A DNA stretch of 64,000 nucleotides from Aliarcobacter lanthieri (GTDB lineage: Bacteria; Campylobacterota; Campylobacteria; Campylobacterales; Arcobacteraceae). Made by a program: the position numbers and the translations under genes. The stretch is taken from the NCBI RefSeq assembly GCF_013201625.1, contig NZ_CP053839.1, positions 2,108,001-2,172,000 on the forward strand, in the 5' to 3' direction. The notes below the pieces were generated by a model. It saw nothing but the letters and a program-made list of their open reading frames with translations, had not been told where the DNA came from and ran no database searches. Of this stretch, positions 1 to 64,000 are shown one piece after another; the first letter of the stretch is position 1, and each line of letters opens with the position of its first letter.

Positions 1-2
1 TT

Positions 3-515
3 AGGCATATAAAAGAGTTGATGAAAAGATTTCCTGAATTTGAGTTTAATGGATTTTGTTTTGATGAAGAACAGACAAAAAATTTAAAAAATACTTTTAA
101 GGTATCAAAAAATACTTTCTTTATAACTATATCAACAATAGGAGATATTCTTAAAAATTGTTTAATTTGGATTTCATCAAATAATAATATATCTTTAGAA
201 ATTAGAAAGAAAATTAATTTTTCTATTTTTATCAACTTTGAAGTAAAAAATTTATCAATTCAAGAATATGAGTTTAAATATAAAAACTCATTTAATAGGT
301 TTTATAAAAACCCTCAGAAATTTGGAGTTGATGGGAATGACTCTTTTTTTGGAGATGCTTATAATAAATTAATACAATCATTTGAAAAAAACTTTATCTT
401 AGATATAAATTCAAATTATTTTGAATTTAGTTCATTTAAACAAGTTGAACTTGCTTTAAAATATAAAGAGTTCATCCCAGCTATAAAAAATTTATCTTCT
501 TTACTTAATGATTAA
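3..515 (+). CDS. C-terminal part of an unrecognised protein (5' end outside window)
   Basis: The reading frame is open from base 3 and has no stop before the window edge, so this is the C-terminal part of a longer protein. An internal TTG at 18 or ATG at 21 could be mistaken for the start. The visible part is rich in Phe, Asn and Lys, has no signal peptide or transmembrane segment, and shows no motif I recognise. It ends two bases before the GT56-type transferase, so it is probably the preceding gene of the same glycan operon. A glycosyltransferase or other glycan protein is possible from context alone. I assign no function. Confidence 0.6.
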   Translation, partial: RHIKELMKRFPEFEFNGFCFDEEQTKNLKNTFKVSKNTFFITISTIGDILKNCLIWISSNNNISLEIRKKINFSIFINFEVKNLSIQEYEFKYKNSFNRFYKNPQKFGVDGNDSFFGDAYNKLIQSFEKNFILDINSNYFEFSSFKQVELALKYKEFIPAIKNLSSLLND

Positions 516-517
516 CT

Positions 518-1516
518 ATGAAATATTTACATATTATGATTTTAGATAAATTTTTGGCTCCTTTTATAAATTTTATGGATAAATATTTTGGAAGAGAAGA
601 TCATTATTATGTATTTATTACTAGTGAAAAGTATAATTATGGTCTAAAAAAAGAGCATAATGTTGAATTTCTCCATAATGATGATGATATTTTTACAACT
701 TTAGTTCAATATATGAATGAAGCTAAAAAAATAGTTTTACATGGATTATGGAGAGAAAAAGTCAATTTAATCTTAAAAGAGAATCCATTATTATTGAAAA
801 AATGTTTTTGGATAATGTGGGGAGGAGATTTTTATTTCCCTGAAAAACAATCTGAATTACAAAAATATGTGATAAAAAATGTTCCTTATTTAGTAACAGG
901 GACGAAGGGTGAAGTTGATTATGTTAGAAATAATTACAATGCAAAAGGTAAACATATTGAAGCCTTTGTATATACAAGTAATTTATTTAAAAATATAAAA
1001 TCAAGACCTAAAATTGATAATAAAACTAGAATTTTAATAGGTAATTCTTCAACAGAAACTAACCAACATTTTAAAGTATTTAATAAATTAGAAATTTATA
1101 AAAATGAGAATATTGAAATTTTTGTTCCATTATCTTATGGTGATTTTAAATATGGAATGCAGGTTATGAAAATAGGATATAAAATCTTTGGGGATAAATT
1201 TAAACCAATTATTGATTTTATGAATGAACAAGATTACTATAAATTTTTAAGTACAATTGATATTGGAATTTTTAATCACAATAGGCAACAAGGTATGGGG
1301 AATATTATTACTTTACTTGGTATGGGGAAAAAAGTTTATATGAATCCTGAAGTTACAACTTACGAAATGTTTCTATATAATGATATTATTGTAAATGATA
1401 TAAATAATTTTATACTTGATACAACAGATATTAGTTTAAATACTAATAATATTTATAATGTTGAAAGAGTTTTTTCTACAAAAAATTTTATTACTCAATT
1501 AAAACAATTTCTTTAA
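518..1516 (+). CDS. GT56-family (WecF/RffT-like) 4-acetamido-4,6-dideoxygalactose transferase
   Basis: The 332-residue protein matches the Fuc4NAc transferase family (GT56, WecF of enterobacterial common antigen) in several places. It has HGLW near residues 75-78, WIMWGGD at 98-104 (compare WHIWGAD in WecF), IGNSSTET at 174-181 (compare VGNSGDRS) and NRQQGMGN at 255-262 (compare ARQQGIG). WecF moves Fuc4NAc from dTDP-Fuc4NAc to a lipid-linked acceptor on the inner face of the membrane. The presence of a WecE orthologue downstream (7401) supports a dTDP-Fuc4N-derived donor here. There is no signal peptide, as expected for a cytosolic peripheral enzyme. The acceptor is unlikely to be that of enterobacterial common antigen, since no other genes of that pathway are seen. 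Confidence 0.85.
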   Translation: MKYLHIMILDKFLAPFINFMDKYFGREDHYYVFITSEKYNYGLKKEHNVEFLHNDDDIFTTLVQYMNEAKKIVLHGLWREKVNLILKENPLLLKKCFWIMWGGDFYFPEKQSELQKYVIKNVPYLVTGTKGEVDYVRNNYNAKGKHIEAFVYTSNLFKNIKSRPKIDNKTRILIGNSSTETNQHFKVFNKLEIYKNENIEIFVPLSYGDFKYGMQVMKIGYKIFGDKFKPIIDFMNEQDYYKFLSTIDIGIFNHNRQQGMGNIITLLGMGKKVYMNPEVTTYEMFLYNDIIVNDINNFILDTTDISLNTNNIYNVERVFSTKNFITQLKQFL

Positions 1517-1527
1517 GGTTACTAAAT

Positions 1528-2301
1528 ATGTTTGGAATAGAAGATAAATTATATGAGCAGCTTTGTAAACTAAAAAATGAATACAATCTTCAAGGGATTA
1601 AAGCAGAATTTGAAGCAGAAGGTTCTTCATTTAGGGATTTAATGCGACTTAGAAGACTCACATCAAAAGCTGGAATAAAACTTTTTTTAAAAATTGGTGG
1701 AGTAGAAGCTATTCGAGATATAAAAGATTCTTTAGAAATTGATGTAGATGGATTAATAGCTCCAATGGTTGAGAGTAAATTTGGGGCAAAAAAATTTTAT
1801 GATAGTCTTACAAAAATTTATGGAAATCATAAAATCCATACTACTTTGAATCTTGAAACTAAAAATGCTATAGAACAACTTGAAAATATTCTGGAATTTG
1901 CGAATGGAAGATTTGATAATATCACTATAGGACGTTCAGATTTAACATCTTCTTATTTTGATAAAAATATAAAACCTGATAGTGAGTTTACTTTTAAACT
2001 TTTACAAGAAGTTGGAGAAAAAATAAAAAATTCTAATTTAACATTTACTGTAGGTGGTAGTATATCAGTAAAAACTATAGATAAAATAAATGGAAAATAT
2101 TTTGATTTAAAAGAAATAATTTATAAACTTGAAACTAGAAAAGTTATATTACCAACAAAAGTCTTTTTAGAGAAAGAAAATGCAATAAAAGAAGCTTTGA
2201 AATTCGAAGAATTATATATCCTATCAAAAAAAGAATTTAGTGAAATACAAATAAGTGCAGAAATAGCTAGACTTACTGAGTTAAAAAGGAGACTTCAATG
2301 A
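1528..2301 (+). CDS. HpcH/HpaI aldolase/citrate lyase family protein
   Basis: The 257-residue protein shows the TIM-barrel landmarks of the HpcH/HpaI/CitE family in order: KAEFEAEG at 25-32, LKIGG at 54-58, PMVES at 79-83, LNLET at 107-111 (the IET-type metal/substrate strand) and IGRSDLTSS at 134-142. Family members make or break C-C bonds next to pyruvate, oxaloacetate or acyl-CoA with a divalent metal. Its place between a glycosyltransferase and two NeuA-like nucleotidyltransferases suggests it builds or trims a 2-keto acid for a surface glycan rather than acting in catabolism. That role is inference. It overlaps the next gene by 4 bases (ATGA), so the two are probably translationally coupled. 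Confidence 0.75.
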   Translation: MFGIEDKLYEQLCKLKNEYNLQGIKAEFEAEGSSFRDLMRLRRLTSKAGIKLFLKIGGVEAIRDIKDSLEIDVDGLIAPMVESKFGAKKFYDSLTKIYGNHKIHTTLNLETKNAIEQLENILEFANGRFDNITIGRSDLTSSYFDKNIKPDSEFTFKLLQEVGEKIKNSNLTFTVGGSISVKTIDKINGKYFDLKEIIYKLETRKVILPTKVFLEKENAIKEALKFEELYILSKKEFSEIQISAEIARLTELKRRLQ

Positions 2302-2948
2302 ATTTCGCTGTAATAATACCAGCACAAGAGACAAATAAATATCATAAATTTGGAGATTTAGCACCTTTTGGAGATACAACTTTACTTGAATGGAAGATAA
2401 CACAATGTAAAGAATTTACAAAACCATCTCAAATTTACATTAGTTCAGATAGTAAAATCATAGAAGATATTGCCTTGAAAGAAGAAATTAATTTTATAAA
2501 ACGAATTGAACAAAAATCTTTTAATCAAATTATCTTGGAAACATTATCTAAAGTTAAAGAAGATTTTATAATTTGGACTAACCCTACTTCACCATTTCTT
2601 GAATGTAAAGATTATTTATCAATGATAGAGAAATATGAGAATAGTAAAAATATTGATTCTATTGTAAGTGTATATTCAAAATATGATTATGCTTACTACA
2701 ATAATAATAGATTAAATTTTTCTGATACATTTACACCGAGAAATGAACTTATTCCTATTAGAATAGTTACAAATGGTTGTTATATTATTAAAAAAAGTAT
2801 TGCTATAGAAAAAAAATCTTTATATTGTGATAATCATTTTCTATATGAACTTGATTATCTATCTTCAGTGGAAATAAAAGATATGCATACATATCAAATT
2901 TCAAAAGAACTTATTTCTGCTTATTTTAAAAGAGATCTAAATGTTTAA
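2298..2948 (+). CDS. NeuA-like acylneuraminate cytidylyltransferase family protein, copy 1 (divergent)
   Basis: The 216-residue protein has the nucleotidyltransferase fold of CMP-sugar synthetases: an N-terminal VIIPA strand, a PFGDTTLLEWKI segment, SSDS after the second strand, and WTNPTSPF in the middle (compare LQPTSPL in NeuA). The usual arginine/lysine-rich nucleotide loop (ARxGSKR) is replaced by a sequence starting AQETNKYHKF, so CTP binding may be changed or lost. The next gene is a paralogue that keeps a normal-looking loop. The pair could work as a heterodimer or use different sugars. The substrate is unknown, and a KdsB-like role is less likely given the neighbours. Confidence 0.7.
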   Translation: MNFAVIIPAQETNKYHKFGDLAPFGDTTLLEWKITQCKEFTKPSQIYISSDSKIIEDIALKEEINFIKRIEQKSFNQIILETLSKVKEDFIIWTNPTSPFLECKDYLSMIEKYENSKNIDSIVSVYSKYDYAYYNNNRLNFSDTFTPRNELIPIRIVTNGCYIIKKSIAIEKKSLYCDNHFLYELDYLSSVEIKDMHTYQISKELISAYFKRDLNV

Positions 2949-3639
2949 TAATATTGGTGTTGTAATACCTGTAAGACTTGGTAGTTCTCGAGTAAAAGAG
3001 AAAGCTATTCTACCATTTGGAGATAGTAATCTTTTAGAATGGAAAATAAAACAACTTAAACAAATAATTTCAAATAAAAATATTTTTGTGAGTACTGAAA
3101 GTGATAAATTAAAAATAATTGCATCAAAAAATAATGTACAAATACACCACAGAGATTTTTATTTAGCAGATGGTCATAAAGCATCCTTTAGTGAAGTTAT
3201 AACAGGAATAGTTAAAGATATTCCATTTGAACATATTGCATGGGTTACAGCTGTTGTACCACTAATGAGTCCAAAAGAATATAAAAAAGCTTTTGAAACT
3301 TATGAGGAAGAAATTATCGAAAAAAAGAATTATGATTCTCTTTTTTCTGCAAATTTATTAAAAGAATACTTATGGAATGAAAATCAAACAATTAATTATC
3401 AAGCAAATAAAAATCATACTATAAGTCAGGAATTACCAAATATTTATCGTGTTACTAATGGTTTATATATGAGAAATAAGAAATCTATATTAGAAGAAGG
3501 ATATTTTTTAGGAAAAAATCCTAATAAATTTTTAGTTTCTAAAATTGCAGGTATTGATATTGATGAAAAAGAAGATTATGAAATTGCAAAATCACTTCTA
3601 AATATTTATCATGGAGAAAATGATGTTAATTCAAATTGA
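2941..3639 (+). CDS. NeuA-like acylneuraminate cytidylyltransferase family protein, copy 2
   Basis: The 232-residue protein opens with VVIPVRLGSSRVKEKAI, a good match to the nucleotide loop of CMP-sialic-acid-type synthetases. PFGDSNLLEWKI, VSTESD and WVTAVVPLMSP follow, and the C-terminal GIDIDEKEDYEIA matches the IDIDxxxDY motif of the family. It would activate a nine-carbon or other 2-keto sugar acid as its CMP derivative in the cytosol. It is separate from PseF (21680-22381), which serves pseudaminic acid, so the locus appears to activate at least one further acidic sugar. It overlaps the preceding gene by 8 bases and the next one slightly. Confidence 0.75.
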   Translation: MFNNIGVVIPVRLGSSRVKEKAILPFGDSNLLEWKIKQLKQIISNKNIFVSTESDKLKIIASKNNVQIHHRDFYLADGHKASFSEVITGIVKDIPFEHIAWVTAVVPLMSPKEYKKAFETYEEEIIEKKNYDSLFSANLLKEYLWNENQTINYQANKNHTISQELPNIYRVTNGLYMRNKKSILEEGYFLGKNPNKFLVSKIAGIDIDEKEDYEIAKSLLNIYHGENDVNSN

Positions 3640-4897
3640 TGGATGGTTTGCTGGTGGGAAAAGTGTTTTATGGTCATTACTTGATGGACATAAGGATATT
3701 TTTGTAAATCCTATACACGACTTTTCACATGTAGCATTACTAAATCAGAAAAATAATGAAGAATGGGTAACAAAAAAACACACTACACATCTTAGAAAGA
3801 TTTTATCTATTACTGAATACTACAAATTTGAAAAATTTTTTATTGAAGGTCAATTAGGAATAGTATACTCAACTAATAATATTGGTTACTTACCTTACTC
3901 AACAAATTTTTATGCGTTTGATAAAAAGTTTTATACTTCTTTAGAAAATAGCAAAAAATGGGATTTAGAATTTATAATAGAAACTCTATATAAATCTTAT
4001 TACGAAGTTCACACTCAAAAAAAAGATTTTCCCAAATATTATGCAACAATGAGTCATCCTGGGCATTTTAAGAATTATAAAAATATTCCTGAAATCTTTC
4101 CAAATATGAAAAGTATAGTTGTAAAAAGAGGTCTTAAAAATATCATAGCAACAAGAACAAATAGAAAAGAAAGACCTAGAGATTTAAACGAGCATCAAGC
4201 TTTTAATACTCCATTTAATGTGATTTTACAAAGGGAAGAGATAGAAAAAATATTAGAATATTTTGATACAAATGAAAAGCTACAAGAGCAATATCCTGAA
4301 CAATTTTTAATTGTTGATTTTAATGATTTAGTAAAAAATACAGAAAATACAATGAAAAGAGTTGCTAAATTTTTAAATATTGAATATACACCTATCTTAT
4401 CTATTCCTACAAGAGATGGAATAGTATTAGAAAAAGATGGAATGAGTTTTATTGGAAAAGAGAATGATGACTATAAAGAACTATTAACAGATGAAGAAAT
4501 AAAAATTATCGATAAAAAAGAGATAGATTTTAAAAATCGACATGATATTTCAAAAAAAGATTTTACAAATAATTTTAATCTTTCAAAAGATATAAATAAA
4601 ATACATCAACAACTTTTTGATTTAAAAAGTAAATATAATAAAATCGCAATTTACGGATATGGTACATTTGGCGAATTAGCAAGTTATTTTTTGGAAGAAA
4701 AAGTAACTTGTATCATAGATAGAAATTATCAAAATTTCTCTAATTCAAAACATATTATTCATAATCCAAAAAATATTCAAGATTTTATTTTTGATATTAT
4801 ATTAATTGCTGTATTAGGTAGGGAAGATCATATTATAAATGACTTAATTAATATTTATAATATTCCAAAAAATAAAATCATAACTTTAAATATATGA
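3623..4897 (+). CDS. Sulfotransferase-family protein with C-terminal Rossmann-like module
   Basis: The start chosen is the ATG at 3623, six bases after a GGAG at 3613-3616. The frame is open from an ATG at 3611, which has no such site. The 424-residue product begins MLIQIDGWFAGGKS, with a P-loop-like 5'-phosphosulfate loop at about residues 7-14, and later has VVKRGLKNIIATRTNR, which fits the 3'-phosphate-binding region of PAPS sulfotransferases. Residues about 336-424 form a separate module (IAIYGYGTFGELASYFLE, then IIDRN) that looks like a small dinucleotide-binding domain and resembles the C-terminus of the GT2 protein at 11222-12415. It probably modifies the glycan, but whether the group moved is sulfate cannot be read from the sequence. 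Confidence 0.65.
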   Translation: MLIQIDGWFAGGKSVLWSLLDGHKDIFVNPIHDFSHVALLNQKNNEEWVTKKHTTHLRKILSITEYYKFEKFFIEGQLGIVYSTNNIGYLPYSTNFYAFDKKFYTSLENSKKWDLEFIIETLYKSYYEVHTQKKDFPKYYATMSHPGHFKNYKNIPEIFPNMKSIVVKRGLKNIIATRTNRKERPRDLNEHQAFNTPFNVILQREEIEKILEYFDTNEKLQEQYPEQFLIVDFNDLVKNTENTMKRVAKFLNIEYTPILSIPTRDGIVLEKDGMSFIGKENDDYKELLTDEEIKIIDKKEIDFKNRHDISKKDFTNNFNLSKDINKIHQQLFDLKSKYNKIAIYGYGTFGELASYFLEEKVTCIIDRNYQNFSNSKHIIHNPKNIQDFIFDIILIAVLGREDHIINDLINIYNIPKNKIITLNI

Positions 4898-4904
4898 GTA
4901 AAAA

Positions 4905-6785
4905 ATGAAAAAAATATTAGTTGTAGGTGGAGGAAAATGGCAAGTACCTATTGTACAAAAAGCCAAAGAGTTAGGACATGTTGTTATATGTTCAAATTTA
5001 TATGAAAATTCTCCTGCATTTGAATTTTCTGATTATTCTTATGTTGCAAATGTTCTTGATAAAGAAAAAAATTTAGAAATTGCTAAAAAGTACAATGTAG
5101 ATGCAGTTATAACAGATCAAAGTGATATTGCAGTAAATACAGTTGCTTACATAAATGAAAAATTAGGACTTAATGGAGTTGGAATTTCAATAGCTGAACT
5201 TTTTACAAATAAATCTAAAATGAGAGAACAACTTATTTTTGAAGATTTACATCATCCAAAATATTGTTTATGCAAAAATAAAAATGATTTAATAAATTTT
5301 TTTACTTCAATCAACAAACCAATTATAATAAAACCAACAAATAATCAATCAAGCAGAGGGTTAAGATTTATAAACAATTTAGATGAAATTGATGATGCTT
5401 ATAAATTTACGTTATCAAATTGTAATACCAGTGAATTTCTTGCAGAAGAGTTTATAGGTGGATTTGAATTAACAGCTGAAGGATATAAGTATAAAAATGG
5501 TTCTCACCATACATTTTGTGTATCAAAAAAAATATATTTTAAAAATTTAGTAGGAATTGCAAATTCATTACAATATCAACCAGTATTTGATGAATTTGAT
5601 ATTGAAAAACTTAAATTAATTAATAATCAACTCTTTAAAAATGTTTCCTTTGCAATAACTCATGTAGAATATAAATATTATGAAGGAAAGTTTTATTTAA
5701 TAGAAGCGGCAATAAGAGGTGGTGGAACAAAAATTTCTTCTTTAATTACTCCCACATTAAGTGCTTATGATAGCAATGAATTTTTAATTAAAAATTCTTT
5801 AGGAGAAATTGTAAATTATGAACAAAAATCAAGTTCTTATAATTTTGGCATTTTAAAATTTTTTGATTTTGGAACAGGAAAAGTTAAAAATATAATAAAC
5901 CAAAATATCCAAAAAAAAGACAAAAATGTTTTGGATTTAGAATTAGAATTTGATATTGGAGATGAACTATTCAAACCTGCTGATGATAGAAGTAGAACTG
6001 GTTATTTTATTGCAAAAGCTTCTAGTTTGAGCGAATTAAACAATAGAGTTAAAGCTATAGAAAATAGTGTAAAAGTTATATTTGAAAATAATCTAAAAGA
6101 GATGCCTAAAAAAGATAAAGATGAAGTAATAACAAGATACTCAAATAGATATAAATTTTTTGGATTTTCACCAAAAACTTTAGGTTGGGACAAAGGAAAA
6201 CAAGATTTAAGATATCATATTTTATTTGAAGAGTTTAATTTAGAAAATAAATCTATTTTAGATATTGGATGTGGTTTTGGTGATGCAAATATATTATTAA
6301 AACAAAAAAGTACCAAATATCAATATTTAGGAATTGATATAGTAGAAGATTTAATAAATGAAGCAAAAAATATTTATAAAAATGAATATAATATTAATTT
6401 CATTTTAGATGATTTTTTAAAAGTATCATTAGATAAACCATTTGATATTATCGTCGCATCTGGTGTTTTTAATTTTAAACTTTTAGATAATAACAACTAT
6501 GAATTTATTGAAGCTTTTATGAAAAAAGCCTTTGAACTTTCGAGGGAAGGGATTGCTTTTGATTTTCTATCTGATAAAGTAGATTTTCAATATGAACACA
6601 CATTTCATAGTAACCCATTAAAAATTTTGGATATGGCATATAAATTAAGTAAAAATGTTATACTAAAAAATAATTATATGCCATTTGAGTTTTCTGTTTT
6701 TATTTTCAAAGACCAAAGTTTTGAAGAAGAAGATACTATTTTTAAAAGGTTCAAAAATGAAAAAGAATATTATAGATTTCATTAA
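4905..6785 (+). CDS. ATP-grasp ligase fused to a SAM-dependent methyltransferase
   Basis: The 626-residue protein has two parts. Residues 1 to about 395 are an ATP-grasp protein: an N-terminal VVGGGKWQVPIV pre-ATP-grasp domain, then PIIIKPTNNQSSRGL (ATP-binding lysine strand and loop), LAEEFIGG, and a metal-binding end around THVEYKYYEGKFYLIEAAIRGGG. Residues about 410-620 are a class I methyltransferase with LDIGCGFGD at 450-458 and a motif II-like region near ILDDFLKV. ATP-grasp enzymes join a carboxylate to an amine or thiol through an acyl-phosphate, so the product could be an amide that is then methylated. This is inferred. No stop or frameshift separates the domains. Confidence 0.8.
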   Translation: MKKILVVGGGKWQVPIVQKAKELGHVVICSNLYENSPAFEFSDYSYVANVLDKEKNLEIAKKYNVDAVITDQSDIAVNTVAYINEKLGLNGVGISIAELFTNKSKMREQLIFEDLHHPKYCLCKNKNDLINFFTSINKPIIIKPTNNQSSRGLRFINNLDEIDDAYKFTLSNCNTSEFLAEEFIGGFELTAEGYKYKNGSHHTFCVSKKIYFKNLVGIANSLQYQPVFDEFDIEKLKLINNQLFKNVSFAITHVEYKYYEGKFYLIEAAIRGGGTKISSLITPTLSAYDSNEFLIKNSLGEIVNYEQKSSSYNFGILKFFDFGTGKVKNIINQNIQKKDKNVLDLELEFDIGDELFKPADDRSRTGYFIAKASSLSELNNRVKAIENSVKVIFENNLKEMPKKDKDEVITRYSNRYKFFGFSPKTLGWDKGKQDLRYHILFEEFNLENKSILDIGCGFGDANILLKQKSTKYQYLGIDIVEDLINEAKNIYKNEYNINFILDDFLKVSLDKPFDIIVASGVFNFKLLDNNNYEFIEAFMKKAFELSREGIAFDFLSDKVDFQYEHTFHSNPLKILDMAYKLSKNVILKNNYMPFEFSVFIFKDQSFEEEDTIFKRFKNEKEYYRFH

Positions 6786-7401
6786 AAGAAATAGAGTTTC
6801 AACAACTGAACTTGCAGATTGTATGGGGAAAAGCGGTTCAATATTTAATGTTAGTGCAATTAATAGAGGACATTTTAAAGTAGGTAATTTATTTTGGGTT
6901 TATGCTAGTGGTGGAACCAACTGGGATGTTCATAAACAAATAGAAAATGTACAAGATGGTGATGTAGTAGTTATTGAAACTTTTGATACCTTTGATAAAG
7001 CAATTTTTGGAGACTTAGTTTCTAAGTATATACTTTTATATAGACAAGCAAGTTCTATTGTAACCAATGGTTTACTAAGAGATGCCCCTAGATTAATAAA
7101 AGAAAATTGGCCTATTTGGTGTAAAGGGTTTAATCCAGTTGGATACATAAATGAACCAGTTACAATCGATGATGATTTAAAAATAATTATAGAAGAGAAA
7201 CAAAACTATTATAAAGATGCTATTGCTGTTTGCGATGATACAGGAGTTATAGTTATACCAAGAGATTATCATACTCAAGAGTTTTTAGAGAAAATAAAAC
7301 TCATAGAAGAACAAGAAGATATTTGGTTTGAATGTATAGATAGGAAAAAATATTCAACATTTGAAACAGTTTGCCTAAAAAAATACTTGGAAGATAAATA
7401 A
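6757..7401 (+). CDS. RraA-like family protein (HMG aldolase/oxaloacetate decarboxylase fold)
   Basis: The start chosen is the ATG at 6757, which follows an AAAGG at 6744-6748. The open frame reaches back to 6685 but would then overlap the preceding gene by about 100 bases. The 214-residue product resembles RraA/4-hydroxy-4-methyl-2-oxoglutarate aldolase proteins: an early VSTTELADCMGKSG, a VQDGDVVVIETFD strand, a GD dipeptide, and NGLLRDAP, keeping the RD pair of the family. The spacing between GD and RD looks one residue longer than in the classical aldolases. True RraA binds RNase E and has no enzyme activity. Here the glycan neighbours make a small-molecule lyase or decarboxylase more likely. 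Confidence 0.7.
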   Translation: MKKNIIDFIKRNRVSTTELADCMGKSGSIFNVSAINRGHFKVGNLFWVYASGGTNWDVHKQIENVQDGDVVVIETFDTFDKAIFGDLVSKYILLYRQASSIVTNGLLRDAPRLIKENWPIWCKGFNPVGYINEPVTIDDDLKIIIEEKQNYYKDAIAVCDDTGVIVIPRDYHTQEFLEKIKLIEEQEDIWFECIDRKKYSTFETVCLKKYLEDK

Positions 7402-8525
7402 TGTTAATTCACTTCAATAGACCACCTGTAACAGGAAATGAGAATAAATTTATTACAGAAGCATTATATAATAATAAAATATCAGGAGATGGACCATTTA
7501 CAAAAAAATGTCATCAATGGTTTGAAAATAATTTGTTTTGTAAAAAAGCACTGCTAACAACTTCTTGTACCCATGCACTTGAAATGGCTGCATTACTACT
7601 TGATATAAAAGATGGTGATGAAGTTATAATGCCATCATATACTTTTGTAAGTACAGCAAATGCTTTTGCTCTAAGAGGAGCTAAAATTGTTTTTGTTGAT
7701 ATTCGTCCAGATACAATGAATATTGATGAAACTAAAATAGAAGCAGCAATTACAAGTAAGTCAAAAGCTATTATTCCTGTTCATTATGCAGGAGTTGCAT
7801 GTGAAATGGATACAATAATGAACATCGCAACTCAATATAACCTTTTTGTTGTAGAAGATGCGGCTCAAGCAATTATGAGTTCATATAAAGGTAAAGCTCT
7901 TGGAACGATTGGTCATTTAGGAGCTTATAGTTTCCATGAAACTAAAAATATTACAAGTGCCGGGGAAGGTGGGCTTTTAATCATAAATGATGAAAGATTT
8001 AAAGATAGAGCAGAAATTATTAGAGAAAAAGGAACTAATAGAAGTTTATTTTTTAGAGGATTAGTTGATAAATACTCATGGGTAGATATTGGAAGTAGCT
8101 ATTTAATGAATGATATAAGTGCAGCATTTTTATGGGCTCAGCTAGAAAAAATTGAAGAGATTCAGAAAAATAGATTAAACTCTTGGAATCTATATCATAA
8201 AAGACTTGAAAATAATGAATTTTTACAAATTTCTAATATTCCTAAAAATTGCACTAACAATGCACACATGTTTTATATTAAAGTAAAAGATTTAGAGGAG
8301 AGACAAAAATTAATTCACTTTTTAAGAGAAAATAATGTTGAATCAGTTTTTCATTATGTACCTCTTCATTCATCAGTAGCAGGAAAAAACTTTGGATATT
8401 TTCATCAAAAAGATGAATTTACAACAAAAGAGAGTGAAAGAATTATCCGTCTTCCATTGTATTATGGATTAACTAAAAATGATATTGAAACTATCTGCAA
8501 TAAAATAAAAGATTTTTTTAAATGA
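7401..8525 (+). CDS. wecE: dTDP-4-amino-4,6-dideoxygalactose transaminase
   Basis: The 374-residue protein is very close to E. coli WecE (RffA) over its whole length. Shared stretches include LEMAALLLDI, GDEVIMPSYTFVSTANAF, RGAKIVFVD, RPDTMNIDE, PVHYAGVACEMDTIM and KESERIIRLPLYY. The PLP lysine is in SFHETKN (about Lys182). WecE moves an amino group from glutamate to dTDP-4-keto-6-deoxyglucose to give dTDP-Fuc4N. RmlA and RmlB, which supply the substrate, and the N-acetyltransferase WecD are not in the window and may lie upstream. The start ATG overlaps the last base of the RraA-like gene. Together with the GT56 gene at 518 it indicates a Fuc4N or Fuc4NAc residue in the glycan. Confidence 0.92.
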   Translation: MLIHFNRPPVTGNENKFITEALYNNKISGDGPFTKKCHQWFENNLFCKKALLTTSCTHALEMAALLLDIKDGDEVIMPSYTFVSTANAFALRGAKIVFVDIRPDTMNIDETKIEAAITSKSKAIIPVHYAGVACEMDTIMNIATQYNLFVVEDAAQAIMSSYKGKALGTIGHLGAYSFHETKNITSAGEGGLLIINDERFKDRAEIIREKGTNRSLFFRGLVDKYSWVDIGSSYLMNDISAAFLWAQLEKIEEIQKNRLNSWNLYHKRLENNEFLQISNIPKNCTNNAHMFYIKVKDLEERQKLIHFLRENNVESVFHYVPLHSSVAGKNFGYFHQKDEFTTKESERIIRLPLYYGLTKNDIETICNKIKDFFK

Positions 8526-9358
8526 TTACTTCAAAAGATATTTTAAGAAAAGAGTTATCGGGGTCAATTTCTTCACAAGAGTTTATTGAAGATCTAATTG
8601 AGCGTTGGCATGATCATAGCAGAGATAATCATCTTTGGGCTGAAATAGAACGATTTAATGATCAATATGGAAAAATTCTTGATATGGCTTGTGGAGTTGG
8701 AACTTTTTTCTTTCATGGATTAGAAAAAGGTTATGATGTTTATGCTATTGAACCTGGAGAATGGCAACATGAATATATGTCACTTAAATATAAAGAGTGT
8801 GGATTTGAAGGTTCAATAGGAAACAGAGTTGTAAAAGGCGTAGGAGAATCTTTGCCATACAATAATGAAACATTTGATTATATTCAAACATATCAAACAT
8901 TAGAACATGTACAAGATGTAGAAAAATGTATTAGTGAATTAATAAGAGTTTTAAAAGACAATGGAAAACTAAGAATATTTGCTCCTGATTATGATAGTTT
9001 TTTTGAACCCCATTATTCTTTACCTTTTTTACCTAAAATGAATAAAAAACTAGCTGCTTTTTATGTTAGTTTACTTGGAAAACCAACTGATCGATTAAAT
9101 GGATTAACATGGATTACTTCAAAAAGTATTATTCAAATATTACAAAAACATAATAATTTGCAAATAACAGATTTAAGTAGATTATACAAAGATAGATTTA
9201 TAGAAAAAACATTAAATTCCTTTCCTTCTTTATTTCAAAATAATTTCATCATTAAAAAATTTGTATCTTATTATGTAAACTGGAAATATTATAGAAAAGT
9301 TTATACATTTAGAGAAGAAAAACATATAAATATTGTAGTAAAGAAAATAAATAAATGA
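8522..9358 (+). CDS. Class I SAM-dependent methyltransferase
   Basis: The 278-residue protein contains ILDMACGVGTFFFHG (SAM-binding motif I), an acidic AIEPGEW after the second strand, and YIQTYQTLEHV followed by ELIRVLKDNGKLRIFAPDY, the usual order for UbiE/COQ5-like methyltransferases. It overlaps wecE by 4 bases (ATGA). The C-terminal part (FQNNFIIKKFVSYYVNWKYY) is basic and aromatic and may bind a membrane-linked or lipid-linked glycan. The substrate is probably a sugar hydroxyl or carboxyl in this operon, but the sequence does not say which. Confidence 0.8.
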   Translation: MITSKDILRKELSGSISSQEFIEDLIERWHDHSRDNHLWAEIERFNDQYGKILDMACGVGTFFFHGLEKGYDVYAIEPGEWQHEYMSLKYKECGFEGSIGNRVVKGVGESLPYNNETFDYIQTYQTLEHVQDVEKCISELIRVLKDNGKLRIFAPDYDSFFEPHYSLPFLPKMNKKLAAFYVSLLGKPTDRLNGLTWITSKSIIQILQKHNNLQITDLSRLYKDRFIEKTLNSFPSLFQNNFIIKKFVSYYVNWKYYRKVYTFREEKHINIVVKKINK

Positions 9359-10047
9359 TTAAACCAAGTGAATTCCATAGTAATAAAAAACCATATAATT
9401 GGCTAATATACGATATAAGTGATAAATGGATAGAATCATATTCAAAATATTATAAAGGTACATTAGTAGATTTAGGATGTGGAGAAGCATCTCATAAAAA
9501 CTATTTTTTGCAATATGTAAATAAATATATTGGTGTTGACTGGACTAAGACATTACATAACTCTAAAGCAGATATTATTTCTGATTTAAATAAAAAAATA
9601 GAAATAGAAGATGACTTTGCAGATACAATAATTTCACTTTCTGTGATGGAACATCTTTGTGAACCTCAAATATTTTTAAATGAAAGTTACAGAATATTAA
9701 AAAAAGATGGAACTATAATTTTAGGAGTTCCTTGGATGTGGAGAATTCATGAAGCACCACATGATTATTTTAGATATACACCTTATGGTTTAAAATATAT
9801 GTTTGAAAAAGCAGGTTATAAAGATATTAAAGTTCAACCAACTACTGGTTTTTTCACTATGTGGTTTTTAAAAATGAATTATTTCAGCCTAAAATGGATA
9901 AAAGGTTCAACTTTTCGTAAAAGTTTAACAAAAGCCTTTTTATTTCCATTTTGGTATAGTTTACAAAAACTAGCCCCTTGGTTAGACTCTCAACATAGAG
10001 GTTGGTCGATTGAAAGTGCTGGTTTTTTTGTGGTAGCTAAAAAATGA
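9355..10047 (+). CDS. Class I SAM-dependent methyltransferase
   Basis: The 230-residue protein has [15 protein letters not shown] as motif I, GVDWTK after the second strand, [36 protein letters not shown] as the motif IV-VI block, and an [14 protein letters not shown] stretch common in methyltransferases of O-antigen and capsule clusters. It overlaps the preceding methyltransferase by 4 bases and the Ugd gene by 4 bases. With the methyltransferase domain at 4905-6785 this makes three methyltransferases in one operon, so a multiply methylated glycan is plausible. Confidence 0.8.
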
Positions 10048-11213
10048 AAATAGCAATTGCAGGGACAGGATATGTAGGTTTAAGTAATGGTTTACTATTA
10101 GCTCAAAATAATGAAGTAATAGCACTAGATATAGTTCATTCTAAAGTAGAGATATTAAATAAAAAGATATCTCCTATTGAGGATAAAGAGATTGAAGAAT
10201 ATCTAAAGAAAGACAATATTAATTTTAAAGCAACTTTAGATAAGAATGAAGCTTATAAAGATGCAGATTTTGTAATAATTGCAACTCCAACAGATTATGA
10301 CCCACAAACAAACTACTTTAATACAAAATCTGTTGAAGCAGTTATAAAAGATGTATTAGAGATAAATCCAAATGCAACTATGATTATAAAATCAACAGTT
10401 CCAGTTGGATATACAAAAAGCTTAAGAGAGAAGTTTAATACAAATAATATAATATTTTCTCCAGAGTTTTTAAGAGAAGGAAAAGCTCTTTATGATAACT
10501 TGTATCCAAGTAGGATAATTGTAGGAGAAAAAAGTAAACGAGCAGAAGCTTTTGCAACTCTTTTATCACAAGGTGCTATAAAAAAAGATATTCCAATACT
10601 TTTTACAGATTCAACAGAAGCTGAAGCTATAAAACTATTTTCAAATACATATCTTGCTATGAGAGTTGCATATTTTAATGAACTTGATAGCTATGCACAA
10701 ATACATAAGCTTGATACAAAACAAATTATTGATGGTGTGGGACTAGACCCAAGAATAGGAAATCACTATAATAATCCAAGCTTTGGATATGGAGGATATT
10801 GTTTGCCAAAAGATACAAAACAACTCTTAGCAAACTATAGTGAAGTTCCAAGTAACTTAATTGAAGCAATTGTAAAATCAAACTCTACAAGAAAAGATTT
10901 TATAGCAGATTCAATAATTTCTAAGAATCCTAAAATTGTAGGCATTTATAGACTTGTGATGAAAAGTGGAAGTGATAACTTTAGAAGTAGTGCAATACAA
11001 GGAATAATGAAAAGAATAAAAGCAAAAGGTATAGAAGTAGTAGTTTATGAACCAGTATTAAAAGAAGATACTTTTTTTAATTCAAAAGTAATAAAAGATT
11101 TAGAAGAGTTTAAAACTATTTCAGATGTAATAGTAGCAAATAGATTAAGTGAAACTTTAAGAGATATTGAAGATAAAGTTTATACTAGAGATATCTTTGG
11201 AAATGATGATTAA
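10044..11213 (+). CDS. ugd: UDP-glucose 6-dehydrogenase
   Basis: The 389-residue protein starts [16 protein letters not shown], the NAD-binding glycine motif of nucleotide-sugar dehydrogenases. It continues with [27 protein letters not shown] and [11 protein letters not shown], whose cysteine (Cys253) is the catalytic thiol. The enzyme oxidises UDP-glucose twice to UDP-glucuronate with two NAD. The length fits the short UDP-glucose dehydrogenase class (UgdH of E. coli and Pasteurella) better than the UDP-ManNAc or UDP-GlcNAc types. It is the last gene of the plus-strand glycan operon and stops 8 bases from the end of the convergent operon, with no obvious terminator between them. Confidence 0.88.
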
Positions 11214-11221
11214 ATATAATG

Positions 11222-12415
11222 TTAATTAAACAAAATTTGCTCTTTAGAAAAGCCTAGTAAATAAAGTTCTTCCAAAATTTCAACTTTTACTTCTTCATTT
11301 AATACAGTTAAAATAACTATATCTTCCCTATGGCTTTTATCAATTTTAGATGAAATTTTATGTTTATCTACACTTATATTATATAGATTCTTATCAACTA
11401 TTTGATTAATAGTATATTCATTTTGAAGTTGTTCATATAACATTAATCCAATATTTCCAAAACCATAAATAATAATTCTTTTATTTGAATAATCTTTTAG
11501 TTTTTGTAATATTTTATAAATATAATCTTTTTCATGTTGTTGTATTTTTGATAAAACTCCTTTTTTTAATAGTTTATAAGATATACAATGTTTAGTATTT
11601 TCAACATTTATAGAAATATCTTTATCTATTTTAAATTGATTTTCTAATAGAACATGATATTTAAAATCTAAGAATTCTGTCATAAAATGATATGGTAAAT
11701 TCTCTTTATTAAAAATATCAAAATTTTCTTTATATGCGTTTATAAAATCTCTTTTTTTCCTAATGTCCCAATTAACTTTTTTATAAAATAGTCTATAAAC
11801 ATATATATTATAATTAATTGCAAAAAAGTTATCATGAAGTAACATAACATTTAAAAAAAATACAGGATCTTGTCTTCTTAAATAATTAGGAAAATACAAA
11901 TTATTTTCTTTCAAAAATTTTGTATTGAATAAAAAACTTTGATAGCCAAAACATGAATAGTATTCATTCCTAAAACTATAATATTTATCTTGTATAAAAT
12001 GAGATTCTTCTCTAAACTTACCTTTTAAATTATTTTCTACATCAAAAGCAAGAATATTTCCAGCAACAACTTTTACATTTTTATTTTTTGCAGTAAGATA
12101 TAATCTTTCTAATACAGTATTATCATAATAATAATCATCAGGATCCATAAATATTACAAATTCTCCATTTGCTTCATTTATACCTATATTCCTAGCTATG
12201 GCAGAACCTGAGTTTTTATCTAATTTTATATACTTTATTCTTTTATCTTCTATTATAAAGTCTTTTATTATGTAAGCTGAATTATCATTTGAACAATCAT
12301 CTATACATAAAATTTCTATATCTTTTAAAGTTTGATTTATAATAGAGTTTAAACACTCTTCAATATATTCTTGCATATTGTAAACCGGTATAATTACACT
12401 AACTTTATTGTTCAT
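11222..12415 (-). CDS. GT2 glycosyltransferase with C-terminal Rossmann-like module
   Basis: The 397-residue protein begins with VSVIIPVYNMQEYIEECLNS and has ILCIDDCSNDNS and FMDPDDYY, the nucleotide-sugar and metal-binding elements (the DPDD is the DXD site) of family 2 glycosyltransferases. After about residue 305 there is a second module with RIIIYGFGNIGLMLYEQL and IVDKN, similar to the end of the sulfotransferase-family protein at 3623-4897. It has no transmembrane segments, so it should act in the cytosol at the membrane face. It is the last gene of the minus-strand operon and overlaps the preceding gene by 4 bases. Donor and acceptor are unknown. Confidence 0.8.
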   Translation of the reverse strand: MNNKVSVIIPVYNMQEYIEECLNSIINQTLKDIEILCIDDCSNDNSAYIIKDFIIEDKRIKYIKLDKNSGSAIARNIGINEANGEFVIFMDPDDYYYDNTVLERLYLTAKNKNVKVVAGNILAFDVENNLKGKFREESHFIQDKYYSFRNEYYSCFGYQSFLFNTKFLKENNLYFPNYLRRQDPVFFLNVMLLHDNFFAINYNIYVYRLFYKKVNWDIRKKRDFINAYKENFDIFNKENLPYHFMTEFLDFKYHVLLENQFKIDKDISINVENTKHCISYKLLKKGVLSKIQQHEKDYIYKILQKLKDYSNKRIIIYGFGNIGLMLYEQLQNEYTINQIVDKNLYNISVDKHKISSKIDKSHREDIVILTVLNEEVKVEILEELYLLGFSKEQILFN

Positions 12416-13782
12416 AAAATATTTATTTTCCTTAATCTATCTCTTATCATTCTAAACTTTTTATATAAAACTGGTTGATATATATTTCTAAATATATCTT
12501 CATACATAGTATATTGACTATTTATATTTTTGATTTCATTTAGATTTACTACATTTAGAAATTGATCTATAAAAATATATCTATCATCAAAATTTTTATC
12601 TTCTTTAAAATCTAAGATATGCTCTTGTACATAAAAAATAGTTTTAAAACTATTTTCTAAAAATTCTTTTTTAGAAATTGGTTTTTCATCAAAATTTGAT
12701 TTGATTAAATCATAATTTTCTTCATCACAATAAATAGATATATTTTTATAAAAGTTTTTTAAATACAAATAAACTCTTCTATTTGAATACATATCTTTTT
12801 GCATATGAATTATAATATTATCTGTATTTTCTAGATTATATTTATCAAAAATATTTTGTTCAGGCTCTTTTATAAAAATACTGTCATCTTGTTTACCTAG
12901 TTTTCCAATAAGTAGATCATCAATAGAGCATAAGAAAGATTTAGGAGTAGCATAGTTTCCTTTTAAATTTGAAAAAAAAGTCAGTGAAATTAACCAATTA
13001 CAAATACTTTTTACAAAATTGTCAAATTTATTATCTTCTAAATATTTAAGAAAAAACATTATTTTATTTCTTTCAAAATAGTAAAAGCCAAAAGTATTTG
13101 TATGATTTGCTGCTCCCATTTTATGAAATACTCTTGAACTGTTTATAGCATGGATCTCATATCCAGACTTTTTTACTCTAGTACACCAATCCATATCATC
13201 CCAATATATAAAATGATGTGTATTAAAGCTTCCAACTTTTTTTAATACATCTTTCGATGTTATCATACAACAAGCAGGAACATAATCACAAACTACAATT
13301 TCAGGTAAAGAATTATCATCTTTATGTGACTTTAAAGGAGTATATATATTAAATTTATTATCAAAATCTATAAACGATCCCATCTCTTGTAAAATATCTT
13401 TATTATCCATAGTACATATTTTTGATCCAACAACTCCAACTTTTGGATTTATTTTTATATATTTGTGAAGATTTAAAATAGTATTAAATTCAAGTAAAAT
13501 ATCATTATCTAATAACACTACATAATCATATTCTTTTTGCATAGTATATCTTATACCTCTATCAAAACCACCTGAACCACCAGTATTAGTTTCATTTTCT
13601 AAAAGTATAATTTGTGGATAGTTATTTTTTATAAAATTACTACTTCCATCTGTTGAAGCATTATCTACAACTATCACATCATAAGTTAAATTCTCAAAGT
13701 TTGATTTATATAAAGTTTCTAAACAACCTTTTAGATAATCAACTTTATTAAAATTACAAATTACTATTCCTAAATCTTTCAT
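12412..13782 (-). CDS. GT2 glycosyltransferase, GlfT/rhamnosyltransferase-like
   Basis: The start chosen is the ATG at 13782, which forms an ATGA overlap with the stop of galE and lies eight bases after a GGGAG. The frame is open five codons further, to an ATG at 13797. The product begins MKDLGIVICNFNKVDYLKGCL and has IVVDNASTDGS, NTGGSGGFDRG and YDYVVLLDNDI, the pattern of rhamnosyl- and galactofuranosyltransferases of GT2. A C-terminal extension of about 170 residues follows the catalytic domain and has no motif I know. The adjacent glf and galE make UDP-galactofuranose a likely donor. It probably acts in the cytosol on a lipid-linked glycan. Confidence 0.8.
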   Translation of the reverse strand: MKDLGIVICNFNKVDYLKGCLETLYKSNFENLTYDVIVVDNASTDGSSNFIKNNYPQIILLENETNTGGSGGFDRGIRYTMQKEYDYVVLLDNDILLEFNTILNLHKYIKINPKVGVVGSKICTMDNKDILQEMGSFIDFDNKFNIYTPLKSHKDDNSLPEIVVCDYVPACCMITSKDVLKKVGSFNTHHFIYWDDMDWCTRVKKSGYEIHAINSSRVFHKMGAANHTNTFGFYYFERNKIMFFLKYLEDNKFDNFVKSICNWLISLTFFSNLKGNYATPKSFLCSIDDLLIGKLGKQDDSIFIKEPEQNIFDKYNLENTDNIIIHMQKDMYSNRRVYLYLKNFYKNISIYCDEENYDLIKSNFDEKPISKKEFLENSFKTIFYVQEHILDFKEDKNFDDRYIFIDQFLNVVNLNEIKNINSQYTMYEDIFRNIYQPVLYKKFRMIRDRLRKINIL

Positions 13783-14792
13783 ATAGATTTCTCCCATTCA
13801 TATGCACTTTTACAAATTAATTCCAAATTATTAAATTTTGGCTTCCATTTCATTTTATCTAAAATCTTACCATTATCTGATACTAAAAAAGCTGGATCCC
13901 CTTCTCTTCTTTCTATAATTTGAGTTTTAAAATCACAATTTGTTATATTTTTTATACTATTTACAATCTCTTTTACACTATAACCTTTTGCATATCCTAA
14001 ATTAAAAATATCACTATCATTTTCTTCAAGATAAGAGATAGCTTCTATGTGTGCATTTGCTAAATCTTCTACATGAATATAATCTCTTATACAACTACCA
14101 TCATATGTATCAAAATCATCTCCATATATATTTAAAACTTCTCTTTTACCTAAAGCTGTTTTTACTACAAGTGGGATAAGATGAGTCTCTGGCTCATGTT
14201 TCTCACCAATTCTTGGGAGTAATATATTATCTTTATAAAATATATCAGCTCCAGCAACATTAAAATATCTAAAAATTATATATTTAAAATCTTTTGAAAT
14301 TTTCTTTGTATCTTGTAAAACCTTTTCACTCATTAGTTTACTCATACCATAAGGATTTATAGGATTTGTAGGAAAATCTTCTTTTATCTTACTATTTTGT
14401 TGAACATCTCCATAAACTGCTGCTGTACTTGAAAAAATAAATTTCTTAACACCTGTTTCAACTGCACATTTTATTAAATTTGTTGTATTAATTGTGTTAT
14501 TAAAATAGTATTTAAAAGGGTCTTGCATAGATTCTGAAACTATACTATATGCTGCAAAATGAATAATCACATCAAATTTATTTTGCTCTAAAACTTCCTT
14601 TATTTTATCAAACTCTTTTAAATCAAGATTTATAAAATTAAACTCTCTTATATTTTTTAATATATTTATAGCTTCAATATTTCCTGTTGATAAATTATCT
14701 AAAATAGTTATTTCATAAGAAGTAGTTTCTAAAAGTTGCTTAGCAACATGGCTTCCTATATATCCAGCTCCGCCAGTTATTAAAATTTTCAC
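13779..14792 (-). CDS. galE: UDP-glucose 4-epimerase
   Basis: The 337-residue protein has ITGGAGYIGSHVAKQLLE (NAD-binding), a FSSTAAVYG strand, the YGMSKLMSEKVL active-site YxxxK, FRYFNVAGAD, and the GDPAFLVSD stretch typical of GalE rather than other epimerases. It interconverts UDP-glucose and UDP-galactose, and the latter is the substrate of the adjacent Glf. It overlaps glf by 4 bases upstream and the next GT2 gene downstream, so the galactofuranose supply and use genes are coupled. Confidence 0.9.
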   Translation of the reverse strand: MKILITGGAGYIGSHVAKQLLETTSYEITILDNLSTGNIEAINILKNIREFNFINLDLKEFDKIKEVLEQNKFDVIIHFAAYSIVSESMQDPFKYYFNNTINTTNLIKCAVETGVKKFIFSSTAAVYGDVQQNSKIKEDFPTNPINPYGMSKLMSEKVLQDTKKISKDFKYIIFRYFNVAGADIFYKDNILLPRIGEKHEPETHLIPLVVKTALGKREVLNIYGDDFDTYDGSCIRDYIHVEDLANAHIEAISYLEENDSDIFNLGYAKGYSVKEIVNSIKNITNCDFKTQIIERREGDPAFLVSDNGKILDKMKWKPKFNNLELICKSAYEWEKSI

Positions 14793-15931
14793 TTAAAATT
14801 TTCCTTGAAAATATCTAATGCTCTTTTAACTATATCATCTATATCATAGTATTTATACTCTGCAAGTCTTCCTACTAATATAAGATTTTGAAACTCTTTT
14901 GAGTAGCTTAAATATTGATTATATTTTTCTTGATTCTTTTGTGTAAATATTGGGTAATATGGAGTATTTACATCTTTTATATACTCTTGTGGATATTCTT
15001 TCAAAATAGTTGTTTTAGCTGAATTTATAGTGTGAATATGTTTAAATTCAGTTATTCTTGTAAAATCATAATCATTTGGATAGTTTACAGTTGCTTTTTC
15101 TTGATAAAAATCTTTTTCAATAGTTTCAAATCTCATATCTACACTTCTATAAGGAAGTTCTCCAAATTTATAATCAAACAATTCATCAATTTGCCCAGTA
15201 TATATAACTTTCCCATCAAACTTTCTATCAAAAAGATAAAGATCTTTATCTTTTATTTCACAAATCTCTTTAAAATCTGTATTTAGCATTAGTTTTATAT
15301 TTTTATGATTTAACATATTTTCTATCATTTTAGTATAACCATCTTTTGGAAGCATTTGATAGCTATCGTTAAAATATCTATTATCACGACCTATAAAAAC
15401 TGGAACTCTTGCAGTTACTGCTCCATCCATATCTTCTGGTTTCATGTCCCACTGCTTTGCTGTATAGTTCACAAATATTTTTTCATAGATAAAATCTGCT
15501 AAAAATTGTAAATCTTTATCTTTTGATTTTTTAAGTTCAAGAATTGGGATTTTAGAGTTATACTCATAATTTTCTAAAAGTTTTTTTTCTAAAAGTTCTG
15601 CTTTTTGTTTTGGAAAAACTTCATATAAGGTATTAAAATTAAAAGGTATTGGAACTTTTTTACCATCAATATATGCTAAAACTTCATGATTATAAATATC
15701 CCAAGAAGTAAAATTTGATAAATAAGCAACTACTTCTTTATCATTTGTGTGAAAAAGATGTGGTCCATATTTATGAACTAAAATATTATTTTCATCTTTT
15801 AAATCATAGCAATTCCCACCAATATGATTTCTTTTTTCTATAATTAAAACTTTTTTATTAAGTTGTGTAGCCATATTTTGAGCTAATACAACTCCAGCTA
15901 ATCCACTTCCAACAACTATATAATCTATCAT
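14789..15931 (-). CDS. glf: UDP-galactopyranose mutase
   Basis: The 380-residue flavoprotein starts with YIVVGSGLAGVVLAQNMA (FAD-binding), then EKRNHIGGNCYD, KYGPHLFHTNDKEV, PFNFNTL, and NYTAKQWDM, all hallmarks of Glf. It converts UDP-galactopyranose to UDP-galactofuranose. The length equals that of bacterial Glf proteins. It lies between a GlfT1-like transferase and galE with 4-base overlaps on both sides. Together they form a complete cytosolic galactofuranose donor module. Confidence 0.93.
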   Translation of the reverse strand: MIDYIVVGSGLAGVVLAQNMATQLNKKVLIIEKRNHIGGNCYDLKDENNILVHKYGPHLFHTNDKEVVAYLSNFTSWDIYNHEVLAYIDGKKVPIPFNFNTLYEVFPKQKAELLEKKLLENYEYNSKIPILELKKSKDKDLQFLADFIYEKIFVNYTAKQWDMKPEDMDGAVTARVPVFIGRDNRYFNDSYQMLPKDGYTKMIENMLNHKNIKLMLNTDFKEICEIKDKDLYLFDRKFDGKVIYTGQIDELFDYKFGELPYRSVDMRFETIEKDFYQEKATVNYPNDYDFTRITEFKHIHTINSAKTTILKEYPQEYIKDVNTPYYPIFTQKNQEKYNQYLSYSKEFQNLILVGRLAEYKYYDIDDIVKRALDIFKENFK

Positions 15932-16902
15932 CTTTTACCTTTTAAAATCTTAGTTGGTTTATCATTGTCAAAAACTCCTCTTATACCATCAAAGAAAGAG
16001 TTAGTTGCAAATACTAACCGAATGTATTTTTTATCATCATATAAAATTATATCTTTTATCAATTCTAGATATAGTTTAATAATAAAAAAGTATCTCTTAT
16101 AACCTTTACCATATTTTAAAGCTATAAATATAGAGTTTCTAAGTCCAAAATACTTTAACCAAAGTTTCTCAAATTTTATTCTATTCTTTTTAAACCATAG
16201 AAATCGTCTTTGTATCTTTTCTTCTTGTCGTTTTTCTTTATGGTATATATTTACACTATTTATCATAAGAATTTTCCCAATAGAAGCAAGTCTTAATGAG
16301 TACTCAGTATCATCATGATGTATAAAAAATCTCTCTTCAGGTAGCCCTACCTTTTTTACGGATGAGAGAGGGATTAAAATCCCAACAAATGAAGCCATTT
16401 CAATCTCACATTTTTCTTTTTGATACTCTTTTTGATCTATTGGTTTTTGAAAAGATGGTACACAATTATAGTAATCAATCATTGCTCTATGTCCATATCC
16501 ACTTAAAGAAAGAATACTATCTTCTTTTGTTCCAATAAATAGTTTTGGAGCATAAGCACTATATTTACTACCATCAATATTTTTTAATAAACCTTCTAAG
16601 GCATTTAATTCAGGTTCAGCATCATCATCCATAAGCCATACATAATCATAACTACTATCCAGTGCAAATTTTACACCAAAATGAAAACCACCTGCCCCAC
16701 CAATATTTTTAGGTAATTTTTTATAAATTATATTTTCATTTTCTAAATACTTATCCTCTTTTATTTTAATATCTGTACCATCTGTTGAGTCATTATTTAC
16801 AACTAATATATCTGTTTTATATGTTTGATTTAATAAAGAATCCAAACACTCTTTTAAAAGTTCATATCTATTGTAAGTAACTACAACTGTACATATCTTC
16901 AT
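15928..16902 (-). CDS. GT2 galactofuranosyltransferase-like protein (GlfT1-like)
   Basis: The start chosen is the ATG at 16902, which comes one base after the stop of the upstream ligase gene. The frame extends 19 codons further to 16959 but would then lie inside that gene. The 324-residue product begins MKICTVVVTYNRYELLKECL and has VVNNDSTDGT, NIGGAGGFHFG and YVWLMDDDAEP. The NxGGAGGF and LMDDDAEP pair is typical of galactofuranosyltransferases of the GlfT1 type. Later FIHHDDTEYSLR supplies acidic active-site residues. It is directly followed by glf, which fits a UDP-galactofuranose donor. The acceptor is unknown. Confidence 0.8.
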   Translation of the reverse strand: MKICTVVVTYNRYELLKECLDSLLNQTYKTDILVVNNDSTDGTDIKIKEDKYLENENIIYKKLPKNIGGAGGFHFGVKFALDSSYDYVWLMDDDAEPELNALEGLLKNIDGSKYSAYAPKLFIGTKEDSILSLSGYGHRAMIDYYNCVPSFQKPIDQKEYQKEKCEIEMASFVGILIPLSSVKKVGLPEERFFIHHDDTEYSLRLASIGKILMINSVNIYHKEKRQEEKIQRRFLWFKKNRIKFEKLWLKYFGLRNSIFIALKYGKGYKRYFFIIKLYLELIKDIILYDDKKYIRLVFATNSFFDGIRGVFDNDKPTKILKGKR

Positions 16903-16903
16903 A

Positions 16904-18241
16904 TTAATCTTTTCTTCTAATTTTTTTGAATCTATCACTAAAATTTGTTTTTTCAACAATATTAACTTTTGTTGGAATTTTAAAAGAGTCCAATTTATCT
17001 TTACAAAAAAGTCTTATAATTTTTTTGATATTTTCAATATCTTCATTCAAAACTACATCACAAACTACTGTTTGTCCTGTTATAGCATTTTGTTCACCAT
17101 AAACCATACAATCAGCAATTTGTGGAATTGACAAAATTATAGATTCTACCTCGTTTGGCAATACTTTTTGCCCTCCAACATTTATTATTTCTTTATTTCT
17201 TCCTATTATTTTTAAAAACCCATCTTGAAGAACTTCTACTAAATCACCTGTTTTAAACCAACCATCACTTGTAAAACTATCCATTGAAGCATTCAAATAT
17301 CCTAAAACTTGAGTAGAACTTCTTAACCAAAGTTCATTTTCTACTACTTTATACTCACAATTTATATCTTCAAGTTTCATAAATAAAGAATCTGATGATT
17401 TTGAAGTAGTAGTACTTATTCCTGTCTCACTTGTACCAAAAGTTTGTAAGAATTTAACTTTAGGAAAAATAGCTTTTAGTTTTAAAAGTAGTGATTGAGG
17501 CATTGTTTCTGTTCCGTAAGTAATCATTCTTAAACTACTTAAATCATATTTTTCATACTCTCCAGAGATTAAAATAAGATTTAAAAATGTAGGACTAGAA
17601 GGAAGGAGCATAATTTTATATTTTTCAATTAATTCACAAATAGATTTAGCATCTCTTTGCTTTGGGATAATTAAACAATTACCCATAGATAAGGCATTGA
17701 ATACTGTATTTAGCCCACCAATGTGATCAAACATTAAAAAGACCAACATATTTATAGATTTTTCTTTTTTATCTTTATAGATATTTATAAGATTATCAAG
17801 ATTATGTATCATAGCTTTTGGTTTTCCTGTACTTCCACTTGAAAACAAGATAAGCCCTGAACTATTTTTATCTTTTAAATTATCTATCATTTTATGAGAT
17901 CTTTTATCTTCTATATTTTCTATTAAAAGTTCTTTTTCATTCGTTTTTATAATATATTCACAAAATGATTCTTCAATAAACTCTTTTTGAATTTTTTTTA
18001 CACTTGTAGTAATTGGAACAATAATATTTTTATTCTCAAAAAGTGCAAAAAATAGTGATAAATTATAAAAAGAGTAATCACCCAAAATTGCTACAACTTT
18101 TGATTTTATACTATATTTATCTAAAGTTTTTTTATAAGATTCTATTTGATTTGTAAATTCTTCATAAGTATATGCAATACCATCAAAAAGTAGTGCATTT
18201 TTTTGACTAAAACTTTTAAATTTTTCTAGTAAAAAACTCAT
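16904..18241 (-). CDS. AMP-dependent acyl ligase (ANL superfamily)
   Basis: The 445-residue protein has the ANL signatures in order: GLILFSSGSTGKPKAM (P-loop), LQTFGTSETGIS, GWFKTGDLVEV, IIGRNKEIINVGGQKVLPNEVE (hinge), and a C-terminal NFSDRFKKIRRKD carrying the likely adenylation lysine. It is shorter than usual acyl-CoA synthetases and lies directly after an SDR and an acyl carrier protein. It probably loads an acid onto that carrier protein by way of an acyl-AMP, like the ligase/ACP pair Cj1307/Cj1308 in the Campylobacter jejuni flagellar glycosylation island. The acid it uses is unknown. Confidence 0.75.
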   Translation of the reverse strand: MSFLLEKFKSFSQKNALLFDGIAYTYEEFTNQIESYKKTLDKYSIKSKVVAILGDYSFYNLSLFFALFENKNIIVPITTSVKKIQKEFIEESFCEYIIKTNEKELLIENIEDKRSHKMIDNLKDKNSSGLILFSSGSTGKPKAMIHNLDNLINIYKDKKEKSINMLVFLMFDHIGGLNTVFNALSMGNCLIIPKQRDAKSICELIEKYKIMLLPSSPTFLNLILISGEYEKYDLSSLRMITYGTETMPQSLLLKLKAIFPKVKFLQTFGTSETGISTTTSKSSDSLFMKLEDINCEYKVVENELWLRSSTQVLGYLNASMDSFTSDGWFKTGDLVEVLQDGFLKIIGRNKEIINVGGQKVLPNEVESIILSIPQIADCMVYGEQNAITGQTVVCDVVLNEDIENIKKIIRLFCKDKLDSFKIPTKVNIVEKTNFSDRFKKIRRKD

Positions 18242-18943
18242 TTAATTATTTACTCCCCCAAGATATACTATTTGCCCAGTTATAAAACTACTTTTTTCAT
18301 CACAAAAAAAATCAACCACATTTATAATATCTTCAAATGTTGCCAATCTTTTTATTGTTTGTTTCTTTAATAATTCATTAATTTTATCTTTTGGAACAGC
18401 TTTTATCAAATCTGTTTGCACAGGTGTTGGTCCTATTGCATTTACAGTTATATTAAAAGGGCTTAACTCTTTTGAAGCTGTTTGTGTAAAAGTTTCAATA
18501 GCAGCTTTACTTGAAGCATAAATAGCTTCTCCTTCAAGTCTAAGTGGCTTTGCAACTGTTGTAAAATTTATAATTCTCCCATTTTTTTCTTTCATCATAA
18601 CTTTTGAAACTTCTCTTGTAAAAAGAAAAGTTCCTAAAAAGTTTGTATTAAAAAGTTTTGAAATAGTATTAAGCGAAGTCGTCAAAATATGGTTCATAGA
18701 GGCAATTCCAGCATTGTTTATAAGAATATCAATTTTTCCAAACTCTTTTTTTATCGTTCTTATCATATTTACAACTGCTTCTTCATCTGTAATTTCAAGT
18801 GAAAAATGTCTATAATTCGTATGAGTTATCGTTCCATTAGTTCTGCTACAACCAATAACAATAAAACCTTTTTCTAAATAGTGCAAAGATATTGCTTTTC
18901 CTATTCCTTTTGATGTTCCAGTTATAACTACTACTTTATTCAT
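18242..18943 (-). CDS. Short-chain dehydrogenase/reductase (FabG-like)
   Basis: The 233-residue protein is a classical SDR with VVITGTSKGIGKAIS (cofactor site), ILINNAGIAS, and the catalytic YASSKAAIETF (YxxxK), followed by NAIGPTPVQTDL. An SDR beside a dedicated carrier protein and an acyl ligase suggests it reduces a 3-ketoacyl-ACP to a 3-hydroxyacyl-ACP that could then be placed on a sugar, though it could also act on a nucleotide sugar. It starts on the last base of the ACP gene and ends at the start of the ligase gene, so the three genes form a tight unit. Confidence 0.8.
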   Translation of the reverse strand: MNKVVVITGTSKGIGKAISLHYLEKGFIVIGCSRTNGTITHTNYRHFSLEITDEEAVVNMIRTIKKEFGKIDILINNAGIASMNHILTTSLNTISKLFNTNFLGTFLFTREVSKVMMKEKNGRIINFTTVAKPLRLEGEAIYASSKAAIETFTQTASKELSPFNITVNAIGPTPVQTDLIKAVPKDKINELLKKQTIKRLATFEDIINVVDFFCDEKSSFITGQIVYLGGVNN

Positions 18944-19233
18944 TAATCTTCCAACAAAGATTTAATATACAAAGTTAAACTTTCAATATTTCTAAAAGGA
19001 GAAGTTTTTGCACTCATAGCTTTTTCATCTGCCAAAACTATATTTTTATCAAAAGTTTCCGATATTTTATCTTCTAAATCAGCTATAAAACTAACTAGTG
19101 CCAAAGAGTCTAAAGCTCCAATTCCACCATAAAGTTTTGTTTTTAAATTTGGATTTAAAAATGTTTCATTTTCTAACTCTTCATTTAACTCTTTTAAAGT
19201 TTCATATATGATATTTTCAATTCTTTCTCTCAT
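18943..19233 (-). CDS. Acyl carrier protein (dedicated, glycan cluster)
   Basis: The 96-residue acidic protein has the phosphopantetheine site in GIGALDSLALVSFI, where the serine of DSL carries the prosthetic group. It is longer than the housekeeping AcpP of about 78 residues, has an N-terminal helix with many Glu and Asn residues, and lacks the typical DSLD-V-E pattern. The gene lies between the pseH-like acetyltransferase and the SDR and ligase genes. It should serve as the carrier for an acyl or aminoacyl group made in this operon. A partner transferase is not obvious unless PseH itself uses the ACP thioester. Confidence 0.85.
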   Translation of the reverse strand: MRERIENIIYETLKELNEELENETFLNPNLKTKLYGGIGALDSLALVSFIADLEDKISETFDKNIVLADEKAMSAKTSPFRNIESLTLYIKSLLED

Positions 19234-19236
19234 CTT

Positions 19237-19782
19237 CTAATCCTTAAATTGATACTCTATTTTATCCAAATATCTTTTAATTGGCTTTAGTAGTTTTGAA
19301 TTCTTTTGATTTTCCCAATCAATTTTTGATAGTTTTAAATATACAAAATCTTCATCTTCTTTAAAAACTTTAAAACCAAAATGTTTATTGAAATTTAATG
19401 CTTGTAAATTTCTTTTTTTTACAAAAGAGTTTATATCCTCATAAAACTTTTCAAAAATAAAATCCAAAAAAAGATAAATACTAAGTGATTTTAATATCGG
19501 ATTTACCTCTTCTCTAAAATATAATCCCCAAGATAGTTCTTCATTTTTTATAAAATTAACACTCCCTAATAATTGTTCTTCATAAAAAATAGCAAAATAT
19601 TTTTTATTTGTAATTGTTTTTAAAGAGTTTATAAAACATATATGATTTTCAAAGTTAATAATATCGGTATTTATCATATTCTCTCTTATATATTTTTGAT
19701 TCCTAAGTTCCAAAATATCTTTTATTTCACTATCATTTAAAAAGATAAAATCTTTAAAAACTATTTTCAACTCTATCCCCAA
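19237..19782 (-). CDS. pseH: PseH-like N-acetyltransferase of the GNAT family
   Basis: The 181-residue protein resembles C. jejuni PseH (FlaG1): DILELRN near the start, NFENHICFINSL, KKYFAIFYEEQLLGSVNFI, SWGLYFR, and a C-terminal LNFNKHFGFKVFKEDEDFVYLKL. PseH acetylates UDP-4-amino-4,6-dideoxy-N-acetyl-altrosamine from acetyl-CoA, the third step of pseudaminic acid synthesis. The frame is open from an ATG at 19782, which overlaps pseI by 29 bases. A TTG at 19770 after GGGGATAGAG is an alternative start. The central acetyl-CoA loop is less conserved than in C. jejuni, so a different acyl donor, such as the ACP encoded next door, is possible. Confidence 0.75.
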   Translation of the reverse strand: MGIELKIVFKDFIFLNDSEIKDILELRNQKYIRENMINTDIINFENHICFINSLKTITNKKYFAIFYEEQLLGSVNFIKNEELSWGLYFREEVNPILKSLSIYLFLDFIFEKFYEDINSFVKKRNLQALNFNKHFGFKVFKEDEDFVYLKLSKIDWENQKNSKLLKPIKRYLDKIEYQFKD

Positions 19783-20785
19783 ATTTATAATCTTTTTTAG
19801 CAGTTTTTCCTAAAATATCTTTTAAATATTTAGGGTGAAGTCCATAAAATGGTCGTACACTTTTGATATTCTCTTCACTAAAACTTTCACCTTCTTTTAT
19901 ATCTTTTGAAATATACAAACTTCTTGCAAAACGACGCTGTTTTTTTCTTTTTTCATTTAAACTATAATCTACAATCCCAAGTAGTTTTTCAGTATCTCTG
20001 ATTGCTTTTACCATTTCTATAAAATCTTTTTTATCCATTGAAAATTCACAATCAGCACCACCAATAGATTTATCAATAATAAAATGTTTTTCTATAACTT
20101 TTGCACCTAAAGTTACAGCAACAACCGGTGCAATATGTCCAATAGTATGATCTGAAAATCCAACCTCAACATCAAAAGTTTCTTTCATATTCGGTATAGT
20201 TTTTAAATTTGCTTCATCAAGTGGGGCTGGATATTCGCTGGTACACTTAAGTAAGATAATATCATTATTTCCAACACTTTTACAAATATTTACTACATCT
20301 TGTATCTCATCAATAGTTGCTATACCTGTACTAATAATAATTGGTTTTCCTTTACTTGCAGTGTATCGTAATAGTTCATAATCAGTTATTTCAAAAGAAG
20401 CTATTTTGTAAGCACTTGGATTTAAAGTTTCCAAAAAATCAACTGCACTTTTATCAAAAGGAGTTGAAAAAATATCTATATTTATACTTCTTGCATAATC
20501 AAATAACTCTTTATGCCATTCCCATGGAGTATATGCTTCTTGATATAACTCATAAAGATTTTTACCATCCCATAAAGTTCCACCATCTATCATAAAATCT
20601 TCATTCTTACTATTTAAGGTGATAGTATCAGCTGTATATGTCTGAAGTTTTATAGCATTTGCTCCACACTCTTTTGCAGCTTTTATTGTATCTAGTGCTA
20701 TTTGTAAACTTCCATTGTGATTTGCACTAAGTTCAGCAATTATATATGTTCCATCTTTTTTTAAATCAAAGTTACCTATTTTCAT
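19754..20785 (-). CDS. pseI: Pseudaminic acid synthase
   Basis: The start chosen is the ATG at 20785 behind a GGAGAG. The frame runs seven codons further. The product of about 343 residues has AELSANHNGSLQIALDTI, NAIKLQTYTADT, STPFDKSAVDFLE, IIISTGIAT, VEVGFSDHTIGH and AKVIEKHFIID, which are the NeuB family catalytic and metal-binding segments. A C-terminal SAF-type domain (RSLYISKDIKEG, LHPKYLKDILGK) follows. It condenses 2,4-diacetamido-2,4,6-trideoxy-altrose with phosphoenolpyruvate to give pseudaminic acid. The neighbouring pseG and pseF supply its substrate and use its product. It could be confused with NeuB or LegI, but the flanking genes settle it. Confidence 0.93.
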   Translation of the reverse strand: MKIGNFDLKKDGTYIIAELSANHNGSLQIALDTIKAAKECGANAIKLQTYTADTITLNSKNEDFMIDGGTLWDGKNLYELYQEAYTPWEWHKELFDYARSINIDIFSTPFDKSAVDFLETLNPSAYKIASFEITDYELLRYTASKGKPIIISTGIATIDEIQDVVNICKSVGNNDIILLKCTSEYPAPLDEANLKTIPNMKETFDVEVGFSDHTIGHIAPVVAVTLGAKVIEKHFIIDKSIGGADCEFSMDKKDFIEMVKAIRDTEKLLGIVDYSLNEKRKKQRRFARSLYISKDIKEGESFSEENIKSVRPFYGLHPKYLKDILGKTAKKDYKFGDRVENSF

Positions 20786-21683
20786 ATTTCTCTCCAAAAA
20801 TTTCAAGATACTTTTTTAGTTTTTTATTATCAAACTCTTTCAAAACATAATAGTTATTTTTTATTAGATATTTATACATCTCATTTTGGTTTTTTGCAGT
20901 TTTTATAGCGATAAATGGAATATCTAAATAATAAATTTCATTTACTGTAACACTAGGAGTTACAATAGCAAAACTACTTTCATACATTAGCTTTCCTACT
21001 TCATTTGAATTTATTTGTAAGTTTATCCAGCTTTTATTCTCACAATAATTTTTAAGTTTTTCTAAATTTTTATTTGCATTTGTAGTTACAATATTTACTC
21101 TAAAACTACTTTGCAAGTTTTTTTGTATAGTTTTTAAAACCTTGATATTTAAGTTTTTATGGTCTGCTCCACCCATAGCTAGAAATATAGTTTTTGTTTT
21201 TTCTATTTTTTGATTTTTTATTTTTAAAAACTCTTCTCTTAAAAGAGTATATTCTAACCCACATCGTAATTCACAATTTTTAGGAACTTTTTTTTTGTAC
21301 TTTTTAGTATTTGCATAGATATTATGATTTAATAAAATATCACAATAGTGTTTTTCATAGGTATCATCAAAACTTAGAATTTTTAGACTTTTATTCTCTT
21401 TTTTTAACTTTTTTTCAAATTTATAACCTATTTTATAGTGATCAATTATTAGTAAATCTATACTTAATTTTTTAATTAGTTCATTTAGTTCTTCAAAATC
21501 ATTGCTTTCTAAAAGCTTTACTCTGTAGTTTTCTTCTTTTACTTTTTGATTTATATTTCCATCTAAATCTTGAGTAGCAAATATAATATTATCATTTGAA
21601 AATTGTTTAGCCAAAACTAAATCTCTCATAATATGTCCAGTTCCAATACTACTTGAAGAATCAGCTCTTACCAAAATATTCAT
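20772..21683 (-). CDS. pseG: UDP-2,4-diacetamido-2,4,6-trideoxy-beta-L-altropyranose hydrolase
   Basis: The 303-residue protein has the PseG landmarks: NILVRADSSSSIGTGHIMRDLVLA at the N-terminus with the catalytic His, LLIIDHYKIG, FDDTYEKHYCDILLNHN, LRCGLEYTLLREEF, FLAMGGADHKNLN and FAIVTPSVTVNEIYYLDIPFI. The fold is the MurG-like GT-B type. It removes UDP from the nucleotide-linked sugar so that PseI can act. The gene overlaps pseF by 4 bases. Its position between pseF and pseI matches the order of steps in the pathway. Confidence 0.9.
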   Translation of the reverse strand: MNILVRADSSSSIGTGHIMRDLVLAKQFSNDNIIFATQDLDGNINQKVKEENYRVKLLESNDFEELNELIKKLSIDLLIIDHYKIGYKFEKKLKKENKSLKILSFDDTYEKHYCDILLNHNIYANTKKYKKKVPKNCELRCGLEYTLLREEFLKIKNQKIEKTKTIFLAMGGADHKNLNIKVLKTIQKNLQSSFRVNIVTTNANKNLEKLKNYCENKSWINLQINSNEVGKLMYESSFAIVTPSVTVNEIYYLDIPFIAIKTAKNQNEMYKYLIKNNYYVLKEFDNKKLKKYLEIFGEKYENR

Positions 21684-22373
21684 TTTTCTTCACTTCTTTT
21701 AATAGCTTCATACATATATTCGGCTCTTTTCCAATCTTCTAAAGTATCAATATCTTGAACTAAATATCTAGGTAAGATTATAGGAATACTATCTTTTCCA
21801 AAAATAATATCATTTGAAACTACATTCAAATTTGTCCAATAAAATTGTCCAGCATCTTGGTAAGCTTCTTCTAAATCTTGACTTCTTTTAGAAAAATTTT
21901 CTTTCCAAAACATCTCACATCTTTCTTTATCTGTAATTTTAAAAGTTCTTTGAATGGGAAATGGCATAGAAGTACAAGAAAAAGTATTTTTAGCATTTGA
22001 ATTTTTTAATTTAATAAAACCTTCAACTAAATATTTCTCTTGTAAAAAAGGAGCAGTTGCATAAATAGTACAAATAAAATCTATTTTGTCACCTTGAGTT
22101 TTTAAGAACTCTATAGCATGGTTTATAACTTCTCCTGTTCCTATATAATCATCACTCAATTCATTTGGACGCAAGAAAGGAACTTCTGCTCCATACTTTC
22201 TAGCAATATTTGCTATCTCTTCATCATCAGTTGAAACTATAACTTTAGAAAAAAGTTTTGACTTTATTGCAATTTCAATACTATATGAAATAAGAGGTTT
22301 CCCATGAAAAAATTTTATATTTTTTTTTGGTATTCTTTTACTTCCACCTCGTGCTGGTATTATAGCAACACAA

Positions 22374-22381
<8 letters not shown>
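21680..22381 (-). CDS. pseF: Pseudaminic acid cytidylyltransferase
   Basis: The 233-residue protein begins VAIIPARGGSKRIPKKN, the CTP-binding loop of CMP-sugar synthetases, with VIVSTDDEEIANIA, CTIYATAPFL and QYLVQDIDT-type ends (RYLVQDIDTLEDW). QDAGQFYW is typical of PseF. It turns pseudaminic acid into CMP-pseudaminic acid, the donor for flagellin or surface glycans. It keeps the full nucleotide loop, unlike the divergent NeuA-like copy at 2298. The start lies in an 8-base overlap with pseC. Confidence 0.92.
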
Positions 22382-24647
<2,266 letters not shown>

Positions 24648-24836
24648 ATGAAAAATATAATTCCAGAAGATATTTTAAAAATACAAAAAAAACTTGCAAC
24701 TTTTGAAAAAGATTCAAGAAATTATAAAAAATATACAAAAATATTAGCAAAACACATAAAATCACATACAATGAAAAAAAGAACTAATTCCCATATTAAA
24801 ACAATTGAAACTGTTCAGAAATTCGAAAAAGAGTAA
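24648..24836 (+). CDS. Small basic protein of unknown function
   Basis: The 62-residue predicted protein is highly charged (many Lys, with Glu and His) and helical, with no membrane segment or known motif. An AAGG lies about 11 bases before the ATG, which is a rather long spacing. It sits alone between pseB and recA on the recA strand. The charge pattern would fit a nucleic-acid or ribosome-associated protein, but that is a guess. It is possibly a real small gene; codon use looks like that of neighbouring genes. Confidence 0.5.
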   Translation: MKNIIPEDILKIQKKLATFEKDSRNYKKYTKILAKHIKSHTMKKRTNSHIKTIETVQKFEKE

Positions 24837-24861
24837 AAATATTGCAATTTGTAATATTTTT
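24835..24861 (+). terminator. Weak AT-rich hairpin after the small ORF
   Basis: AAAAATATT at 24835-24843 pairs with AATATTTTT at 24853-24861 around a 9-base loop, right at the stop codon of the small ORF. All pairs are A-T, so the hairpin is weak. It could be a poor terminator in front of the recA promoter or a chance feature. Confidence 0.3.
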
Positions 24862-24881
24862 ATAAAAATTTAAAAAATTGT

Positions 24882-24913
24882 GCTAAGATTTCAAAATAAA
24901 AAATAAGAGGTAA
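24882..24913 (+). promoter_or_regulatory. recA promoter (-10) and ribosome binding site
   Basis: TGCTAAGAT (24881-24889) reads as an extended -10 element (TGn plus TAAGAT), about 30 bases before the recA start. AAGAGG at 24904-24909 is the ribosome binding site. No LexA-type operator is recognisable, consistent with the lack of a LexA regulon in Campylobacterota. Confidence 0.5.
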
Positions 24914-24918
24914 TTATA

Positions 24919-25965
24919 ATGGATGAAAATCAAAAAAAATCACTTGAATTAGCAATAAAACAAATAGACAAAGCATTTGGAAAAGGAACTTTAATAAGAC
25001 TTGGGGATAAAGAAGTTATTCCAACAGAAGCAATAAGTACAGGTTCTTTAGGGCTTGATTTAGCTTTAGGAGTTGGTGGATTACCAAAAGGAAGAGTTAT
25101 AGAGATATATGGACCAGAAAGTTCAGGAAAAACAACTTTAACTTTACATGCTATTGCAGAAGCTCAAAAAGCTGGTGGAGTTTGTGCTTTTATTGATGCA
25201 GAACATGCTTTAGATGTAAAATATGCAAAAGATATCGGAGTTGATACAGATAATTTACTTGTTTCTCAACCTGATTTTGGTGAACAAGCTTTAGAAATTT
25301 TAGAAACTGTTATAAGAAGTGGTGCAGTTGATTTAGTTGTTGTAGATTCAGTTGCAGCTCTTACTCCAAAAGTAGAAATAGATGGAGATATGGATGATCA
25401 ACAAGTTGGAGTTCAAGCAAGACTTATGAGCAAAGCTCTAAGAAAAGTAACTGGGCTTTTAAGTAAAATGAATTGTACAGTAATATTTATTAACCAAATT
25501 AGAATGAAAATAGGGATGACAGGTTATGGAAGTCCAGAAACAACAACTGGAGGAAATGCACTTAAATTCTATTCATCAGTAAGACTTGATATTAGAAGAA
25601 TTGCTACATTAAAACAAGGTGAAAACTCAATAGGAAATAGAGTAAAAGTAAAAGTTGTAAAAAATAAAGTTGCTGCTCCATTTAAACAAGCAGAGTTTGA
25701 TATTATGTTTGGAGAAGGTATCTCTAAAACTGGAGAAATAGTTGATTATGGTGTTAAACTTGATATTATTGATAAAGCTGGAGCTTGGTTTAGTTATGGT
25801 GATACAAAAATAGGTCAAGGAAGAGAAAATGCAAAAGTATTTTTAAAAGATAATCCTGAAATTTCAAAAGAGATAGAAGATAAGATTCTTAATTCAATGG
25901 GAATAAATGATGCTATTATCACAGGTGGAAGTGATGAAGAAGATACTGCATCTTTAGATGATTAA
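24919..25965 (+). CDS. recA: Recombinase RecA
   Basis: The 348-residue protein has the standard RecA layout: GKGTLIRLG near residue 20, [21 protein letters not shown], the Walker [10 protein letters not shown] at 65-73, [16 protein letters not shown] (Walker B), the L1 loop region, [27 protein letters not shown] (L2), and an acidic C-terminus ending [11 protein letters not shown]. It forms ATP-dependent filaments on single-stranded DNA for recombination and repair. It is a single gene with its own promoter, and ends at a hairpin shared with bioB. Confidence 0.98.
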
Positions 25966-25994
25966 AATAAATAAGAGTTTAACTCTTATTTATT
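25966..25994. terminator. Bidirectional terminator between recA and bioB
   Basis: AATAAATAAGAGTT (25966-25979) is followed after one base by its exact reverse complement (25981-25994), a 14-bp inverted repeat between two convergent genes. The bioB stop codon lies inside it. Both sides are flanked by A- or T-rich sequence, so it can end transcription from both directions. Confidence 0.65.
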
Positions 25995-26838
25995 GATGAC
26001 AAGCAAAAGCTATTTCATATCCTAAAGCTGTAACAGCTTTTATATCATCTTCTGCACTTGCTCCTCCAGTTGTTAAATAATCTCCAACAACAATAGCATT
26101 TGCACCATGTTTAAATACGTCATATTGACTTTCACCAAACATTAATTCTCTCCCTCCAGCGATCATTAACATTTGATTTGGTAAATAACTTCTAGATAAT
26201 TCAACTAATTTAAATGCCTCATCTTTTGATAAAGGATTTTTTACTATTGGTAAAGCATCATTTGGGTGAAAAAAGTTGATTGGAACTGACATTGGTTCAA
26301 GTGATGCAATAGATTCAAGCATAGAAATTCTGTTTTCTTGAGTCTCTCCTAGACCAAAAATTCCTCCTGTACAAAGATGAAGTCCAGCTTTTTTAGCATC
26401 TAAACAAGTATTGTATCTATCATCCCAGGAGTGTGTTGTACAAATAGTATGATAAAATTCTCTTGCTGTTTCTAAATTATGGTTATAGTTTTCAACACCA
26501 TGTTTTTTTAATTCTTTTAGTTGTTCGAAACTAGCTATTCCATTACAGGCAATGATTGAAATATCTGGAACAGCTTTATGTACAGCATCAGCTGCACGAC
26601 AAACATAATCAAGTCTTTTATCATCAAGTCCCGTTCCAGCAGTAACTAAACAAAATCCAACAGCTTTATTTTCTCTTGCTTTTTTTGCTTCTTTTACAAT
26701 ATCATCAATATCTTTTCTTCTATATCTTTCAATATCTGCTCTATATTTTACACTTTGTGTACAAAATTGACAGTCTTCTTTACACGTTCCACTTTCAATA
26801 TTTGAAATTGCACATAAATATATTTTATTATCGCTCAT
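25990..26838 (-). CDS. bioB: Biotin synthase
   Basis: The 282-residue radical-SAM protein has ESGTCKEDCQFCTQS, the CxxxCxxC cluster motif close to the N-terminus. It continues with GFCLVTAGTG, YNHNLETAREFY, TCLDAKKAGLHLCTGGIFGLGE, PINFFHPNDALP and MLMIAGGRELMF. It inserts sulfur into dethiobiotin. It is short compared with E. coli BioB (346) because the N-terminal extension is missing, as in Campylobacter and Helicobacter. It overlaps the upstream phosphodiesterase gene by 11 bases. Confidence 0.93.
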   Translation of the reverse strand: MSDNKIYLCAISNIESGTCKEDCQFCTQSVKYRADIERYRRKDIDDIVKEAKKARENKAVGFCLVTAGTGLDDKRLDYVCRAADAVHKAVPDISIIACNGIASFEQLKELKKHGVENYNHNLETAREFYHTICTTHSWDDRYNTCLDAKKAGLHLCTGGIFGLGETQENRISMLESIASLEPMSVPINFFHPNDALPIVKNPLSKDEAFKLVELSRSYLPNQMLMIAGGRELMFGESQYDVFKHGANAIVVGDYLTTGGASAEDDIKAVTALGYEIAFACHQ

Positions 26839-27340
26839 ATTTAAACTCTTCTTTCATAAAATTTTTTTGATTTATATTTCTATAATAGTGCGTGATTATA
26901 TACTCATTTTGATTAATCTCCAACTTTGCACATGAAATAAATGGTTCCTCTCTTGCACATACTTCACCAGGATTAATATATACCTTTCCATTTATATATT
27001 CACAATGAAACTTATGTGTATGGCCAAAGATTATAATATTTGTATCAGGACTTAAATGAAGTGGTAAATGCATAAGTTTAAAACTAATATCTTCAATTTT
27101 AAAGTAATAAGGTTCATTTTTTATATTAAATATTGAAGAAAAATCTAAAAGATTTTTATCATTGTTACCATAAACTGATATATATTTTAAATTTGAATCT
27201 TTTAAGTTTTGTAAATTTTCTTCACAACAAAAATCTCCAGCATGAATCAAATATTCACATCCATCAGTTTTTAATAAATCAACAACTTCCTTTTGATAGT
27301 CAACTTTAAAATGACTATCAGATAGTATTCCTATTTTCAT
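26828..27340 (-). CDS. YfcE/MJ0936-type metallophosphodiesterase
   Basis: The 170-residue protein carries all metal-binding motifs of the YfcE family: GILSDSHF (DxH), HAGDFC (GD), VYGNNDK (GNxD), MHLPLHL, IIFGHTHKF (GHTH) and YINPGEVC (NPGE, in place of NPGS). Family enzymes are cytosolic Mn-dependent phosphodiesterases whose natural substrates are mostly unknown. It lies directly after topA with no gap and overlaps bioB, so the three are probably co-transcribed. Confidence 0.85.
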   Translation of the reverse strand: MKIGILSDSHFKVDYQKEVVDLLKTDGCEYLIHAGDFCCEENLQNLKDSNLKYISVYGNNDKNLLDFSSIFNIKNEPYYFKIEDISFKLMHLPLHLSPDTNIIIFGHTHKFHCEYINGKVYINPGEVCAREEPFISCAKLEINQNEYIITHYYRNINQKNFMKEEFKYER

Positions 27341-29677
27341 TTACTCTTTTTTTGTTGTTTTTTTCGTTGTAGTTTTAGAACTTACTTTTGTTGATCTTTT
27401 AGTAGTAGTTTTTTTAGTTCCTTTACTATCTTTTTCTATTATATCTAAACACTCTTCTAAAGTTAAATCCTCTGCAACTTTACCTTTTGGAATTTTAAAA
27501 TTTTTTCTTCCTTGTTTTATATAAGCTCCATATTGTCCATTCAAAATTTGAATCTTTTCTTTTTCAAAATCTTTTATTAATGCTTTACTTTTTGCTTCAT
27601 CAATTTCTTTTATAATCTCTCTTGCCCTTAGTTCATCAACAGTATAAGGATCATCTGTTTTTAAAGAGTAATATTTTGTTTTAACTTGTAAATATGGTCC
27701 AAATCTTCCAATATTTGCTTTAATCTCTTCTTCATTTTCAGTTATCCCTACAACTCTTGGTAAATTAAATAAGAATAGTGCTTGCTCAAGTGTAATTGTG
27801 TCCATATTTAAATTATCTGGAATTGCTACAAATTTTGGCTTGTCTTCATCATCTTTTGTACCAATTTGCACAAATGGTCCAAATCTTCCAACTCTTGCAC
27901 TTACAGGTTTACCAGATTTTGGATCAATCCCTAATTCCCTTACTTGTGAATAATCTGATTTACTTATGTTTTCTTCTTTATCTTTTATAGTATTTTTAAA
28001 GTCACCATAAAAATTTTTCAATACATCAACCCAAGCAATTTTTCCTTCTGCAATATCATCAAATTTTTCTTCTATTTTTGCAGTAAATCCTAAATCTATA
28101 ATATTTGAAAAATGATCAGTTAAAAAAGCATTTACTATCTCACCAGTTGGAGTAGGAACTAATTTTTTATCTTCATTTATTGTTACATACTCTCTTGCTT
28201 GAATAGTCGAAATTGTTGGTGCATAAGTTGATGGTCTTCCTATTCCTTCGCTTTCAAGCTTTTTTACTAAACTAGCTTCTGTATATCTTGCTGGTGGTTT
28301 TGTAAAATTTTGTTCACTTTGTAAATTTTCTAACTCTAAAATAGTTCCAACTTTTATATTTGGTAAAATCTTTTCTGTACTATCAAGTGCTGCTTCTGGA
28401 TTATCACTTCCTTCAGTGTAAGCTTTCATAAATCCAGCAAAAATAATTCTTTGACCTTTTACTTGAAATTCAAACTCTTTACTCTTTCCAGCTTCAATTT
28501 TATATGTTGTATTTGCTATTTTTGCCTGAGCCATTTGTGTAGCTATAGTTCTTTTCCAGATTAGACTATATAATCTATATTGTGCTGGTTCTAAATAATC
28601 TTTTACTTGACTTGGTTTCAAACTCATATCAACTGGACGAATAGCTTCGTGAGCCTCTTGGGCACCTTTTGATTTTGTAGTATATACTCTTGGTTTTTTT
28701 AAAGCATAATCACTACCATATTCTTCTTCAATAACTTTCTTTGCTGCACTTGTTGCAATATTAGAAAGATTTAAAGAATCTGTTCTCATATAAGTTATCA
28801 AACCACCTGTATGATTTGGAATATTAGCAGTATTCCCTTCATATAGTTGTTGTGCTATCATCATTGTTTGAGAAACACTAAATCCTATTTTTCTTGAAGC
28901 CTCTTGTTGTAATGTTGATGTTGTAAAAGGAGCTGCAGGATTTCTACTACTCTCTTTTTCTTCAATATCTATAAGTTTATAAATACCTTGTTTTAAAGAT
29001 TCTTCAATTTTTAAAGCTTCTTGTTCGTTAGATATTTTTATAGTTTTACCATTTTGTTTTGCTAATTCAGATTTTAATTCTGGATTGATAAAATCAGCTT
29101 TAATTTTCCAAAACTCTTCTGGAATAAATGCTCTTATCTCATTTTCTCTATCTACTATTATCCTTACAGCAACACTTTGTACTCTTCCAGCACTTAAACC
29201 ATATCTCACTTTTTTCCAAAGTAATGGTGAAAGTTCATATCCAACGGCTCTATCTAAAATTCTTCTTGCTTGCTGTGCATCTACTAGATTTTGATCAACA
29301 TCTCTTGGATTTTCTAAAGCTTTTAATATAGCATCTTTTGTAATTTCGTGAAAAACTATTCTTTTTATTGGATTCTTTTCTATTTTTAGTGCAGGAATTA
29401 AATGCCATGCAATAGCTTCTCCCTCTCTATCTTCATCGGCTGCTAGATAGATAGTTGTATCTTTTGCTATTTGCTTCTTTAATTCACTTATAACTTTTTT
29501 CTTATCTGTACTTACTTGATAACTTGGTTTGAAGTTATCATCTGGATCAAATCCTAAAGTTGATTTTGGTAAATCCCTTACATGACCCATTGAGGCCATA
29601 ACTGTAAAATCTTTACCTAAGAATTTTGATATCGTTTTTGCCTTTGCTGGTGACTCCACTATTACTAAATTTTTCAC
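27341..29677 (-). CDS. topA: DNA topoisomerase I
   Basis: The 778-residue protein begins NLVIVESPAKAKTISKFLG (TOPRIM) with LAADEDREGEAIAWHL, has YMRTDSLNLS with the catalytic tyrosine, and SEGIGRPSTYAPTISTIQ. The C-terminus has FGPFVQIG/FGPYLQVK-type Topo_C repeats (IGRFGPY twice) instead of four-cysteine zinc fingers, then a Lys/Thr-rich tail starting near DSKGTKKTTTKRST. It relaxes negative supercoils. The missing zinc fingers and the basic tail mark it as the type seen in many Campylobacterota and some other phyla. Confidence 0.95.
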   Translation of the reverse strand: MKNLVIVESPAKAKTISKFLGKDFTVMASMGHVRDLPKSTLGFDPDDNFKPSYQVSTDKKKVISELKKQIAKDTTIYLAADEDREGEAIAWHLIPALKIEKNPIKRIVFHEITKDAILKALENPRDVDQNLVDAQQARRILDRAVGYELSPLLWKKVRYGLSAGRVQSVAVRIIVDRENEIRAFIPEEFWKIKADFINPELKSELAKQNGKTIKISNEQEALKIEESLKQGIYKLIDIEEKESSRNPAAPFTTSTLQQEASRKIGFSVSQTMMIAQQLYEGNTANIPNHTGGLITYMRTDSLNLSNIATSAAKKVIEEEYGSDYALKKPRVYTTKSKGAQEAHEAIRPVDMSLKPSQVKDYLEPAQYRLYSLIWKRTIATQMAQAKIANTTYKIEAGKSKEFEFQVKGQRIIFAGFMKAYTEGSDNPEAALDSTEKILPNIKVGTILELENLQSEQNFTKPPARYTEASLVKKLESEGIGRPSTYAPTISTIQAREYVTINEDKKLVPTPTGEIVNAFLTDHFSNIIDLGFTAKIEEKFDDIAEGKIAWVDVLKNFYGDFKNTIKDKEENISKSDYSQVRELGIDPKSGKPVSARVGRFGPFVQIGTKDDEDKPKFVAIPDNLNMDTITLEQALFLFNLPRVVGITENEEEIKANIGRFGPYLQVKTKYYSLKTDDPYTVDELRAREIIKEIDEAKSKALIKDFEKEKIQILNGQYGAYIKQGRKNFKIPKGKVAEDLTLEECLDIIEKDSKGTKKTTTKRSTKVSSKTTTKKTTKKE

Positions 29678-29797
29678 TTAAACTGCCTTCATATTTTCTA
29701 AAAGTTTGCATTCTAACATAAAATTTGTAAGGTTTTCTTAATTGTTTACACATTATTTTATGAAATATTAATTTTAATATCTATATATAATAAAAAT

Positions 29798-31012
29798 CTA
29801 ACTCTTCTTTATATATTTTTGTATCTTTATAAACATAAATAAAACAATTACTAATAAAAGGATTACTAATTCAACTCTTGAAATAAAACTTATTTCTAAT
29901 AAATGTTCTTTACTAAAATCTATATTTATAAAATCTATTATTCCTTGACTAACAGAAATAATTGTAAGAAGTGTTAAAAAAACTAAAATATATTGAACCG
30001 TTCTAGCAGATTGTGCTTTTTCATTAGATTCAACTGCTTCACAAATATCCAAATAATTTTTTTCTGATTTCTCAAAAATCTCTTTTAAAATATCAAATTT
30101 CTCAATACTTTTTTGTATATCTATAAAACTATCAATATTTTCTATAGAATTAAATTTTGTAAAATTACATTTTTGTAAAAAGTAGCTATTTATTTTATGC
30201 ATTTCTATAAGTATATTTGAACTTATTTGTATATCCTTTTTAAAATCAATTTGATACATTAAATCTGTATATAATTCTCCAGATTTCTTATAAATAACAC
30301 TTTCATTCATAGTATTTGAATCAATATCTAGAAGTTTACTAATCTCATATAAATCAATCTTTTTATTAAACCATAAAACAGAATCTTTATATATTGTCAC
30401 ATCATATATATCTTTATTAACTTCAATAATTGTATTCTTTGATTTAATTTTTTCACTATTATAAAAATTAACTATTTTTTCATAATTTTCCTTATTTTGT
30501 GTGAAATAATGTACTCTAAAAGAATATGAGCTATTTAATCTATTTTGAATAATTTTTGAATTATAAACTAAACTTGAAAATCTAAAATTTTCAGGAAGAT
30601 TTAGAAAATCATTTATGTTCAAATCAATATTTAAATCATATACTAAATCAAATATTTCTTTTGAATAATTTTTAATAAACTCATCTAAGTAAATATGAAA
30701 AGATGACTCTAATTCATTTGTTATTTTAAAATATATTTCAACAGAAGTTATCCCTGTAAGGTGTACTTTTATATTTAATTTTTCAACTTCTTTATCTATA
30801 CTAATATCTTTTTTAAATAGATTTTTACTATTGTTAAAATCAAACTCTATATATTTATAACTATTTTCTGATAATCTATTAAACCAATACCCTTTTAAAT
30901 TATAGTTAGTAAAAGTATTAATTTTTAGTTGATCCAAATTTTTACAAGACTTTATTTTTTTAATATCCAATTTTCCACAAGTGTAGAAAACCATATTTGC
31001 AACAATATACAT
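29798..31012 (-). CDS. Unknown protein with two C-terminal membrane segments
   Basis: I do not recognise this 404-residue protein. The first 330 or so residues are soluble and charged, with many Asn, Lys and Ile. Then come two hydrophobic stretches, TVQYILVFLTLLTIISVSQGI and VELVILLLVIVLFMFI, about 22 residues apart, and a short basic tail. The layout (large cytosolic domain, helical stalk around SVDICEAVES-like LDICEAVESNEKAQ, two C-terminal helices) resembles CorA-type channels, but the GMN loop of that family is absent. The gene stands alone between topA and murB with about 90-120 bases on each side. Confidence 0.6.
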   Translation of the reverse strand: MYIVANMVFYTCGKLDIKKIKSCKNLDQLKINTFTNYNLKGYWFNRLSENSYKYIEFDFNNSKNLFKKDISIDKEVEKLNIKVHLTGITSVEIYFKITNELESSFHIYLDEFIKNYSKEIFDLVYDLNIDLNINDFLNLPENFRFSSLVYNSKIIQNRLNSSYSFRVHYFTQNKENYEKIVNFYNSEKIKSKNTIIEVNKDIYDVTIYKDSVLWFNKKIDLYEISKLLDIDSNTMNESVIYKKSGELYTDLMYQIDFKKDIQISSNILIEMHKINSYFLQKCNFTKFNSIENIDSFIDIQKSIEKFDILKEIFEKSEKNYLDICEAVESNEKAQSARTVQYILVFLTLLTIISVSQGIIDFINIDFSKEHLLEISFISRVELVILLLVIVLFMFIKIQKYIKKS

Positions 31013-31104
31013 CTAAAACTTCCTTGTTGGTATTTTTTGTATATTGCCAAATGAAGGATATATAAACGCTTAATTCTATTTTAATACAATTTAAAATCTA
31101 AATA

Positions 31105-31902
31105 TTATTCAAAAATGATAATTTCTTCTTGTAAATCTATATTAAACTGTTCTTTGACTTTTTGTTTTGCTAGATTTATGAGAGAAATAGCATCTTCAAA
31201 AGTTCCATTTCCATGATTTACTAAAAAATTTGCATGAGTATTTGAAAACTCCATATCTCCTACTCTTTTGCCTTTTAATCCAACAGATTCTATAAGTCTT
31301 CCTGCAAAATCTCCTTTTGGATTTTTAAAACAACTTCCAGCACTTGCCATCTGTGGTTGGTTATCTCGCATTTTTGTAAATTCATTTTGTTTTTCTTGTG
31401 AAAAACCTAATTCTTTATGAAAAACTACTTCATAAACAATAGTGTCTATTTTTGTTTCTCTATATGAAAAATCTAAATTTTCTTTTAAAATATAACCATC
31501 TTTTGTTTTTATAGAGTGAATATAGTTGAAAATTTCCCATTGTTTTAACCCAGCATTCATTTTTACCAAACCACCCAAATTCCCTGGTAATTTTGCTAAA
31601 AACTCTAAAGAAGCAATATTATTCTTTCTTGTATATGTAAGAAGTTTTCCACTACTTGTAGCACAACCTACATACAGCAAATCATCTTTTTCTTTTATAT
31701 AGTCAAACTCTTCACCTAAAATAGCAAATTTTTTTTCACAATTTGGTGAAACTAGCAAATTGTTTCCTCTTCCAATAATCTGAAAATCATTATAATCGCC
31801 TACTTCATTTATGACTAAAACTTCTTTTTCTCCACCAATATGTATAGAAGAGTATCTTTTAAAATCTATAGTTTTATAATAGTTATCTATTTTATCGTTC
31901 AT
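31105..31902 (-). CDS. murB: UDP-N-acetylenolpyruvoylglucosamine reductase
   Basis: The 265-residue flavoprotein has FKRYSSIHIGG, a QIIGRGNNLLVS FAD-binding strand, LEFLAKLPGNLGGLVKMNAG, the SFRETKI-like SYRETKIDT, PQMASAGSCFKNP with the catalytic serine region, and FSNTHANFLVNHGNGTFEDAI. It reduces enolpyruvyl-UDP-GlcNAc to UDP-MurNAc for peptidoglycan. It is the short MurB type common in Campylobacterota. It overlaps mqnD by 4 bases. Confidence 0.93.
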   Translation of the reverse strand: MNDKIDNYYKTIDFKRYSSIHIGGEKEVLVINEVGDYNDFQIIGRGNNLLVSPNCEKKFAILGEEFDYIKEKDDLLYVGCATSSGKLLTYTRKNNIASLEFLAKLPGNLGGLVKMNAGLKQWEIFNYIHSIKTKDGYILKENLDFSYRETKIDTIVYEVVFHKELGFSQEKQNEFTKMRDNQPQMASAGSCFKNPKGDFAGRLIESVGLKGKRVGDMEFSNTHANFLVNHGNGTFEDAISLINLAKQKVKEQFNIDLQEEIIIFE

Positions 31903-32768
31903 CTACTTCTTAACTCTTCATACTCAGTTGGAATTAAAAAATCTTCTGCTTTTATCAAGTTTTGATAGTGTCCACTTTTATAGCCTAGTGCAAAAAGTTT
32001 ATTTAAAGCTTTATATTGAATTTCACTCATTTTTACAGAATTATCATTTGCATATAAATCTAAATATTTATCTAAAGTTGTAGCATCTACACGAATTAGA
32101 CCTTTTTCTAACAACATTGGAGCTAAAGTTTTTCTATTTTTATTTGCGACATCAACAGCTTTTATAAGTGCATTTTCATATTTTATAGCATCATGAAGAG
32201 GAATTGAACGACGAAGACACATTCCACCAAGAGGAAGAGGTAAATCTTCACCATCACAAAGTTCTACCCAAATATCCCAAATTTCACGTTCCACTTCAAG
32301 TTCACTACTATAAGTTAAAATTGATTCGTGGATTAAAACTCCAGCATCCACAACTCCATCAAGAACAGCTTTTTCAATATCTAAAAAGTTCATATATGAA
32401 ACTCTTGCATCAGGATAAGCAATTTTAAATAAAAGTGCATTTGTAGTAAATTCTCCACTTAAAGCTACTTTAAAGTTTCTTTTTAATTTTGTATCTTTCT
32501 TTTTAATAAGTTTTGGCCCATAACCTTCTCCAAAAGACACAGCAGTCTTAAGTAGCGCATAATCATCTTTTACAAATGGATAAAGTGCAAATGAAATAGC
32601 ACAAATATCGTAAATACCTTTTAAAGTTGCTTGATTTAAAGTTTCTATATCTAAAGCAATATTATCAAATTTAGTATCTTCTAAACTAACCCAACCAAAT
32701 TTAATTGCATAATACATAAATATATCATCTGCATCAGGAGAGTGCCCTACACTAATAACTTTACTCAT
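31899..32768 (-). CDS. mqnD: Menaquinone futalosine-pathway enzyme MqnD
   Basis: The 289-residue protein has VGHSPDADDIFMYYAI, DIETLNQATLKGIYDICAISF, GEGYGPKLI, VALSGEFTTNALLF, VDAGVLIHESILTY and LPLPLGGMCLRR, which match MqnD (1,4-dihydroxy-6-naphthoate synthase), a periplasmic-binding-protein-like enzyme acting on cyclic dehypoxanthinyl futalosine. Campylobacterota make menaquinone by this pathway instead of the Men pathway. It has no signal peptide, as expected for a cytosolic enzyme. It lies 3 bases after the NuoG-like gene. Confidence 0.88.
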   Translation of the reverse strand: MSKVISVGHSPDADDIFMYYAIKFGWVSLEDTKFDNIALDIETLNQATLKGIYDICAISFALYPFVKDDYALLKTAVSFGEGYGPKLIKKKDTKLKRNFKVALSGEFTTNALLFKIAYPDARVSYMNFLDIEKAVLDGVVDAGVLIHESILTYSSELEVEREIWDIWVELCDGEDLPLPLGGMCLRRSIPLHDAIKYENALIKAVDVANKNRKTLAPMLLEKGLIRVDATTLDKYLDLYANDNSVKMSEIQYKALNKLFALGYKSGHYQNLIKAEDFLIPTEYEELRSR

Positions 32769-32771
32769 ATA

Positions 32772-33542
32772 TTAATCCTTTTCTATTTTTACTTGTTTAT
32801 ATCTATATTCATTTACTATATTTTCAACATTTAATATGGCAATTGTTCCTGTTAAATTTTCATCTATTTTTAATACTCTTTTTATATTCTCATTTTTTGA
32901 AATTATATTTATATTTTCACCATCTTTTACCTTTGCTATATTTGCAAAAGTTTGACTAGCTAACAATACTTTAGTATCTTTTCCAACTAAAGAATAAAGC
33001 AAAGTTCCATTAAATGATTTTAAATCTTCAATATCCTCTAAATCAAAACTTTCACAAGAGTTTAAACTATTTTGTAAATCTTCATCTAAAACTAGAACTT
33101 CAAAATCTGTATATTTTTTTATAGTTGCTAAAAGTTTGATAATATTTTCAACTCTTTCATGATTTTTTATATCTTTTCCTATAATTAAAACTTTAGAATT
33201 TGAGTTTTGATAAAACGCATAAGCCTCTTCAAATTCCTCTTCACCTGCACTACTTTCAGCTGAAATATATCCTAAATCAAGATTTTGAATAAACTCTTTT
33301 ATTTTTTCGTCACAATTTTTTACAAAAGTATCAAGAAGTAAAGCACAAATTCCCTCTTCACTTCCAACTTCATATTTTATAAATTGAGTATAAAAACTTT
33401 TTAATTCAAAGTTATCTATTGGATGCATATATGTAAATTTTGTCACTTGTTTACAGGCTTTTTGTAAACTATTTTTCAAATCTTTATCTTCGAAAAATGT
33501 TCCAATACTTAAGATATAATCATATTTTTCTAAACTATTCAC
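32772..33542 (-). CDS. NuoG-like protein of unclear function
   Basis: The 256-residue protein has KYDYILSIGTFFEDKDLKNSL, YMHPIDN, FIKYEVGSEEGICALLL, SNSKVLIIGKDIKNHERVEN and FANIAKVKDGENINI. These resemble pieces of the molybdopterin-oxidoreductase-like part of complex I subunit NuoG (strands that end in SIG and GxD, and the YEVGxEEG segment). It is far too short to be NuoG, has no cysteines arranged for Fe-S clusters, and is away from other nuo genes. It lies between the AAA+ ATPase and mqnD, probably in one operon. The relationship is tentative, made from general sequence pattern only. Confidence 0.45.
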   Translation of the reverse strand: MNSLEKYDYILSIGTFFEDKDLKNSLQKACKQVTKFTYMHPIDNFELKSFYTQFIKYEVGSEEGICALLLDTFVKNCDEKIKEFIQNLDLGYISAESSAGEEEFEEAYAFYQNSNSKVLIIGKDIKNHERVENIIKLLATIKKYTDFEVLVLDEDLQNSLNSCESFDLEDIEDLKSFNGTLLYSLVGKDTKVLLASQTFANIAKVKDGENINIISKNENIKRVLKIDENLTGTIAILNVENIVNEYRYKQVKIEKD

Positions 33543-33554
33543 TAATTTTCCTTA

Positions 33555-35291
33555 TTAAAAAAATCCAACTTTTGTTTCATTATCAAATTGACCTTTTTTC
33601 TCTTTTGAAATTTGTTCTTCAAAGTCTTTTAGAGTAAAAATGGCATCATCTTGAACTGCTAATTTATATGCAGTATTTTTTATAACTAACTCTATTTGTC
33701 CACCAGTCAATTCATATTTTCCAATTTTCTCAAAATCAAAATTGTCTTCAAGAGGTAAAGTTGTTGGTATTAATTTTTTCCAAAGCTCAATTCTTTGTTC
33801 TAAATTTGGTTTTACAAATTCTATTTTATAATTAAATCTTCTTGAAAATGCCTTATCAAGATTTTCAAGTAAATTTGTAGTTGCGATTAAAATACCATCA
33901 AACCTTTCAATCTGTTCTAAAAAAATATTTTGCATTTGATTGTGCATTTTATCACTACTACTATTTGCACCACTACTTCTTGAACTTAAAAATTGATCAG
34001 CCTCATTTAAAAGTAAAACTGGTTCACTTTTTGTTTGTTCTTTTATTTCATTATATTTATCAAATATTGCTCGTACATTTTTTTCACTTTCACCAATATA
34101 CATTGATAAAATTTTTGAACAATCAAAACTAAGAACTTCTTTTTTAAGAGATCTTGCTAAAGCTAAAGCTGTAATAGTTTTTCCAGTTCCAGCAACTCCA
34201 TAAAAAATTATCTTTGCATCAATTCCTCTTTTTTTATCTTTTATACCCCAAGCTTTTAGCCTATTTATAACACTTTTATCAACTTGTTTTAGAAGATTGC
34301 TTAAAGTATCTTTTGTTTTTGGATTTAGTACAACATCACTTAAATTTTTTGTTGTAGAGATAAGTTCAAACATCTCTTGATCTTTTATAATAGTTTCTAA
34401 TTTTATCTTTGCAACATTTGAAGTTTTTTTAGTTGGATGAGATATTTTATATAAAACTTCATCTGGAATATAAAAATTTCTATTTATTCCACCAAAAGGT
34501 GTTAGAACCTCATCATAATCCACTAAACTTTTTGAGATTAAAGTAGAACTCTCTTCAAGTAAACTTCTATATTTGATTTTTTCATAATCATCATTTGAAA
34601 TAAGTTCTATTAGATAATTCATCTCTCTTAATGTTCCATCTCCACCACTATATTCTTCTTTTAAAAGAGCTAAAAATAATGTTTTTTCTTGTTCACTTAA
34701 ATTATACTCTTTAAAAAACGATTCAATCATGATTGGGTTTGTTGTTGCACTTATTCTATCTTTTATCCTATTTTCAAGAAGTAAAAGTTTATTCTTCAGT
34801 CTATTAGAACTTGGACTATTTATATCAAAGTTTCTTTTTACAATATTTAGCTGTTGAGCTAAATCTATTTTTAGAAATTGATCTTGTAAATACTCTAAAT
34901 GATCCCCATAGTTTTTTATATCAGGTAATATAAAATCACTACTACCACTTTCTAACATTTTCAAATATGCACTTGATAGTGTAACACTAGAATTTATTAA
35001 CTCTAATTTTGAAGCTTCATTTAGCTTAACTTGGTCAAAAGAGACTTGAATTAACCAACCAAATTCAAGTAATGACTTAATCAAATTTAGTTTTTCTAAA
35101 TGCTCATATTTTTCTATATTATAAAATTGCCCTAGAATATCAATAACACTTAAAATATCTCTTCCATTTATATACTCTTTTGAAATATATTGTAGGATTT
35201 TCGCCTCTTCAACAGAACATTTTAATTGATTATAAAATTTTGTATTCTCTATATCTTTTGCTTTTAAAAAATTTATTACCTCTTGCATCAT
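33555..35291 (-). CDS. AAA+ family ATPase
   Basis: The 578-residue protein has a C-terminal AAA+ domain: IIFYGVAGTGKTITALA (Walker A, near residues 365-375), PVLLLNEADQFLSSR (Walker B, with Asn in place of the usual Asp), GILIATTNLLENLDKAFSRRF (sensor 1 and arginine finger), and ELTGGQIELVI (sensor 2 region). The first 300 residues are helical, without known motifs, and probably recruit a substrate or partner. There is no membrane segment. Start is an ATG at 35291 or the next codon. It seems to begin an operon with the NuoG-like, mqnD and murB genes. Its role is unknown. Confidence 0.8.
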   Translation of the reverse strand: MMQEVINFLKAKDIENTKFYNQLKCSVEEAKILQYISKEYINGRDILSVIDILGQFYNIEKYEHLEKLNLIKSLLEFGWLIQVSFDQVKLNEASKLELINSSVTLSSAYLKMLESGSSDFILPDIKNYGDHLEYLQDQFLKIDLAQQLNIVKRNFDINSPSSNRLKNKLLLLENRIKDRISATTNPIMIESFFKEYNLSEQEKTLFLALLKEEYSGGDGTLREMNYLIELISNDDYEKIKYRSLLEESSTLISKSLVDYDEVLTPFGGINRNFYIPDEVLYKISHPTKKTSNVAKIKLETIIKDQEMFELISTTKNLSDVVLNPKTKDTLSNLLKQVDKSVINRLKAWGIKDKKRGIDAKIIFYGVAGTGKTITALALARSLKKEVLSFDCSKILSMYIGESEKNVRAIFDKYNEIKEQTKSEPVLLLNEADQFLSSRSSGANSSSDKMHNQMQNIFLEQIERFDGILIATTNLLENLDKAFSRRFNYKIEFVKPNLEQRIELWKKLIPTTLPLEDNFDFEKIGKYELTGGQIELVIKNTAYKLAVQDDAIFTLKDFEEQISKEKKGQFDNETKVGFF

Positions 35292-35407
35292 TCCCCATTA
35301 AATAAAATATGCTTAATTTTATATGTTATCTTAAATCTTCTTAACTACAAATGAATAAAAAAATGATAAAATAGAGCTATTTTAAATTTCAAAACAAGGA
35401 TTTAACT

Positions 35408-36019
35408 ATGTTCAAAGTTATAAAACTTGCTATATTAGCAGCTGTAATACCTTTTATTACTGCTTGTTCTAATCATAATCAAGCTATGAAAGTTTTACCA
35501 AATGAACTTGAAATTGCAGATCAATGTAAAAATATGAATATTAATTTTGAGATGGATTGCTATGATTTAATCTCATATAAAAACTCTTTTGCTCAATTAA
35601 GATTAGGAATTCATGCACAAAATAAAGGATTAGCACAAGAAGCATTTGATAGATATACAAACGCAAAGAAAGCTGGTAACTTTTATGCTAATGCATTATT
35701 AGCCGACCTTTACTTAAATGGTATAGGTGTTGATGTTGACGAAAAGAAATCTACTAATTTACTAAAAGAAGTACAAAGTGTTGATCCAATTGCAGCATAT
35801 AAATTATCATTTTACTACTTTTCAGAAAATAATCCACAAAAAGCAATTGAACTTCTTGAATACTCTGCACTAAATGGTGTAAAAGATGCTCAAAAAGATT
35901 TAGTATTGGTATTTTCAAATAATCAATATATAGAAGAAAATTTAGAACAAAGCTTATATTATGATGAATTGTATCAAGATGGACAAGATGATTTTTCAAA
36001 AAAAATCTATGGAAGATAA
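35408..36019 (+). CDS. Sel1-repeat lipoprotein
   Basis: The 203-residue protein begins with a lipoprotein signal peptide, MFKVIKLAILAAVIPFITAC, so Cys20 should be lipidated. The mature part has Sel1/TPR-like repeats: FAQLRLGIHAQNKGLAQEAFDRYTNA, ANALLADLYLNGIGVDVDEKKS, AAYKLSFYYFSENNPQKAIELLEYSALNGVKDAQ. Such proteins act as scaffolds on the inner or outer membrane. The start is supported by CAAGGA before the ATG. The next gene is a paralogue whose ATG follows directly on this stop codon. Confidence 0.75.
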   Translation: MFKVIKLAILAAVIPFITACSNHNQAMKVLPNELEIADQCKNMNINFEMDCYDLISYKNSFAQLRLGIHAQNKGLAQEAFDRYTNAKKAGNFYANALLADLYLNGIGVDVDEKKSTNLLKEVQSVDPIAAYKLSFYYFSENNPQKAIELLEYSALNGVKDAQKDLVLVFSNNQYIEENLEQSLYYDELYQDGQDDFSKKIYGR

Positions 36020-36661
36020 ATGTTAAAAAATATAATTATTTCAATTTCTACAATATTTTTGTTAACTGCTTGCTCATTTAAAATGCCAGAATTTTTAACA
36101 TTTGGTTCAAGTATTAACTATGAAGAAGAACTAACAGAAGCAAATCTTTGTCAAGTAATGGAAAATGAGTCAAATAAACTCTATTGTTATAAAAATATAG
36201 AAAATAAAAATTCATTTGCTAAAATTAGATTAGGAACTTATCATGCTGATAAAAAAGAGTATCAAGAAGCATTAAAATACTTAAATGAAGCAAAAGAGAA
36301 TAAAAACCTTTTTGCAAATTTGCCTATATCTTTTATTTATTATAAAGGCGAAGGGGTAAGAAAAGATATCAATAAATCTTTTGAACTTTTAAAAGAATCA
36401 TCAAATATTGATCCCGTTGCCGCTTTTCAATTATCAAGATTTTATCTTCAAGGTATAAATACAAAAATTGATAATGAAAAAGGTATTGAATTACTAAATT
36501 TTGCTGCACAAAAAGGTGTTTTTCAAGCTCAAGAAATGTTAGCAAGTATTTACAAACAAGGAATGTTTGAGCAACCTAAAGACCAAGTAAAATATGAATA
36601 TTGGTTAAATAAAGTAAAATCAAATAAAGAGGATTTAAACCACAAAATATATATTTTCTAA
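36020..36661 (+). CDS. Sel1-repeat lipoprotein (tandem paralogue)
   Basis: The 213-residue protein has a lipoprotein signal, MLKNIIISISTIFLLTAC, with Cys18 as the lipid site. The mature part repeats the layout of the upstream protein: FAKIRLGTYHADKKEYQEALKYLNEA, FANLPISFIYYKGEGVRKDINKS, VAAFQLSRFYLQG, GIELLNFAAQKGVFQAQEMLASIYKQG, which are Sel1-like repeats. The start codon lies directly after the stop of the first copy, so the two are coupled. Both have a short cysteine-containing segment (NMNFEMDCYD in copy 1 and NKLYCYKN in copy 2). Confidence 0.75.
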   Translation: MLKNIIISISTIFLLTACSFKMPEFLTFGSSINYEEELTEANLCQVMENESNKLYCYKNIENKNSFAKIRLGTYHADKKEYQEALKYLNEAKENKNLFANLPISFIYYKGEGVRKDINKSFELLKESSNIDPVAAFQLSRFYLQGINTKIDNEKGIELLNFAAQKGVFQAQEMLASIYKQGMFEQPKDQVKYEYWLNKVKSNKEDLNHKIYIF

Positions 36662-36701
36662 AGATTTATAAAGGTCGCAAGTCTTAACTAAAAGGAAAAA
36701 G

Positions 36702-38324
36702 ATGAAAGATAATATTTTATCAGGTCTTACAGTTGGAATTATTGCGTTACCTTTATCAATGGCTCTTGCTATTGCAACTGGAGTTCCACCTCAACTTGGA
36801 CTTTATACAGCAATCATTGCAGGTATTTTTGCAGCAATCTTTGGAAGTAGTAAAGTTAATATATCTGGTCCAACAGCTGCATTTATAGTTATTTTAATCC
36901 CAATTGTTCAAGAATTTGGAATAACTGGTCTTCTTTTATGTGGACTTCTATCAGGAATTATTTTAATTTTAATTGGTTTATTAAAACTTGGAAATCTAAT
37001 AGAACTTGTACCATATCCTGTTACTGTTGGTTTTACATCTGGAATTGCAGTTGTTATTGCAACTTTTCAAGTCAAAGATTTTTTTGGTTTGACTATAGAT
37101 AACTTTTCTGGGAACTATACAGAAAAAATTATTTTATTGTTTAACTCTTTTTCAACTTTTAATTTATATGAGTTTTTAACTGCTAGTGCAACTTTACTCT
37201 TACTAATAATTTGGAAAAAAACAAAAAGTAAAATTCCATCAGCATTAATTGCCTTAGGTATTATTACTATACTTGTAGTATTCTTCAATTCACAATATGG
37301 ATTAAATATCTCAACTATAAATTCCACATTTTCATATAAAATAGGAAATTTTGAAGGTTCAGGAATTCCACCTATTCCTTTACAGTTTTCTTTACCTTGG
37401 GAGTTTTTAAAACCAAATGAAATAAATCTTGATTTACTAATCAAACTTCTTCCTCATTCTATTGCAATTGCTATTTTAGGTGCGTTAGAATCTCTTTTAT
37501 GTGCAGTTATTAGTGATGGAATGACAGGAAGTAAAACTGACCCAAATAAAGAACTAATAGGACAAGGAATTACAAATATAGTAGTTCCTTTCTTTGGTGG
37601 AATTCCAGCAACTGCTGCAATTGCTAGAACTGTTGCAAATATCAATTCTGGTGGGACAAGTAAACTATCTTCAATAGTTCATTCATTATTTATATTAGCT
37701 TCAATTTTATTTATTGCCCCATATATATCTTATTTACCAATGGCTAGTTTATCTGCACTTTTACTTATGGTTGCTTGGAATATGAGTGAAATAAAACATT
37801 TTACAAATATATTAAAAACTGCTCCAAAAGATGATATTTATGTTTTACTTACTTGTTTTTCTTTAACTGTTTTAATAGATATGCAAGTTGCAGTTGCTAT
37901 TGGAATTGCTCTTGCTTCAATACTATTTATAAAAAGAACTATTGATTTATATTCTATTGAATTAGTAAATGAAAATTTAGATACACATCCAGATATTCCT
38001 AAAGAGATTTTAATATATGATATTAATGGTCCAATGTTCTTTGGAGCTGCTCATAAAGCTTTAAAAACTTTATCAAACATAAATGAACAAAAAAGTATTG
38101 TAATATTAAATATGAAAAATGTATCTATCTTAGATATAACTGCAATGGTTGCTTTAAAGTCTATTGTAGATAACTTTGAAGTAAAAAATAAAAAGCTTAT
38201 ATTTGCAGGATTAAATAAGAGAGTCCTACAAAAATTAGAAAGAGCTAAGTTTGATTATGTAACAACATTTTCAGAAATAGAAGATGCTATAAACTATGCA
38301 AAAAAATATAAACCAAGAGAATAG
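36702..38324 (+). CDS. SulP-family (SLC26) anion transporter with STAS domain
   Basis: The 540-residue membrane protein begins DNILSGLTVGIIALPLSMALAIATGVPPQLGLYTAI, the conserved start of the SulP family. NISGPTAAFIVIL, PYPVTVGFTSGIA, and GMTGSKTDPNKELIGQGITN/PFFGGIPATAAIARTVANI follow. About 10-12 membrane segments are likely. Residues from about 430 are a STAS domain (EILIYDINGPMFFGAA, ILDITAMVALKSIV). SulP proteins carry sulfate, bicarbonate or other anions with sodium or protons. Substrate cannot be told from sequence. Sulfate uptake would suit a PAPS-using sulfotransferase, but the genes are 30 kb apart. The ribosome binding site is AAAAGGAAAA. Confidence 0.88.
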   Translation: MKDNILSGLTVGIIALPLSMALAIATGVPPQLGLYTAIIAGIFAAIFGSSKVNISGPTAAFIVILIPIVQEFGITGLLLCGLLSGIILILIGLLKLGNLIELVPYPVTVGFTSGIAVVIATFQVKDFFGLTIDNFSGNYTEKIILLFNSFSTFNLYEFLTASATLLLLIIWKKTKSKIPSALIALGIITILVVFFNSQYGLNISTINSTFSYKIGNFEGSGIPPIPLQFSLPWEFLKPNEINLDLLIKLLPHSIAIAILGALESLLCAVISDGMTGSKTDPNKELIGQGITNIVVPFFGGIPATAAIARTVANINSGGTSKLSSIVHSLFILASILFIAPYISYLPMASLSALLLMVAWNMSEIKHFTNILKTAPKDDIYVLLTCFSLTVLIDMQVAVAIGIALASILFIKRTIDLYSIELVNENLDTHPDIPKEILIYDINGPMFFGAAHKALKTLSNINEQKSIVILNMKNVSILDITAMVALKSIVDNFEVKNKKLIFAGLNKRVLQKLERAKFDYVTTFSEIEDAINYAKKYKPRE

Positions 38325-38335
38325 TTATAAAAAAA

Positions 38336-38590
38336 TTAAGCTTCAAAGAAATACTTAATTTCTACATTTAAAATCTTAGAAATCTTTGCTAAATGTTTTA
38401 TATTAAAGTGATGGTTATTTTTTCTAAGTTCAGCACGACCTAAATATGCACCTCCACTCATACCTATTTCCAAAGCTAATTGCATTTGTGTTAGACCTTT
38501 TTGTTCCCTATATTTTTTAACATTAATTGAAACAATATCTAAAATTCTTTCACTATAAATTTCTAAATCTATATTCATTTCTTTTAACAA
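38336..38590 (-). CDS. XRE-family HTH transcriptional regulator
   Basis: The 84-residue protein has a Cro/C1-type helix-turn-helix: VKKYREQKGLTQMQLALEIGMSGGAYLGRAELRKNNHHFNIKHLAKISKILNVE. The frame starts with TTG at 38590, preceded by TAGGA at good distance. The ATG at 38578 is possible but has no clear binding site. It has no extra sensor domain. It is divergent from the 104-residue gene at 38693, and two near-identical palindromes lie between them (38602-38619 and 38655-38672), so it probably regulates itself and that neighbour. It resembles small regulators such as antitoxins and phage repressors. Confidence 0.8.
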   Translation of the reverse strand: MLKEMNIDLEIYSERILDIVSINVKKYREQKGLTQMQLALEIGMSGGAYLGRAELRKNNHHFNIKHLAKISKILNVEIKYFFEA

Positions 38591-38601
38591 ATCATTTTCC
38601 T

Positions 38602-38619
38602 AACGATATATATATCTAA
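38602..38619. promoter_or_regulatory. Operator half-site copy 1 for the XRE regulator (imperfect palindrome)
   Basis: AACGATATATATATCTAA shares its first 15 bases with the perfect palindrome at 38655-38672 and differs at the last bases. It lies only 11 bases upstream of the XRE start codon, so binding there would block the regulator's own promoter or ribosome entry. The centre-to-centre distance of the two copies is 53 bases, about five DNA turns. Confidence 0.5.
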
Positions 38620-38654
38620 GTTATGAATAATATACTTTTTGATAAGATTAAAAC

Positions 38655-38672
38655 AACGATATATATATCGTT
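38655..38672. promoter_or_regulatory. Perfect 18-bp palindrome, probable XRE operator
   Basis: AACGATATATATATCGTT is a perfect palindrome 20 bases upstream of the ATG at 38693. A near copy lies 53 bases away next to the divergent XRE gene. The position and repetition fit a repressor operator that controls both divergent promoters. A simple AT-run by chance is less likely because the CG ends (AACG...CGTT) recur. Confidence 0.6.
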
Positions 38673-38692
38673 ATTTTCAAAGAAAGTATTTT

Positions 38693-39007
38693 ATGAATAA
38701 TGATAAAAAAGTAACTTTAGAAGATTGTTTTTCTAGTAGATTAATAACTTATTCTAATGTAAATTATTTCAATAATTATGAATATATTGATTACCTTGAA
38801 ATATTTGAAACTATAATTTCATCAAATAGAGATAAAAAAGCTAGTGAAATTTTAGAAATATTATCTAAATTACTAGATAGTAAATATATAACTAAAGAAA
38901 TTTTTAATGATTTTATAAGAAGTGAATACTTTCTTAATCTTTTAAAAAAGTATTTATCTTCTGTACAAATAGATATTATAAATATTAAAGAATATATTTT
39001 ATATTAA
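38693..39007 (+). CDS. Unknown 104-residue protein, divergent from XRE regulator
   Basis: The start chosen is the ATG at 38693, after an AAGAAAG. The open frame runs back to 38639 but that part holds the palindrome. The acidic, helical protein (MNNDKKVTLEDCFSSRLI, then KASEILEILSKLLDSKYITKEIFNDFI) has no motif or membrane segment I recognise. Its neighbour is the XRE regulator, and it stops 3 bases from the stop of the efflux gene. It might be the partner of a toxin-antitoxin-like or phage-remnant pair, but nothing in its sequence shows that. Confidence 0.55.
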   Translation: MNNDKKVTLEDCFSSRLITYSNVNYFNNYEYIDYLEIFETIISSNRDKKASEILEILSKLLDSKYITKEIFNDFIRSEYFLNLLKKYLSSVQIDIINIKEYILY

Positions 39008-39009
39008 AA

Positions 39010-40191
39010 TTATCTTTTAAAAACAAAAATTGTAAATAGAAAAGATAAAAGGCTTAATATAAATAATAATCCCAACCAATAAAAAATTGAAACTTCTACT
39101 AAATATCCTGCAACTAAAGTTGCAGTTGCTGGAAGTAAAAGTTGTAAAGAACCTAATAAAGCAGCAGTTGCACCTACTGAAGTTTTTTGAGAAGACATTG
39201 CTATAGAAAACAAACTAGCTTCTGCCAAACCTAAACCAAAAAATGAGATAAAAAATCCAATTACTATTCCATCTAATCCAATTATAGCTATATTTGAACT
39301 TATAAAACTTACTATTGAACCAAAAATTATAATAGCAGCTCCAGATATTGAAATTTGCTTCATATTTAATATTTGTAATAATTTAGTAGATAATAATGCA
39401 CCAAATAAAAGTGCACTTCCCGTTGCTCCAAATACTAAACCAAAAGTTTTCGAGTCAAGATTATAAATTTCTCTATAAGAATAAGAAGCTCCTGCAATAT
39501 AACCAAATACAAACATATACATTAAACAAGTTGCAAAAGCAGGAATTAAAAAATTCATATTTTTTATAATATTAAAATAAATAATAAAAATATTTTTAAA
39601 GTTTATTACAACTTTTTTTTCATCTTTCAATGTCTCTGGTAATGTAAATAAGGATAATATTAATACTAAAATAGCTAATGTAAATAATACATAGAATACT
39701 GCTTTCCAACCAAAAACTTGATCTATATATCCACCTATTGCGGGAGCTAAAATTGGAGTAATTGCACCTATTGTAATTAAAATAGCAAATATTTTAGCAG
39801 CAACTTTGCCTTTTGATACATCTCTTACCATACTAATTAAACAAACATATATTAAAGCGACACCTAAACCTTGAATAATTCTATATAGTAAAAATAACTC
39901 TATATTTGATGAAGTAGTAATTGCAAAAGAACATAATGCATATAAAGAAATACCTAAAATTAATGGTATTTTTCTTCCAAAATAATCAATGATTGGACCA
40001 AAAAAAAGCTGACCAATCCCCATAGCAAATAGATAGAAAGTAAGTGAAAGTTGTACTTTTGAGTAAGAACTTTCAAAAAATACTGCAATATCAGTCATTG
40101 AAGCTAAGTACATATCAACTGCCATATAACAAAGAATTTCAATTATGGCAATAGTCATAATAAATTTAAAACTAATTAATCTTCTTTTCAT
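39010..40191 (-). CDS. Bcr/CflA-type multidrug efflux transporter (MFS)
   Basis: The start chosen is the ATG at 40191 after GGAAG. The frame also has a TTG at 40215, inside a palindrome. The product of about 393 residues has 12 hydrophobic segments, with MYLASMTDIAVFFESSYSKVQLSLTFYLFAMGIGQLFFGPIIDYFGRKIPLI (drug-proton antiporter motif A of DHA1, GxxxDxxGRK), RIIQGLGVALIYVCLISMVRD (motif B), and ILAPAIGGYIDQVFGWKAVF (motif C). It resembles Bcr and CflA exporters. It is downstream of a tetR-type gene on the same strand and probably under its control. The drug is unknown. Confidence 0.85.
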   Translation of the reverse strand: MKRRLISFKFIMTIAIIEILCYMAVDMYLASMTDIAVFFESSYSKVQLSLTFYLFAMGIGQLFFGPIIDYFGRKIPLILGISLYALCSFAITTSSNIELFLLYRIIQGLGVALIYVCLISMVRDVSKGKVAAKIFAILITIGAITPILAPAIGGYIDQVFGWKAVFYVLFTLAILVLILSLFTLPETLKDEKKVVINFKNIFIIYFNIIKNMNFLIPAFATCLMYMFVFGYIAGASYSYREIYNLDSKTFGLVFGATGSALLFGALLSTKLLQILNMKQISISGAAIIIFGSIVSFISSNIAIIGLDGIVIGFFISFFGLGLAEASLFSIAMSSQKTSVGATAALLGSLQLLLPATATLVAGYLVEVSIFYWLGLLFILSLLSFLFTIFVFKR

Positions 40192-40211
40192 AAAATCTTC
40201 CAAAATATATT

Positions 40212-40229
40212 TCAATACAGTCGTATTGA
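40212..40229. promoter_or_regulatory. Inverted repeat, possible TetR operator
   Basis: TCAATAC (40212-40218) and GTATTGA (40223-40229) are perfect 7-bp inverted halves separated by AGTC. It lies 20 bases upstream of the efflux gene start and 25 bases after the tetR-type stop codon. This is a typical size and position for a TetR-family operator controlling the downstream exporter. An identical copy was not found near the tetR start. Confidence 0.45.
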
Positions 40230-40253
40230 GATTGAAAGTTTATCAAAAAAAAC

Positions 40254-40787
40254 TTAAAGTAAAAAAGTTTTTAAATCTTCTAAAATCTCTTTTCGTTCTT
40301 CTTCTGATAGCTTTATATATTTTAAAGATAGTAAAGCAAATAGTGCTTCTGAAAATAAAAATGCCAATCTTAATTTTTTTCCTTCATCATTTGATGTATC
40401 AATAGAATTTAAAGAAACGCTATACCAATCTTGAAATTCTTTCAAAATAAATTCATCTTGCAAAAGCATAGTTACCATTTTTGATGATTTATTAAAATCT
40501 TCATTATTTTTATAATTAGATATATATTCAATATGCGCTTTAACTTTTGCATCTTTAGAATCATCACCTTTTGATAAAAGTTCTATTTGATGATTATATT
40601 CTTCTTCATTCTTAGATGAAATTGCTTTTATCATTCCTTCTTTATTTCCAAAAATATATTGAACTCCACCTATTGAAACATTTGCTTTTGATGCAACTTT
40701 TCTAATACTTAAACCTGAAAGCCCTTCCTTTAATATAATATCTTCAATAACACTTATTAAATGATTTTTATCTATTTTAGTTGCCAA
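40254..40787 (-). CDS. TetR-family transcriptional regulator
   Basis: The 177-residue protein has the N-terminal TetR helix-turn-helix: LISVIEDIILKEGLSGLSIRKVASKANVSIGGVQYIFGNKEGMIKAISS, with the usual GLxxLSIRxVAxxAxVSxGxxxYxFxxKE pattern. The C-terminal half is helical and should bind a small molecule and dimerise. It lies 38 bases upstream of the Bcr/CflA-type exporter on the same strand. It likely represses that gene until a drug or metabolite binds. Confidence 0.85.
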   Translation of the reverse strand: MATKIDKNHLISVIEDIILKEGLSGLSIRKVASKANVSIGGVQYIFGNKEGMIKAISSKNEEEYNHQIELLSKGDDSKDAKVKAHIEYISNYKNNEDFNKSSKMVTMLLQDEFILKEFQDWYSVSLNSIDTSNDEGKKLRLAFLFSEALFALLSLKYIKLSEEERKEILEDLKTFLL

Positions 40788-40808
40788 ATTATTTTCCTAT
40801 TTTGTACT

Positions 40809-41651
40809 CTATTTAACAAAACTATATAAAGTTTCTATCTCTTTTGCCCAAATATCTTCATTAATAGTTTCTAAAATTAGTGGAATATCATCCATTCTTT
40901 CATCATTCATAATAAACTTAAAAGCATCCCAACCAATTTTTCCTTCTCCCAAACTATCATGCCTATCAACTTTTGCTCCAAGATCTGGTTTTGAATCATT
41001 GATATGCATTCCACTTAAATACTCAAAACCTACAATATTTCCAAAATCACTCCAAGTTTTATCATAAGCTTCTTTAGTTCTTATATCATAACCAGAAGTA
41101 AACATATGACAGGTATCAATACATACTCCAACACGACTTTTATCCTCAATTTTATCAATGATATAAGCTAATTGTTCAAATTTATATCCAAGATTACTTC
41201 CTTGTCCTGCCGTATTTTCAATTACTAGTTTAACTCCACTTGTTTTATCCAAAACTATATTCATAGATTGGGCTATATTATCTAAACACTCTTCTTCGCT
41301 TATTTTCCTAAGATGAGAACCTGGATGAAAATTAAGTTTATCTAAATCTAAAATTTCACATCTTTGAACTTCATCTATAAAGCTTTCTAATGATTTTTCT
41401 CTTGCATCAGTATCTGGATGTCCTAAATTTATCAAATATGAATCATGTGGTAAAATATACTTTGTTTCAATTTTACTCTTTTCTAGCTCTTTAAACCACA
41501 AATCTATTGTTTTATTATCAAGTGCTTTAGCATTCCATTGTCTTTGATTTTTTGTAAATAAAGCAAAAGCCTTTGCACCTATCTTTGTTGCATTTATTGG
41601 GGCATTAAAAACTCCCCCACTTGCACTTACGTGAGCTCCAATATATTTCAT
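40809..41651 (-). CDS. nfo: Endonuclease IV
   Basis: The 280-residue protein has the AP-endonuclease 2 motifs: [111 protein letters not shown] and PLILETINE. The His, Glu and Asp residues in these motifs bind three zinc ions. It cuts DNA at abasic sites in base-excision repair. It stands alone between a divergent oxidoreductase gene and the tetR-type gene, 21 bases away. Confidence 0.95.
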
Positions 41652-41833
41652 TTTAAAGTCCTATTCTTCCTAAAAGTAACATTTATAAACACTATTAACT
41701 TTTTTATTGTGTAAACATGTTACTTTTTATCATATCCTAAAATGGCTAAGTATAGAATTACCTATTTAGTTGTCCTCCTTAATTAAAAAGAGTAAAATTT
41801 TATAGAAAATCAATTATTTTAAAGGTCGTCTTT
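41652..41833. promoter_or_regulatory. Divergent promoter region with 11-bp inverted repeat, nfo / NDH-2-like gene
   Basis: AAAAGTAACAT (41672-41682) and its reverse complement ATGTTACTTTT (41717-41727) are separated by 34 bases, and an inner ACAC/GTGT pair extends the match. The repeat could fold as a hairpin in RNA or be a protein-binding site. It lies near the nfo start (20 bases away). Downstream, GGTCG before the ATG at 41834 is the ribosome binding site region. Confidence 0.4.
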
Positions 41834-43033
41834 ATGGAAAAGGTCGTTATTATCGGTGGTGGATATGCAGGAATATATGCATTAAGAGAATTAGTTAAGA
41901 ATAAAAATATAAAAATTACTTTAATAGATAAACATACTTATCATAATTTACAACCAGAAGTGTATGATTTAATAGCAAACAAGTCAACATTTGCTGATGT
42001 TACTATTGACCTTACAACTTTATGTAAAGGTTTTGAACATGATCATTTAGATTTTAAAAATTTAAAAGTTCGAAAAATAGATGTAGAAAATAAAAAAATA
42101 TTTACAGAAGAGCAAGAAATTGTTGAATTTGATTATTTAATAATGGCTGCAGGAACAAGAACTTTTTTCCCTCCTACAATTTCTGGACTTAATAATGCAG
42201 ATGATATTAAAAAGCTTCATAGAGCTATTAGTTTTAAACAAAGATTTGAAAAACAACTATTTGAAAAAATCAGAGATGAGCTAAAACAATGTGCAGATAC
42301 TCATATTGTAGTTGTTGGAGCAGGGCTTTCTGGAGTTGAAATAGCTGCTGAAATGGCATATTATTCAATCAAATTTTTCAAAAGAGGAAATTTTAGTTGT
42401 GATAACTTAAAAATTTCTATTGTTAGTAGTTCATCTTCAATCCTACCAGGATTAAAACAAGATTTAATCAATATCTCTCAAAAAAGATTAAAAGATTTAG
42501 GGATAAATGTTATTACAAATACAAAACTTCAGGAAATAGGTGAAAATTATTGTCAACTTTCAAATGGTACAAAAATTCCTCATTCATTTGTAGTATTTAC
42601 TGGAGGAATTGAAGCCTCTACAATTTCATCTGAAATTGATGTATCAAAGAATGCAAAAGGACAAATTATTGTAAATGAATTTATGCAAACAGATAAATAT
42701 GAAAATATTTTTGCAGCAGGAGATATAGCAGAAATTAGAGATAATAAAGGTGAACTTATGCCACCAAGTGTTACTATTGCAAGACATAGTGGAATAAATG
42801 CGGGTAAAAATGTATTAAATATGATAAAAGGTAAAACTTTGATAAAATGCAATCCAAAGCTAGATGGTATTTTAATTGCTCTTGGTGGTACTTATGCTGC
42901 AGGAGATATTTATGGTATGCTAACAGTTAAAGGAAGATTAGCATATGAAATAAAAAAATATGTATTTAGTTCTTACAGATCACCTTTACTAAAACTTATT
43001 AAAAAAGGTTACTCTAAATTAAAAAAAATATAA
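41834..43033 (+). CDS. NDH-2-like NAD(P)/FAD-dependent oxidoreductase
   Basis: The 399-residue flavoprotein has VVIIGGGYAGIYALREL (FAD site), TLIDKHTYHNLQPEVYDLIA, FDYLIMAAGTRTFFPPTISGL, HIVVVGAGLSGVEIAAEMAYY (NADH site), and IFAAGDIAEI (second FAD motif). The layout is that of type II NADH dehydrogenase and related sulfide or quinone reductases. The cysteines needed for sulfide:quinone reductase are not present. The C-terminal KRGYSKLKKI-like basic, amphipathic helix could attach it to the inner membrane. It likely passes electrons from NADH to menaquinone. An NSS transporter gene follows 9 bases later. Confidence 0.8.
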   Translation: MEKVVIIGGGYAGIYALRELVKNKNIKITLIDKHTYHNLQPEVYDLIANKSTFADVTIDLTTLCKGFEHDHLDFKNLKVRKIDVENKKIFTEEQEIVEFDYLIMAAGTRTFFPPTISGLNNADDIKKLHRAISFKQRFEKQLFEKIRDELKQCADTHIVVVGAGLSGVEIAAEMAYYSIKFFKRGNFSCDNLKISIVSSSSSILPGLKQDLINISQKRLKDLGINVITNTKLQEIGENYCQLSNGTKIPHSFVVFTGGIEASTISSEIDVSKNAKGQIIVNEFMQTDKYENIFAAGDIAEIRDNKGELMPPSVTIARHSGINAGKNVLNMIKGKTLIKCNPKLDGILIALGGTYAAGDIYGMLTVKGRLAYEIKKYVFSSYRSPLLKLIKKGYSKLKKI

Positions 43034-43042
43034 AGGTTATTT

Positions 43043-44389
43043 TTGCATAAAAATAGATTTTCGAGAGTTGGTTATATTCTAGCTATTGCTGGAAGTGCTA
43101 TTGGACTTGGTAATATATGGAAGTTTCCATATATTACTGGAGAAAATGGTGGAGGAGTTTTTGTTTTAGTATTTTTAATTACTGTTTTTACAATTGGAAT
43201 GTCTATTTTTATTGGTGAAATTATTTTAGGTAAAATTGCAAAAAAAGATGCTGTTTCAACTTTTGAAGATTTAGCCCCTAAAGGTAAAAGACATTGGAGA
43301 TATTTAGGATTTTCATTTTTAACTGGTATTTTTATAATGTCCTTTTATCCAATTGTTATAGCTTGGATTTTTCACTATATTTATGTATCAATTAGCTCTT
43401 TACCCTCTTCTTTAGAAGCTTCTGAAAAATATTTTTTAGATTATATGCAAACAGATTTATTATCTCAAATACTTTATTTATCATTAGCCTTTTTCTTAAT
43501 AGCATATACAATTTCTAAGGGAATAAAAAAAGGAATTGAAAAACTAAATAATATTTTAATGCCAGCATTATTTCTAATATTTTTATTTATGCTTATTTAT
43601 TCTTTTACCCTTGATGGATTTCCAAAGGCTGTTGAATTTATGTTTTATCCTGATTTTAGTAAATTTAGTACAAGTTCTATAATTATTGCTGTTGGACATG
43701 CATTTTTTTGTTTATCAATAGGAATGAATACAATTTTAACTTACTCAGCATCAATAAGTGATGACACAAATATATTTAAAGCTGCACTTTTTGTTGTAAT
43801 TATGGATGTAATAACTGCGATTGTAGCTGGACTTATAATATTTTCTATCATTTTTACAGGAGATGCGGAACCAGGGAAAGGTGCAGGTCTTGTATTTATA
43901 ACTCTTCCTTCAATATTTTATAATATTGGAACTGTTGGAGTTTTTTTAGCTATCTTTTTCTTTATAGCTTTAGCATTTGCAGCTATTACATCAGCTGTTT
44001 CTATGTTAGAACCAACAGTAATGTACTTAATTGAAAGAAGAGGAATGAAAAGGAAAAAAGCAACTTATCTTACTGCTAGTATTTCTTATATCTTTGGTAT
44101 TTTAGCCTTATTGTCTTTATCAGATGAGTTTAGACAATATCTTACTTTTTCAAGTAGAAACTTATTTGATTGGTTTGATTTCCTTACTTCAGCAATTTTA
44201 ATGCCACTTGGTGGAATATTTATATCAATATACATTGGATTTATTACAAATAAAGATGAAATTAAAAAAGTTTTAGTTGCAGCAATGGGAGAATTTTTAT
44301 ATAAAGTTTGGTTATTTATAATAAAATTTATTGCTCCAATACTTATATTTATTTTAATGCTAAAAGAGATAGGAGTGCTAAACTTCTAA
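43043..44389 (+). CDS. Sodium-dependent transporter, NSS (SNF) family
   Basis: The gene begins with a TTG start at 43043, after AAAGG at 43032-43036. The 448-residue membrane protein starts HKNRFSRVGYILAIAGSAIGLGNIWKFPYITGENGGGVF, the conserved TM1 of the neurotransmitter:sodium symporter family (sodium and substrate site GSAIGLGNIWKFPY). GHAFFCLSIGMNTILTYSAS, and about 11 membrane segments follow. Bacterial members such as LeuT and TnaT carry amino acids with sodium. Substrate is unknown. It lies right after the NDH-2-like gene and is probably co-transcribed. Confidence 0.88.
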   Translation: MHKNRFSRVGYILAIAGSAIGLGNIWKFPYITGENGGGVFVLVFLITVFTIGMSIFIGEIILGKIAKKDAVSTFEDLAPKGKRHWRYLGFSFLTGIFIMSFYPIVIAWIFHYIYVSISSLPSSLEASEKYFLDYMQTDLLSQILYLSLAFFLIAYTISKGIKKGIEKLNNILMPALFLIFLFMLIYSFTLDGFPKAVEFMFYPDFSKFSTSSIIIAVGHAFFCLSIGMNTILTYSASISDDTNIFKAALFVVIMDVITAIVAGLIIFSIIFTGDAEPGKGAGLVFITLPSIFYNIGTVGVFLAIFFFIALAFAAITSAVSMLEPTVMYLIERRGMKRKKATYLTASISYIFGILALLSLSDEFRQYLTFSSRNLFDWFDFLTSAILMPLGGIFISIYIGFITNKDEIKKVLVAAMGEFLYKVWLFIIKFIAPILIFILMLKEIGVLNF

Positions 44390-44772
44390 TCTCTAATAAT
44401 TTTTATTAAAATTCCGTTTTCATTATCTCTATGAACAACTTCTTTGTTAGGATTTTCAAATAAGCTTTTTAGAAAATTTGCTTCATAATTTCTACCTAAA
44501 TTTTCTTTATTAAAACTATCTAAATCTTGACATTTAAAAGTACTTTTACAAATTTTGTCTTTATATATCTTCATATCTAAGATTGCTGTTCCTGCACTAA
44601 AAATTTGAACTTGTGTATAATCTTTATACTTATATATAAATCCTTTATCATAGAACTTCATACTTGGAGTTTTTATTAAAATAGTTGCACTATTTGAAGA
44701 TATTTGTGGATCTTTTTGAAAACAAGCAGTAAAGAAGAATAATGGTATTAAAAATAGTAGTAAATTCTTAAT
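44386..44772 (-). CDS. Small lipoprotein with an apparent ATT start codon
   Basis: From the first ATG (44661) the frame encodes 91 residues without a signal. Upstream in the same frame, the sequence from 44772 reads (I/M)KNLLLFLIPLFFFTACFQKDP, a good lipoprotein signal peptide with Cys17 as the lipid site. The frame is closed by a TAA further upstream, and between this stop and the signal peptide there is no ATG, GTG or TTG. An ATT at 44770-44772 lies six bases after AAAGGA (44779-44784), so it is the likely start, giving 128 residues. The mature protein (FIYKYKDYTQVQIF, CKSTFKCQD) is of unknown function. Its stop overlaps that of the NSS gene by 4 bases. Confidence 0.65.
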   Translation of the reverse strand: MKNLLLFLIPLFFFTACFQKDPQISSNSATILIKTPSMKFYDKGFIYKYKDYTQVQIFSAGTAILDMKIYKDKICKSTFKCQDLDSFNKENLGRNYEANFLKSLFENPNKEVVHRDNENGILIKIIRD

Positions 44773-44841
44773 AGTAAATCCTTTGTTTAAAATTTTTTAA
44801 CTATAATTATAACCTATTTTATATTTCAAAGGTTTATTTAG

Positions 44842-45915
44842 TTGTTAGTTCATATATGTTGTGCTGTTGATAGCCATTATTTTTTAGAAAAGATTCAAGA
44901 AGATTATCCAAATGAAAAATTAGTTGGATACTTTTATGATCCAAACATACATCCATATAGTGAGTATAGATTAAGATATTTAGATGTTGAATACTCTTGT
45001 AAAAAGCTAGGTATACCTCTCATTGAAGGTCCATATAATCTTGAAGAATGGCTAAAAAAAGTAAAAGGGATGGAGCATCTTCCAGAAAAAGGTGACCGCT
45101 GTACAGTTTGCTATGATGATAGACTTGATATAAGTGTACAAAAAGCTATTGAATTAGGTCATGATAAATTTACTACAACTTTACTTATCTCACCTAAAAA
45201 ATCTCAAGAAAAATTAGCAATTATTGGAGAAAACCTAACTAAAAAAACTGGTATTGAATTTATCTTTAAAGACTATAGAAGTGGAAATGGTGGACAAATT
45301 CAAGGTGAAAAAGTAAAAGAAAATAGTCTTTATAGACAAAACTATTGTGGTTGCTTATTTGGTCTTAGTGTTCAAAGAGAAGCACAAAAGAAAATTATGG
45401 ATGAGATGTTTAATCCTATTTCAAATCAAATAATGCCAGAATCAATAGAAGAACGACTAGAACTATATAAAAATAGAAATATACTTGAAGATGAAAAAAA
45501 AGAGTATAAAATCATAAAAAAAAGATTTTTAAATTATAGACTTTTAAATGCAAAAGTAAGTATACAAAAAGAAATAATACCTTCATATTTTTTTGCTTAT
45601 TCAACTTTAACTAAAAAAAATTCAGCTGGAAGAATTGAATATGAAAAAGATGGAATTAATTATTTCAATCGTGATGAGATAAAATTTATAAATATTAAAA
45701 CATTCAATTTATTAGCAAATACTTCATATAAAAATGTAAAAGAACTTTTATATAAACCTCTAAATTTTTATGATGAATTGAGTTTACGAAATAAGATTTT
45801 AAAAAATCCATATGATTTAAGTTCTTTGATAGTTTTAGATGAGATAATTGATGAAAAATATGAAATTGAGTTAAATTCTATAACTTATGAAGATATAAAA
45901 GAAGAGATAATATGA
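44842..45915 (+). CDS. queH: Epoxyqueuosine reductase QueH with C-terminal extension
   Basis: The gene starts with TTG at 44842 behind AAAGG (44829-44833). The 357-residue protein has LVHICCAVDS with Cys6-Cys7, YDPNIHPYSEYRLR, GDRCTVCYDDRL with Cys87 and Cys90, TTTLLISPKKSQ, and YRQNYCGCLFG with Cys169 and Cys171. These are the conserved cysteines of the QueH (DUF208) family, which reduces epoxyqueuosine to queuosine in tRNA. QueH is usually about 200 residues; here an extra 150 residues follow with no motif I know. It overlaps lpxB by 4 bases. Confidence 0.82.
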   Translation: MLVHICCAVDSHYFLEKIQEDYPNEKLVGYFYDPNIHPYSEYRLRYLDVEYSCKKLGIPLIEGPYNLEEWLKKVKGMEHLPEKGDRCTVCYDDRLDISVQKAIELGHDKFTTTLLISPKKSQEKLAIIGENLTKKTGIEFIFKDYRSGNGGQIQGEKVKENSLYRQNYCGCLFGLSVQREAQKKIMDEMFNPISNQIMPESIEERLELYKNRNILEDEKKEYKIIKKRFLNYRLLNAKVSIQKEIIPSYFFAYSTLTKKNSAGRIEYEKDGINYFNRDEIKFINIKTFNLLANTSYKNVKELLYKPLNFYDELSLRNKILKNPYDLSSLIVLDEIIDEKYEIELNSITYEDIKEEII

Positions 45916-46955
45916 AAATTTTAGTAAGTGCAATGGAAACCTCATCAAATGTACATTTAAAAGAGTTAAAAAAATATTTAAGTGATGATGTAGAGTTTAT
46001 TGGAGTTTTTGATAAAGAATTAGGAAAACCTATTTATGATTTAACAAATCTTGCAATTATGGGTTTTGTTGATGCTCTAAAAAAAATAAGATTTTTTTTC
46101 CGTCTTAGAGATGAACTTGTAGAGTTAGCAAAAGATTGTGATAAAGTTTTACTTTTAGATAGTTCAGGATTTAATCTACCACTTGCTAAAAAGCTAAGAC
46201 AGACTTATCCAAATAAAGAAATTATTTATTATATCCTACCTCAAGCTTGGGCTTGGAAGAAAGGAAGAGTTAAAGTTTTAGAAGAAAATTGCTCAAAACT
46301 TTGCTCTATTTTGCCTTTTGAAAAAGAGATTTATAATGATAAAGATAAAATCTATTATGTAGGGCATCCTTTACTTGATGAAATTAAAGAGTTTAAAAAT
46401 GAACTTTCAAATTCAGGAAAAATTGTTTTTATGCCAGGAAGTAGAAAAACAGAAATTACAAATCTTATTCCAATTTTTAAAGAGCTTATTAAAAAAATTC
46501 CAAATAAAGAGTATATTTTAGTAATTCCACCAAAATTTGATGATGAATATATAAAGAAAACTTATGGAGATATTTCAAATTTTACTATTTCAAAAAATGC
46601 ACATCAAGCATTAACTCAAGCTGAATATGCTTTTATTTGTAGTGGAACAGCAACACTTGAAGCAGCATTAATAGGAACTCCATTTACACTTTCATATATT
46701 GCAAAAAAACTAGACTTTTTTATAGGGAAAACATTTGTAAAACTCAACTTTGTAGGTCTTGCAAATATATTCTTTGAAAAAATGGGAAAAGAAAAACTTC
46801 ATAGTGAATTTTTACAAAATGATGTAACGGTTGAAAATCTTTTCAATGATTATAAGAGTTTAAATAGAGATAATTTTTTTGAGAATTCTAAGATTTTAAG
46901 GGAGTACTTAAAGAGTGGTAGCTCCAGAAATGTAGCTTCAATTATAGAAAATTAA
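45912..46955 (+). CDS. lpxB: Lipid-A-disaccharide synthase
   Basis: The 347-residue protein has the LpxB (GT19) signatures: [15 protein letters not shown] at the N-terminus (like AGExSGD), [52 protein letters not shown], and [20 protein letters not shown]. It joins UDP-2,3-diacylglucosamine and lipid X to form the lipid A disaccharide on the inner membrane. It is slightly shorter than the E. coli enzyme. It overlaps queH and is followed by fabZ and lpxA, so lipid A genes are clustered. Confidence 0.92.
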
Positions 46956-47010
46956 ACTACTTTTAGATAAAATCTTGAACTTTAGTAAATTTAATACTCA
47001 GGATTCAATT

Positions 47011-47454
47011 ATGTTTGATATTATACAAATTCAAGAGATTTTACCTCATAGATACCCACTTCTTTTAGTTGATAGAATTACAGATATGGAATTAACAAAA
47101 TCAATTAAAGGTTATAAAAATATCTCTATTTCAGAACCAGCTTTTCAAGGGCATTTCCCTGGTCATCCAATATACCCAGGTGTTCTAATACTTGAAGGTA
47201 TGGCTCAATGTGGTGGAGTTTTAGCTCTTAAAAGTTCAGGACTTACAGATGAACAAATGAAAGAAAAAGTCATATACTTTATGAGTATTGACAAAGCAAA
47301 GTTTAGAAATCCTGTGAAACCAGGAGATAGACTTGATTATGAACTAACAGCAGTTAAAATGAAAAGTACACTTATGGTGCTAGAAGGCAAAGCTTATGTT
47401 GATGGAAAATTAACAGCAGAAGCTGAGTTTAAAGCTATGATTGTTGATAAATAA
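47011..47454 (+). CDS. fabZ: 3-hydroxyacyl-ACP dehydratase FabZ
   Basis: The start chosen is the ATG at 47011, seven bases after AGGA. A TTG at 46975 also opens the frame but adds twelve residues that are not part of the family. The 147-residue protein has [13 protein letters not shown] with the catalytic His, [25 protein letters not shown] with the catalytic Glu, and [12 protein letters not shown]. It dehydrates 3-hydroxyacyl-ACP in fatty acid elongation. A TTTAGATAAAATCTTG element at 46962-46977, resembling promoter-like repeats elsewhere in the window, precedes it, so it may have its own promoter. Confidence 0.94.
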
Positions 47455-47466
47455 TTAGGTTAAAAA

Positions 47467-48264
47467 ATGAACAATATTCACAAAACAGCTATCATTGAAG
47501 ATGGTGCAGTTTTAGGCGAAAATGTAACTATTGGAGCTTATACAATTATTGGAAAAGATGTAAAAATTGGAGATGGAACAATAATAGATTCTCACTCACT
47601 AATTACAGGAAAAACTACAATAGGTAAAAACAACCATATTTTTTCTCATGCTTCAATAGGTTCAATTCCTCAAGATTTAAAATTTAATAATGAAGATGTA
47701 GAATTAATCATTGGAGATAATAATAAGATAAGAGAATTTACTCTATTTAATCCTGGAACTTCTGGGGGTGGAAGTATAACAAAAATAGGAGATAACAACT
47801 TATTTATGGGATATGTTCACGTAGCACACGATTGTATAATAGGCAATAATTGTATTTTTGCAAATGCAGCAACATTAGCAGGTCATGTAGAATGTGATGA
47901 TTTTGTTATTGTTGGAGGATTGACTCCAATTCATCAATTTTGTAAGTTAGGTACTCAAGTTATGGTTGGAGGAGCAAGTGCTGTTACACAAGATATTCCA
48001 CCATTTTGTTTAGCTGAGGGTAATAAAGCAGTTTTAAGAGGATTAAATTTAACAGGTCTTAGAAGAAGATTTGAGAATAGAGAAGATATTGATGCTATAA
48101 AACATGCATACAGAGAACTTTTTGAGTCTGGTAAACCACTACAAGAAGTAGCACGTGATTTATTTGAAAATTACGAAAATAAATATGTAAAAGAGTTAGC
48201 AAGTTTTGTTTTAAACACAAAACGAGGAATTCCATTTAATAGAAAAAGTGAAGATAAAATATGA
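47467..48264 (+). CDS. lpxA: UDP-N-acetylglucosamine acyltransferase
   Basis: The 265-residue protein is a left-handed beta-helix with hexapeptide repeats ([26 protein letters not shown] and later turns), [32 protein letters not shown] (catalytic His), and [18 protein letters not shown]. The C-terminal helical part has [13 protein letters not shown]. It adds a 3-hydroxyacyl chain from ACP to UDP-GlcNAc, the first step of lipid A. It overlaps clpX by 4 bases. Confidence 0.95.
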
Positions 48265-49481
48265 GTAAAATAGTTTGTGATTTTTGTGGAGCAGCAGATA
48301 CAAAAACAAATCCAATAATTACTGGAGATAACGCAAGTATTTGTAAAGCTTGTGTTAGTGCTGCAAATGAGATAATGAATGCTGAATTAGATAGTACAAT
48401 TCTAGCTCCAAAAGATTTAGAGCAAAAAGAAATTAAGATTAAAACTCCAGCTGAATTAAAAAAGATTTTAGATGAGTATGTAATAGGTCAAGATAGAGCA
48501 AAAAAAGTTCTTTCAGTAGCTGTTTATAATCACTATAAAAGAATATTTAGAAAAGATGAAGTAAATGGAGATATTGAATTAAATAAATCAAATGTCCTTT
48601 TAATTGGTCCAACAGGAAGTGGTAAAACACTACTTGCTCAAACAATTTCAAAGTATCTTGATGTCCCATTAGCAATTGCTGATGCTACAAGTTTAACAGA
48701 AGCTGGATACGTTGGTGATGATGTTGAAAATGTTGTAACAAGACTTGTTCAAGCAGCTAATGGAGATATTGAAAAAGCTCAAAGAGGAATTATATTTATT
48801 GATGAAATAGATAAAATTGCAAGAATGAGTGAAAATAGAAGTATTACAAGAGATGTTTCAGGAGAAGGTGTTCAACAAGCCTTATTAAAAATAGTTGAAG
48901 GTGCAGTTGTAAATGTCCCTCCAAAAGGTGGAAGAAAACATCCAGGACAAGACTCTTTACAAGTTGATACTACTAATATTTTATTTATTTGTGGTGGAGC
49001 TTTTGATGGTTTGGAAGATATCATTAGAAGAAAACAAGGTTCAAATGTTTTAGGATTTAATCAAGATAAAAAATCAAAAGATGAGCAAGATAAAATTATA
49101 TCAAAAGTTGAAACTGATGATTTAGTGAAATATGGACTTATTCCAGAGTTAATTGGAAGATTACATATGGTAGCAACTTTAAATGAAATTACAAAAGAAG
49201 ATATGGTTCATATATTAACTGAACCAAAAAATGCACTAATTAAACAATATAAAAAACTATTTGAAATGGATAATGTAAATTTAGAGTTTGAAAAAGATGC
49301 TCTTTTAGAACTTGCTGAACTTGCAATAAAAAGAAAAACTGGTGCTAGAGGACTTAGATCAATATTAGAAGATATTATGCTTGATATTATGTTTGATCTT
49401 CCAAAGTATAAAAATAAGAAAATAATTATTACAAAAGATGTGATTTTAAAAAAAGAAGAACCAATAGTAAATAAAGGATAA
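48261..49481 (+). CDS. clpX: ClpP protease ATP-binding subunit ClpX
   Basis: The 406-residue protein has the N-terminal zinc finger (VCDFCGAAD and ICKACV), [23 protein letters not shown], Walker A in [15 protein letters not shown], Walker B in [11 protein letters not shown], the pore loop region after [10 protein letters not shown], and [14 protein letters not shown] near the ClpP-binding IGF loop. It unfolds proteins for ClpP. The place between lpxA and mreB is the same as in Campylobacter. Confidence 0.97.
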
Positions 49482-49486
49482 ATAAA

Positions 49487-50527
49487 ATGATTTTAGATAA
49501 ATTAATTGGCGTTTTTTCAAACGACATGGCGATAGATTTAGGTACTGCAAATACAATTGTTTCAGTAAGAGGAAAAGGAATTATCATAAATGAGCCTTCA
49601 GTTGTAGCAGTACAAAATGATAGACATGGTAAAGATAAAATCTTAGCAGTTGGTCAAGAAGCGAAAAGAATGCTTGGTAAAACTCCTTTAAATATTCAAG
49701 CTGTTCGACCTATGCAAGATGGAGTTATCGCAGATTTTGAAATGACTGAAAGAATGATTAGATACTTTATCGAAAAAGCTCACTCAAGAAAATCATTTAT
49801 TCGTCCAAGAGTAATTATTTGTATCCCTTATGGTATTACTCAAGTTGAGAGAAAAGCTGTTGAAGAATCTGCTATGAGTGCTGGGGCAAGAGAAGTATTT
49901 TTAGTTGAAGAACCAATGGCAGCAGCTATTGGAGCAGGAATTCCAGTTTCAGATCCAGAAGGACACGTTATTGTTGATATTGGTGGAGGAACTACTGAAA
50001 TTGGTGTTACAAGTTTAGGTGGATTAGTTTTATGTAAAAGTGTAAAAGTTGGTGGAGATAAAATAGATAGATCAATTATCGAATATGTAAGACAAAACTA
50101 TAATTTATTCATAGGTGAAAGAACTGCTGAAACTGTAAAAATAGAAATAGGAGCAGCTGTAAAACTAGAACCTGAACTAAAAATACAAATTAAAGGTAAA
50201 GATCATTCTGGATATTTATCTACTATTGAACTAGGTAGTGAAGGAATAAGAATTGCAATTAAAGAACCTCTAAAAGAGATTGCTTCAGCTATTAGAAGTG
50301 TTTTAGAAAATATGCCACCTGATTTGGCAGGAGATGTTGTTGATAATGGTATTATCATAACTGGTGGTGGTGCTTTAATTAGAGGATTAGATAAATATCT
50401 AATGGAAATTGTAAAAATTCCTGTAAAAATAGCAGAAGAACCACTATTATCTGTTGCTTATGGAACAAGCCAAGTTCTTGATGAACCAGAGCTTTTAAAA
50501 GTTATAGAAGATATGAAAAACTCTTAA
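49487..50527 (+). CDS. mreB: Rod shape-determining protein MreB
   Basis: The 346-residue actin-like protein has MAIDLGTANTIVSVRGKGIIINEPSVVAV (phosphate 1), ADFEMTERMIRYFI, FLVEEPMAAAIGAGIPV, VIVDIGGGTTEIGVTSLGG (phosphate 2), and IIITGGGALIRGLDKYL (adenosine). It forms filaments under the inner membrane that guide cell wall synthesis with MreC, which is encoded 8 bases downstream. Confidence 0.97.
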   Translation: MILDKLIGVFSNDMAIDLGTANTIVSVRGKGIIINEPSVVAVQNDRHGKDKILAVGQEAKRMLGKTPLNIQAVRPMQDGVIADFEMTERMIRYFIEKAHSRKSFIRPRVIICIPYGITQVERKAVEESAMSAGAREVFLVEEPMAAAIGAGIPVSDPEGHVIVDIGGGTTEIGVTSLGGLVLCKSVKVGGDKIDRSIIEYVRQNYNLFIGERTAETVKIEIGAAVKLEPELKIQIKGKDHSGYLSTIELGSEGIRIAIKEPLKEIASAIRSVLENMPPDLAGDVVDNGIIITGGGALIRGLDKYLMEIVKIPVKIAEEPLLSVAYGTSQVLDEPELLKVIEDMKNS

Positions 50528-50534
50528 TTTTTAA

Positions 50535-51362
50535 ATGAAGCGAATACTTTTTATTTTTCTATTTTTAATTGCTGGACTAGCTTATCTTTTTGAATTAGAT
50601 AAGTTTCTAGCAAAACATTTTAGTGTATTTTCAACAATAAAAACTGCATATATAAATACATATATTTCTGTATCAGAAAAAATTGCAAATCACTTTGAAC
50701 ATGAACGAATGATAAAAGAACTTCAAACTGAAAATATAGAACTAAAAGAGTATAAAATACTTTATAATGAATCTCATGCAAGAATTAATAATTTTAAAGA
50801 GTTTATAAAAAATGTTGAACTCCCAGATGTAGATTCTCAAATAGAGATAATAAGAGTTTTATCATATATAAATTTTGATGACTTTACAAATGTTTGGTTA
50901 GATAGAGTTCCTGAACCAAATAATAAAATATTGGGATTAATTTCTGAAAATTATGCATCTGGAATTGCTCTGAACAAACAAGGAAAACTAATAGGTCTTT
51001 TAAATGGAAATAAAGATTGTACATATGCTGTCTTTATAGGAGCAGATAAAAGTCCTGGTATTGTAACTGCTGCTGATAATTTAGATGAACTTTTTGTAAA
51101 ATTTATTCCTATTTGGTCTGATATTCATATTGGTGATGAAGTTATAACTTCTGGTATGGATAATATCTTCTTTGAAGGCTTAAAAGTTGGAAAAGTTACA
51201 GAAATAAAAGAGTTCCCAGATATGAAAATTGCAACTATTAAACCATATGCTAGTCCGCTTAAAAAAAGATATTTTTATACTTACAAAAAAATAAACAATT
51301 TAGATGATGATTTAAAAAATCCTGAAGAAATAAAACAATTAGAAGAAAATCTTAATAACTAG
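50535..51362 (+). CDS. mreC: Rod shape-determining protein MreC
   Basis: The 275-residue protein has one N-terminal membrane segment (ILFIFLFLIAGLAYLFELD), a coiled-coil region (MIKELQTENIELKEYKIL), and a beta-rich periplasmic part with LGLISENYASGIALNKQGKLIGL and GDEVITSGMDNIFFEGLKVGKVTEI, typical of MreC. It links MreB to periplasmic wall enzymes. No MreD is seen after it. It ends with an 11-base overlap with the convergent ribE. Confidence 0.9.
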   Translation: MKRILFIFLFLIAGLAYLFELDKFLAKHFSVFSTIKTAYINTYISVSEKIANHFEHERMIKELQTENIELKEYKILYNESHARINNFKEFIKNVELPDVDSQIEIIRVLSYINFDDFTNVWLDRVPEPNNKILGLISENYASGIALNKQGKLIGLLNGNKDCTYAVFIGADKSPGIVTAADNLDELFVKFIPIWSDIHIGDEVITSGMDNIFFEGLKVGKVTEIKEFPDMKIATIKPYASPLKKRYFYTYKKINNLDDDLKNPEEIKQLEENLNN

Positions 51363-51960
51363 CCATTATCTTATCTACTTCACTCCAAGTTAAACTATTG
51401 TCTTTTTTAAATAAATTGTAAACATATCTTGCAAACATATCTGTTTCTATATTTACCTTTGATCCAATTTTGTATCTTTTAAAAAGTGTATTTTGAATTG
51501 TATGTGGAATAATTGTAAGTCTAAAACTATCTTTAAAAACTTCATTTATAGTTAAAGATACCCCATCAATAGTTATACTTCCTTTTGAAATAATATATTT
51601 CATAAATTCTTTAGGAAGTAATATAAAAAAATCTGTTGAATTTCCATTTTGTACTATTTTTGAAATCGTTCCTACACAATCAACATGCCCTTGTACAATA
51701 TGCCCTTCAAATCTATCTCCCATTTGCATTGCTGGTTCTATATGAACTTCATTTTTATAGTTTTCCATAGCTATAATTTTTTGAGTTTCTGGAGACAACT
51801 CAACAGTAAAACTACCTTTTTGAATTTTTACAACAGTTAAACAAGATCCATTTACAGCTATTGAATCCCCTATTTTAGGATTATATTGTGCTTTTAATGT
51901 TAAAAAGTTATTTGTAAAACTTTCAACTTTTGCTAATTCTCTAATAAGTCCTGTAAACAC
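51352..51960 (-). CDS. ribE: Riboflavin synthase, alpha chain
   Basis: The 202-residue protein has two lumazine-binding repeats: MFTGLIRELAKVESF with IGDSIAVNGSCLTVV, and GHIVQGHVDCVGTISK with GSITIDGVSLTIN. The order and length match RibE (also called RibC). It makes riboflavin from two molecules of dimethylribityllumazine. It starts directly after the transporter gene upstream on the same strand and overlaps mreC by 11 bases at its end. Confidence 0.94.
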   Translation of the reverse strand: MFTGLIRELAKVESFTNNFLTLKAQYNPKIGDSIAVNGSCLTVVKIQKGSFTVELSPETQKIIAMENYKNEVHIEPAMQMGDRFEGHIVQGHVDCVGTISKIVQNGNSTDFFILLPKEFMKYIISKGSITIDGVSLTINEVFKDSFRLTIIPHTIQNTLFKRYKIGSKVNIETDMFARYVYNLFKKDNSLTWSEVDKIMASY

Positions 51961-52929
51961 TTAAAAACCTTTCTTATTTAATCTTTTAAAAATAAATATA
52001 TATATTATTGAGCTAATCAACTCTATAAAAGTTTGAGTAACAATAACAGCTGGAAGTAAAGGTAAAGCATTTGGAATAGCTAAAGCCAACGGTAAAATAA
52101 TCAAAGAATTTCTTGTTGCTGAACTAAATGCTATTGCACTTTTTTCTTTTACTTCAAATATAAATAATCTACCAATATTAAATCCAATAATAGGTGCAAT
52201 AATAGCAAAAGCTATATAAATGGGAATAATAAATAAAATATCATTTATAGCTTGACTTAATTGTGGAATAACAGTCAATATAACAACAAATAAAACAAAA
52301 GCTGTTGAAGGAACAGGAAGAAGATTGAAAATATCTACTAATTTTTCTATAAAAATACTTTTTTTAGAAAATATTTGAAAAAATGTTGCTAACACAAAAG
52401 GGATTAAAATTAAGAATATAAAAGCTTCTATAAAAGGTGTTATTTCTACTAAATTAGATGCTTCCTTACCTAAAAACATAGATAAATATACTGGTAATAG
52501 TAACATTTGAATTATTAATAAAATAGGTGTTGAAGCAAGAATTAATTTTGAATCAGCCTTTCCTAAATGAGAAAATGTAACAACATAATCTACACAAGGA
52601 GTCAATAAAACAAATAGCACTCCCAATCTTAATAAAGGATTATCAGGTAAAAACTGTATAAGAATAAAAACCAATATAGGAATAATAATAAAATTTGAAA
52701 ATAGCAAAGCAAAAATAAATTTAGTTTTCCTAAATGCTTGAGATAGTTCTGAAATAGGAACCTGTAAAAAAGTAACAAATAACATTAAAGCTAATGCTGG
52801 ATTAATCATACTTTCAAAATTAGAAGTATTTGGTACAATAAAAGTGATTAGAATAGCAATTGCGATTATTATAAAATATATAGCAATTTGATAATTTTCC
52901 ATAAAATCTTTTAGTTTTATAAAATTCAT
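51961..52929 (-). CDS. ACR3/bile-acid:sodium symporter-family transporter
   Basis: The 322-residue protein has about ten hydrophobic segments, with ALALMLFVTFLQVPISELSQAFR, LLTPCVDYVVTFSHLGKADSKLILASTPIL, and KEKSAIAFSSATRNSLIILPLALAIPN. The TPCVDY and SSATRNSL motifs point to the arsenite (ACR3) branch of the bile-acid symporter superfamily, where a cysteine in TM4 is needed. No ArsR or arsenate reductase is next to it, so arsenite as a substrate is uncertain. It could carry another anion. It is directly followed by ribE on the same strand. Confidence 0.75.
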   Translation of the reverse strand: MNFIKLKDFMENYQIAIYFIIIAIAILITFIVPNTSNFESMINPALALMLFVTFLQVPISELSQAFRKTKFIFALLFSNFIIIPILVFILIQFLPDNPLLRLGVLFVLLTPCVDYVVTFSHLGKADSKLILASTPILLIIQMLLLPVYLSMFLGKEASNLVEITPFIEAFIFLILIPFVLATFFQIFSKKSIFIEKLVDIFNLLPVPSTAFVLFVVILTVIPQLSQAINDILFIIPIYIAFAIIAPIIGFNIGRLFIFEVKEKSAIAFSSATRNSLIILPLALAIPNALPLLPAVIVTQTFIELISSIIYIFIFKRLNKKGF

Positions 52930-53083
52930 TTGAACTCCATCATAAATAGAATTTCGATTATACTTAAAAAACCTTTAGATAAAATTTGTATATATTGACT
53001 ATAATTGATAAATAAATTATTTTTCTCTTAATTAAAAATTAAGAATTATTTTTCTAAACTACGACAAATTTAGATATCTCATA

Positions 53084-53095
53084 AAAGGAGCGGAG
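53084..53095 (+). promoter_or_regulatory. Strong ribosome binding site of the leader ORF
   Basis: AAAGGAG (53084-53090) ends five bases before an ATG at 53096, and a further GGAG lies at 53092-53095 just before it. This is one of the best Shine-Dalgarno sequences in the window, in a region without a listed gene. It is the main argument that the short ORF is translated. Confidence 0.6.
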
Positions 53096-53167
53096 ATGGA
53101 TTCAGATAGTAGTCAGAGTAGATTCATGAAGTTTTATTTTATGATTAATATAAACTTGAGTATTTAA
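53096..53167 (+). CDS. Putative leader peptide of mgtE (23 codons)
   Basis: The ORF encodes 23 residues beginning M-D-S-D-S-S-Q-S-R-F-M-K-F and ending in a hydrophobic part with I, N and L. It has an optimal ribosome binding site. It lies 168 bases upstream of the magnesium transporter gene mgtE. Early acidic residues (positions 2 and 4) followed by R and K-F recall the enteric MgtL leader (which begins Met-Glu-Pro-Asp-Pro), whose translation senses low magnesium. The second half of the ORF forms the left arm of a hairpin with sequence beyond its stop codon, so translation would prevent pairing. Function is inferred. It could also be a small free-standing protein. Confidence 0.5.
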   Translation: MDSDSSQSRFMKFYFMININLSI

Positions 53168-53215
53168 AATATTAATATAAACCTTAAAATTCTTATAAAT
53201 CATTAAAACTTCATG
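53125..53215 (+). other. Long-range hairpin in the mgtE leader
   Basis: CATGAAGTTTTA (53125-53136) pairs perfectly with TAAAACTTCATG (53204-53215). ATGATT (53141-53146) pairs with AATCAT (53198-53203), leaving a TTTT bulge on the left arm. The loop of about 50 bases is AT-rich and holds a 12-base direct repeat. No T tract follows the right arm, so it is not a plain terminator. It could control access to downstream sequence or stop a transcript together with Rho. Confidence 0.55.
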
Positions 53216-53335
53216 TAAATTGCTTTAACCTAAAGTTGATAGTTTTGTACAATAATCTTTAAAATCCTATTTGTAGATTGTAATCAATATAATACTTAAC
53301 TATTGTAAATTAAACAAATTTGTATGGAGTAAAAT

Positions 53336-54715
53336 ATGAATAAAAACGAATTAATTTCTAGTATAAAAAATGTTATACAAAATAAAAGTAAAAAAGAGAT
53401 TGTAAAAATCATACACAATACATACCCAGTAGATTTAATAGAAGCTTTTGAGGAGTTAGAACCTCAAGATATTTTTAATTTTATATCTTTGATGCCCCTA
53501 AAAAGCAGTTCAGAACTATTTGGATATTTAGATGAACAAATGCAATTAACTATTCTTGATTTTATGGATAGAACGATGATTAAAGAACTTCTTGAAAAAA
53601 TGCCAAGCGATGAAAGAGCTGATTTATTTAACATAATGTCAGAAACACTACAAGATAGAATTTTACCTATTTTAAATAAAGCAGAACAAGAAGATATAAT
53701 AAAATTATCATCTTATAATGAAAATGTAATTGGTTCACTTATGACATCAAACTATGCTACATTACAAGCTAGTATGAATGCATTAGAAGCAATATCATAT
53801 TTGAGAAAAATTGCTGGTGATATTGAAACTATTTATGAAACATTTGTAATAAATGAAAATAGAGAGCTTTTAGGAAGTGTCTCTTTACAAGCATTAATTA
53901 TGGCAGAACCAGATAGTTTAATAGAAGATTTTATGAGAAGCAATCCTATATCTTTAAAAGCTAGTGATCCCATAGAATTTTGTGTTAGGGTAATAAAAGA
54001 TTATGATTTAGTTATAGCACCTGTTGTTGATGATAACAATATACTTATGGGAATAATCACTTATGATGATGTTATTGATGTAGCTATTGAAGAAGCAGAA
54101 GAAGATTTCCAAAAAATGAGTGGTACAAGTGTTGAAGTAAATAAACATGGAAAAGTAGGTTTAATAACAAATATAAAAGAAGCAACAATATCAACTCTTT
54201 ATAAAAAAAGAATTTACTGGCTTGTTATTTTAGTTTTTGGTAATATATTTTCAAGTGCAGGTATAGCTTATTTTGAAGATACAATATCAGCATATATAGC
54301 TCTTGTATTCTTTTTACCATTACTTATAGGTAGTGGAGGAAATGCAGGTTCTCAATCTGCTACATTAACAGTAAGAGCTTTGGCTACAGGAGATATTAAA
54401 TTAAAAGATTGGGGAGGAATGCTTGGGAAAGAGCTAGTTATAGCTACTTTACTTGGAATAACTATGGCTTTAGCTGTAACTTTTATAGGTATTTATAGAG
54501 GTGGATATACTATAGCTTTAGTTGTATCTTTATCTATGATTTTTATAGTAATGTTTGGTAGTATTGTTGGAATGTCATTACCATTTTTACTAAGTAAATT
54601 TAAATTAGACCCAGCATCAGCTAGTTCACCACTTATTACTTCAATAACTGATGCTGTTGGTGTTTTAATATTCTTTTCTATTGCAACTGCAATTCTTGAT
54701 TTACCAACACCATAA
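53336..54715 (+). CDS. mgtE: Magnesium transporter MgtE
   Basis: The 459-residue protein has the MgtE layout: an N-terminal helical domain (MPLKSSSELFGYLDEQMQL, ELLEKMPSDERADLFNIM), two CBS domains (about 135-255, with VIGSLMTSNYATL and MGIITYDDVIDVAIEEAEEDFQKMSGTS), and a C-terminal channel with five membrane helices containing LLIGSGGNAGSQSATLTVRALATGDI. It brings in Mg2+ and closes when cytosolic Mg2+ is high. The ribosome binding site is TGGAG. A long leader with a likely peptide lies upstream and a strong terminator follows. Confidence 0.95.
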   Translation: MNKNELISSIKNVIQNKSKKEIVKIIHNTYPVDLIEAFEELEPQDIFNFISLMPLKSSSELFGYLDEQMQLTILDFMDRTMIKELLEKMPSDERADLFNIMSETLQDRILPILNKAEQEDIIKLSSYNENVIGSLMTSNYATLQASMNALEAISYLRKIAGDIETIYETFVINENRELLGSVSLQALIMAEPDSLIEDFMRSNPISLKASDPIEFCVRVIKDYDLVIAPVVDDNNILMGIITYDDVIDVAIEEAEEDFQKMSGTSVEVNKHGKVGLITNIKEATISTLYKKRIYWLVILVFGNIFSSAGIAYFEDTISAYIALVFFLPLLIGSGGNAGSQSATLTVRALATGDIKLKDWGGMLGKELVIATLLGITMALAVTFIGIYRGGYTIALVVSLSMIFIVMFGSIVGMSLPFLLSKFKLDPASASSPLITSITDAVGVLIFFSIATAILDLPTP

Positions 54716-54721
54716 ATTTTA

Positions 54722-54748
54722 AATAATGGCTTATAAATAGCCATTATT
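54722..54748 (+). terminator. Terminator after mgtE
   Basis: AATAATGGCT (54722-54731) pairs with AGCCATTATT (54739-54748) around a 7-base loop, 7 bases after the mgtE stop. A stem of 10 pairs with a GGC/GCC core is strong for this AT-rich genome. A short TCTATTG follows, so the U-tract is poor. Confidence 0.6.
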
Positions 54749-54836
54749 CTATTGTAAAAGTATATTTTCTTTTAAATATTAATATTTAAGAGAAAAATAA
54801 TAATCTTTAGTATATCTTATCTAATATATATTAAAC

Positions 54837-54871
54837 ACTTAAAAAACCTTTAGATAAAATTTGGATATAAT
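54837..54871 (+). promoter_or_regulatory. Promoter of mnmG with shared 27-base element
   Basis: The 27 bases from 54837 to 54863 (core ACCTTTAGATAAAATTTG) repeat exactly those at 52962-52988 in the mgtE leader region. They are followed here by TATAAT (54866-54871), about 73 bases before the mnmG start. Repetition upstream of two genes suggests a promoter or regulator site. Confidence 0.5.
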
Positions 54872-54943
54872 GCCCAAAATTCATAAGAAGCTTATTTTAA
54901 CTAATTTTATAAAATCGAAATATTCTTTCAAAAAGGAAAATAA

Positions 54944-56812
54944 ATGCAATACGATATTATCGTTGTTGGTGGTGGCCATGCGGGAATAGAAGCGGCCCTT
55001 TGTAGTGCAAGAATGGGTAAAAAAACACTATTAATCACTATGTTAGTTGAACAAATAGGAGCAGCTAGTTGTAACCCTGCTATTGGTGGTTTAGCAAAAG
55101 GTCATTTAGTTAGAGAATTAGATGCTCTAGGTGGAGAAATGGGGCTTTGTACAGATGCTACTGGAATACAATTTCGTATTTTAAATGGTTCAAAAGGAGC
55201 TGCTGTTCAGGGTTCAAGAGCACAAATTGATATGGATAAATACCGTGCATATATGAGAGAAGTTTGCCATAACACTCCAAATTTAGATATTTATCAAGAT
55301 GAAGTATCAGAACTTTTAGTAAAAAATAATGAAGTATATGGAGTAAAGACAAAATTAACAGAAGAATTTTTAGCAAAAAAAGTCATTCTAACAACTGGAA
55401 CTTTTATGCGTGGACTTGTTCATATTGGAGAAAATACTTATTCAGCTGGTCGAGCTTGGGAATTACCATCTTCTACACTTTCAACTCAACTAAAAGAATT
55501 AGGATTAGATGTAGGAAGACTAAAAACAGGAACTCCATCAAGAATTGATGCAAATTCAATAGATTTCTCAGTTATGGACTTGCATGGTGGAGATGTAAAT
55601 CCAGCACCATTTTCATTCAGAACGGATAAAAAAAGTTTTAATCCAACACAATATCCATGCTATGTTACTTATACAAATCTTGAAACACATGATATTATCT
55701 CACAAAATTTTCATAGAGCACCTATTTATACAGGGCAAATAGAAGGTTTAGGACCAAGATATTGTCCTAGTATTGAAGATAAAGTAAAAAGATTTAGTGA
55801 AAGAGATAGACATCAACTATTTTTGGAACCACAAACTTCAATGTGCACAGAATACTATATAAATGGTATGTCAAGCTCTCTTCCAATTGAAATTCAAAAA
55901 AAGATGATTCAATCTGTTCGTGGTTTAGAAAATGCTAGAATTGTAAGATACGGATATGCTATTGAATACGATTATGTTGATCCAACAGAGCTAAAACATA
56001 CTTTAGAAACTAAAAAAATAAAAAATCTCTATCATGCAGGTCAAATAAATGCAACAACAGGATATGAAGAAGCAGCAGCACAAGGACTTATGGCAAGTAT
56101 TAATGCCTGTTTAGCAATAGATGATAAAGAGCCTTTTATTTTACGAAGAGATGAAGCTTATATTGGAGTTTTAATCGATGATTTAGTAACAAAAGGAACT
56201 CATGAACCATATAGAATGTTTACTTCAAGAGCTGAATATAGACTGCTTTTAAGAGAAGAAAATGCTGATTTAAGGCTTAGCCAATATGGATATGAGTTAG
56301 GATTAATTTCAAAAGAACAATTAGAAAAAGTAGAAGAAAAAAGAAAGATTTTAAATGATGCTATTGAGTTTATGGCTTCAACTTGGCTAACTTCAAAAAA
56401 AGAGACTTTAGAACTTCTTGAAAGTATAGGTGAAGATAAAATCAATGATAAAGTTTTATTAATTGATTTGATAGGAAGGAATACTATTGACAATCAGAAA
56501 TTTGATATTCTTGTGCCAACTTTAGCAAATATTGATGAATACACAAAAGAACAAATTATAATAGAAGCAAAATATTATAGATATATTCAAAAACAACAAA
56601 AACAAATAGAAAAAATGAAAAAGATGTTAAAACTGAGAATACCTGATGAGTTTTCATATAAAGGGCTTCCAGGACTTTCAAATGAAGTTGTAGAAAAGCT
56701 AGAAAAACATAGACCACCAACACTTTACAATGCAAGTTTAATATCTGGTATTACTCCAGCTGCACTTGATATTATACATTTAAATTTGAATATGTTTTTA
56801 AAACAAAAATAG
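54944..56812 (+). CDS. mnmG: tRNA U34 carboxymethylaminomethyl-modification enzyme MnmG (GidA)
   Basis: The 622-residue flavoprotein has [28 protein letters not shown] (FAD site), [91 protein letters not shown] and [15 protein letters not shown]. The C-terminal domain ([36 protein letters not shown]) binds MnmE. The enzyme modifies uridine 34 of certain tRNAs. Length equals that of other MnmG proteins. The ribosome binding site is AAAGGAAAA. Confidence 0.97.
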
Positions 56813-56833
56813 ATAAGTTCTCTTATCTATTTT
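56806..56833. terminator. Bidirectional terminator between mnmG and the AMIN-domain gene
   Basis: AAAATAGATAAG (56806-56817) pairs with CTTATCTATTTT (56822-56833) around a TTCT loop. The stop codons of both convergent genes lie in the stem. A and T runs flank the stem, so transcription can end from either direction. Confidence 0.65.
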
Positions 56834-57564
56834 AAACTTATAGTTACAGTCCCACTTGCAACATCAACATTGTATTTTGATGGTTTATTTCCAAGTTCAA
56901 CTGCAACTCTATAATATCCACCTTTTTGGTGATTCCCAACAACGATATTTTTAAAGTTTTTAGAGTTTATATTTTCTCTTTTTGTAGTAAAAGATACTTT
57001 TGCACGATAATCAAGAGCCAGTTTATTTTCTTTATCTATAGAAAACTTTTTAAACATTGTATGTTCACTTTTTATTATCAATTTATCATCAGAAATTTCA
57101 ACGTTTAAAAATGGTAATATATTTCTTATTCCACTATCACTTGATAATGTAGTAGTTTTACCATCAGTTTCAACATCAGCTCGTGGTTTAACATAAACTA
57201 TTTGTTCAGGTTCTTTTTTAACATTTGCTAACTCTTTTTTTAGCAATTCTTTTGCTTTTTGTTCATTTTGTTGTTTTGTTTTTTGTATTAAACTATCAAC
57301 TTCTTTTTTTGAGTATGTTTTCTCAACTGGTTTTGCAGTTTGAGTAGTAGCTTTAGTAGAAGTTTGTGTTGTAGTTGATTGTTGATTTATCTCTTGCTGA
57401 ACTTTTTTGATATACTCTGCTTCTTGTATTTCTTCAAGAGTTTTAGGAGTTTCATTTACTTCAAACATTCTACCAGTTTCTTCTTCATATTTTGCAAAAG
57501 GGTTATCCCTTGCTTCTAAAAATACTGTTAATATTAACGTTAGCATAATTAATTTTGTTTTCAT
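56827..57564 (-). CDS. AMIN-domain-like secreted protein
   Basis: The 245-residue protein begins with a signal peptide (MKTKLIMLTLILTVFLEARDN). A low-complexity linker with many Thr, Gln and Lys follows (residues about 60-95), then a short coiled coil. The last 100 residues look like an AMIN domain (LPFLNVEISDDKLIIKSEH, FSIDKENKLALDYRA, VVGNHQKGGYYRVAVELG, YNVDVASGTVTISLK), which binds peptidoglycan or outer-membrane targets. It directly follows the FtsB-like gene and eno, an order also found in Campylobacter jejuni, where the equivalent is CgpA. A role in the envelope is likely. Confidence 0.65.
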   Translation of the reverse strand: MKTKLIMLTLILTVFLEARDNPFAKYEEETGRMFEVNETPKTLEEIQEAEYIKKVQQEINQQSTTTQTSTKATTQTAKPVEKTYSKKEVDSLIQKTKQQNEQKAKELLKKELANVKKEPEQIVYVKPRADVETDGKTTTLSSDSGIRNILPFLNVEISDDKLIIKSEHTMFKKFSIDKENKLALDYRAKVSFTTKRENINSKNFKNIVVGNHQKGGYYRVAVELGNKPSKYNVDVASGTVTISLK

Positions 57565-57809
57565 TCTTCTGGCTCCAAATTTTTAAGTTCAAAATACTCT
57601 TTTTGTAGATAAGCATTTGTTTTCTGAAGTCTTGAAATTTCATTTTCCAAATACTCTTTTCTATGTTTCAATGAGTTATAGACTTCTATTGAATTATCTC
57701 CAAAAAGAAGATTTACCCAGTGATAAGCAAAATAGATTGTTACTAATAGTGAAAAAATCACTATTAGTATAAATCCACCAATACCACTTTTCTTTTTAGT
57801 TCTTTGCAT
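57561..57809 (-). CDS. FtsB/DivIC-like septum formation protein
   Basis: The 82-residue protein has a short basic N-terminus, one membrane segment (GGFILIVIFSLLVTIYFAYHWVNLLF), and a coiled coil with heptad-like leucines (SLKHRKEYLENEISRLQKTNAYLQKEYFELKNLE). This is the FtsB/DivIC plan of a small bitopic division protein. Coiled-coil proteins of this size are hard to assign, and FtsL is possible. It overlaps eno at its start by 1 base and the AMIN-domain gene by 4 bases. Confidence 0.7.
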   Translation of the reverse strand: MQRTKKKSGIGGFILIVIFSLLVTIYFAYHWVNLLFGDNSIEVYNSLKHRKEYLENEISRLQKTNAYLQKEYFELKNLEPEE

Positions 57810-59086
57810 TATTTTTTAGAAAATGGTTGTTTTCCTAAATATTCAGCATAACCTACTTCTGCACCAATTTCTAGAAGTCTATTATATTTTGCAATTCTAT
57901 CACTTCTTGCTGTACTTCCAGTTTTTATTTGTCCACAATTTAAAGCAACAGCAAAATCAGCAATAAAAGCATCTTCACTCTCACCACTTCTATGACTCAT
58001 AACACAATTATAATTATTTCTTTGTGCAAGTCTAATTGTTTGCATAGTTTCACTTACCGTTCCAATTTGATTTGGTTTGATTAATACTGCATTTGCAATA
58101 CCTTTTTTTATACCTTCAGCAACTATTGAAGCATTTGTTACAAATAAGTCATCACCAACCAATTGAACTTTACTACCTAATTTTTCAGTTAATATCTTCC
58201 ATCCATCCCAATCATCTTCGCTTAATCCATCTTCAATAGAAACTATTGGGTATTTAGAACATAAATCTTCATAATAAGCTACTAATTCAGCACTTGTCAA
58301 TTCTCTATTTTCACTTTTTAATACATATTTCCCAGAATCATTTATTAGTTCACTAGCAGCAACATCAAGTGCAATAGAGATTTGTTCACCTGCTTTATAT
58401 CCAGCTTTAGTAATAGCACTCATAATAACTTGAATTGGTTCTTCATTTGATTTTAAATTTGGTGCAAATCCTCCCTCATCACCAACAGCAGTACTTTCAC
58501 CCATACCATCAATAACTTTTTTAAGATTTTGATAAATTTCAGCAACAGCTCTTAACCCTTCATTAAAATCTTCAAATCCAGTAGGCATAATCATATATTC
58601 TTGGAAATCAACAGAATTATTTGCATGTTCTCCACCATTAATGATATTAAACATAGGAACAGGCATAGTCATAGCGTTTGCTCCACCTAAATATCTATAT
58701 AATGGAATATTTAAAGAATTTGTAGCAGCTCTAGCAGTTGCCATAGATACACCTAAGACTGCATTTGCTCCTAAATTTGAGTAATTGTTTGTTCCATCTA
58801 TCTCTTTCATGATAGCATCAACTTCTGCTTGATTAAAAGGGCTTTGTCCTATTAACTCATCTGCAATTTTTGTATTTACATTTTCAACTGCTTTTAAAAC
58901 ACCTTTTCCTAAAAATCTATTGTCACCATCTCTTAACTCTAAGGCTTCTCTTTTTCCAGTACTAGCACCACTTGGTACTATCGCACTGCCTTTTGAACCA
59001 TCACTTAAAATTACTGTTGCTCTTACAGTTGGATTTCCTCTTGAATCCATAACTTCATCAGCATATACATTATCTATAAATACCAC
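57809..59086 (-). CDS. eno: Enolase
   Basis: The 425-residue protein has [110 protein letters not shown] and [19 protein letters not shown]. These carry the magnesium ligands and catalytic residues. It converts 2-phosphoglycerate to phosphoenolpyruvate. It heads an operon with the FtsB-like and AMIN genes. Confidence 0.98.
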
Positions 59087-59206
59087 TTGGGTCTCCTAAT
59101 TTATAATATTTTGATAAATTATATCTAAAAAAATTTTGTTATTTGCTTTTATTGTAAAAATTTAATAAAATGATAAGAAAGATTAATTTCATATATAAGG
59201 AAATAT

Positions 59207-59761
59207 GTGCTACTTATTATTACCTTTCTAATATTTTTATTAATTATTGGTTTTTATTTAGAAAACTTCTTGATAAAAAAGAATTTATCAAATCCATTTT
59301 TAAATACATTTTATATTTTTAATATGATTTTTTCTAGTCCTTTTAATGTTATTTTTGGGATTATTATGACATTTTTTATTGGCGTGATATTAGCTCTTTA
59401 TCAAATTGATATTACTAATTCTTCGAATACTAATAAACATCTTGGTTCACTAGTAGGAGTAATAACGCTTTCAACTACAACTATATTACTATTTATAGTA
59501 TTTACAATTTTTAGTGGTATAACTGCATATAGAATTTGGGCTGATGATAAAAAAATAGAAGGCTATCTGAATTTACTTGAATTTAGTAAAATTTTTACTT
59601 TTAGAATACCACTTTTAATAGTTACACTTGGTCTCTTTTTACCAAATTTAATGATGGGAAGAATAACATCTTTGTCATATGAGATTATGATACATGGATT
59701 ATATATAGTTCCTATATTTATGTTAATAAAAAAGAGTATAAGATTTAAGATAAAAGGATAA
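59207..59761 (+). CDS. Unknown membrane protein
   Basis: The start chosen is the GTG at 59207, after AAGGA at 59197-59201; an ATG two bases earlier is in another frame and soon stops. The 184-residue protein has about five hydrophobic segments (MLLIITFLIFLLIIGFYL, VIFGIIMTFFIGVILAL, LGSLVGVITLSTTTILLFIV, IPLLIVTLGLFLPNLMM and HGLYIVPIFMLI). Charged residues are few and lie between segments. I do not recognise a family. It stands alone between eno and the rRNA operon terminator. Confidence 0.65.
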   Translation: MLLIITFLIFLLIIGFYLENFLIKKNLSNPFLNTFYIFNMIFSSPFNVIFGIIMTFFIGVILALYQIDITNSSNTNKHLGSLVGVITLSTTTILLFIVFTIFSGITAYRIWADDKKIEGYLNLLEFSKIFTFRIPLLIVTLGLFLPNLMMGRITSLSYEIMIHGLYIVPIFMLIKKSIRFKIKG

Positions 59762-59803
59762 AAGCATATATAAGGACAAAGGGTGATTGAATAAATTGTA
59801 TAA

Positions 59804-59853
59804 AAAGGGGATACTTTCCCTAAAACACAAGATAAAGTAGCTTAGGGAAGGTA
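59804..59853 (-). terminator. Terminator of the rRNA operon
   Basis: Read on the minus strand, TTCCCTAA (59849-59842) pairs with TTAGGGAA (59823-59816), with TAC/GTA adding to the stem. It is followed by TATCCCCTTTTTA, including a run of five T. It lies 16 bases after the 5S 3' end, as expected of an intrinsic terminator. Confidence 0.7.
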
Positions 59854-59868
59854 TTAAAGACTCAAAGA

Positions 59869-59983
59869 GTTAGCGATGACCTACGTTTCCACCGGGGGAC
59901 CCAGCAGTATTATCGGCGATGAAGTGCTTGACTACCAGGTTCGGAATGGGGCTGGGTATTTCCACTTCTCTGTAACCACTAAC
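59869..59983 (-). rRNA. rrf: 5S ribosomal RNA
   Basis: The minus strand reads GTTAGTGGTTACAGAGAAGTG, then CCCAGCCCCATTCCGAACCT and ends in CGTAGGTCATCGCTAAC. The CCATTCCGAACC block and the pairing ends identify 5S rRNA. It is the last gene of the operon. The ends are placed by base pairing and could be off by a few bases. Confidence 0.92.
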
Positions 59984-60034
59984 AAAGTTGAGTATTAAAA
60001 GAATCATAGAGATAATCTCTTAATACTCAACTTT
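59984..60034 (-). other. Long perfect stem in the 23S-5S spacer
   Basis: AAAGTTGAGTATTAA (59984-59998) and its exact reverse complement (60020-60034) flank a loop with a smaller AGAGAT/ATCTCT hairpin. The stem abuts the 5' end of 5S rRNA. It is probably an RNase III or other RNase processing signal separating 23S and 5S. Confidence 0.55.
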
Positions 60035-60154
60035 AACAAAAGAGTTAAAGGAATAAAGATAATGTTAAAGTCTTAAAAGTAAATTTTCAAAAAAAACCTA
60101 CACAAATATAAAGTAAAGATATACTTAATAAGATAGTAAACCAAAGAAATAAAA

Positions 60155-63068
<2,914 letters not shown>

Positions 63069-63413
63069 CTGATAAATATATCGCTATATTTATCAATTTG
63101 TTTTGATAATATTCTTTGGCTACTATCTTATTAAATATATTCTATTTAATAATTTAGTTGTGTTCTATCTATAGTTATATAATAAATTAAATCTATTCTA
63201 ATTTATCACAAATTATTGATATGAAATTTTTTTTATTTAAAATTAAATATTACTATTTAATCTTACGAAAAAATTTTAAAGACTTTAACATTATATTTTT
63301 AAATATCGTACTATTTTAATAACTATTGTTATCTTTTTAGTGTTCTTTAGGATAAATCCTAATATAAATCTTATCTGCTATAAAACTTATATTAGAATTT
63401 CTTTAAATATATA
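63069..63413 (-). other. tRNA-Ala to 23S spacer
   Basis: This 345-base stretch is transcribed within the rRNA operon and contains no gene. It is AT-rich and has, besides the hairpin next to 23S, several imperfect inverted repeats (for instance TTAAATA/TATTTAA near 63133-63155). No boxA (TGCTCTTTGA) could be recognised on the minus strand. Confidence 0.6.
63071..63094 (-). other. GNRA-capped hairpin just before 23S
   Basis: On the minus strand GATAAATATA, GCGA and TATATTTATC form a perfect 10-bp stem with a GCGA (GNRA-type) tetraloop, right before the 5' end of 23S rRNA. It is probably part of the processing signal or a stabilising element of the 23S precursor. Confidence 0.5.
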
Positions 63414-63489
63414 TGGTGGAGAATAGCGGGATCGAACCGCTGACCTCCTGCGTGCAAAGCAGGCGCTCTCCCAGCTGAGCTAATTCCCC
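63414..63489 (-). tRNA. tRNA-Ala (anticodon TGC)
   Basis: The minus strand reads GGGGAATTAGCTCAGCTGGG, then CTGCTTTGCACGCAGG with anticodon TGC, GGTTCGATCCC as the T arm, and ends with an encoded CCA. The acceptor stem pairs fully apart from one G-U. It is the second tRNA in the 16S-23S spacer. Confidence 0.95.
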
Positions 63490-63508
63490 AACAAAGATTA
63501 TCTTATTA

Positions 63509-63585
63509 TGGTGGGCCTATCAGGACTTGAACCTGAGACCTCACGATTATCAGTCGAGCGCTCTAGCCAGCTGAGCTATAGGCCC
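63509..63585 (-). tRNA. tRNA-Ile (anticodon GAT)
   Basis: The minus strand reads GGGCCTATAGCTCAGCTGGC, then CGACTGATAATCG with anticodon GAT, GGTTCAAGTCC, and ends in TAGGCCCA with CCA encoded. It is 77 bases long. The order 16S, tRNA-Ile, tRNA-Ala, 23S is the usual one. Confidence 0.95.
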
Positions 63586-63658
63586 ATTTACCTATATATT
63601 TATTCAAATAATCTTTATAAACCGAATATATATTGTTAATTGTTTTTCATTTTTCTAT

Positions 63659-63682
63659 GTATTAAGAAACAAATCTTAATAC
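63659..63682 (-). other. Hairpin after 16S 3' end
   Basis: GTATTAAGA (63659-63667) pairs with TCTTAATAC (63674-63682) with a 6-base loop. It lies about 10 bases downstream of the 16S 3' end and may mark a processing site. Confidence 0.4.
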
Positions 63683-63691
63683 ATTTCTCTG

Positions 63692-64000
63692 AAAGGAGGT
63701 GATCCAACCGCAGGTTCTCCTACGGTTACCTTGTTACGACTTCACCCCAGTCGCTGAATCCACTGTGGAAGGTAGCTACTTTAGCATCCCCGCTTCGAAT
63801 GAGTTCAACTCCCATGGTGTGACGGGCGGTGAGTACAAGACCCGGGAACGTATTCACCGTAGCATAGCTGATCTACGATTACTAGCGATTCCAACTTCAT
63901 GTAGTCGAGTTGCAGACTACAATCCGAACTGGGAGATATTTTATAAGATTTGCTCCACATCACTGTATTGCTGCTCTTTGTATATCCCATTGTAGCACGT
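63692..64000 (-). rRNA. rrs: 16S ribosomal RNA, 3' part
   Basis: On the minus strand the sequence ends in AACCGTAGGAGAACCTGCGG and TTGGATCACCTCCTTTC, the conserved 3' end with the anti-Shine-Dalgarno CCTCCT. Only about 310 bases are in the window; the gene continues beyond position 64000. The ORFs across it are not genes. Confidence 0.96.

Follow-up and report, generated by a model that had tools for sequence, protein, structure and literature searches.

A short, acidic leader ORF of 23 codons, located upstream of the gene for the magnesium channel MgtE in Aliarcobacter lanthieri, appears to form part of a translational switch, in which the SD region of mgtE is predicted to be opened or closed by the position of ribosomes on the leader; the existence of such a switch is well supported by modelling of the leader RNA. 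The proposal that completion of the leader ORF is linked to translation of mgtE (that is, that the leader acts as a translational attenuator), with low Mg2+ as the most likely signal, is one that we consider evenly balanced between being right and being wrong. A broader proposal, in which a Mg2+ sensor made up solely of the ribosome and the acidic leader ORF evolved in a different phylum, independently of the enteric mgtL and mgtQ, acts directly on the SD and has moved from species to species along with mgtE in a self-regulated cassette, is more tentative, and we hold it with somewhat less than even confidence. The window referred to below is the entire stretch of 64,000 nucleotides that was analysed (positions 2,108,001 to 2,172,000 of contig NZ_CP053839.1), and all features are numbered within it; the elements of the leader, mgtE, the hairpin after it and the promoter-like repeat before it lie on its + strand.

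The regulated gene (53336-54715) is, as judged from the domains of its product, a genuine and complete mgtE: the 459-residue Mg2+ channel/transporter that it encodes displays the N-terminal, CBS and transmembrane domains of the family (Pfam MgtE_N, CBS and MgtE), and its best solved relative is the MgtE of T. thermophilus (PDB 2yvx, 3.7e-79). The genome of 2.28 Mb is Campylobacterota-like in that the best PDB match of its enolase is 3qn3, the enolase of C. jejuni. It contains one MgtE and two CorA genes, as well as one bL31 and ABC-F proteins, none of which reaches the EttA cut-off; a contig scan for relatives returned only Clostridia and Mycoplasma, at about 30-33%. Just past the mgtE stop lies a hairpin (54722-54748, -11.3 kcal/mol, z -3.9, 0/200 shuffles), without a long T run and kept in four species, that probably marks the end of the transcription unit. 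Among the 31 genomes of the genus that were sampled, this mgtE is found in only four, with proteins that are 87-96% identical: those of the window species and of three others, referred to here as G012, G014 and G026.

The leader ORF (53096-53167, MDSDSSQSRFMKFYFMININLSI) begins at an ATG (53096) that follows the SD sequence AAAGGAG (53084-53090) after a 5-base spacer, and ends at a stop (53165-53167) located 168 bases before the mgtE ATG (53336). These elements had been described in an initial annotation of the same DNA, and their coordinates proved correct on re-reading. The corresponding SD is AGGAG in G012 and G026 and GAGGAG in G014. The predicted peptide starts with MDSDSS, carries serine at positions 3, 5, 6 and 8 and lacks proline; Asp2 and Asp4 are kept in 4/4 species. 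An imperfect 21-base tandem repeat (53144-53191, ATTAATATAAACTTGAGTATT / ATTAATATAAACCTTAAAATT) covers the end of the ORF and the loop of the hairpin described below.

The distribution of the leader and its gene suggests that the two have been mobile. The usual gene order in the genus genomes examined is mreB-mreC-ribE-mnmG, and a comparison of the cassette neighbourhoods (L046, L047, L048 and window positions 49487-56812) revealed two different positions within one neighbourhood: between ribE and mnmG in the window species and G012, and between mreC and ribE in G014 and G026. In particular, the mgtE bases of the window species and G012 are 95% identical, as compared to 49% identity between their MreC proteins, which argues that leader and gene most likely moved as a unit and that a recent horizontal transfer of the pair is probable on sequence grounds. 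The window species also harbors, between ribE and the leader, a gene of the sodium-bile-acid-symporter family (51961-52929, Pfam SBF), which adjoins ribE in one further genome of the genus (G030) and was not observed here in the remaining genomes of the genus that were inspected. A 62-nucleotide direct repeat, with copies at 52962-53023 and 54837-54898 that are 84% identical, closely flanks the cassette, as if left by insertion; in G012 the copy on the mnmG side is present and that on the other side is not recognisable. Two further families of direct repeats (D2 and D4) were judged to be background.

Because the leader and the gene move together, the silent sites of mgtE itself provide a fair clock against which conservation of the leader can be measured. 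The leader is present in all four of the genomes that carry this mgtE, and the start, stop, frame and SD of its ORF are kept in each; the comparison with close relatives that had been suggested earlier, in which retention of the ORF start and its acidic residues was to be examined, was positive in 4/4. Across these species 69 of the 72 ORF nucleotides are invariant, compared to 66 in the best 72-nucleotide stretch of mgtE, and between the window species and G026 the ORF is 100% identical, as against 71% identity at the fourfold sites of mgtE. G012 differs by two substitutions, Ser5 to Gly and Asn20 to Ile, and G014 by a silent one at Asn20; the ORF shows no other changes. All 18 of the leader codons that have synonyms and encode an invariant amino acid are identical at the codon level, versus 59% of such codons in mgtE (P ~1e-4), or 18 of 19 if Asn20 is counted (P ~7e-4). 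This conservation, which exceeds the silent-site rate, indicates that the constraint acts for the most part at the level of the RNA, either in addition to the peptide or more strongly than on it. The first ten codons (53096-53124) are purine-rich and conserved at the nucleotide level, and are part of neither of the two main helices.

Searches beyond these four species gave a narrow distribution. A covariance model of the leader (R1), run against samples of the order (349 genomes) and the phylum (397 genomes), found only the same four at E <0.001; the best of its weak matches (G004, 0.005) was located inside a coding gene. BLAST searches with the leader against 104 genomes of the family returned, beyond the four, weak and short matches, and those inspected were mostly in or near unrelated genes. 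A comparable switch with an upstream ORF was not found in the leaders of 26 distant mgtE genes of the family (proteins about 30% identical), or in that of a 42% relative (G403). The corA leaders of the same genome yielded no strong candidate, in a scan in which one corA start was misplaced and which is therefore not a clean negative.

The initial annotation had raised the possibility of a magnesium-sensing leader at mgtE, with a hairpin between the second half of the ORF and positions 53198-53215. That hairpin was confirmed, as an 18-base-pair stem: its left arm (53125-53146, codons 10-17 of the ORF) contributes CATGAAGTTTTA (53125-53136), which is 12/12 complementary to TAAAACTTCATG (53204-53215), and ATGATT (53141-53146), which extends the stem by six pairs with AATCAT (53198-53203). 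Positions 53204-53215 of the right arm are invariant in four species. What the earlier description had missed is a second, exclusive pairing and, with it, the output of the switch in the form of access to the SD. A portion of the right arm, together with the six bases beyond it, forms an anti-SD (ACUUCAUGUAAAUU, 53208-53221), which matches AAUUUGUAUGGAGU (53317-53330) in the mgtE SD region (AATTTGTATGGAGT) with 14 contiguous pairs, three of them G-U, and a duplex energy of -11.8 kcal/mol. The right arm is thus complementary both to the left arm (an anti-anti-SD) and to the mgtE SD, so that the two pairings are mutually exclusive and compete for a single anti-SD. An unconstrained RNAalifold consensus selected the pairing of the right arm with the mgtE SD, rather than the hairpin first described. 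Between the anti-SD and the SD lies a second hairpin (53239-53303), for which 55 of 66 alignment columns are invariant.

Across the four species, 100% of the cells of the ORF hairpin helix and 94.6% of those of the anti-SD helix are paired, as compared to 22-49% and 29-61%, respectively, in slid controls. Compensatory changes are absent from both helices in these four similar sequences, the arms of which hardly vary. The folding energy of the leader as a whole is no better than that of shuffled sequences (z 0.03 for 53084-53335 and -0.74 for 53084-53225), and the window contains three occurrences of AAGGAG-N3-9-ATG, against 3.4 expected. With an SD and ATG that occur at the chance rate, and an ordinary overall fold, the case for the switch depends on conservation and on the particular way in which the elements are arranged.

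That arrangement was evaluated through the predicted accessibility (termed 'openness') of the mgtE GGAG, either in the free RNA or with the leader ORF occupied. Occupation of the ORF is predicted to reduce openness from 0.98 to 0.00 in the window species, from 0.92 to 0.01 in G012, from 0.66 to 0.02 in G026 and from 0.26 to 0.01 in G014, such that the direction of the difference is the same in 4/4 species, with a strong effect in two, an intermediate one in G026 and a weak one in G014. When the leader was dinucleotide-shuffled 500 times with the mgtE start left unchanged, no shuffle matched the observed difference (nor did any of 400 in an earlier version that scored UGGA, one base upstream of GGAG). 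In a comparison of 35 window genes that received the same treatment, mgtE ranked highest with 0.98, the next value being 0.31. A scan with a ribosome footprint along the window sequence predicted that the SD is open with the P site at codons 1-6 (0.72-0.79), closed at codons 7-17 (<=0.01), and open again at codons 18-24. Asp2 and Asp4 fall within codons 1-6, where the loss of a ribosome would correspond to the ON state. Since a ribosome at codons 18-24, during termination, leaves the SD open, the OFF state would depend on ribosome traffic or on the timing of folding. The behavior is not uniform across species: lengthening the 5' end preserves the effect in the window species and in G012, and weakens it in G026; at equilibrium, the free RNA is largely closed from the outset in G014, as it is in G026 once the 5' end is extended; and the open state in G012 diminishes beginning at codon 3.

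Taken together with known systems, these predictions suggest the following mechanism. In the OFF state, ribosomes that translate the leader would cover codons 7-17, and with them the left arm, thereby freeing the right arm to pair with the mgtE SD and leaving mgtE untranslated. In the ON state, ribosomes would drop off or fail to move beyond the first codons (MDSDSS), which would allow the left arm to capture the right arm and leave the mgtE SD free. The signal would most likely be a low cytosolic concentration of Mg2+, which would destabilise 70S ribosomes that carry a nascent chain with the early residues Asp2 and Asp4, as in MgtL. Studies of MgtL have established that ribosomes drop off early, at acidic residues, in low Mg2+, and that Glu2 and Asp4 matter for that process; they also indicated that ribosomes are not in every case destabilised by di-acidic residues on their own (PMC11282234), which, like the lack of proline in the present leader, counts against the proposal. 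In Salmonella, control of access to the mgtB SD by an acidic upstream ORF (mgtQ) and alternative stems was demonstrated by experiment (PMC8092293). We infer from the conservation and the predicted switch that the leader is translated and controls MgtE output, and, by analogy, that Mg2+ is the signal. The earlier suggestion of an MgtL-like regulatory leader for mgtE is borne out in part, most clearly for the leader ORF, through its conservation and the predicted switch; the likeness of the M-D-S-D-S-S start to MgtL proved closer than had been stated, since the second and fourth residues are acidic in each.

The same switch might respond to another signal, such as the supply of serine or methionine, initiation capacity or general ribosome stress, a possibility that we regard as improbable but appreciable. 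The footprint scan is indifferent to the reason why a ribosome fails to reach codon 7, the four early serines of the leader would suit a response to serine, and the SD-linked mgtQ has been tied to acidic residues and L31, not directly to Mg2+; against this stand the identity of the regulated gene as a Mg2+ channel, and the retention of Asp2 and Asp4 where Ser5 is not kept. Alternatively, the leader RNA could be an unclassified riboswitch that senses a ligand or metal directly, to which the ORF would be incidental. The excess of nucleotide over protein constraint, and the conservation of the first ten codons outside any helix, would be compatible with such an element; it is nonetheless quite unlikely, given that no Rfam family matched the leader in a search of 52300-53600 with E up to 5 (two weak matches lay outside it), that a multi-helix aptamer was not seen in a fold that is no better than shuffles, and that the ORF start, stop, frame and SD are all kept.

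An attenuator of the type proposed above would require transcription to begin upstream of the leader and to continue into mgtE. The upstream neighbours point away on the window strand, and the promoter therefore probably lies between 52930 and 53336. The 52962-53023 copy of the direct repeat, a duplicate of the mnmG promoter region, contains a promoter-like TAGATA-18-TATAAT (10/12, ending at 53005), and is a candidate leader promoter on the basis of that sequence. No intrinsic terminator-like site was found in 52900-53400; the lack of such a site between the ORF and mgtE fits an output that is translational rather than transcriptional, and the leader is presumably transcribed through into mgtE. 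A transcript that omits the leader could start at a TATAAT (53288-53293) found within the second hairpin, about 30 bases before the mgtE SD. If mgtE were expressed from that site with a short, ordinary leader, the ORF and hairpin would be either a separate unit (a small RNA or protein) or inactive. The proximity of the hexamer to the SD, and the conservation of its surroundings, agree with this arrangement, which we likewise rate as distinctly unlikely: the hexamer reads TATAGT in G012, a species that retains both mgtE and the leader; the mnmG-promoter duplicate lies upstream of the whole leader; and neither the peak conservation of the ORF and right arm nor the 14-pair match between the right arm and the mgtE SD would be explained. 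Chance, by which a short ORF and a hairpin would have arisen at random in AT-rich intergenic sequence, would account for the chance-level SD and ATG and the ordinary global folding energy, but is disfavoured, and very improbable, in view of the conservation and of the two null comparisons of the switch, with shuffles and with real genes.

Control of Mg2+ transporters by leader ORFs is already known as a kind, and the proposed attenuator can be compared with two enteric examples. With mgtL, which precedes mgtA in Salmonella and E. coli, it shares a small ORF ahead of the gene for a Mg2+ transporter, acidic second and fourth residues (Glu2/Asp4 in MgtL, Asp2/Asp4 here; all four species thus have acidic residues in the first five codons) and, as predicted here, a transporter that is turned on when the ORF is left unfinished. 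MgtL differs in its EPDP motif, with alternating prolines that the present leader lacks, and in its use of Rho-dependent transcription termination to control the gene of a P-type ATPase (PMC11282234, PMC6460261), whereas access to the SD of an MgtE channel gene is predicted here. Homology to mgtL was not found, a result based on the lack of an Rfam family matching the leader. With mgtQ, which precedes mgtB, the leader shares, as a prediction, an early-acidic upstream ORF that overlaps one of two mutually exclusive, SD-controlling pairings. However, mgtQ has 8 codons, lies inside an operon and involves four RNA segments (PMC8092293), as compared to three here, and its order of pairings (1:2/3:4 versus 2:3, with the ORF in segment 1) is not that of the present leader, in which the ORF holds the anti-anti-SD. 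The consequences are opposite: since the mgtQ ORF overlaps segment 1, its occupancy opens the SD and loss of its start codon lowers mgtB (PMC8092293), whereas the overlap of the present ORF with the anti-anti-SD means that occupancy would close the SD, and that mgtE should go up if the start codon were lost.

Two classes of structured RNA invite a similar comparison. M-box (ykoK) riboswitches are also found in leaders of Mg2+ transporter genes, including those of the mgtE type, and the translational form in M. tuberculosis shares the logic of an anti-SD and anti-anti-SD (PMC12810186); they differ in that no Rfam M-box match (52300-53600, E up to 5) and no aptamer was found here. The Thioalkalivibrio mgtE motif, a riboswitch candidate, also places a structured RNA before mgtE. 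In the published description consulted here (PMC11109978), that motif is confined to Thioalkalivibrio, its SD and its AUG lie where a large P4 stem begins, and no upstream ORF is mentioned; that description sets it apart from the present leader. A search of the open-access literature turned up no report of leader-ORF control of mgtE in this group. Given that no known RNA family was matched, and that the wiring is unlike that of both enteric examples, the leader appears to represent a new variant.

If the proposed attenuator is correct, the destabilisation of ribosomes by acidic leader peptides would serve to sense magnesium outside the Enterobacteria, and would apply to the MgtE channel, which is otherwise linked to M-box riboswitches. 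It would do so through a minimal switch of three segments, without Rho or an aptamer, and would offer a testable case of convergent evolution in ribosome-based Mg2+ sensing. It would further imply that such a switch can travel with its gene, which would arrive in a new host already regulated.
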